A stretch of DNA of 33,457 nt, taken from IMG/VR virus record IMGVR_UViG_3300048121_001263, positions 1 to 33,457 of that record; one strand, given 5' to 3'. How positions within the stretch are numbered: the stretch's first letter is position 1; each line of letters opens with the position of its first letter. The position numbers were made by a program, and so were the translations under genes. Below are positions 1 to 33,457 of the stretch, one piece after another. Below the pieces are notes generated by a model that saw only the letters and a list, made by a program, of their open reading frames with translations, was not told the DNA's origin and did not search any database. This DNA comes from a virus.

Positions 1-234
1 ATGGCGTTAAAGACAGCATGGGCAAAGCCTCAAGGACGATAGGCAATATACTCTTAGGAACTAAAGAGTGGACGGCCAAAAACGTAGGGGCTAGAGCCGC
101 TCGGCTTATTGAAGACTCTGAGATTATGGTTCGCCATGAACTTAATGAGATCGACAATATATATAACGACACTTTTGCTGGTGCCGCAAAGGTCTTTGAT
201 GAAAACCCAGCACTAAAGAAGATGCTACTTCAGA
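1..234. repeat. Terminal overlap, left copy
   Basis: Bases 1-234 match bases 33224-33457 except at three sites: 54 (T here, C in the other copy), 72 (A/G) and 107 (T/C). Both copies lie in the same reading frame of one gene. Two of the differences are silent and one changes Thr to Ala. This fits the ends of a circular or circularly permuted genome assembled from a slightly mixed population. A true packaged terminal repeat is less likely because it would fall inside a gene. Confidence 0.9.
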
Positions 235-1925
235 TAAACAGAAGCTTTGAGGATAAGGCCGTCTCTTGGGATCAAGCAATGGCAGTAGCAAGAACGGCCG
301 AAGAAAAGCAGGCCGTTCAGTTAATGCGAGATCAGGTAAAGGTTCTTCAGGATCTTGATATCGTTAAGTTTCCTGACGGAGACTACATGCCAACAATCGC
401 CACAGGCAAAGACAAGAAGGCGTTTGGCGTTAACGATTACGCTAATCCTGTTGAGTCTCTCAAGCAGTACGCAAAAGATGTTGCTACATCAAGAGCGGTG
501 GCTAAACGATTCAACATTGATCTGAATAAGCTAGACATCGAGGAAGACCTAAACAACCCAAGAAGCCGAATTGATATTATCTTTAAGAAAATTGATAAGG
601 CCGCAAAGAAAGAACTAGGAAAGGCAGGCAACGCCAAGGCTATTCGCAGTAACTTGCAGGATGCTCTTCGATCCACGCTGATTACTTCTAAGATGGGCGG
701 CGATGCAGTTGGTGCCGTATCAAGAAGGGCGGTATCTACTGCGTTGCTGGCTAACCCGATGAACGCTGTGCTGAACATTATCGAGGGTGTTACTGCTCCA
801 GTGTTTCAGAACGGTGTAAAGGCTTGGGCGCAAACAGTCCCAAGAGGGATTATCGAGACCTTCCCTACTCTCTCAAAGATCACAGGAGTAAGCCCGGAGA
901 AATGGGTTTCCAACAAACAGCTTGGGCTAGATACTAACTTTTACGGCGAAGTAGCCAACACGATTAGCAAAGAAACAACAAAGACCGCAGAGGTTTTTAA
1001 CTACATCAAGGCACCACAGCTTGTGGGCCGCGGCGTAGACGCTCTTGGCAAGGCCTTGTATCGGGTCTCTGGCGTAGAGAAAGTAAACAGGATGGGTCAG
1101 GAGATGCTCTCCAACTCCGCTGTTCAGCGCGCAATCAATCTTGCGAAGAAAGGTGACGATAAGTCTATTGAAAAGCTAAAAAAGCACGATGGAATGCGGG
1201 GGCTGTCACAGTCTGAGTTTGATAGCACGGTCAGTGCCCTGCAAAAGATGAGGCAGGGCGGATCGCTAAACAAAAATGAGCTTGGGTACGTGCTGAACTT
1301 TGCCGGTGCGGCCATGAATAAATGGCAGCCTGTTAGCGCCAGTACAATGCCTCGCGCCTACAACGACAATCCAAACGCCCGAATGATGTACAGTATGCTG
1401 TCGTACATGAACCGGCAGATGAATAACATCCGAACAGAGGTTGGGCTTAACCTAGCTACCGTTGCAGAGAAGGGCATCAATACAAAAGGGGGTGCTGATG
1501 CCGCAAAAACTGCGATGATTCAAACTGGCAAGTATGTCGCGCTGTTTGGTGTTGTAGCTGGCGTTTGGGATGATGCTCGTAAAACTCTGGATCTCAGCAA
1601 GAACAAGGATATTGAGGATGTTCTTACTCCAGAAGGCATTGCTTCAGGAGCGTTTAATCAGCTCGCATCTAACGCCAGTAGCGGCGCGGTAAACCTCAGG
1701 GCAAAAGAGTTTGGCGGGCAGACCGTAAGTATCAGCCCGGCCCCATTACAGGCTATCAGCAGGACCGGGACAGGATTGCTGACTGCGGTCGAAAGGACTA
1801 TGGCGGGGGAGCCAGACGCTATGGAGCCACTACTTCGTACCGCCCAAACCTACGCCCCTGGACTTGCTAACATCGACAGAATCCTGCGAATGTCTACGGG
1901 CGAACGACTGTTAACAGACGACTAA
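1..1925 (+). CDS. Large internal virion/DNA-ejection protein, C-terminal part
   Basis: This is the 3' part of the gene that begins at 32533. The frame is open from base 3, so the ATG at 18 is internal and not the start. Joined across the contig ends, the gene spans 2616 nt and encodes 871 residues. The part here is mostly helical and polar. It has an aromatic, Met-rich stretch (MMYSMLSYMNRQMNN) and a hydrophobic segment (VALFGVVAGVW) about 120 residues from the end. It is the third of three consecutive large genes following the tail tubular genes, the place of the internal core proteins in T7-like phages. No catalytic motif was recognised. The role as an ejection protein is inferred from position, size and composition. 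The stop codon (1923-1925) overlaps the stop of the convergent NinG-like gene. Confidence 0.7.
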   Translation, partial: GVKDSMGKASRTIGNILLGTKEWTAKNVGARAARLIEDSEIMVRHELNEIDNIYNDTFAGAAKVFDENPALKKMLLQINRSFEDKAVSWDQAMAVARTAEEKQAVQLMRDQVKVLQDLDIVKFPDGDYMPTIATGKDKKAFGVNDYANPVESLKQYAKDVATSRAVAKRFNIDLNKLDIEEDLNNPRSRIDIIFKKIDKAAKKELGKAGNAKAIRSNLQDALRSTLITSKMGGDAVGAVSRRAVSTALLANPMNAVLNIIEGVTAPVFQNGVKAWAQTVPRGIIETFPTLSKITGVSPEKWVSNKQLGLDTNFYGEVANTISKETTKTAEVFNYIKAPQLVGRGVDALGKALYRVSGVEKVNRMGQEMLSNSAVQRAINLAKKGDDKSIEKLKKHDGMRGLSQSEFDSTVSALQKMRQGGSLNKNELGYVLNFAGAAMNKWQPVSASTMPRAYNDNPNARMMYSMLSYMNRQMNNIRTEVGLNLATVAEKGINTKGGADAAKTAMIQTGKYVALFGVVAGVWDDARKTLDLSKNKDIEDVLTPEGIASGAFNQLASNASSGAVNLRAKEFGGQTVSISPAPLQAISRTGTGLLTAVERTMAGEPDAMEPLLRTAQTYAPGLANIDRILRMSTGERLLTDD

Positions 1926-2347
1926 TCCCAACTAACAAAGTCTAACCAGCCGGCAACTCCTGCCGCCCTGTCATTTTCCATACGGGCGGCTTCCTCTTTG
2001 TAGTGCTTAGCTATTTCCTTCTGCTCTTTGTTCATGCGTTTACCTAGCATGATGTCTTCAGCTTTTTCTCTAACTAACTCAAGTGAACCTTCGCCGTAGG
2101 TGTCTATGTAATGGCGAACAAAGTAGTCAGGATTGCTGCCGTACTTCTGGTGGCACCCGTAGCAGTGAGCAAAGGCGTTCATCTTATCGTACCGTATGCC
2201 CTTCTTAGCGCGGCTAAAGTAGTGAGAACAGTGGAGGCCAGTGCTATTCGACTCGTACTGTGCGCCACATCCCTGACACTTAAAGTCATTTCTCATTCTC
2301 ACGCATCTACTAAACCAGTGATCGGCTGCCGTTCTTTTTAGTTTCAT
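1922..2347 (-). CDS. ninG: NinG/Rap-like recombination protein
   Basis: The product (141 aa) has paired Cys motifs and an HNH-like core: CxxC at residues 24-27, a His-Cys-Ser-His motif at 39-42, and CxxCH at 62-66. This layout matches the lambda NinG (Rap) family, which acts on branched DNA during phage recombination. The C-terminal half is charged and helical. I chose the ATG at 2347 over a TTG at 2383. It overlaps the stop of the HTH gene as ATGA and has GAGGGAAG upstream. It is the last gene of the ATPase-NinB-HTH-NinG leftward group. Its stop overlaps the stop of the late unit, leaving no room for a terminator. Confidence 0.8.
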   Translation of the reverse strand: MKLKRTAADHWFSRCVRMRNDFKCQGCGAQYESNSTGLHCSHYFSRAKKGIRYDKMNAFAHCYGCHQKYGSNPDYFVRHYIDTYGEGSLELVREKAEDIMLGKRMNKEQKEIAKHYKEEAARMENDRAAGVAGWLDFVSWD

Positions 2348-2532
2348 CTTGTTGTGCTTCCCTCTGCTATTAAATCTATCCAATACTGTTTAAGTTTTTT
2401 GTTTTTCTCTAGCTTACGGATAGCTGTCCTGTAGACGTGCATAGCGCCCTGTCTTGATAGCCCTATCTCATCGGCAATCTTTTGCCATGTAACATCGCCA
2501 TCATGTACTACACTCCTAGGTTTATTGCTCAC
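2344..2532 (-). CDS. Small HTH DNA-binding protein
   Basis: This is a 62-residue protein. Residues about 14-40 (TWQKIADEIGLSRQGAMHVY) form a clear helix-turn-helix resembling sigma-70 region 4 or small phage regulators. A Lys-rich helix follows. The start is GTG at 2532, which overlaps the NinB stop as GTGA and has AAGGAT upstream. A longer reading from GTG 2595 would overlap NinB by 67 bases. The stop overlaps the NinG start as ATGA, so NinB, this gene and NinG are translationally coupled. It may be a regulator or a DNA-binding accessory factor for recombination; the target is unknown. Confidence 0.65.
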   Translation of the reverse strand: MSNKPRSVVHDGDVTWQKIADEIGLSRQGAMHVYRTAIRKLEKNKKLKQYWIDLIAEGSTTR

Positions 2533-2951
2533 TTTAGTTGATCCTTTAGTTGTTGAGGAAATGGGACGTATACTTCCTTGTTCTCTGAGAGCCACCTAAC
2601 TAGCACCTCAGCGGCGTTAGACAGCTCCTGTGGGGTTAGCTTGCCTGTAGAGCTCTTGTCGTACATGGCCTTTATAATAGGCTTGTAGAGCGTCTCCTTA
2701 ACCAGCACCTCAGTGAACGGTATCTCTAGCTTGTCACTGAACGGATGCCTTACCCAGTACCCTGCGTCATTCAGCTCTTTAGCTATCTGTCTAAACCACA
2801 AGTGCATAGCGTTGTTTTGTCTGTCACTCCTTGTTGTGTCCTTGATTGTATATAGGATTTTCTTGCCGTCATCAAATTGTGTGGTGATGAAAGCGATAAA
2901 AAAGTTCATCTTGTCTTTGGTGTCGACAAGCCAGCGGTGCGATGAATCCAT
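2529..2951 (-). CDS. ninB: NinB-like recombination protein
   Basis: The protein has 140 residues. The stretch RSDRQNNAMHLWFRQIAKEL, followed by the C-terminal pattern of a helical domain, resembles the NinB (Orf) family. Lambda Orf binds single-stranded DNA and stands in for RecFOR-type mediators during phage recombination. The start ATG at 2951 has a near-perfect GGAGGA site. The tandem 9-bp GGGCA array ends only 14 bases upstream of the start. NinB and NinG together recall the lambda nin region. The family assignment is from recognised residues, not from a search. Confidence 0.7.
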   Translation of the reverse strand: MDSSHRWLVDTKDKMNFFIAFITTQFDDGKKILYTIKDTTRSDRQNNAMHLWFRQIAKELNDAGYWVRHPFSDKLEIPFTEVLVKETLYKPIIKAMYDKSSTGKLTPQELSNAAEVLVRWLSENKEVYVPFPQQLKDQLK

Positions 2952-2965
2952 AAGTCCTCCGATTT

Positions 2966-3029
2966 AGTTTGCCCAGTTTGCCCAGTTTGCCCGGTTTGCC
3001 CCTTATGCCCCAGAAAAAGGGGGCGGGTT
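2966..3029 (-). promoter_or_regulatory. Core + 9-bp repeat element, copy 1
   Basis: Read on the minus strand toward NinB, this is AACCCGCCCCCT (3029-3018), then 7 bases, then five contiguous 9-mers from 3010 down to 2966: GGGCATAAG, GGGCAAACC, and GGGCAAACT three times. The same core, the same 7-base gap and a near-identical first 9-mer recur at 11061-11106 ahead of the late unit. It ends 14 bases before the NinB ATG. The conserved architecture at two operon heads argues for a protein-binding or RNA-level control site; the function is unknown. Confidence 0.7.
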
Positions 3030-3063
3030 GTCTATTTCCCTGTGCAGGGGCCCCCTAAACCAC

Positions 3064-3099
3064 GGGCATTACGGGCATTGTGGGCATTCTGGGCATTAC
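3064..3099 (+). repeat. Inverted 9-bp array beside copy 1
   Basis: Four contiguous plus-strand 9-mers are present: GGGCATTAC, GGGCATTGT, GGGCATTCT, GGGCATTAC. They are in the opposite orientation to the array at 2966-3010. The last unit overlaps the stop codon of the ATPase gene. The two arrays flank about 53 bases containing GGGGCCCC (3047-3054). Complementary TGCCC and GGGCA blocks could form a cruciform, or an RNA hairpin in a leftward transcript. A GGGCATTCTGGGCATT stretch is shared with 11089-11104. Confidence 0.75.
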
Positions 3100-4262
3100 A
3101 TTGGCACCCAGCGATAGTATTTCTTCCCGTGCGTGCCTTTGCGCTCTAGTTTTAAGTTGTTTCCTTTGAGCAAATCAATGCAGTTGCGCAGTGTTTTCTT
3201 GGTGCATCCGTTCGGATTTACATCATCATCGCGTAGCAGGTCAAACAATTCTGTTTGGGCGTAGAGCCTGCCCTCTGTCATAACGCTACTTAACAGAACA
3301 TACTCGTCTTCGTATCGACTGATTGCCTTTCCAATGTTGATCTGAGATTTCTGCTTGTCTTTGAGTTCGCTGATATCATCGCCGCTCATAAACTGAACGG
3401 AGTCTACTGACTCTTCGTAGCCCACTGTCGCGCTAGTTTGCTTGTACTTAAAGCCACCCTCAAAACTAATCTGACTGCGATCTTTTTCATTAATTACTAA
3501 CAGCTCTTGATAGAAAGAAAACTTATCGTTGAGCGGATCAAGGCCAAACATATTGTCAACGTCAGCCTTAAGGTCGCCTACGCCTTCATAGATCAATCGA
3601 CCATCCATGCTTCGGTGTTTGTTGCAGTGACCCAGCAGGATTACGGTGCCGCCTGCCGCGGCAAACTCACGGAAGACGTGAAGCACTTCGCGCATGTCAC
3701 CCTTGTTCAGGACCGGCGCAAACTTCTTTAAGGTATCGCAGATAACAATCTTGCCGTTAGCTTCGCCCTCTTCTCTGATCGCGTTGAGCAGGTGAAGGGC
3801 GTCGGTTGTTGTACGAAGCGATGGATCTGGTGAGTTAGCCAGGGTAACCATTGTTATACCGTGGCGGTTGCCCATCTTGGCCTTCTGAAGCACCCCTTTG
3901 GCTCCGTCATCTTCGTTAAAATAGATTACGTCAGAGCCTTTTATCAGGTTATTCCGAATACTCTGGAATAGATTGCCTAAAATCCATACGGTCTTACCGG
4001 CTCCTGAGGGGGCGTATACGAGCGTTACGGTTCCAGTAGTAATCATGCCGGGGATAACGTCTCGCTCTTGCGCTAGGCGCTCCTCAAGCTCTTCTATGCG
4101 GCTGTTAACTGCAACACCCATAAGCTTAGAGAGTGACGACGATCCATTCTGTTTTGTGTAGTACGGGTTCCCCGGAAAGGCTTCGTTGATGAGTTCTTCT
4201 TTGATTACAAAGGCGGGTTTTTGTCCTACTGACTCGCAGTAGTCTGCCCAGTCGTCTTGCAT
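3096..4262 (-). CDS. RecA-fold ATPase (RepA/DnaB-type, AAA_25-like)
   Basis: The protein has 388 residues. A Walker A motif lies at residues 84-91 (APSGAGKT) and a Walker B-like strand KIVICD at 171-176. A following strand ends in LLGHCNK (209-215), the sensor-like position of hexameric RepA helicases. The C-terminal 60 residues look like a winged helix (TELFDLLRDDD..TKKTLRNCIDLL) ending in a Lys/Tyr-rich tail. Together these suggest an ATP-driven DNA-handling protein, probably a replicative helicase or a RecA-like recombination ATPase. No primase or polymerase is encoded nearby. The start ATG at 4262 has AAGGGG upstream. It heads the leftward recombination group, and iteron-like arrays lie at its 3' end. 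Confidence 0.75.
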   Translation of the reverse strand: MQDDWADYCESVGQKPAFVIKEELINEAFPGNPYYTKQNGSSSLSKLMGVAVNSRIEELEERLAQERDVIPGMITTGTVTLVYAPSGAGKTVWILGNLFQSIRNNLIKGSDVIYFNEDDGAKGVLQKAKMGNRHGITMVTLANSPDPSLRTTTDALHLLNAIREEGEANGKIVICDTLKKFAPVLNKGDMREVLHVFREFAAAGGTVILLGHCNKHRSMDGRLIYEGVGDLKADVDNMFGLDPLNDKFSFYQELLVINEKDRSQISFEGGFKYKQTSATVGYEESVDSVQFMSGDDISELKDKQKSQINIGKAISRYEDEYVLLSSVMTEGRLYAQTELFDLLRDDDVNPNGCTKKTLRNCIDLLKGNNLKLERKGTHGKKYYRWVPM

Positions 4263-4293
4263 TTTTGTCCCCTTATTTGTTGTGGTGAAAGCT

Positions 4294-4326
4294 CTTAACT
4301 CTGAATGACTTTGCCTGTTCTGTCAA
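4294..4326 (-). promoter_or_regulatory. Possible promoter for the ATPase gene
   Basis: A perfect TTGACA reads leftward at 4326-4321, but the -10 position holds only weak matches (AGAGTT or GTTAAG). The 138-base gap between the divergent genes (4263-4400) is AT-rich and also carries the near-repeat GTTTGCAAA/GTTTGTAAA (4342-4359), so promoters in both directions are expected here. The exact sites are uncertain. Confidence 0.3.
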
Positions 4327-4400
4327 CAAACTTATTAAAAGGTTTGCAAAGTTTGTAAAAGTTTTATAGACTGTCAGCTCAATCAAAAAAGGAGAGCGTT

Positions 4401-5009
4401 ATGTCAGGCACTGTAAAGATTCATGGCAAGGAATATAAGACTGTAGCCTTGCGTGTTCAGGAGTTCAGAGAGAAACACTCGGACTTTGCTATTCAAACTG
4501 AGCTTGTTGAAGCTAACGACACCTTGGTTATTGTCAAGGCAACGATAGCCGCCGGAGGTCAGGTAATCTCTACTGGCTATGCGGAAGAGGTAAGGTCGGC
4601 CAGCAAGATCAATCGCACTTCAGCTCTTGAGAATGCAGAAACCAGCGCAGTAGGAAGGGCTTTAGCATTCTTCGGAATGGGCGGATCAGAGATAGCATCA
4701 GCTGACGAGGTGGCTAACGCGATCAGCCAGCAGAACAGCCAGCCTGCCATCGAAGAAATTAATAGACTCATTGCACACAATGAAACGTGGAGAAACAACT
4801 CCGCCTCTATTTACTTCATCAAAGAACACATCGAGCTAAAGTCGTGGGAGGCTGTAGCTGAGGCGTGGGCTGAGATTTCAAATGAAGACAAGGCGGCCTT
4901 ATGGCTGGCTCCTTCAAAGGGTGGGGCATTTACTACGGCTGAACGTGCCGCACTCAAATCCGATGAGTTCAACGCCGCAAGAAAAGTAATGGGAGAAGAC
5001 AATGGATAA
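4401..5009 (+). CDS. Single-strand annealing-like protein (Erf/Rad52-type)
   Basis: The protein has 202 residues. The N-terminal half contains strands (YKTVALRVQEFRE, LVIVKATI) and the signature SALENAETSAVGRALAFFG at about residues 74-92. This signature is typical of phage proteins grouped with Erf/Rad52-like annealing proteins that pair complementary single strands. The C-terminal part is a separate helical domain, probably for partner binding. The start ATG has GGAGAG eight bases upstream. It heads a rightward three-gene set with overlapping ends, divergent from the ATPase. A general ssDNA-binding role is the main alternative. Confidence 0.55.
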   Translation: MSGTVKIHGKEYKTVALRVQEFREKHSDFAIQTELVEANDTLVIVKATIAAGGQVISTGYAEEVRSASKINRTSALENAETSAVGRALAFFGMGGSEIASADEVANAISQQNSQPAIEEINRLIAHNETWRNNSASIYFIKEHIELKSWEAVAEAWAEISNEDKAALWLAPSKGGAFTTAERAALKSDEFNAARKVMGEDNG

Positions 5010-5298
5010 TGAGTGGGATTTTGTAGATAAAGATCTTACGCAGGCTTTAAATGGCAACAACGACTATGGCTACCTGTTAGTAGATTTACGATCTGGAATG
5101 ATGGATGGCATGTATACAAAATTTGAGGATGCCAAAAGACTAAAGACGTATCTTGAGGAGCAATATAAAGGGAGCTTTTGGGACATCTTTAAGCCAATTC
5201 TTGGCAGAAAAGAATTTAAGGGCGTTTTTCCGCCAGATCATTTATTTCATGCCGATGTGGCTGAGCGTTTTGGATACAAAAGAGAGGAAGAAGTATGA
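5002..5298 (+). CDS. Hypothetical protein
   Basis: This is a 98-residue protein of no recognised family. It is mixed charged and aromatic (WDFVDKDL, GSFWDIFKPILG) with no membrane segment or Cys motif. It overlaps the annealing-like gene by 8 bases, with GGGAGAAG inside that gene as its ribosome site, and its stop overlaps the next start as ATGA. The tight coupling suggests a role in the same replication or recombination step. Confidence 0.6.
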   Translation: MDNEWDFVDKDLTQALNGNNDYGYLLVDLRSGMMDGMYTKFEDAKRLKTYLEEQYKGSFWDIFKPILGRKEFKGVFPPDHLFHADVAERFGYKREEEV

Positions 5299-5579
5299 AC
5301 GATCAAGAAAAAGTGTTTGTAGATGGGATGATGGCAAAGCAACCTGATGATGGTGCGCCTGATTTTGTAAAGCTAAAGCTGTCTCTAAAGCTAGATGAGT
5401 TTGGTGCTTGGGTTGCCGCTCAAAAGAAAGCTGACCCTAGCATTGAATGGCTAAACATCGAAGTTAAAGAGGGCAGATCTGGTAAGTGGTATGCAGAGCG
5501 CAATATGTGGAAGCCAAGTGCTGACCAGCCAGCCCGTCAAGCTCAAAATCCTGTCCCGAATGATGATATTCCTTGGTGA
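5295..5579 (+). CDS. Small protein with SSB-like acidic tip
   Basis: The protein has 94 residues. The middle holds an SSB-like or OB-like pattern (WLNIEVKEGRSGKWYAERN). The last 25 residues are a Pro/Gln/Ala linker ending in DDIPW. The DDIP-aromatic ending is the hallmark of bacterial SSB C-terminal tips that recruit DNA-processing partners, although the body is shorter than a full OB fold. It is translationally coupled to the preceding gene (ATGA) and followed at once by a terminator. It is plausibly a ssDNA-binding accessory of the annealing-like protein. The fold is unproven. Confidence 0.5.
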   Translation: MNDQEKVFVDGMMAKQPDDGAPDFVKLKLSLKLDEFGAWVAAQKKADPSIEWLNIEVKEGRSGKWYAERNMWKPSADQPARQAQNPVPNDDIPW

Positions 5580-5600
5580 GGAATGGCGCTCCCACGCCTT

Positions 5601-5630
5601 GCCCTGTGTTGTATAGCAGGGCTTTTTTTT
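5601..5630 (+). terminator. Rho-independent terminator
   Basis: The stem GCCCTG (5601-5606) pairs with CAGGGC (5617-5622) around a 10-base loop and is followed by eight T residues (5623-5630). It ends the annealing-protein operon and lies directly before the next small gene. Confidence 0.9.
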
Positions 5631-5644
5631 AAATGGAGAATGAA

Positions 5645-5833
5645 ATGAACGAACAAACTGAATACCTATACTACCGCGACCTGTTCCACATCTTCAAAGC
5701 CTATACTTCACCGAAGTTAATTAAGGTATTGAATGCTCAAGGCATTAAGTATTTCACCGATGCTAAAGGCAAGCCCTTTACTACAAGGGCCGCCATCGAG
5801 GATGCTTTATCTGAAGAGGATCAATCAACCTAG
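5645..5833 (+). CDS. DUF4224-like small protein
   Basis: The protein has 62 residues. The pattern TSPKLIKVLNAQGIKYFTDAKGKPFTTRAAIEDAL resembles the small winged-helix DUF4224 proteins of phages and prophages, often found near recombination genes. I chose the ATG at 5645, which has GGAG 6-7 bases upstream, over the ATG at 5633 that lies against the terminator. The stop codon shares CTAG with the stop of the convergent phosphoesterase gene. DNA binding is inferred from the fold family. Confidence 0.55.
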   Translation: MNEQTEYLYYRDLFHIFKAYTSPKLIKVLNAQGIKYFTDAKGKPFTTRAAIEDALSEEDQST

Positions 5834-6981
5834 GCTCTTGGTCTGATAGTGATACGACTTACTTCGCCATCAGTTGCGTCGTACGTGATGACCTTGGCTC
5901 CTCTCTGTGACATTAGCCCGAGACGAGTCGCGTATGAGTCGCGTGAGGCAAGTGTAGGGTGCTGCTCTGTAATAGCCCCAGCGTCTTCCAGTAGTCGCTC
6001 ATGATGGTAGTGACCAGAATGGATATACGCAATCTTCGAGCGCCCCCAGTCCTCTCGAAACCGTGGCTCGCTGGCAAACACCTTCGGCAAGCTACCCATC
6101 TTGGCTTTGTGCCCATGATGGAAACAAAGCATCGTTTCGCCGTGCCGGTATGCGTAGTATGGGAAGTCATTGTCGATAACCTCAAGGCGAGGCTCGTTTA
6201 CATACAGCTTGCGAATAAACTTGCGAAGCCAGATAGATCCAGCAATGTCGTGATTACCTTCAGCGCATACGAATACAACCTTCTCGTACTTCTTTAGCAT
6301 CATGCGGACAGCTTCATCCATAACGGTCATGGCTATGTCTACAATGCGGCTGTATCTCGAATCTCCTTCTAAAAGATTTTTACCAGACGGAGTGAGCTGC
6401 TCGAGTCCGTCCCAGTGCAAAAAATCACCGAGGTTACAAAGCATCCCGATTTTGCTTTTTGGCGTGCTGTCGACCATCTCTTTGATGCTAGACAAAAACA
6501 GATCTCTTGCCATGTTCGTGTCGTAATCCTCGCTAGTCTCCTGTCCCCAGCAGTAAGAACCGAGATGAAAATCCGTGATGACCAGCAAAGAAAGTAGATC
6601 GTCCTCTACAGCCTTTGGTTTTTTAACTGGCTTCCACGGTTTGATGCCCTCGCAAGCTACCTCGATGCGCTCGATCATCATTTGAAACTGACGTTCTTTG
6701 TCTGACTGGCTTTTCACCCATTGAGCAACAGGGTTTCCGTCCGAGTTGTAGTAGGTCGAGACGCCCCTCAGAACGAAGCCCTCAGGCACCGTATGAACCA
6801 TGTCGTGATCGGGCGAGTGACCTTGAATGGCGGCTTTGCGCTTTATGTTTTTTATGATGTCACGCGCGACCCACTTACTAACTCCAATTTTGTCGCCGAT
6901 CTTCTGATAGCCTAACCCTTCCTCATGCAGAGTAATAATTTGACGTTGACGCTCAGTTGTACAGTAATTAAGTAAACTCAT
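5830..6981 (-). CDS. Calcineurin-like metallophosphoesterase with N-terminal HTH
   Basis: The protein has 383 residues. Residues about 8-48 form a helix-turn-helix (TERQRQIITLHEEGLGYQKI..) of the sigma-region-4/LuxR type. The metallophosphoesterase core follows with all five metal motifs: DFH (137-139), GD (185-186), GNHD (242-245), HHGH (288-291) and GHYH (323-326). An intact active site predicts hydrolysis of a phosphodiester or phosphomonoester, and the HTH suggests action at DNA. The start ATG at 6981 with GGGGGAAG upstream is preferred to the longer reading from 7047. It is the last gene of the leftward accessory block. Confidence 0.85.
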   Translation of the reverse strand: MSLLNYCTTERQRQIITLHEEGLGYQKIGDKIGVSKWVARDIIKNIKRKAAIQGHSPDHDMVHTVPEGFVLRGVSTYYNSDGNPVAQWVKSQSDKERQFQMMIERIEVACEGIKPWKPVKKPKAVEDDLLSLLVITDFHLGSYCWGQETSEDYDTNMARDLFLSSIKEMVDSTPKSKIGMLCNLGDFLHWDGLEQLTPSGKNLLEGDSRYSRIVDIAMTVMDEAVRMMLKKYEKVVFVCAEGNHDIAGSIWLRKFIRKLYVNEPRLEVIDNDFPYYAYRHGETMLCFHHGHKAKMGSLPKVFASEPRFREDWGRSKIAYIHSGHYHHERLLEDAGAITEQHPTLASRDSYATRLGLMSQRGAKVITYDATDGEVSRITIRPRA

Positions 6982-7000
6982 ATCTTCCCCCAATGAAACC

Positions 7001-7207
7001 CTATGGGCGTATGCTCCGCATCGTGTTTGCTCTTGCAAGAACAGCAACGATTTGGGTTAGCTCTACGGGGTCAATTGGAATGCTCATTTGCGGCTGCTCC
7101 GTATTTGCCACCTTCACATAGTGAAGCTGAAGATAAGACAGCAGCGCCGCAAGAACATCCTCCTCTGTTCGGATTTTTATCAGTGCCTCTTCGGACTCTG
7201 TAGTCAT
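7001..7207 (-). CDS. Hypothetical protein
   Basis: This is a 68-residue, acidic protein of no recognised family. It is predicted mostly helical (EEDVLAALLSYLQLHY and DPVELTQIVAVLARAN). The start ATG at 7207 has a good GAGGAG site. It lies 19 bases upstream of the phosphoesterase gene and is probably cotranscribed with it. A 191-base gap separates it from the next gene upstream. Confidence 0.6.
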   Translation of the reverse strand: MTTESEEALIKIRTEEDVLAALLSYLQLHYVKVANTEQPQMSIPIDPVELTQIVAVLARANTMRSIRP

Positions 7208-7398
7208 AGCATACTCCTCAGCGGATCATTCGCCGGTGGTTGATAGTTAGACAGGGTGTCATAGCGAGGGATTATGTCAAGTGCCAACACTTTGCAAGTA
7301 TCGTGCCACTCAAGGTAGGGCAGCGATTCCGCCCACCGGGACGCTGCCAACCGGCTCAACAGGCGAGGAGTACAGAGGTCGCCTTGGACACTTGCAGT
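7208..7398. other. Intergenic gap with inverted repeats
   Basis: No convincing gene is seen here on either strand. It holds an inverted repeat GGCAGCG (7319-7325) / CGCTGCC (7342-7348) with a 16-base loop and no T-run. It also holds a short palindrome AAGTG-N4-CACTT on the leftward strand, just ahead of a TTGACA. It probably carries the leftward promoter or control site for the 7207 gene and the phosphoesterase. Confidence 0.4.
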
Positions 7399-7551
7399 CT
7401 AACAGTAAGGCTCAAACTCCTGCCACTCTTGTTTTTCATCTGGGTTGCTATCGTTCTGCAGCTCATCGCAATCAATGCACACTTGGTCGTCATCTAAAAA
7501 CCCGGACTCCATCCACTGCTGGCAAACGATGCATTGCCACAACTCAGTCAT
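7399..7551 (-). CDS. Small zinc-ribbon protein
   Basis: The protein has 50 residues with two knuckles, CIVC and CIDC, 18 residues apart, followed by an acidic tail. This is a treble-clef or zinc-ribbon pattern likely to bind one zinc. The ATG at 7551 is chosen because GGAGG lies seven bases upstream; a longer reading from 7587 lacks support. It overlaps the upstream gene by 8 bases. The function is unknown. Confidence 0.6.
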   Translation of the reverse strand: MTELWQCIVCQQWMESGFLDDDQVCIDCDELQNDSNPDEKQEWQEFEPYC

Positions 7552-7798
7552 AGCTGAGCCTCCATTCCCTGCAGTCATCGTATCCATAGCTGTAATGAAT
7601 TGATGCGTTAAGGTTTGAATTGCCCATCATGGCATCCTCCCAGCCTCGCCGGTAATCAGCCTTAATCATGTCGACGTAGTCGTTCATGTGCCAGTCGCAC
7701 GCGCTGCTTGTTATGGTAGGGACTGCTTTCATTGCCCCAGTCATCTCGCGAAGCTGTCGCACTGAATCTTCTAACGAATCAATCGGTAACTCTTTCAT
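7544..7798 (-). CDS. Hypothetical protein
   Basis: This is an 84-residue protein of unknown family. The N-terminal part is helical and acidic, and the C-terminal part is rich in Tyr and Trp (ADYRRGWEDAMMGN, YSYGYDDCREW). The start overlaps the stop of the upstream gene as ATGA, which suggests translational coupling. No motif of known function is seen. Confidence 0.6.
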   Translation of the reverse strand: MKELPIDSLEDSVRQLREMTGAMKAVPTITSSACDWHMNDYVDMIKADYRRGWEDAMMGNSNLNASIHYSYGYDDCREWRLSYD

Positions 7799-8091
7799 CC
7801 TAACGTCTCCTCAAGTGCCCAGCAAACATCCTCTGCATTAATGATGCTTCTTCCATGCCACATACAGCTGGCATTCATTAGCACATCGGTCGGCTCATCA
7901 AATACCTGACCCCAGAACTCGTTGCTGTCGCTTGTGTTAAACACAATATATTGTGCGTCGATCTCTTCGGGGTCTACATATAGTTTTGCTACGCAGTTAA
8001 CGCGATCGAAGTCGTCAATGTCTGCGCCTTCAAATTTGTCAGCATCATCAGGGACTATCGCCTCGACCTTGATGTAAATTTTATTGTCCAT
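7795..8091 (-). CDS. Highly acidic hypothetical protein
   Basis: The protein has 98 residues, with about 23 Asp/Glu against about 6 Lys/Arg. It is predicted as alternating strands and helices with the acidic run PDDADKFEGADIDDFD near residues 14-29. The start ATG at 8091 has GAGG upstream, whereas the longer reading to 8163 would bury half of the upstream gene. Such strong, spread-out acidity is seen in DNA-mimic proteins. That is only a possibility here, because no family was recognised. Confidence 0.6.
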   Translation of the reverse strand: MDNKIYIKVEAIVPDDADKFEGADIDDFDRVNCVAKLYVDPEEIDAQYIVFNTSDSNEFWGQVFDEPTDVLMNASCMWHGRSIINAEDVCWALEETLG

Positions 8092-8272
8092 TGTTAAACA
8101 CCTCATCAATTGTTCTGTATGAAGGTATGCCATTGACCTGTTTATTGCCAAGGATCTCGCCAATAAAATCGTTCATGTCCTCGAACGTCGGGCGCACATC
8201 ATTAGCAGCGCAGTAATTAAAGTAAACCCGGAGTAAAGTCTCCGGGTAGTATCGGTCATTTGTTTTCTGCAC
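8081..8272 (-). CDS. Hypothetical protein
   Basis: This is a 63-residue protein of unknown family with a helical central part (RPTFEDMNDFIGEILG). I prefer the GTG at 8272, which has GGAGGAAG six bases upstream, to the ATG at 8299, which lacks a ribosome site. It overlaps the upstream gene by 17 bases and the downstream gene by 11. Confidence 0.55.
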   Translation of the reverse strand: MQKTNDRYYPETLLRVYFNYCAANDVRPTFEDMNDFIGEILGNKQVNGIPSYRTIDEVFNNGQ

Positions 8273-8621
8273 TGTCTTCCTCCAGCTCTCGAAGCTCATC
8301 AGTTAGGTAGTGAACACACGAATTGATCTCGATCATCAGGGTGCCGCAGTTATCCGACAGCCTAGGTATCTTGTCGAGCTGATTGTGTGCGGCCTTTAAG
8401 AACTCGATAGCGTTAACAATTCGATCACGCCCGTCTAGATAAGCGACAACGTGCTCCGTCGTAATAACGTACGGAAACAAACTCTTTGCAGTCGCCCTTA
8501 CTACTTGCGGGTAGATCTCGTCCGGCCTGTACAGGTCGAGCAGGTTATCGATAAGGATCTTTACCTCTGACTCTAACAATTCAGGGCATGCTTTGCTGAC
8601 GTACTCTGTAGTTAAGTCCAT
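8256..8621 (-). CDS. Hypothetical helical protein
   Basis: The protein has 121 residues, is acidic and is predicted almost fully helical. The C-terminal helix (LTDELRELEEDSAENK) could form a coiled coil. There is no membrane segment or metal motif. The start ATG at 8621 has AGGAG seven bases upstream. The family is not recognised. Confidence 0.6.
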   Translation of the reverse strand: MDLTTEYVSKACPELLESEVKILIDNLLDLYRPDEIYPQVVRATAKSLFPYVITTEHVVAYLDGRDRIVNAIEFLKAAHNQLDKIPRLSDNCGTLMIEINSCVHYLTDELRELEEDSAENK

Positions 8622-8630
8622 GACTTACTC

Positions 8631-8909
8631 CTATCTCATGTTGATATGATCGCGGTTAATCCGCGTTTGAATGTGGACGTAGCCTTCGGGCCAAAATGCG
8701 TAAGCTTCCTCAAGGGCCTTCGCCGCCTTGTGAACTAACTCATCAAAGGGCGGTCCCATCTCAAGCCCCTCCCTGTCAAACCAAAACGGAATTCGCAACA
8801 CTGGTTCTGCGTCTCCGAATTGCTCGTGAAACACGATGATCTCGGCATCGTTCGCAATCTCCCCGGCATTGCCGAAAAGCTTTGAGTGTCTATTATTAGG
8901 CTGTTCCAT
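8631..8909 (-). CDS. Hypothetical protein
   Basis: This is a 92-residue protein of mixed strand and helix content (EIIVFHEQFG, VLRIPFWFD, ELVHKAAKALEEAYAFWPEG). It is moderately acidic. The start ATG at 8909 has AGAGGA upstream. It lies nine bases before the next gene. No family was recognised. Confidence 0.6.
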   Translation of the reverse strand: MEQPNNRHSKLFGNAGEIANDAEIIVFHEQFGDAEPVLRIPFWFDREGLEMGPPFDELVHKAAKALEEAYAFWPEGYVHIQTRINRDHINMR

Positions 8910-8922
8910 ACAAAAATCCTCT

Positions 8923-9129
8923 TTAGTTGATTAAATGTGTCAATTCAGACGGGTCGCTGTTCTTATGTATAGCGATTATTTTTAGGATGCCGCTCGAGGG
9001 TATGCCAAAATCGACAGCCCATTGAGCGAAACCCATCTCATCATCGCGACCTAAAAGAAAGTGATCGATGTTATCCAGCACCTTCTCGCCGGCCTCGCCT
9101 CTGCACCACCATTCCAGCTCGCTATTCAT
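8923..9129 (-). CDS. Hypothetical protein
   Basis: This is a 68-residue protein of unknown family, with two Trp at its N-terminus (ELEWWCRGEAG) and a helical remainder. The start is uncertain: ATG 9129 lies two bases after the upstream stop and has GGATG upstream, while ATG 9144 is in frame and has GAGGAT at a longer distance. Confidence 0.5.
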   Translation of the reverse strand: MNSELEWWCRGEAGEKVLDNIDHFLLGRDDEMGFAQWAVDFGIPSSGILKIIAIHKNSDPSELTHLIN

Positions 9130-9131
9130 CG

Positions 9132-9329
9132 TTACGCATCCCATGTTTTGGTTACATCCTCAAGGCTGTCATCCCACAGCCAGATCTCTAGACTGCCGCC
9201 GTTCATGTCGCACAACGAATGTTCACCGGCTGTTTGGGCCTCTTTGCCTGTCTCATACTCAGGCTCGGAGCTAAACATCTCGCCACCGTCGCGGTCGATT
9301 ACAGTAAAGCCGAATAGCTCATCACTCAT
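9132..9329 (-). CDS. Acidic hypothetical protein
   Basis: The protein has 65 residues, with about 17 Asp/Glu against 3 Lys/Arg. Its start overlaps the upstream stop as TAATG and has GGGAG eight bases upstream, so 9329 is preferred to 9344. Strand-rich segments (FGFTVIDRDGG, SLEIWLWDD) suggest a compact beta fold. No family was recognised. Confidence 0.6.
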   Translation of the reverse strand: MSDELFGFTVIDRDGGEMFSSEPEYETGKEAQTAGEHSLCDMNGGSLEIWLWDDSLEDVTKTWDA

Positions 9330-9694
9330 TATCGGCACTCCCATAACCCGCGCAGAGCGCCTTCGACGTCCATTGCGTCGTCTGTGAAATAAGCCGTCGC
9401 ACGATCACCCCACCAATACAGCTCCACCGATTTTGTCTGAAAGTCGATCCAGATATTGGGGCCGCCAAACGCCACAAGAATGCGGGCGCTTTTGAATTCG
9501 CCATCACTGTTCACGATATACTCGATGTCGTAAACATCCGATAGGTAATCAAACCCGCTGATTAATTGCTCGGGGTAGTCGGGTTCGTAACCGTCGTTAT
9601 GCTCCTCCATTGCCAAGCCGTTCTCGATATTATCGGCGATCTGTCGCACATGATCGAGGTTGCGTTGTTCTTGTGTTTTTTCTATTGCAGTCAT
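9329..9694 (-). CDS. Acidic hypothetical protein
   Basis: The protein has 121 residues, with about 25 acidic against 9 basic residues. The N-terminal half is helical and the C-terminal half strand-rich with several Trp and Tyr (NIWIDFQTKSVELYWWGD). The start ATG at 9694 has GAGAGA upstream and is preferred to the reading from 9730. It is coupled to the next gene by TAATG. No family was recognised. Given the acidity and location, a host-interaction or anti-defence role is possible but untested. Confidence 0.6.
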   Translation of the reverse strand: MTAIEKTQEQRNLDHVRQIADNIENGLAMEEHNDGYEPDYPEQLISGFDYLSDVYDIEYIVNSDGEFKSARILVAFGGPNIWIDFQTKSVELYWWGDRATAYFTDDAMDVEGALRGLWECR

Positions 9695-9743
9695 GTTGAG
9701 TCTCTCTCTGTTTGTTCGTTGATAGTGCAAAGCGCACCCGAAA

Positions 9744-9761
9744 GGACACCCGCAGGTGCCC
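9744..9761 (-). other. Hairpin between accessory genes
   Basis: A 7-bp stem, GGACACC (9744-9750) with GGTGCCC (9755-9761), encloses a 4-base loop. It allows one G-T pair in the leftward RNA. It sits in the 80-base gap between two leftward genes. There is no long T-run, so it is a weak terminator, attenuator or processing site at best. Confidence 0.45.
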
Positions 9762-9774
9762 GATCGGCTAGGCT

Positions 9775-9987
9775 TTAAACCTCGATGCTGTAGTTTTCTC
9801 CGCAGAATGCACGCCCGAACGCTTGCGCGCGCTCCAGCTTGTTAAGCTTTTTTTCTAGCGCCTTTTCTTTCGCGTCGGTGTCCCAAAGCTCGACAGTGTA
9901 GGGGAAGGCTTGCCCGCCTCCGTGGAAGTAGATGCGAGCCTCTAGCCCGTCATCTGCGTTTGTGTATGTGCCTACTTGTATCCGCAT
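9775..9987 (-). CDS. Hypothetical protein
   Basis: This is a 70-residue protein. The first half is strand-rich (MRIQVGTYTN, LEARIYFHGGG, PYTVELWD) and the second half is a charged helix (KEKALEKKLNKLERAQAFGRAF). The start ATG at 9987 has GGAGGG upstream. The family is not recognised. Confidence 0.6.
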   Translation of the reverse strand: MRIQVGTYTNADDGLEARIYFHGGGQAFPYTVELWDTDAKEKALEKKLNKLERAQAFGRAFCGENYSIEV

Positions 9988-10000
9988 TTTTTAACCCTCC

Positions 10001-10321
10001 TTATAAGTCAGGGTGAAGGGCGCGGAGTTTCTTCGCCCGTTGATAGAATCGTTTCCCGCCAGCCATGACGTCGGGATCATCGTCCCAGTGACCCTCGAGG
10101 TAATCAATGCTTGCGCGGTTCTCTAGGTCGCCAATGAATAGCGCCAGAACGTCGGGGTCTACCATTGTGTTTTTGCTACCGGTGAAGGTATCCAGAAATG
10201 ATACGTACCGATCCTGCAATTCTTGGGGGTCGATGTTGACTGCGCACTCTTTGAAGTTATCAATCTCACTGTAACAGTAGTCAGTGATGCGAAACGTGAT
10301 GCCAAATTTTATCTGTTCCAT
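10001..10321 (-). CDS. Hypothetical protein
   Basis: This is a 106-residue, acidic protein of unknown family. It begins MEQIKFGITFRITDY and ends with a helical, basic tail (GKRFYQRAKKLRALHPDL). The ATG at 10321 with AAGGGG upstream is chosen over a longer reading to 10408 that would run through the neighbouring membrane gene. Confidence 0.6.
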   Translation of the reverse strand: MEQIKFGITFRITDYCYSEIDNFKECAVNIDPQELQDRYVSFLDTFTGSKNTMVDPDVLALFIGDLENRASIDYLEGHWDDDPDVMAGGKRFYQRAKKLRALHPDL

Positions 10322-10332
10322 TGTGTAACCCC

Positions 10333-10506
10333 TTATAGTTTGTTGACGTATTCGACGAAGAAGATGCCCACGATTCCGCAGGCGCTTGCGATAGTCGCCT
10401 CGAACCACAGGAAGTTTAAAGCCAGCATGAGCGCCGACAGGATTAGGAACGCGCTGAGGATAATCACTAGGTATTCAGCAAGTACGATTGGCGTTAGCTT
10501 TGTCAT
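10333..10506 (-). CDS. Small two-helix membrane protein A
   Basis: The protein has 57 residues, beginning MTKLTPIVLAEY. It has two hydrophobic helices, about 13-33 and 39-51, joined by NFLWFEA. It aligns without gaps to the 57-residue product of the next gene upstream, with about 17 identities including E11, W34, A37, G44 and N55, so the two are tandem paralogues. AAAGGGG lies upstream of the ATG at 10506. Small paired phage membrane proteins can be holin-like, superinfection-exclusion or host-takeover factors; nothing here decides which. Confidence 0.65.
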   Translation of the reverse strand: MTKLTPIVLAEYLVIILSAFLILSALMLALNFLWFEATIASACGIVGIFFVEYVNKL

Positions 10507-10517
10507 TGGGCGCCCCT

Positions 10518-10691
10518 TTAGAATCGGTTTAATAGGTAGACAAGGCCAAGCGATAACAAGCCAGCCAGTCCAGCGAATAGGGCGTCTATCCAGAACAGTG
10601 CAAGCACTAACATGAAGGACGTAAAGAGAAGCGATATCCCGAAGGTGATTAGCGCCAATTCTATCAGTGTGATTTGTGTGGGTTTGTTCAT
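10518..10691 (-). CDS. Small two-helix membrane protein B
   Basis: The protein has 57 residues, beginning MNKPTQITLIEL. It has two hydrophobic helices, about 12-33 and 36-53, and ends in NRF. It is a paralogue of the next gene (same length, ungapped, roughly 30 percent identity). The start ATG at 10691 has a consensus AAGGAG. It is the first gene of the leftward accessory block and lies next to the main control region, so it is probably expressed early and strongly. Confidence 0.65.
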   Translation of the reverse strand: MNKPTQITLIELALITFGISLLFTSFMLVLALFWIDALFAGLAGLLSLGLVYLLNRF

Positions 10692-10746
10692 TGGTTACTC
10701 TCCTTTAGTTGATGGGTTCAATCTAAACCACGAACGCAAACTATTT

Positions 10747-10804
10747 TCACAATGTGACAAAACTTTTTGAATTAATTTATGAATGTGACATTTTTTTGTG
10801 ATGT
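10747..10804. promoter_or_regulatory. Operator-like TGTGA sites
   Basis: TCACAATGTGA (10747-10757) is an inverted repeat around one base. ATGTGACA occurs at 10752-10759 and again at 10783-10790, 31 bases or three helical turns apart, and a related TTGTGATG follows at 10797-10804. They lie 56-113 bases upstream of the first leftward accessory gene in AT-rich DNA. Spacing on one helix face suggests cooperative binding of a regulator. Confidence 0.4.
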
Positions 10805-10861
10805 TTCGTTGCGGGGTTTATTTGCTTTGGGGGTCCTTCGCCGACTCTCACACTTAATCCA

Positions 10862-10952
10862 TGACGTCAGCCGCGAACTCAGCTGATCGCCTTGCGCAAT
10901 CCCGCGGGAAATTTAGGGGCCGGGGGGGCCAGCGCGTAACGGGCGGCCGGCC
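10862..10952. repeat. Cluster of perfect 8-bp palindromes
   Basis: Five perfect palindromes lie within 91 bases: TGACGTCA (10862-10869), TCAGCTGA (10879-10886), TTGCGCAA (10892-10899), CCCGCGGG (10901-10908, extending to 10 bp with T and A) and GGCCGGCC (10945-10952). AAATTT lies at 10909-10914. About one 8-bp palindrome per 256 positions is expected by chance. The role is unknown; binding sites for dimeric proteins or a packaging or recombination site are possible. Confidence 0.6.
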
Positions 10953-11060
10953 TGTTCCCACCCAGATACAATAAAAGGATATTTTGGATTTACCTTAAGT
11001 ATCTGTTTTTTTTGGATATATGCCAGGGGTTTTAATTCCATTAAGTTATAAGGTATGGTT

Positions 11061-11106
11061 AACCCGCCCCCTAATCTATGGGCATCAGGGGCATTCTGGG
11101 CATTCT
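11061..11106 (+). promoter_or_regulatory. Core + 9-bp repeat element, copy 2
   Basis: AACCCGCCCCCT (11061-11072) is followed by exactly 7 bases and then three contiguous 9-mers: GGGCATCAG, GGGCATTCT, GGGCATTCT. The core and gap equal those upstream of NinB (3029-3011, leftward), and the first 9-mer differs by one base. It lies 100 bases upstream of the first late gene. A shared regulator for the recombination and late units is the simplest reading. Confidence 0.7.
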
Positions 11107-11168
11107 GAAAAAAAAGAAGGTTCAGAGTATTGTTTAACCAAATAGATATATATAGGATAGGGAGGGTA

Positions 11169-11195
11169 GGAGGGCAAATAGCCCTTCTTCTTTTT
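11169..11195 (+). terminator. Hairpin with T-rich tail in the late leader
   Basis: GGAGGGC (11169-11175) pairs with GCCCTTC (11181-11187) around AAATA, and TTCTTTTT follows. It resembles an intrinsic terminator but lies 11 bases before the ATG of the first late gene, overlapping its ribosome-site region. It could be an attenuator of the late unit, or an end for transcripts entering from upstream. Confidence 0.45.
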
Positions 11196-11206
11196 GGAGG
11201 ATTGAT

Positions 11207-11401
11207 ATGAAAGGCGGCAGTTGCGATAAGAAAGATCACACGGTTTCCTATACACCTACGGAATACTATTCGATGTGTGAGAAATCCAAGAAGCGTGTCA
11301 AGGAGATGCAGGCTCAGGGATTCCCCACGCGATATGATGCTAAAGAGAATCCAGAAGAAGTAGGCCAGATGGATTCCTACAGTTTCACAATGATTAAGTA
11401 G
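11207..11401 (+). CDS. Hypothetical protein, first gene of the late unit
   Basis: This is a 64-residue, polar, basic protein of unknown family (KKDHTVSYTPTEYYSMCEKSKKR..). The start ATG has a strong TGGAGG site. It lies just before the TerS-like gene with a 5-base gap, so it is probably cotranscribed with the packaging genes. Confidence 0.55.
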   Translation: MKGGSCDKKDHTVSYTPTEYYSMCEKSKKRVKEMQAQGFPTRYDAKENPEEVGQMDSYSFTMIK

Positions 11402-11406
11402 TCGAT

Positions 11407-11841
11407 ATGGAAGAAACGCACGTTCAACGAAGAAAGCGAGAGATAAAGCAGCGCAAACAGGAGTCAGGAAGGCCGTCCAAAAAGGACATTACCCAGAACT
11501 CTCCGGGGGGAAGGGGGAAGGTAGGCCGCCCAAAGGGTGATGCGACGATTATTAACGAGTATAAAGCTCGTATGTTGGCATCCCCTAAGTCCAAACGGGT
11601 ACTTGATACCATTTTTGATGCTGCGCTAGACCACGATCATAAAAATCAGGCTGCGGCATGGAAGCTGGTAATGGATAGAATCCTGCCCGTGGCGGCCTTT
11701 GAGAAAGATGTCGTGCAAAACAGCGGAAAATCCGCTATTCAAATCAACATAACAGGAGTGGGCGCAACAGAAGTAAAGGATATTGATCCTTCTACTATCC
11801 AACCCACGGTCATTGACGGGGGTAACGGTGAAATACTTTAG
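11407..11841 (+). CDS. Terminase small subunit-like protein
   Basis: The protein has 144 residues. The N-terminus is a basic, disordered stretch rich in Arg, Lys and GRP motifs (about residues 1-50). A helical domain follows (EYKARMLASPKSKRVLDTIFDAALDHDHKNQAAAWKLVMDRILP in continuous form at about 56-99). The tail is a short strand-rich segment. Size, basic N-terminus and position two genes before TerL fit a small terminase that recognises the packaging site. It is weakly conserved in sequence, so the call rests on context and general shape. Confidence 0.6.
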   Translation: MEETHVQRRKREIKQRKQESGRPSKKDITQNSPGGRGKVGRPKGDATIINEYKARMLASPKSKRVLDTIFDAALDHDHKNQAAAWKLVMDRILPVAAFEKDVVQNSGKSAIQINITGVGATEVKDIDPSTIQPTVIDGGNGEIL

Positions 11842-12175
11842 GCTAGAAGAGTTTAACTGCACGCACACTAACTTAAACCGCATGGATGACGTGTTTCTGG
11901 ACAAATTGGATCAGTTACGCGAGGAATGCGGCTTTCCTTTTAGGGTTACTTCTGGTTACAGGGATTCAACGCACCCCAGCGAGTCTAAAAAAGAAAATCC
12001 AGGCACTCATAATCAGGGCATTGCAGCTGACATCGCCGTAACCAACGGTAAAGATCGAATGAATATCGTGCATTGGGCGCTGAAAATGAATTTTGGCGGT
12101 ATCGGGGTTGCAAAAACCTTTGTTCACGTTGATGATCGCAAGACAACCCCAGTCATGTGGACGTATTCTAACTAG
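11828..12175 (+). CDS. M15 peptidase (D-Ala-D-Ala carboxypeptidase-type) endolysin
   Basis: The protein has 115 residues. It matches the peptidase M15A fold of phage lysins: it opens YFRLEEFNC, then has FRVTSGYRDSTHPSE, the zinc motif HNQGIAAD with ligands H61 and D68, and FVHVD with H100. It should cleave cross-links in host peptidoglycan, acting with the holin-like proteins encoded at 23431-24149. The start is GTG at 11828, overlapping the TerS-like gene by 14 bases with GACGGGGG upstream; the longer reading from 11783 adds no domain. A lysin placed between the terminase genes is unusual. Confidence 0.85.
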   Translation: MKYFRLEEFNCTHTNLNRMDDVFLDKLDQLREECGFPFRVTSGYRDSTHPSESKKENPGTHNQGIAADIAVTNGKDRMNIVHWALKMNFGGIGVAKTFVHVDDRKTTPVMWTYSN

Positions 12176-12186
12176 CAGGTCTTAAT

Positions 12187-12450
12187 ATGGTTATTGTGTT
12201 GGGCGCAGATTGGTGTGCTGGATGTAAAGTCATACGAACCAAGTTAACTAAGTACGATATAGATCACAAATACGTTGCAATCCCTCCCGGGAAGCCGGGA
12301 TGGGACATGGTAGAGTTGTTAACCGGGCGCCGCGCAGTTCCTGCGGTCATGTATAAGTTCGGATCTCCTGTTGAACTAAACAGTTTGTTAAAGGATGCAG
12401 GGGCAACTGAGCGAGAATTAACAGAAGAAGAGCTAGACGAACTTGAGTGA
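12187..12450 (+). CDS. Glutaredoxin/thioredoxin-like protein
   Basis: The protein has 87 residues with the redox motif WCAGC (C10, C13) after a first strand and a cis-Pro loop RRAVPAV (P52), both in the expected places for a glutaredoxin-like fold. An acidic tail follows. It may reduce disulfides of phage or host enzymes such as ribonucleotide reductase. It sits between the lysin and TerL genes, and the TerL start codon overlaps its end. Confidence 0.8.
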   Translation: MVIVLGADWCAGCKVIRTKLTKYDIDHKYVAIPPGKPGWDMVELLTGRRAVPAVMYKFGSPVELNSLLKDAGATERELTEEELDELE

Positions 12451-13696
12451 GCTAGATATTGAGTTACTGCCTTGGCAGCAGCAAGTATGGGCAGACGATA
12501 CTCGATTTAAAATTGTTGCAGCAGGCCGGCGGACAGGAAAGTCGCGCCTTGCTGCGTGGATGTTGATAGTCAACGGGCTACAGGCAGATAAAGGTCATGT
12601 ATTTTACGTCGCACCTACTCAGGGACAGGCCAGAGACATCATGTGGCAAACGCTACTTGAGCTTGGACACCCTGTTATTGCTGGTAGTCACATCAATAAT
12701 CTTCAAATCAAGCTTGTCAATGGAGCAACCATCAGTCTCAAAGGTGCCGACAGACCAGAAACAATGCGAGGTGTCAGTCTTAAATTTTTAGTGCTAGATG
12801 AATACGCAGATATGAAGCCTGACGTGTTCGAGCAAATTTTAAGACCAGCACTTACGGACCAAAAGGGCTGTGCAATGTTCATTGGGACTCCAATGGGGCG
12901 CAATCACTTTTACGAACTGTATAAATATGCGGAGATTGGCGATGATGAAACGTACCGTAGTTGGCACTTTACTTCTTACGACAATCCACTACTTGACCCG
13001 AGCGAAATTGACATTGCTAAACGCGGTATGTCGAGTTATGCGTTTCGTCAGGAATTTATGGCGTCGTTTGAAGCCCGTGGTTCAGAGATGTTTAAGGAAG
13101 ACTGGGTACGCTTTAGTGAGGATGAGCCAGAAGTAGGCGATTACTACATAGCCGTTGACTTGGCGGGCTTTGAGGAGGTCAACAAAAAGAAAACTAAAAG
13201 TACAAAGCTGGATGATACTGCGATTGCCGTTGTTAAAGTTAGTGAGCATGGTTGGTTTGTTGATAATATTATCTACGGACGCTGGAGCCTTGACGAAACG
13301 GCAGCCAAAATTTTTCAGGCAGTCAGAGATTATCGCCCCGTTAGTGTGGGCATCGAGAGGGGCATCGCAAAGCAAGCTGTAATGTCTCCCCTTATTGATC
13401 TTCAAAAAAGATATGGTAATTTTTTTAGAGTTGAAGAATTAACTCACGGAAACAAGAAGAAAACAGATAGAATCATGTGGGCTTTACAGGGTCGTTTTGA
13501 AAATGGGTTTGTGACGCTTAACAAGGGGGAGTGGAACTCCCGATTCCTTGACCAGCTGTTTCAGTTTCCTGATCCTTTAACTCACGATGACTTAGTTGAC
13601 GCTTTAGCGTACATTGACCAACTAGCCAAAGTCGCTTATGACTATGAATATGAGATTGAGGACCACGAAATACTAGACGTGGTAGCGGGATATTAA
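12443..13696 (+). CDS. Terminase large subunit
   Basis: The protein has 417 residues. It has Walker A AGRRTGKS (27-34), Walker B with catalytic Glu FLVLDEY (115-121), and motif III IGTP (147-150). The C-terminal nuclease begins near IAVDLAG and ends with HDDLVDALAY, whose Asp residues should bind metal. It is the ATP-driven motor that cuts DNA and pumps it into the prohead through the portal. The start is TTG at 12443, overlapping the preceding gene by 8 bases with AGAAGAAGAG upstream; no nearby in-frame ATG precedes the Walker motif. Confidence 0.95.
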   Translation: MSELDIELLPWQQQVWADDTRFKIVAAGRRTGKSRLAAWMLIVNGLQADKGHVFYVAPTQGQARDIMWQTLLELGHPVIAGSHINNLQIKLVNGATISLKGADRPETMRGVSLKFLVLDEYADMKPDVFEQILRPALTDQKGCAMFIGTPMGRNHFYELYKYAEIGDDETYRSWHFTSYDNPLLDPSEIDIAKRGMSSYAFRQEFMASFEARGSEMFKEDWVRFSEDEPEVGDYYIAVDLAGFEEVNKKKTKSTKLDDTAIAVVKVSEHGWFVDNIIYGRWSLDETAAKIFQAVRDYRPVSVGIERGIAKQAVMSPLIDLQKRYGNFFRVEELTHGNKKKTDRIMWALQGRFENGFVTLNKGEWNSRFLDQLFQFPDPLTHDDLVDALAYIDQLAKVAYDYEYEIEDHEILDVVAGY

Positions 13697-13698
13697 AT

Positions 13699-15768
13699 AT
13701 GACCGATTTATATGAAGAAGATCCAATTTTAATCGAGCAGTCTATTGAAGATTGGGTCATTACTAAATGCGAGGATTGGCGCGACTACTATGAGTCGAAT
13801 TACGAAAGCCGTTTTGAAGAATATTACAGGCTATGGCGAGGAATATGGGACCCTGCTGATAGCGATCGTCGCTCTGAGCGTTCCCGTATCATCTCTCCTG
13901 CACTTCAGCAGGCCGTTGAGTCCAATGTAGCCGAGCTTGAAGAGGCCACATTTGGCCGAGGCAAGTGGTTTGATGTCTCTGACAACATGGGGGACACCGA
14001 GCGGCAGGATGTTCAGTTCCTAAGAAACAAACTTACCGAGGATTTTGAGGACTGCATGGTCAGAAAGGCCGTTGCAGAGTGCTTGATTAACTCGGCAGTG
14101 TTTGGAACCGGCATTGGCGAGATTGTTATAGAAGAAATGAAGGAAATGGTGCCAGCTACCCAGCCTATTATGGATGGAGACTTGCAGGCAGTAGGAATTA
14201 ACATAACAGATCGCGTAAAAGTAAAGTTGCGACCTATTCTTCCTCAGAACTTCTTGATAGATCCTGTTGCAACCAGCGTTGATGAGGCGCTTGGAGTCTG
14301 TATTGATGAGTTTGTTAGCCGTCATTCGGTTGAAGTCTTGCAAGAGCAGGGCGTTTACCGGGAGGGTTACGTGGGTCCGGCGGCCGCTGATACCGACTTA
14401 GAGCCAGATCAAGACATTACAATATATAACGACGACAAAGTTCGTCTAACTAAATACTATGGTCTTGTTCCTCGCAGTCTTCTTGATTCTGCACTTGATG
14501 ATGCGTCAGAAGAAACAACTGAAGAAGATAGCAAGTACGTTGAAGCGATTATTGTGATTGCAAATGGGGGCATTCTGTTAAAAGCAGAGGCGAACCCATA
14601 TATGATGCAAGATCGCCCCGTAGTTGCCTTTCCTTGGGATGTAGTCCCCGGCAGATTCTGGGGACGGGGAGTATGCGAGAAGGGTTATAACAGCCAAAAG
14701 GCATTGGATACCGAGCTTCGAGCGCGAATTGATGCGCTAAGCCTAACAATTCATCCAATGATGGCAATCGACGCAACCCGACTTCCTCGTGGCGCAAAGC
14801 CAGAGGTCCGTCCAGGCAAGATGATCTTGACTAACGGAGACCCAAGAGAGGTTCTTCAGCCGTTTAACTTTGGTCAGGTCAACCAGATTACATTTGCGCA
14901 AGCAGGCGCTCTTCAACAGATGGTCCAGCAGGCAACCGGAGCTGTTGACTCGGCGGGAGTTGCCGGTCAAGTAAATGGCGAAAGTACTGCTGCCGGAATT
15001 AGCATGTCGTTAGGTGCGGTAATCAAGAGACACAAGCGCACACTAATTAACTTCCAGCAATCTTTCTTGATACCATTCGTTAAGAAAGCCGCCTATAGGT
15101 ATATGCAGTTTGACCCCGAAAATTACCCCGTTGCTGATTATAAATTTAATGCTAGTAGCACTCTGGGTATTATCGCAAGAGAGTATGAGGTTACTCAGTT
15201 AGTTCAGTTGCTTCAAACAATGGGCCAAGACTCTCCGCTTTACCCAACGCTTGTTCAGTCCGTTATTGACAACATGAACTTGTCAAACAGAGAAGAGCTA
15301 CTTACTGCTTTACAGCAGGCTTCTCAGCCCGGGCCAGAAATGCAACAGCAGCAGATGCAAGCACAACAAATGCAGATGCAAGCCCAACAAGCTCAGATGC
15401 AGTTCCAGCAATCTCAAACAAACGCGCTTAATGCTCAGGCTCAAGAGTCAGAAGCAAGGGCTCAAAAACTTGCAGCAGAAGCGCAAGCAGTTCCTGCAGA
15501 GCTTGAGATTGACCGAATCAACGCAGTCACTCGTAATTTAAAAGAAGGCGACGCAGAAGATAAAGAGTTTGATCGAAGGATGAGATTCGCTGAGACTTTA
15601 ATTAAAGACAAAGAGGCAGAGGGAAAGGCAAATGCTAACAGACAGAGAGTTACAACTGATATTCCTGAGGTTCAACGACCAGTTAGAGCCCTTGAAGGCG
15701 GAAATCAAGGATTTGAAATCCCAGCTGAGCCAGTTGAGCCAGTTGAGCCAGAGCAAGGAGTCGAGTAA
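13699..15768 (+). CDS. Portal protein
   Basis: The protein has 689 residues, in the size range of podoviral portals. The N-terminus (YYRLWRGIWDPADSDRRSERSRIISPALQQAVES) is typical of P22-like/T7-like portal families. The middle has FPWDVVPGRFWGRGV and a GAVDSAGVAGQVNGESTAAG region followed by a long helix. Residues about 545-610 form a Gln-rich coiled coil (repeats of QMQAQQ). The tail has repeated VEPVEPE. It forms the dodecameric ring at one capsid vertex for DNA entry and exit. It starts two bases after the TerL stop. Confidence 0.9.
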   Translation: MTDLYEEDPILIEQSIEDWVITKCEDWRDYYESNYESRFEEYYRLWRGIWDPADSDRRSERSRIISPALQQAVESNVAELEEATFGRGKWFDVSDNMGDTERQDVQFLRNKLTEDFEDCMVRKAVAECLINSAVFGTGIGEIVIEEMKEMVPATQPIMDGDLQAVGINITDRVKVKLRPILPQNFLIDPVATSVDEALGVCIDEFVSRHSVEVLQEQGVYREGYVGPAAADTDLEPDQDITIYNDDKVRLTKYYGLVPRSLLDSALDDASEETTEEDSKYVEAIIVIANGGILLKAEANPYMMQDRPVVAFPWDVVPGRFWGRGVCEKGYNSQKALDTELRARIDALSLTIHPMMAIDATRLPRGAKPEVRPGKMILTNGDPREVLQPFNFGQVNQITFAQAGALQQMVQQATGAVDSAGVAGQVNGESTAAGISMSLGAVIKRHKRTLINFQQSFLIPFVKKAAYRYMQFDPENYPVADYKFNASSTLGIIAREYEVTQLVQLLQTMGQDSPLYPTLVQSVIDNMNLSNREELLTALQQASQPGPEMQQQQMQAQQMQMQAQQAQMQFQQSQTNALNAQAQESEARAQKLAAEAQAVPAELEIDRINAVTRNLKEGDAEDKEFDRRMRFAETLIKDKEAEGKANANRQRVTTDIPEVQRPVRALEGGNQGFEIPAEPVEPVEPEQGVE

Positions 15769-16055
15769 TGGCGGCAAAGAAAGACCCAAGACTAGCGCGC
15801 GCGGGAGTAAGCGGATTCAACAAACCGAAACGAACGCCTAATCACGCTACTAAGTCTCATGTTGTAGTTGCCAAGGAAGGTGATAAGATCAAAACAATTC
15901 GGTTTGGTCAGCAAGGAGTAAAGGGTGCAGGCAAAAACCCTACAAGTGCAAAAGATAAAGCGCGAAAGAAAAGTTATTACGCTCGACACAATGCACAGGA
16001 CTCAAGCCCCAGTAAACTATCTGCGCGTTATTGGTCGCATAAGACAAAATGGTAA
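15768..16055 (+). CDS. Small basic protein
   Basis: This is a 95-residue, Lys/Arg-rich protein. The stretch KSHVVVAKEGDKIKTIRFGQ, then QGVKGAGKNPTSAKDKARKK and a final YWSHKTKW, matches small uncharacterised proteins I recall from marine phages, including T4-like cyanophages. It is the first of five consecutive very basic genes between portal and scaffold. It is coupled to the portal gene by TAATG. It may be a virion DNA-binding or capsid-associated protein; the function is unknown. Confidence 0.65.
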   Translation: MAAKKDPRLARAGVSGFNKPKRTPNHATKSHVVVAKEGDKIKTIRFGQQGVKGAGKNPTSAKDKARKKSYYARHNAQDSSPSKLSARYWSHKTKW

Positions 16056-16061
16056 GATCAA

Positions 16062-16208
16062 ATGAAAGTTAAATCACCCGATGGGTATCACTGGATGAAA
16101 AAAGGCAAAGAGCTTAAGCTGATGAAAGATCCATCTGAGGGCTACAAGCCTCATAAAGGAGCCACCAAGTCAGCAGACTTTGCAGTTCAAAAGGTTCACA
16201 AAAAGTAA
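16062..16208 (+). CDS. Small basic protein
   Basis: The protein has 48 residues, beginning MKVKSPDGYHWMKKG, with about 12 Lys. It lies between two other small basic genes with 6-10 base gaps. The ribosome site is weak (GGTAAGATC upstream). No family was recognised. It is supported by colinearity and composition rather than by homology. Confidence 0.5.
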   Translation: MKVKSPDGYHWMKKGKELKLMKDPSEGYKPHKGATKSADFAVQKVHKK

Positions 16209-16218
16209 GGAGAGAGTT

Positions 16219-16317
16219 ATGGCTTACGGAATGAAAACAATGCCACCTAAAAAGAAAAAGCCAGCCCTACCGAAGCGAGGTCAGCGCACAGCCACTAATA
16301 AAAAGCGCAAAAAATAA
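16219..16317 (+). CDS. Very small Lys/Arg-rich protein
   Basis: The protein has 32 residues, beginning MAYGMKTMPPKKKKP and ending KKRKK. Nearly half of it is Lys or Arg. AAGGAGAGAG lies directly upstream, a strong ribosome site. The composition is protamine-like and would bind nucleic acid nonspecifically. No family was recognised. Confidence 0.5.
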   Translation: MAYGMKTMPPKKKKPALPKRGQRTATNKKRKK

Positions 16318-16322
16318 CTATC

Positions 16323-16499
16323 ATGGCGACCAAGTCTAAAGTTAATCAAGCCGGGAACTATACTAAGCCTACTATGCGTAAAAATCTTTTTAATAAGATT
16401 AAAGCGGGTGGCAAAGGAGGAAGTCCCGGCCAGTGGTCTGCTCGCAAAGCTCAAATGCTAGCCAAAGAGTACAAAGCAAAAGGCGGGGGGTATAAATAA
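16323..16499 (+). CDS. Small basic protein (KAGGKGG type)
   Basis: The protein has 58 residues. The pattern AGNYTKPTMRKNLFNKIKAG followed by GSPGQWSARKAQMLAKEYK recalls a short conserved protein frequent in marine phage genomes. It is strongly basic. Its stop overlaps the next start as TAATG. There is no assigned function; a nucleic-acid-binding virion component is a guess from charge and position. Confidence 0.65.
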   Translation: MATKSKVNQAGNYTKPTMRKNLFNKIKAGGKGGSPGQWSARKAQMLAKEYKAKGGGYK

Positions 16500-16756
16500 T
16501 GCCCCTTAAGAAGCCTCAAAAGTCTCTTAAAAAGTGGACTAGCCAGAATTGGGGGACCAAATCCGGTAAGCCATCTACTCAAGGGGCGAAAGCTACCGGG
16601 GAAAGGTATCTTCCTAAGGCGGCACGCAAAGCGTTAACAGCAAAGGAATACGCGGCAACAACGCGTAAAAAACGCAAGGATACGGCAGCAGGTAAGCAGC
16701 ACTCTGCTCAGCCAAAACGCATTGCAAAGAAAACAGCAAGATCACGAAAGGCCTGA
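16499..16756 (+). CDS. DUF5872-like basic protein
   Basis: The protein has 85 residues, with about a third Lys/Arg. The order LKKWTSQNWGTKSGKPS, GERYLPKAARKALTAKEYAA, TTRKKRK and QPKRIAKKTA fits the DUF5872 family as I remember it, found in phages and large eukaryotic viruses. The function of the family is unknown. It is translationally coupled to the preceding small basic gene. Confidence 0.6.
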   Translation: MPLKKPQKSLKKWTSQNWGTKSGKPSTQGAKATGERYLPKAARKALTAKEYAATTRKKRKDTAAGKQHSAQPKRIAKKTARSRKA

Positions 16757-16811
16757 CTTTTACTTAAAAGCATGGTAAAACGCATTTTTCAACAAACAAA
16801 CGAGGAATACT

Positions 16812-17066
16812 ATGACACCGGAGCTTGAGACATACTTTAACAACTACAACGAATTATTTAATAGCGATGGGTTTAAACAGCTTGTAGATGAGCTGTCAAA
16901 GAATGCTATGCAATTAGCAGATATTCAATCGGTAAAAGATGTAGAAGAACTCTTTTATCGTAAAGGCCAAGTGGCTGCGTTTGCTACAGTAATTAATCTA
17001 GACGCAACAATTACTGCAGCGCGAGAACAGGCAGAGGCGGAAGAACAAGAAGAGATGGATGTATAA
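16812..17066 (+). CDS. Hypothetical helical protein
   Basis: This is an 84-residue, acidic, all-helical protein with a likely coiled coil and a Glu-rich C-terminus (EQAEAEEQEEMDV). It has a good GAGGAA site. It overlaps the zinc-ribbon gene by 8 bases. By position it is a small structural or assembly accessory, similar in kind to proteins encoded before phage scaffolds. No family was recognised. Confidence 0.6.
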   Translation: MTPELETYFNNYNELFNSDGFKQLVDELSKNAMQLADIQSVKDVEELFYRKGQVAAFATVINLDATITAAREQAEAEEQEEMDV

Positions 17067-17268
17067 GATATACGATTTCCGTTGCACCAACGGACATGTC
17101 TTTGAAAAAATGGTAGAGGGCGGCGTTACGACCAGTAGGTGCGGTTGTGGCGCTAATGCTACTAAAATGGTGTCAGCGCCTAAGTGCGTACTCGATGGGT
17201 CTACTGGGGATTTCCCCGGACGTCACATGAAATGGGTACGAGAACACGAAAACGCTGGCAAAAAATAA
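17059..17268 (+). CDS. FmdB-like zinc-ribbon protein
   Basis: The protein has 69 residues. It opens YKIYDFRCTNGHVFEK and later has TSRCGCGANATKM, the layout of FmdB-type putative regulatory zinc ribbons. One half-site is C9/H13 and the other C28/C30, instead of two CxxC pairs. Phages often carry such a protein near capsid genes. The function is unknown. Confidence 0.7.
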   Translation: MYKIYDFRCTNGHVFEKMVEGGVTTSRCGCGANATKMVSAPKCVLDGSTGDFPGRHMKWVREHENAGKK

Positions 17269-17300
17269 ATCTCCATAATGACTAGTTCACGGAGTTTAAT

Positions 17301-18116
17301 ATGTCTAGAGCAACAATGATTGACTCGCACCCTGACGGGGACAATGCGGACAACATTGAAAACGAAGTAACTGAGATTCAACAGCCTGAAGAGGAAGTTG
17401 AGCAACCTCAAGCTGAAGTAGAAGAAGACACTGGCAGTGATGTTCCGGAGAGATACCGTGGTAAATCTCTGAAAGAAGTTGTCCAGATGCACCAAGAAGT
17501 TGAAAAGGTGATGAGTCGTCATTCTGCGGAAGTTGGTGAGCTTCGTAAGGTAGTGGATGAATACATTAACGTTCAGCCACAATCAGCACCTCAACAACGA
17601 AATGTTGAGCCTGAAAGCGATATTGATTATTTCACAGATCCTCAAGCCGCTGTTTATCGTGCTATTGAGAATCATCCTAAGATTAGAGAGGCGGAACAAT
17701 ATACTGCAAGCTACAAAAAGCAATCTGCTTTGGCAGAGCTTAATAATCGACATCCAGATATGCAGAATATCCTGAATGACGATAAGTTTGCTGATTGGAT
17801 CAAATCTTCAAAGATTAGGACTCAACTGTTTGTGCAAGCTGACCAGCAGTACAATGCTGAAGCTGCAGATGAATTGTTTTCACTCTGGAAGGAGCGTAAG
17901 ACAGTTGCGCAGCAAACCGTAAATGTTGAAAAGCAAGTACGGAAGCAACAACTCAAGGCTGCAAGCACAGGCAACACGAAAGGTAGTAGTGAGAAGACAC
18001 GTGAAAAAAGATATCGCAGGGCTGACATTATTAAACTAATGAAAACAGATCCCGAGCGTTATCGTTTAATGTCTGATGACATTTTAAAGGCATACGCAGA
18101 GGGTCGGGTCAAATAA
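17301..18116 (+). CDS. Scaffolding protein
   Basis: The protein has 271 residues. The first 50 are acidic and disordered. Then VPERYRGKSLKEVVQMHQEV and a helix containing GELRKVVDEY form the motif seen in podoviral capsid assembly proteins. The C-terminus is a basic helical region (EKTREKRYRRADIIKLMKTD) suited to binding capsid protein. It lies directly before the major capsid gene. It should template prohead assembly and then leave. Confidence 0.8.
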   Translation: MSRATMIDSHPDGDNADNIENEVTEIQQPEEEVEQPQAEVEEDTGSDVPERYRGKSLKEVVQMHQEVEKVMSRHSAEVGELRKVVDEYINVQPQSAPQQRNVEPESDIDYFTDPQAAVYRAIENHPKIREAEQYTASYKKQSALAELNNRHPDMQNILNDDKFADWIKSSKIRTQLFVQADQQYNAEAADELFSLWKERKTVAQQTVNVEKQVRKQQLKAASTGNTKGSSEKTREKRYRRADIIKLMKTDPERYRLMSDDILKAYAEGRVK

Positions 18117-18134
18117 TCTTTAAAGGAGATTGAC

Positions 18135-19109
18135 ATGGCTACTGCTACATATCCCGGCGCAGGGGGTAATACTGCGAAGACTGAAGCAGCTACTTTTATT
18201 CCAGAAATCTGGAGTGATGAAATTATTGCTGCCTACCAAAAGAACCTGAAGATGGCTCCGCTTGTTAAAAAGCTGGCTATGTCAGGCAAGAAGGGCGACA
18301 AGCTGCACCTTCCTAAGCCAGTACGTGGTGATGCAAATGTTAAGGCGGCTGATACAGCGGTTACTATCATTGCAAACACCGAAGGTGAATTGACTGTTGA
18401 TATCGACCGTCACTTTGAGTACTCACGCTTAATCGAAGATATCGTTGAAGTACAAGCGCTTTCTAGCCTTCGTCAGTTCTACACTGAAGATGCTGGTTAC
18501 GCTCTTGCTGTACAGATCGACAATGATCTGCACGCAGCTGGTACTGGCTTTGGTGACGGTGGTGCTGTTGTATTTAGCCCAGCCGCTACTGATTACCAGC
18601 ACACTGGTTGTTTCTTTAACGATGGCGGCACAACTACTCAGTACACTGATGACACAATCGTGCCAGCAGACGTGTTTACTGATGCGTTCTTCCGCGACAT
18701 GATCCAGAAGCTTGATGACAACAACGTACCTATGGACGGACGTGCGTTAATCATTCCTCCTTCTGTTCGTAATACCATCATGGGCATTGACCGTTACGTG
18801 TCTTCTGACTTCGTATCTGGACAAGCTGTTAACAGTGGTCTTATTGGTAATCTCTACGGTGTAGACGTTTACGTCTCAGCTAACTGCCGCACTATTGAAG
18901 CAGCTGGCGACAACACTGCAGGATCTGCCGATACTCGTGCCGCACTTCTGTTCCACTCTGACGCTATTGTCATGGCAGAGCAGCAGGCTGTACGTTCGCA
19001 GACTCAGTACAAGCAAGAATACCTCTCAACTCTGTACACGGCTGATTGTCTGTACGGTGTTCAGGTATATCGCCCTGAAGCTGGTTTCGTTCTCGCAGTC
19101 GCAGAGTAA
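18135..19109 (+). CDS. Major capsid protein
   Basis: The protein has 324 residues. It opens with a Gly/Ala-rich arm and FIPEIWSDEIIAAYQKNLKM, then has VDIDRHFEYSRLIEDIVEVQA and a long spine-like helix region DAGYALAVQIDNDL. A C-terminal DCLYGVQVYRPEAGFVLAV strand follows. This matches HK97-fold capsid proteins of marine podoviruses. It has a very strong ribosome site (AAAGGAG) and is followed by a strong terminator, as expected for the most abundant virion protein. Confidence 0.9.
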   Translation: MATATYPGAGGNTAKTEAATFIPEIWSDEIIAAYQKNLKMAPLVKKLAMSGKKGDKLHLPKPVRGDANVKAADTAVTIIANTEGELTVDIDRHFEYSRLIEDIVEVQALSSLRQFYTEDAGYALAVQIDNDLHAAGTGFGDGGAVVFSPAATDYQHTGCFFNDGGTTTQYTDDTIVPADVFTDAFFRDMIQKLDDNNVPMDGRALIIPPSVRNTIMGIDRYVSSDFVSGQAVNSGLIGNLYGVDVYVSANCRTIEAAGDNTAGSADTRAALLFHSDAIVMAEQQAVRSQTQYKQEYLSTLYTADCLYGVQVYRPEAGFVLAVAE

Positions 19110-19116
19110 CGATCTT

Positions 19117-19150
19117 AGGGGGTCAGAAATGGCCCCTTTCCTTTTTCTTT
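19117..19150 (+). terminator. Strong terminator after the capsid gene
   Basis: A 7-9 bp stem (19117-19125 with 19130-19138) has a GAAA tetraloop at 19126-19129 and a T-rich tail. It probably lowers expression of the tail genes relative to capsid. Confidence 0.85.
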
Positions 19151-19164
19151 TGTAGGAGCTTTTG

Positions 19165-20655
19165 ATGGCTTTATTTCGTGGCACAGGTGGTTCTGGTGAT
19201 GCAAGTACGGATACTTACGCATCAGAAGTGGCTATTGAAGCTACTAGAGCCTCTACAAAAGCAAATGAAGCAGCAGCATCCGCAACATCTGCAGCAAATG
19301 CTCAGGCTGCCGCAGAAACGGCTAAGACTGCTGCGCAATCCGCACAAACAAATGCTGAAACTGCAGAGACTAATGCAGAGACCGCAGAGACTAACGCTGA
19401 GACCGCAGAAAATGCGGCAGTAGCGGCTAAAAACTCTGCAGAAACAGCCAAGACAGCTGCTGATACTGCACAATCTGCGGCTGAAGTGGCCAAGACAGCA
19501 GCAGAAACTGCTGAAACTAACGCGGAAACAGCAGAGACTAACGCAGCAGCGTCGGCAACTACCGCTACCACCAAAGCAAGCGAAGCATCTTCGTCTGCAA
19601 CAAGCGCGTCCTCTAGCGCGTCCTCAGCGTCCACCTCAGCGACGAACGCAGCTACTAGTGCTACAGCAGCGCAAACAGCGCAAACGGCTGCAGAAGCCGC
19701 TAAGACGGCTGCAGAGGCGGCTCAGGATGCTATTGATGGCTTATACCTTGGCGCGCAGTCAAACAACCCTACAGTAGACCTGAACGGCAACGCCGTTACT
19801 ACTGGCGACTGGTACTTTAATACCTCTGATAACACAACAAGAATTTACAGCGGTTCTGCGTGGAATACTATCAACCCGGATCTTGTTGGCGACTCTTCGC
19901 CGCAGCTAGGCGGTAATTTAGATTTAAACAGCAACAACATCACAGGCACAGGTAACGTCAGCATTACTGGCAATGTAGTTTTGTCGGGAACGGTAGACGG
20001 CAGAGACGTAGCTACTGACGGCACTAAGTTAGATGGCATTGAGGCTAGTGCTACAGCAGATCAGACGGCCGCAGAAATACGTACGCTTGTAGGCTCTGCT
20101 AGTGACTCCAATGTTTTTACCGACGCTGACCATTCTAAGCTAGACGGCATTGAAGCTAGTGCAACTGCCGACCAAACAGCATCAGAAATTAGAACGTTAG
20201 TTGAATCTGCTTCTGACTCTAACGTATTCACAGATGCCGATCACAGCAAGCTTAATGCTATAGAGGCTAGTGCAACTGCTGACCAGACTGACGCAGAGAT
20301 TAGAGCCGCGGTGGAAGCAGCAACAGACTCAAATGTGTTTACGGACGCAGATCACAGTAAACTAAACGCGATTGAGGCCAGTGCAGACGTAACCGACACA
20401 GCCAATGTAACGGCTGCCGGTGCATTGATGGACTCAGAAGTCACTAACCTTTCGCAGGTTAAGGCTTTTGATACTTCCGATTACGCTACAGCAGCACAAG
20501 GCGCTAAAGCTGACACAGCACACGGTTGGGGCAATCATGCTAGCGCAGGGTATCTAACTGGCAACCAAACCATTACGCTGTCTGGAGCAGTTACAGGCTC
20601 AGGGACAACTTCTATTACTACTACACTGTCAACAATTGACGGGGGAACTTATTAA
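19165..20655 (+). CDS. Tail fibre-type protein with coiled coil and 37-residue repeats
   Basis: The protein has 496 residues. The N-terminus is short, then about residues 30-190 are Ala/Thr/Glu-rich with 7-residue AETAETN repeats, a long trimeric coiled coil. A small domain (VDLNGNAVTTGDWYFNTSDN) follows. Then come tandem 37-residue repeats (LDGIEASATADQTAAEIRTL..DSNVFTDADHSK), about 3.5 copies near residues 290-410. The protein ends LSTIDGGTY. It is probably the proximal part of the host-recognition fibre. The start ATG at 19165 has GTAGGAGC upstream; the TTG one codon earlier is not needed. It is coupled to the next fibre gene by TAATG. Confidence 0.8.
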   Translation: MALFRGTGGSGDASTDTYASEVAIEATRASTKANEAAASATSAANAQAAAETAKTAAQSAQTNAETAETNAETAETNAETAENAAVAAKNSAETAKTAADTAQSAAEVAKTAAETAETNAETAETNAAASATTATTKASEASSSATSASSSASSASTSATNAATSATAAQTAQTAAEAAKTAAEAAQDAIDGLYLGAQSNNPTVDLNGNAVTTGDWYFNTSDNTTRIYSGSAWNTINPDLVGDSSPQLGGNLDLNSNNITGTGNVSITGNVVLSGTVDGRDVATDGTKLDGIEASATADQTAAEIRTLVGSASDSNVFTDADHSKLDGIEASATADQTASEIRTLVESASDSNVFTDADHSKLNAIEASATADQTDAEIRAAVEAATDSNVFTDADHSKLNAIEASADVTDTANVTAAGALMDSEVTNLSQVKAFDTSDYATAAQGAKADTAHGWGNHASAGYLTGNQTITLSGAVTGSGTTSITTTLSTIDGGTY

Positions 20656-23132
20656 TGACCACGATTAAACTTAAGAACGGATCTGGCGCGCCTGCGGGCG
20701 GTGATCTTACTCAAGGTGAACCCGCATTAGACCTGACTAACAAGCGTCTTTATACAGAAGACTCTGGCGGCAATGTTATTGAAGTAGGTACTAATCCCGG
20801 CACTGACGTAACCTTTGCTGATAACCGCAAGGCTCTTTTCGGTACTGGCTCTGACCTACAGATTTACCATGATGGAACTAATAGCTATATTGTTAATACG
20901 ACTAATGACTTAATCATTGGAGAAGACACAAGAGTAAGAATCAAGACTCCGTCTTTATTAGTAAACAATGCGGCTGACAATGAAAACCTTTTGACGGCTA
21001 CTGAAAACGGCGCAGTAACACTTTTCTACGACAATGCGGCAAAGATTGCCACAACCTCCACAGGTATCGACGTGACGGGGACTGTGACTGCTGATGGCGC
21101 AACTATAGACAACGGCCACATAAAACTTTCTGCAGGGTATTCTTTACAGTGGGACGATACTCACGAAAGAATAGAGCAATCTAACGGAAATCTAGAGTTT
21201 TTTACAAACAATAGTCAACAAATGACTATTAGTGGCGGCAATGTCGGTATAGGTACTACGTCGCCTGATAGACAGCTTTCTGTAAATGACTTTTCAGGAA
21301 ACGGCACTGTAAGCATAAATGCTTCTACAACTGGTGCAAGTACCCTGTATTTTGCTGATGGCAATACTGGAACAAATATTTATACAGGTTTCATTCAATA
21401 TAACCATAGTGACAATGCTATGCAGTTTGCCACTAATGGCGGCAACGAGCGTATGCGCATCGACAGCTCTGGCAATGTCGGTATAGATACCACTAATACA
21501 TCGTCTAATAAATTTACGGTTTCAGACAATAGTGCTGATGGCACACAAGTAAGAATCGTCGGCGCAACAGATGAAAATCATCAATTACGCGTGGGCTTTG
21601 ATACGACCAATTTGGTTGGCAAGATTCAAGCCGTTCATGTTGGAACAGCTTATAAGGATTTAGCGCTTCAGTCTGAGGGTGGCCTTGTCGGTATAGGAAC
21701 CTCGTCGCCCAACTTACAATACTTTAACAACTTGGTTGTTGGTAATGACGCCTCAGGTGATAAAGGAATCACAATCAGAAGCAACGCGGCTAACAGAGGT
21801 GTCTTAGCTTTTTCTGATACTGATTCAGCTACCGACGGTAGATACACAGGCTTTATTTCATACGACCACAGCGACAACGCCATGAAGTTTCATACCAATG
21901 GCGGCAACGAGCGTATGCGCATCGACAGCGCTGGCAATCTTCTTGTGGGGACTACAAATACTTACCCTGCAGATAACAATGACACAGGTCATTCTTTAAC
22001 GAGTATAGGTCAGTTGCAATCAAGTGTTAGTGGATACGCCGCATTTGTTGCAAATCGCAAAACTTCGGACGGCGAGGTTGCACTATTTAAGAAAGACGGC
22101 GCTGCCGTGGGAAGGATTAGTACAGAAGGCGGTGACTTAGTTATAGGCTCTAGTGCCTCTGGACACAAGGGCGTTCGTTTTGGCGCTAATTATATTGCGC
22201 CTGTTAACACTAGCAGTGCTTTTGAAGACAACACAACTGACTTAGGTTTAACAGCAGTACGCTTTAAAGACCTTCACCTGTCAGGCACTGCTCGTGCCAG
22301 CACATACAGACTACAAAGCGGAAGCACGACTACTGGTGGTCTGTTTCACGAAAAAGACATAACGGGTTCAGGTTCTTCGGTTGATACTTCGGTATATGCT
22401 GAAACTGGAAACGCTATTCACTTCATGGTCAATGGTAGTGCAACTCCAGTAGGCACGTTTGATACGTCTGGCAATTTTGGTATAGGGACATCTAATCCTG
22501 CTAACAATGGTTTGCATATTGAAAAATCTGGCACTGCTAGATTGCGTCTTGCTCAAGCTGGCGTCCGTTCTTGGGATATGGAAGCAACGGGTGGAGATTG
22601 GCGTCTGAATAACGCTACTAATTCGTTTGAAGCTATGCGTGCCACAAGCGCAGGTGATTTTCTGGTTGGTACAAGTTCAGCGCCAACAGGGTCAACTGGC
22701 GGTTCTGGTTTTATTACTGAGTCTGTAGGGCGTAGAACACTGAAAATCGCTTCTACAACAACAAGTGGAGCGGCTGTAGCGGAGTTTATTAATCCAAACG
22801 GTGTCGTTGGAATAATAGTTACAGATGGCTCTACTACTTCCTACAACACCTCTTCAGACCAACGCCTCAAAGAAAACATTGCAGACGCTGATGACGCTGG
22901 AAGCAAAGTAGACGCCATCCAAGTACGCAAGTTTGACTGGAAGGCTGACGGGTCACATCAAGACTACGGCATGATAGCCCAAGAGCTACAAAGCGTTGCA
23001 CCAGAGGCAGTATCAACACCAGAAGACTCAGACGACATGATGGGCGTAGACTACTCAAAGCTAGTGCCTATGCTCGTAAAAGAAATTCAATCACTACGTG
23101 CAAGAGTTGCACAACTTGAAGGAGCTAACTAA
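20655..23132 (+). CDS. Tail fibre/spike with C-terminal S74 chaperone
   Basis: The protein has 825 residues. The N-terminus (TIKLKNGSGAPAGGDLTQGEPALD) is the attachment type seen in many phage fibres. The shaft has repeated NVGIGTTSP and NGGNERMRID units. The last about 92 residues are an intramolecular chaperone, peptidase S74: SDQRLKENI starts at S734, the expected self-cleavage Ser, followed by KFDWK and DYGMIAQELQ and a final coiled coil. The chaperone should trimerise the fibre and cut itself off. This is the likely distal receptor-binding protein. Confidence 0.85.
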   Translation: MTTIKLKNGSGAPAGGDLTQGEPALDLTNKRLYTEDSGGNVIEVGTNPGTDVTFADNRKALFGTGSDLQIYHDGTNSYIVNTTNDLIIGEDTRVRIKTPSLLVNNAADNENLLTATENGAVTLFYDNAAKIATTSTGIDVTGTVTADGATIDNGHIKLSAGYSLQWDDTHERIEQSNGNLEFFTNNSQQMTISGGNVGIGTTSPDRQLSVNDFSGNGTVSINASTTGASTLYFADGNTGTNIYTGFIQYNHSDNAMQFATNGGNERMRIDSSGNVGIDTTNTSSNKFTVSDNSADGTQVRIVGATDENHQLRVGFDTTNLVGKIQAVHVGTAYKDLALQSEGGLVGIGTSSPNLQYFNNLVVGNDASGDKGITIRSNAANRGVLAFSDTDSATDGRYTGFISYDHSDNAMKFHTNGGNERMRIDSAGNLLVGTTNTYPADNNDTGHSLTSIGQLQSSVSGYAAFVANRKTSDGEVALFKKDGAAVGRISTEGGDLVIGSSASGHKGVRFGANYIAPVNTSSAFEDNTTDLGLTAVRFKDLHLSGTARASTYRLQSGSTTTGGLFHEKDITGSGSSVDTSVYAETGNAIHFMVNGSATPVGTFDTSGNFGIGTSNPANNGLHIEKSGTARLRLAQAGVRSWDMEATGGDWRLNNATNSFEAMRATSAGDFLVGTSSAPTGSTGGSGFITESVGRRTLKIASTTTSGAAVAEFINPNGVVGIIVTDGSTTSYNTSSDQRLKENIADADDAGSKVDAIQVRKFDWKADGSHQDYGMIAQELQSVAPEAVSTPEDSDDMMGVDYSKLVPMLVKEIQSLRARVAQLEGAN

Positions 23133-23437
23133 TGGCTACATGGACTATATCTACAATGGAACGTTACAACGACGGCGGAGTAATCGTTGCTCACTGGCGT
23201 GTTAATGACTCAGAGACTGTCGGTGACGACACTTACTCTGCCTCTGCGTACGGCACTTGCTCGTTTACACCAGACGCATCAAGCCCTGATTACGTGCCTT
23301 ACGATGACCTTACCGAAGAAATGGTGTTGGGCTGGTGCTTTGCTGACGGTGTAGACAAGGACGCTATCGAGGCGTCACTGACTGCGCAGATCGAAGAGCA
23401 GAAGAACCCAACGACTGAGGACGGTGTACCGTGGTAA
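23132..23437 (+). CDS. Small protein after the fibre, possible fibre accessory
   Basis: The protein has 101 residues. The first 55 are strand-rich (TWTISTMERYNDGGVIVAHWRV) and the rest is acidic (DDLTEEMVLGWCFADGVDKD). Short proteins of this kind often follow phage fibres. It is coupled to the fibre gene by TAATG with GAAGGAG upstream. The role is unassigned. Confidence 0.6.
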   Translation: MATWTISTMERYNDGGVIVAHWRVNDSETVGDDTYSASAYGTCSFTPDASSPDYVPYDDLTEEMVLGWCFADGVDKDAIEASLTAQIEEQKNPTTEDGVPW

Positions 23438-23598
23438 TTCAGGTACTTGCTGATATTGCTTCAGTGGCTCCTATGGTAATTAGTGTCTGCTCAATTATTG
23501 CAGCAGTAACACCTACACCTAAGGACGACGCATGGATGGCTAAGTTGTATCGTTTTATTGACATCATGGCTGTTAATATCGGCCACGCAAAGAAGTAA
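23431..23598 (+). CDS. Small hydrophobic protein, possible holin partner
   Basis: The protein has 55 residues, starting from GTG at 23431 and overlapping the preceding gene by 7 bases. The N-terminal 30 residues are hydrophobic (VIQVLADIASVAPMVISVCS) with a PTPKDD turn, then a short amphipathic helix. No internal stop occurs and the next gene starts nine bases later. A short membrane-associated protein ahead of two holin-like genes is plausible. The start is the weakest point. Confidence 0.5.
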   Translation: MVIQVLADIASVAPMVISVCSIIAAVTPTPKDDAWMAKLYRFIDIMAVNIGHAKK

Positions 23599-23607
23599 GG
23601 GAGTTGT

Positions 23608-23805
23608 ATGAACGCCACGGAAGAGGCTTTAGCCCGGTTAGATAAGCACGAAGCAGAATGCGCTATTCGCTATGAGATGATTCAGCTTCAACTAGATAAC
23701 CACAGCAAGCGGTTTGATCGGCTAGAGGCTCTTATGAGTCGTGGCTTTTTTGCTATGGGCATTATGATTACGTTGGCAATAGCTATCTTAGAGTTTGCTA
23801 GATAA
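23608..23805 (+). CDS. Holin-like/hemolysin XhlA-like small membrane protein
   Basis: The protein has 65 residues. A charged coiled-coil N-terminus (ALARLDKHEAECAIRYEMIQ..) is followed by one transmembrane helix (FFAMGIMITLAIAILEFA). This is the layout of XhlA-type lysis proteins. It has an AAGGGAG site and couples to the next holin gene by TAATG. It probably assists membrane permeabilisation at lysis. Confidence 0.65.
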   Translation: MNATEEALARLDKHEAECAIRYEMIQLQLDNHSKRFDRLEALMSRGFFAMGIMITLAIAILEFAR

Positions 23806-24149
23806 TGTGGCAGACACTGCTTGGACCACTAACTAACCTTATTGGTGAACATCTTGAGCGTAAGGCTGAAGAGAAGAAAGCAGTACATGAAAGAAAGCTA
23901 GAAGCAATTAAACAAGACAGCAACTGGGAAAACATACATGCAAACAACGCAGCAAGCTCATGGAAGGACGAATGGTTTACGATTTTGTTTTCTATCCCGT
24001 GCGTTCTTGCGTTCTTTCCCAGCATGGTGCCTGTAGTTATGCAGGGGTTTAATGCTTTAAATTCTATGCCTGATTGGTACAAGGGCTTCTTAGGTGCTGC
24101 TGTGGCGGCTTCATTTGGCCTGCGCGGCTTAGCTAACTGGAAGAAGTGA
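23805..24149 (+). CDS. Holin (GTA-holin 3TM-like)
   Basis: The protein has 114 residues. An amphipathic charged N-terminus ([21 protein letters not shown]) leads to [18 protein letters not shown], two or three hydrophobic segments and a basic end (GLANWKK). This fits the three-TM holin family of gene transfer agents and marine phages. It would open the inner membrane so that the M15 lysin encoded at 11828 can reach the wall. Confidence 0.75.
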
Positions 24150-24150
24150 T

Positions 24151-26690
<2,540 letters not shown>

Positions 26691-26691
<1 letters not shown>

Positions 26692-27338
26692 TGACTTATC
26701 TAAACCTAGTAAACAATGTATTGAGGCGCCTTCGAGAAGAAGAGGTCGCTTCTGTGCAGGACAGCACTTACGCAAAAATGGTAGGTGACTTTGTAAACGA
26801 TGCTAAACGCATGGTAGAGGATGCTTGGGATTGGTCTGCCCTCAGGACAACGCTGACAATTACCACAACGGAAGACGTATTTAACTACGTGCTTACTGGC
26901 AGCCAAAATAGGATTAAAGCCCTGAATGTAATTAACGACACTGCCAACTTGTTTATGGAATACAAGACGGCAACGTTTTTTGATGAGGCTTATTTAATAT
27001 CTGACCCAAGAAAAAGCGCGCCAACGTATTACACGTACAACGGTGTTGATAGCAGCGGGGATACGCAAATAGATGTTTATCCTACCCCTGACAAGGCATA
27101 CACAATTCGATTTAACTGCGTAAAACGTGGCGCTGATCTGTCTGCTAACGATGACCAGCTAACTGTTCCTGCCATGCCGGTTATGCACTTAGCAATTGCT
27201 TTGCTGGCTAGAGAGCGTGGAGAGACGGGAGGAACATCGGCTCCTGAGTATTTTTCAATTGCTGATAAGTATTTAGGTGACGCTATTGCATTAGACGCTC
27301 AAAAACACCCAGAAGAAGTAATCTTCTATACGCCCTGA
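26691..27338 (+). CDS. Tail tubular protein A-like adaptor
   Basis: The protein has 215 residues. The opening LNLVNNVLRRLREEEVASVQ, then FVNDAKRMVEDAWDWSALR and PTYYTYNGV, follows the head-tail adaptor proteins of podoviruses (T7 gp11-like). It should dock under the portal and carry the tail nozzle. It is coupled to the Cys-rich gene by TAATG and is followed 7 bases later by the tubular B-like gene. Confidence 0.8.
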
Positions 27339-27345
27339 GGTATTT

Positions 27346-28872
27346 ATGGCTCAACCATTACAAAGCATAAATCTTGTAGCTCCGGCGTTTAAAGGAATAA
27401 ACACCGAGGACTCTCCAATATCGCAAGATCCTTCGTTTGCTGAGATTGCGGATAATGCAGTAATTGATAAGCGTGGAAGAATTGCGTCTAGGAAGGGCTA
27501 TGAAGTTTTAACTACTAACAAGACTGCGCTAGGCAGCGCAAATATTCTTGCAATTAAAGAATACGAAGAAAGTGGCGGAAATAAAAAAGTGTTTTCGGTA
27601 GGCAATAACAAAATACTTAGCGGAACAACAACCCTAGTAGACGAAACTCCGGGTAGTTACACGATAACAGCCGACAACTGGAAGATAGTTAGCTTTAATG
27701 ACCACTTGTTTTTCTTTCAGCGCGGCTATCAGCCTCTTGTTTACGCTCATCATACCGGCAATGTAGAAGCGATGTCTTCTCATACGCACGCTTCTGGCGT
27801 AGCCAGCACTATGTATGGGAACGAGGTTCTTGCTGCTTATGGTCGACTGTGGACGGCAGACTTTAGCACTAACAAATCTACTATTTACTGGTCAGATTTA
27901 TTAGATGGTGTTGCTTGGTCAGGAGGATCTAGCGGAAGTATTGATATCTCCAAAGTATGGCCCGATGGCTATGATGAAATTGTTGCTTTAGCAGCTCATA
28001 ATAATCTATTAATTATTTTTGGAAAGCACAGCATAGTTTCTTACTCAGGTGCAGAAATACCAGCGTCAATGGCTCTTAGCGATACTGTGGCTGGTGTTGG
28101 CTGTGTAGATAGAGACACTATTCAGCATACGGGAACTGACGTCTTGTTCCTTTCTCATACAGGGCTAAAAAGTTTTGGCAGAACAATACAAGAAAAGTCT
28201 ATGCCAATCAGTAGCTTATCGGGGAATGTTACGAAAGATATTATTGCGCTACTGCAAAATGAGACGGGGTTTTATAGGACGACATACAGCCCTGAAGAAG
28301 GGTTTTACTTATTAACTTTTACTTCGCAAGACGTTACGTTTTGTTTTGATGTAAGAGGCACTACAGAAAACGGCTCTTACAGAACAACTCGTTGGCCCGG
28401 AACCGGCTTTACTTCTTATACTCGCAAGGAGGATGGCACATTGTTGATTGGCAACGGTGAGGGTATTAGTACGTATAGCGGGTATGAAGATAACGGTGAA
28501 AAGTATCGCTTTAAATATTATGGCCCCGGATTAACCTTTGGAGACCCTTCCAAGTTAAAGATTCTTAAAAAGCTTAGGCCTACAATTGTAGGTGCTAACA
28601 GTACAGTTGTGTTTCTTAAATGGGCTTATGATTTTGCTTCGTTTTTTCAAACCGCTGAGTTTACAGTAGGCGGGCAAGTAACCGGCTATTACAACGAAAG
28701 CGAGTTCAACACGACTGTAGAGTTTACAGGAGGCGATCTTACGTCTCGAAGGGGAATCAACACGACCGGAGGCGGCGGAGTAATAACTATTGGGCTTGAG
28801 GCGGATATAAACGGATCATCTTTGTCGCTTCAAGAAATAAACGTATTAGCACTAATGGGTAAAGTACTATGA
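27346..28872 (+). CDS. Tail tubular protein B-like nozzle protein
   Basis: The protein has 508 residues, mostly beta. It opens SINLVAPAFKGINTEDSP..FAEIADNAVIDKRGRIASRKGYE, a pattern found in podoviral tail nozzle and stabilisation proteins. Repeated strand motifs (LLIIFGKHSIVSYSG, TDVLFLSHTGLKSFG) suggest a propeller-like barrel. It is shorter than T7 gp12. It is probably the tail nozzle. It overlaps the next gene as ATGA. Confidence 0.75.
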   Translation: MAQPLQSINLVAPAFKGINTEDSPISQDPSFAEIADNAVIDKRGRIASRKGYEVLTTNKTALGSANILAIKEYEESGGNKKVFSVGNNKILSGTTTLVDETPGSYTITADNWKIVSFNDHLFFFQRGYQPLVYAHHTGNVEAMSSHTHASGVASTMYGNEVLAAYGRLWTADFSTNKSTIYWSDLLDGVAWSGGSSGSIDISKVWPDGYDEIVALAAHNNLLIIFGKHSIVSYSGAEIPASMALSDTVAGVGCVDRDTIQHTGTDVLFLSHTGLKSFGRTIQEKSMPISSLSGNVTKDIIALLQNETGFYRTTYSPEEGFYLLTFTSQDVTFCFDVRGTTENGSYRTTRWPGTGFTSYTRKEDGTLLIGNGEGISTYSGYEDNGEKYRFKYYGPGLTFGDPSKLKILKKLRPTIVGANSTVVFLKWAYDFASFFQTAEFTVGGQVTGYYNESEFNTTVEFTGGDLTSRRGINTTGGGGVITIGLEADINGSSLSLQEINVLALMGKVL

Positions 28873-29102
28873 GTAACTATACGAAGACCACAGACTTTGC
28901 CGCAAAAGACAGTCTGCCTTCCGGTGACAGCGGCAAAATCATTAAGGGCGCTGAATTTGAAACAGAATTCGACGCTATTTCTACAGCTATCGCTACGAAG
29001 GCAAACACCGCTTCGCCTACGTTTACAGGCACAGTAACTATTCCTGCACTGACGTTCACTGGAACTCTGTCAACAGGAACTATTGATGGAGGTACTTACT
29101 AA
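28869..29102 (+). CDS. Small fibre-like protein
   Basis: The protein has 77 residues. EFETEFDAISTAIATKANTA with PTFTGTVTIP is a common phage fibre or collar segment. It ends STGTIDGGTY, nearly the same as the end of the 496-residue fibre protein (LSTIDGGTY). It may be a short structural adaptor, or a relic that shares a trimerisation tip with the fibre. It is coupled on both sides by overlapping stop/start codons. Confidence 0.65.
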   Translation: MSNYTKTTDFAAKDSLPSGDSGKIIKGAEFETEFDAISTAIATKANTASPTFTGTVTIPALTFTGTLSTGTIDGGTY

Positions 29103-30997
29103 TGTCATTACCAGACTGGTTAATAGGCGGAGTTGGCACTGGGATGCTTCAGTCTGCCTTTAGTGACCTTAAAACTTTAGGCGATACAGGCAGGGAATAC
29201 GCAAGACAACTTGCAGAAACTCAATATGCTCAATCTCAATTTCGCCCATACACTGTTACTACAGGCACTGGCGGTACGTTTGGAACTAGCTTTACGCCAA
29301 CATCAACGGAAATGGTAGTAAATCCTGAAACAGGAGAAACAACAGAAGTTTCTACTGGCGGAGCTTTGTCAGCAACAATGACTTTAGCTCCAGAAGAAGC
29401 AGCTATTCAGAATGCTTTATTTAGTCAAGCTCAAGGTTATTTGTCTCCAATTCAAACTATGGAGCTAAGACCTGCCCAGCAACTTACAGCGGCTGGAACA
29501 GACCTTTTAACACAAGGATCTGGAATGATAGGACAGTCGGCATTTGGCGTAGATCCTACTCAAGCTGCGTCAACGCAAGCTGCAGGTCTTGGCCGGCAGT
29601 TTATGGGCGCTTCAGCAGCACAACCTGCCGACATTAACCTACTAAGAGGCCAGTTTGCAGGTCAGGTTCCTGAGTTAATAACTCAAAGACCACCAGAAGG
29701 CATATCTGGTTTGGGTCAGCAGGCAATTAGTGCGGCCACTCAAGGTCTTGGGCTTGGGGAGGTTGGTGTTTTAGGCGGTCCAGTAACCGATGTAACTGGG
29801 ACGTATTCAGACATACAGCTTCCAGACGTTCGTAGAGCCGCAGGACAGCTTGCAGAACGCGGACTAGGGCTGGGTATGGCTGGACTTGCTACAAGCGCTC
29901 CTGAAGACGTAGAGGCGCTTAGAGCGCAGTATGGAGGTCTTGCAGGGCAAGCGGCTTCGGGCTTATTGCAGCCTACAGATCAAAGAGAGGCAGATGTATT
30001 TGAGCGTATTCGTGCTACGCAGCGACCAGAAGAAGAGCGTCAGCGACTAGAGCTAGAACAGCGATTAGCTGCTCAAGGAAGACTTGGCGTAAGTACGGCC
30101 ATGTATGGCGGAACTCCAGAGCAATTAGCTTTAGCAAAAGCTCAGGAAGAATCTCAAGATCGAGCGTCTCTTGCGGCTATACAACAGGCCCAGTCGGAGC
30201 GTCAACAAGCTCTTGGGGAAGCTCAAACACTTGGCGGTATGTTTAGCGGTCAAGCGGGGCTATCAAGTCAGTTGCAATCTCAAACGCAGCAAAGAGCGGC
30301 ACAGCTGTCTCAGCTAGGCTTGAGTGCAGAGCAGATGCAAGCCCAGTTAGAAGCGGAAGGTTTTGGCCGAGAAATGCAACTTGCTGGCGCTGGATTACAA
30401 GCACAGCAGGCTCAGTCGGCTTTGGAGTCTCAAGCTCAACAGCGATCCACTCAACTGGCACAGCTGGGTTTGTCAGCAGAACAGATTCAGTCACAGCTTC
30501 AGTCAGAAGGTCTAGGTCGGGCAGCTACGGCGGCAGGGCAAACAGCGCAACTTGCTCAACTAGCAGGAGGATTGCAGGCCCAACAAGCGGGTCTTGGCAT
30601 GGACTACGCAAGCCTAGGAGCTGGCCTAGCAGGGCAGGCACAAGGTTTAAGTGCGGCTCAGCAAGCACAAGCATTGCAGGCGCTAACTGGCGGGCAAGGC
30701 TTGCTGCAAGGATCTCAAGGGTTAGAAGCTGGAAGGCAGCAGCTTGGTCTTGGCGCACTTGCTGGGTCTTACATTCCTCAACAGCAATTGATTGCGGCAT
30801 TGTCTCCAGGGCAAACTGCAGCGGCAGCACAGCAACAAGCGCAACTTTATGGAGCTGGATTGTTTGGAGAAGCCACAGCGTCCGGCCTTGATTTGCTCCT
30901 TGCTTCGCAGCTTGGCAGGGCTAATCTTGCTGGCAGCCTAGGAAGCGGATTAGTAAGCGGCGGCATTGAAGGAATCTTTGAAGATTTGTTTAATTAA
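29102..30997 (+). CDS. Gln/Ala-rich internal virion protein candidate
   Basis: The protein has 631 residues. The N-terminus is Gly-rich (LPDWLIGGVGTGMLQSAFSD). The rest is dominated by Gln, Ala, Gly and Leu helices. It holds two tandem copies of a 50-residue unit (QLGLSAEQ..QL..EG.GR), in the region encoded by about 30280-30520. The sequence is low in charge and Cys-free. Such proteins in marine podoviruses are annotated as structural. As the first of three large genes after the nozzle, it may be an ejection protein like T7 gp14 or gp15. No enzymatic motif is seen. Confidence 0.65.
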   Translation: MSLPDWLIGGVGTGMLQSAFSDLKTLGDTGREYARQLAETQYAQSQFRPYTVTTGTGGTFGTSFTPTSTEMVVNPETGETTEVSTGGALSATMTLAPEEAAIQNALFSQAQGYLSPIQTMELRPAQQLTAAGTDLLTQGSGMIGQSAFGVDPTQAASTQAAGLGRQFMGASAAQPADINLLRGQFAGQVPELITQRPPEGISGLGQQAISAATQGLGLGEVGVLGGPVTDVTGTYSDIQLPDVRRAAGQLAERGLGLGMAGLATSAPEDVEALRAQYGGLAGQAASGLLQPTDQREADVFERIRATQRPEEERQRLELEQRLAAQGRLGVSTAMYGGTPEQLALAKAQEESQDRASLAAIQQAQSERQQALGEAQTLGGMFSGQAGLSSQLQSQTQQRAAQLSQLGLSAEQMQAQLEAEGFGREMQLAGAGLQAQQAQSALESQAQQRSTQLAQLGLSAEQIQSQLQSEGLGRAATAAGQTAQLAQLAGGLQAQQAGLGMDYASLGAGLAGQAQGLSAAQQAQALQALTGGQGLLQGSQGLEAGRQQLGLGALAGSYIPQQQLIAALSPGQTAAAAQQQAQLYGAGLFGEATASGLDLLLASQLGRANLAGSLGSGLVSGGIEGIFEDLFN

Positions 30998-31021
30998 AAT
31001 TAATAAAAAAGGAGATTAGCA

Positions 31022-32530
31022 ATGGCACGTTTTGGTAGAGGTATTGTTGAGCAACTAACTAACCCGGCTCTTGGCCGGGGTATGTTTGATCTTGGTCAAA
31101 AGATTGGCGGCATGCCAACTCAGGTTAGAGAAAAAAGAAAAGAAGAAGAAAAGCGCCAAGACGAGTTAAGACGCTTTGATGAGCTAAGCAAAATATCTGG
31201 TCAAGCTCAATTATCAGCTGCATCTGGCACCCCGGCGGCGCTTGCTGCAAACATTAGTCTTTTAGAGAAAGTTAGAGATGAAGCTCCTACCCTAAAAGAA
31301 AAGCAAGCTATTGAAGCAAGAATTATTCAGTTGCGGAATATGACTTCTTCGACCCAAGAAAAAAGGTTAAAGGGGGATATTACTGCCGTATCTCAAATAG
31401 ACAACGTACTTGAGGGGCTTGATGAGCGAAAAGACATTCCCGAAAATAAAAAGGCTGAGCTAAAAAATACTTTAACACTTCGCAAAAATCAACTTCTTGA
31501 GAACCCTGATATCGAGCAAGGCTATCGTCAAGATCAAGTTAATGCTTTCCAGCTTAATCAGCAGCAGGAGGCAATGATTGAATCTAATTATATACGAGAA
31601 AATGCTCCTAAATTTATTAAAGCGGTAGACAGTGGAAACCAATCTATAATTAATAATTTAATGGATTCTGTGCCAATGGAATTTAAAGCGGCGGCTGATA
31701 AATACATTACAGGAGCAATAAGAAATAACGAAATAAAAAGAGGCTTTGAAGAGCGATCAATTGCGCTTCGCACAAAGCCAATGACGGATAGTGAGATAAA
31801 TGATCTTGTTGATCAACTTCCTGAGGATGTTAGAAAAGCAGTATCTCCTTTAGTCGAAGAATACAAAGATGCGGCAGGGGGATGGAACGATAAAGTTGGC
31901 GAGTGGAATACTAAAGACCTATTTAGGGCAAAAACAGTAGAGAAAGCCTTAAGAGCTAAAGTTAGTAGCTTAGGTGAGCGAGTTCTTTTGAGTGATTTAG
32001 ATGCAGAAAAAAATCAAAACATGCGGAATCAAGTGGATGTGTTGCAGCTTGAGTTGCAGCTTGCAGCCCCCCTTGATCGCATGTCTGTTAAAGACGAAGA
32101 GATGCGCCTTGCGGGACAAGATAAAAATAAAATAACTCCCGAAATTAGCGCTGAAGCCAGGGAAAACGTTAGAGCCGTAAGGGACTTAGCCTTAATTGAA
32201 CAAATAGAAGTGATCAATGAGGGTAGAGCCTCAGAAATTGCTACAGAAAGATCGCCTTATCAAAAAGGAGAGGTCATTCTTGACGAGGATGGAAACTCCT
32301 ATAGGTTTAAGGGCGGAGATTATAGGGACGAATCTAATTACGAAGAAATAACACCAAAAAAAGCTGGGGCTTCCTCTGAGGGAGACTCTTTAGCTGAGGT
32401 TTTAGAGTTGTTTGAGTTAAAGAAAGAGGGAAGCCTTCCGGTGGGAAAAATAGATGACTATATGATCGCCTTTCTTAGGTATGGAAACGCGGAAAGAGCA
32501 AGAAAAATGCTAGAGAATAACGGGGAGTAA
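31022..32530 (+). CDS. Coiled-coil internal virion protein candidate
   Basis: The protein has 502 residues and is strongly charged and helical. It has a coiled coil near the N-terminus (REKRKEEEKRQDELRRFDEL) and further helices throughout, plus a small beta module (GEVILDEDGNSYRFKGGDYR) near residue 425. There is no membrane segment. The start has AAAAAGGAG upstream. Its position between the Gln-rich and the 871-residue proteins fits the second internal or ejection protein of a podovirus. Confidence 0.65.
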   Translation: MARFGRGIVEQLTNPALGRGMFDLGQKIGGMPTQVREKRKEEEKRQDELRRFDELSKISGQAQLSAASGTPAALAANISLLEKVRDEAPTLKEKQAIEARIIQLRNMTSSTQEKRLKGDITAVSQIDNVLEGLDERKDIPENKKAELKNTLTLRKNQLLENPDIEQGYRQDQVNAFQLNQQQEAMIESNYIRENAPKFIKAVDSGNQSIINNLMDSVPMEFKAAADKYITGAIRNNEIKRGFEERSIALRTKPMTDSEINDLVDQLPEDVRKAVSPLVEEYKDAAGGWNDKVGEWNTKDLFRAKTVEKALRAKVSSLGERVLLSDLDAEKNQNMRNQVDVLQLELQLAAPLDRMSVKDEEMRLAGQDKNKITPEISAEARENVRAVRDLALIEQIEVINEGRASEIATERSPYQKGEVILDEDGNSYRFKGGDYRDESNYEEITPKKAGASSEGDSLAEVLELFELKKEGSLPVGKIDDYMIAFLRYGNAERARKMLENNGE

Positions 32531-32532
32531 GC

Positions 32533-33457
32533 ATGGCAAAGCCTTGGGAAGCGCCGTTAGCCGCAAAAAAAAGAACGCCTTTGGCTCGAGCTAAAAAGCC
32601 GTGGGAATCTGAGTTTAAGTCTTACTCAACTCAAGAGTACAGCGCAGCTCGGTCAGGTACTGTAGACTTTCTTGAGTCCGCCATAGGGGTAGGTGACGAG
32701 CTGGATGCGACTATTCGAGTTTTATCTGGCGAGGCTGATACCTATAACCAAGGTATACAGCAATCTCGTGCAGAGCTAGATGCCTTTGAAAGGGCAAACC
32801 CTGGGGCCTCTGGCTTGATTACAGCGGTAGGTCTTGGTGCCGGCTTGTTTGTTCCTGGCGCCAGTCTTGTAAAGATCGCGCAGACAGGAAGCAAGTTAGA
32901 TAGGGCGTTCAAAGTAGCCACGCTTGGTGCCGCCGAAGGTGCCGCGTATGGATACCTCAGCGGTAGGGATGAAGGTCGATTGGAGGGTGCCGCACTAGGT
33001 GCCGGCCTCGGTGCCGGTCTTGGCGCTGGAGCCTCCTTGCTAACCAAAAGCGCAGATGAGATTGCCGCCGCAACAAAGAAAGCAAAACGTCAGCGTGTAG
33101 GAAAAGAGGGTGGATTTATTGGCGGCGAAGAAGGCTTCGCTAATGTAGGCACAGCAGGAAAAGGCGGATCTGCTACTGATGCCAGCCTACAGAAAAGAAA
33201 CAACACCACCATTCTTGATGGCGATGGCGTTAAAGACAGCATGGGCAAAGCCTCAAGGACGATAGGCAATATACTCCTAGGAACTAAAGAGTGGGCGGCC
33301 AAAAACGTAGGGGCTAGAGCCGCTCGGCTCATTGAAGACTCTGAGATTATGGTTCGCCATGAACTTAATGAGATCGACAATATATATAACGACACTTTTG
33401 CTGGTGCCGCAAAGGTCTTTGATGAAAACCCAGCACTAAAGAAGATGCTACTTCAGA
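32533..33457 (+). CDS. Large internal virion/DNA-ejection protein, N-terminal part
   Basis: This is the 5' part of the 871-residue protein that continues at base 1 of the window. The start ATG has GGGGAG upstream. Residues about 45-60 (TVDFLESAIGVGDELDATIR) resemble the N-terminal parts of phage ejection proteins. A hydrophobic segment (LITAVGLGAGLFVPGASLV) comes near residues 96-114. A glycine zipper (GAALGAGLGAGLGAGASLL) lies near residues 154-172; both may enter membranes when the phage injects DNA. The joined gene is the last of the late unit. Confidence 0.75.
   Translation, partial: MAKPWEAPLAAKKRTPLARAKKPWESEFKSYSTQEYSAARSGTVDFLESAIGVGDELDATIRVLSGEADTYNQGIQQSRAELDAFERANPGASGLITAVGLGAGLFVPGASLVKIAQTGSKLDRAFKVATLGAAEGAAYGYLSGRDEGRLEGAALGAGLGAGLGAGASLLTKSADEIAAATKKAKRQRVGKEGGFIGGEEGFANVGTAGKGGSATDASLQKRNNTTILDGDGVKDSMGKASRTIGNILLGTKEWAAKNVGARAARLIEDSEIMVRHELNEIDNIYNDTFAGAAKVFDENPALKKMLLQ
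33224..33457. repeat. Terminal overlap, right copy
   Basis: This repeats bases 1-234 with substitutions at 33277, 33295 and 33330. Joining the ends keeps the long gene in frame, which supports circular closure at 33,223 bp. Confidence 0.9.

Follow-up and report, generated by a model that had tools for sequence, protein, structure and literature searches.

The short repeats beside the gene F0 in the window (the whole stretch of DNA analysed, 33,457 nucleotides of IMG/VR virus record IMGVR_UViG_3300048121_001263) are probably iterons bound by the F0 protein: two arms placed head to head between F0 and the NinB gene, A and B, would form a replication origin, and a third arm, C, at the late unit, would be a second F0 site. 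Among related phages, the iterons of the three arms have changed in concert, and this change is accompanied by a switch at residue 359 of F0, which is located in the predicted recognition helix of a C-terminal winged helix.

Repeat arms in the window and in related phages

The 12-bp core AACCCGCCCCCT is present at 3018-3029 on the minus strand and, base for base, at 11061-11072 on the plus strand. Each core is followed by 7 bases and then by contiguous 9-mers starting with GGGCA, five near NinB (3010 to 2966, -) and three at the late unit (11080-11106, +), exactly as the original prediction had described. When up to three mismatches were allowed, the combination of core, gap and GGGCA was matched twice in the window against 0.06 matches expected by chance, and two matches were found in none of 100 shuffles. 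A third copy, arm B, had been overlooked. It lies head-to-head with the NinB copy, arm A, and together they occupy the entire NinB-F0 intergenic space (Table 1). Arm A ends immediately before the NinB ribosome-binding site, and the F0 stop codon (TAA read on the minus strand) falls inside the last arm B iteron. The iterons are tandem direct repeats with a period of 9 bp in a non-coding stretch, with 3-6 copies per arm. The first description, a single oriented element heading each of two operons, does not hold, as the NinB copy is half of a head-to-head pair belonging to F0, and only some lineages have the late copy. Between arms A and B of the window, an AT-rich unwinding element is not obvious, which weighs against an origin there. 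The window itself begins and ends with a direct terminal repeat of 234 bp (1-234 and 33224-33457, 99% identical), so that the contig is terminally redundant or circular.

Table 1. Coordinates of the repeat arms and neighbouring features in the window.
Feature	Position	Strand	Description	Basis or remark
NinB/Orf-like recombination mediator	2529..2951	-	Next gene after arm A	Iteron type not tracked
Arm A	2966..3029	-	Core AACCCGCCCCCT 3018-3029, 7-nt spacer, five 9-bp iterons GGGCATAAG GGGCAAACC (GGGCAAACT)x3	Equivalent arm in relatives
Arm B	3050..3099	+	Core GCCCCCT 3050-3056, spacer AAACCAC, four iterons GGGCATTAC GGGCATTGT GGGCATTCT GGGCATTAC 3064-3099	
F0, 388 aa	3096..4262	-	AAA_25 (RepA/KaiC/RecA-like) ATPase and C-terminal winged helix	Proposed iteron-binding initiator
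F0 winged-helix codons (residues 318-388)	3099..3311	-		Predicted structure
Recognition-helix Arg359 codon of F0	3186-3188	-		Predicted structure and covariation
Late element C	11061..11106	+	Core AACCCGCCCCCT, spacer AATCTAT, three iterons GGGCATCAG GGGCATTCT GGGCATTCT	Single arm
Block TTGTTTAAC...TATATATAGGATAGGGAGGG	11130..11165	+	Between C and first late gene	Conserved
Second late-unit gene, 144 aa	11407..11841	+	Anchor for late regions	Small terminase by position only

The core followed at 7 bp by GGGCA 9-mers recurs in relatives. The exact pattern CCCCCT-N7-(GGGCA-N4)2-GGGCA was found in 66 stretches of IMG/VR, all records of one phage group whose common genes around these stretches, by gene-family comparison, include F0, NinB and NinG. 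Relatives of F0 are encoded on 139 IMG/VR stretches, and no homologue was found among 50,697 phage records. Both arms lie downstream of F0 at 96 of 98 distinct related F0 loci, arm A being too degenerate for the detector at the remaining two. The gene downstream of the pair differs among these relatives, being NinB, a small inserted gene, a methyltransferase-like gene in one branch, or others. Since the pair stays beside F0 while the downstream gene changes, the paired site is to be assigned to F0 rather than NinB. Nor is the element scattered over many unrelated positions: among 40 whole records, the core-gap-GGG pattern occurs 0, 1 or 2 times per record, and not once in the reversed control. 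It was expected to keep its positions in close relatives, which is the case for the paired site, near-universal beside F0, but the late copy is present only in some lineages.

Two features first described as fixed turned out to vary. The gap between core and iterons is 7 bases in GGGC-type phages but, by reading, often 6 in the type with another base at position 4 (non-C type). The core is identical at the NinB and late copies of the window, but its NinB-side C-tract is a G-tract in some relatives (GGGGGGT in place of CCCCCT in L076, L093, L133 and L182, with the T and the spacing retained). The two cores of the pair adjoin (GGGGGCCGCCCCC) in some branches, with tens of bases between them in others. 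Iterons are alike inside one arm, whereas arms A and B are unlike at bases 6-9 (AAACT vs ATTCT), an assignment reversed in L123, L234 and L242. A small gene lies between F0 and the arms in L183, L184, L194, L201, L204, L131 and L213, where the arms are shifted by up to about 550 bp and are intact. The genes adjoining the arms also vary in group II (L058 6172-7299 and L061 2023-2832 among the examples); by reading, one of these neighbours starts MKVLDLFSGIGG, as in cytosine methyltransferases, and another resembles a ParB-like and methyltransferase fusion. L125 (IMGVR_UViG_3300030329_000867), a relative by TerL (88%), carries a perfect GGGCAACAT array outside the iteron pattern.

A bacterial genome scan with the exact pattern returned three matches, none carrying window-related genes, and a phage-record search with a 56-bp consensus returned partial chance matches only. 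The matches lacking F0 in an iteron-only scan were mostly simple coding repeats, and no related genes were found on L074, which had looked promising.

The GCCC/GGGC content and inverted layout of the arms could allow them to pair in an RNA element, working as a hairpin, in antitermination or in translational control. This is very improbable: the arms differ at iteron bases 6-9 in most lineages and so do not appear to be selected to pair, and in some phages, where the A-side and B-side cores both have their G-tract on one strand, core pairing is abolished. Moreover, no conserved base pairing between the arms was seen by inspection, and Rfam gave no match for the element.

The F0 protein and its covariation with the iterons

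The gene directly adjoining the repeats encodes a candidate DNA-binding initiator, F0, with a predicted winged helix. The only Pfam domain found in F0 is AAA_25 (PF13481), with 42.6 bits against a cut-off of 27, and neither a primase nor an SF3 helicase domain was detected by Pfam or PHROGs. The last 80 residues are predicted to fold as helix, strand, helix, a further helix at 355-365 and a two-stranded wing, with a pLDDT of 88 when modelled alone. In the fold search this region is matched best by winged-helix proteins that bind DNA (Z 8.8, rmsd 2.0-2.7 over 71-73 residues); many winged-helix regulators tie, and no single initiator family stands out. The model of the ATPase domain is poor (pLDDT mostly below 60), and with this low-confidence model only KaiC-like matches were obtained among known folds, none at E<=0.001. 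Searches of solved structures by sequence yielded nothing with a profile and, with the single sequence, only pentatricopeptide-repeat matches that were spurious.

In plasmid centromeres, too, a winged-helix or ribbon-helix protein binds short tandem repeats, and the arms would fit a partition or centromere-like site instead of an origin. Such a site is scarcely credible here, as the partner is a RecA-like AAA_25 ATPase and not a ParA, ParM or TubZ NTPase.

Across 635 iterons, C at base 4 and A at base 5 each have a frequency of 83%; the invariant GGG results from the detection method, and the register of the group II iterons (GGGGCAAAA) was set by hand before types were counted. Some phages have G, T or A instead of C at base 4, on the two arms simultaneously, so that GGGCA becomes GGG(G/T/A)A. 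A degenerate non-C pattern was found in 17 stretches; no stretch matched a strict GGGGA-only pattern, as the variants occur in mixture. Where a contig holds both the pair and element C, the type of C agrees with that of the arms in ten of ten cases, corresponding to about three independent switches involving C. GGGC arms accompany GGGC late iterons in the window, G001, G010 and 3300021197_001060, and non-C arms accompany non-C late iterons in G002, G005, 3300010149_000303, 3300034375_005319, G006 and G007. In the closest comparison, L284 with L255, the late DNA is identical from the CACCCAG block through the spacer, and late iterons 2 and 3 are unlike only at base 4 (C to G). The proposal that one dedicated factor serves two separate operons is thus strongly supported, with base 4 changing in concert at both sites. 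In L486 (IMGVR_UViG_3300025705_000095, 9465-), whose late-unit proteins are 99.8-100% identical to those of the window (TerL 99.76%), the late iterons are non-C (GGGGATTAC GGGGAAACT GGGTATTCT) and F0 lies off the contig.

Residue 359 of F0 is Arg in all 79 GGGC-type proteins and Leu in all 13 non-C-type proteins. The positions that separate the two types fully are 333, 340 and 359, all within the winged helix; position 357 goes from T, M, S or Q to K in 11 of the 13 non-C proteins, and position 377 also follows the type. Mapped on the predicted structure, 357 and 359 belong to the recognition helix and 377 to the wing tip. As far as covariation of residue 359 with base 4 shows, the specificity of the putative initiator is matched to the iteron sequence. 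A clean association between iteron base 5 and F0 residues was not found.

On a tree of the ATPase part only (F0 residues 1-300), the iteron type changes nine times, at least six of them on well-supported branches, and residue 359 switches with the iteron type in six of six independent pairs (p=0.031). The winged-helix tree, built without residue 359, shows one type change, and the NinB tree shows six. These three results imply that winged helix and iterons move together, as one unit, across different ATPase backbones.

It could be argued that the iterons have a different reader, such as the HTH-phosphoesterase, a host regulator or a small protein of the phage, and that the F0 correlation comes from physical linkage. 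The C-terminus of F0 touches arm B, so both recombine as one block, and the single division of the winged-helix tree by type is in keeping with this; cassette exchange by recombination alone could be the source of the A/B correlation, and linkage alone could yield part of it, since the winged-helix codons touch arm B. However, mere linkage is a poor explanation, because the distant element C matches and because NinB, equally close on the opposite side, does not track the type. No position in NinB, NinG or F3 shows less than 10% overlap between iteron types, and the discriminating F0 residues map to the predicted recognition helix and wing. The factor is probably neither of the two proteins that had been put forward, the 62-residue HTH protein and the phosphoesterase HTH; the phosphoesterase does not track the iteron type, whereas F0 does. 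Discriminating positions were seen in the phosphoesterase at first, but its tree mixes the types and one G-type row was partial; GGGC-type and non-C-type phosphoesterases are sisters in that tree. Taken together, the other-factor explanation is improbable.

Regarding the neighbouring genes, F3 (4401-5009, +) looks by eye like single-strand annealing proteins (TSALENAETSAVGRALAFFG; PHROGs family unknown). The gene at 5830-7047 (-) encodes the metallophosphoesterase (PHROG 704 DNA repair exonuclease) with its N-terminal HTH, and in some relatives it adjoins the paired arms.

The late element and the proposed mechanism

Element C is found in the close relatives of the window and a few others; most other relatives lack it upstream of the 144-aa late gene. 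Part of the TTGTTTAAC...TATATATAGGATAGGGAGGG block downstream of C is retained in the alignment even where C is absent. This block is a possible late promoter; a sigma-70 consensus scan gave no match there. PHROGs gave no match for the 144-aa late gene product. The cumulative GC skew reaches its minimum at around 10-11 kb, near C and away from A/B, which counts against an origin at A/B, though gene orientation alone may be the cause.

The original prediction had left the factor as an activator, repressor, antiterminator or replication initiator, and the last is the likeliest of the four. F0 acting purely as a transcription regulator, with A and B as operators of its own operon and of NinB, C as a late operator and no origin, would agree with the location of C upstream of the conserved late block and with the end of arm A at the following gene's ribosome-binding site. 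Nevertheless, this is unlikely: arm B points back into the 3' end of F0, where no known gene has a promoter for it to serve, the pair accompanies F0 whichever gene comes next, and a consensus promoter scan at A/B found none. Furthermore, initiator helicases are usually built in this way, as an ATPase with an iteron-binding domain joined to it.

In the preferred reading, with the A/B pair as the phage replication origin, the 9-mers would be iterons read by the C-terminal winged helix of F0, the initiator and possibly the helicase itself. With their winged helices, F0 monomers would line up in register along each arm and so bring RecA-fold ATPase rings to the two flanks of the G/C-tract centre; a pair of rings could then be loaded and depart in opposite directions. 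The host replisome would then be recruited, as neither a polymerase nor a primase was seen in those window proteins that were scanned. Arm C would be a second F0 site, most likely coupling late transcription to F0 or to replication, which is favoured because C lies immediately upstream of the conserved TATATATAGGATAGGGAGGG block; by analogy with P4 crr, it may be an accessory replication site. A bolder version, in which F0 is a single switch that fires the head-to-head iteron origin and controls a late promoter at C through the same winged helix, is tentative and somewhat doubtful.

Comparison with known initiators and meaning for the phage group

The α protein of P4 is an ATPase/helicase with a C-terminal winged-helix origin-binding domain, and the same short repeats are present at the distant ori and crr; it also carries a primase and an SF3 helicase, and crr is essential. 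The F0 system resembles it in that a single protein, with an ATPase and a predicted C-terminal winged helix, would use the same repeats at two distant sites. It differs in that F0 lacks the primase and SF3 helicase by Pfam and PHROGs, and in that C, unlike crr, is not present in all relatives.

The SaPI Rep-ori system was reportedly described by Ubeda et al. in 2007, as cited in PMC7581432. According to PMC7581432, the short iterons read by the C-terminal domain of the SaPI Rep initiator helicase lie in an origin immediately downstream of the rep gene, and Rep is thought to bind as two hexamers. C-terminal iteron reading has been shown for SCCmec Cch2, which has been compared with MCM and D5 (PMC7581432). 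The likeness to F0 is close, with iterons directly downstream of the gene and, as anatomy and covariation suggest, specificity in the C-terminal domain. The statement that no described site has such an architecture was therefore too strong, since SaPI rep/ori follows the same general plan with a different initiator. However, Rep and Cch belong to other helicase families, whereas AAA_25, a RecA-fold ATPase, is the only Pfam domain of F0. The F0 arms also have a G/C-tract core, and some lineages carry a second, single arm at the late unit.

The nearest named group of AAA_25-type proteins includes RSF1010 RepA, a RecA-fold replicative helicase, according to PMC8965321, which describes AAA_25 proteins as without known function. 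This places F0 near RepA, but in RSF1010 oriV is opened by a separate protein, RepC (PMC8965321), whereas F0 would combine the ATPase and a DNA-reading domain in one chain. GP46 of Lactococcus phage F13 is, like F0, a phage RepA/AAA_25-related RecA-fold protein, and has 5'-3' DNA helicase activity; in contrast to F0, the passages of PMC8965321 consulted mention neither a winged helix that reads iterons nor a cognate repeat site for it. Finally, PLE RepA of Vibrio cholerae binds cognate iterons through an N-terminal DNA-binding domain, and iteron variants alter recognition by ICP1 Odn (PMC8263062, PMC7145576). PLE RepA is likewise an initiator with cognate iterons, but it belongs to the RepA_N family, with semi-palindromic iterons of ~30 bp and no RecA-fold ATPase. 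By analogy, the F0 system would operate on the plan of SaPI Rep/ori or P4 α/ori-crr, with a different ATPase.

The phage group, known here from sequence only, gains a specific candidate initiator-origin pair, and one class of AAA_25 proteins is assigned a probable role in sequence-specific DNA reading. Natural variation supplies a putative recognition code (residue 359 against base 4), and the matching switch at least 8 kb away comes close to a natural two-site specificity experiment. If the single-switch reading is true, the change from Arg359 to Leu, together with the matching base-4 changes, would rewire a whole regulon between close relatives.
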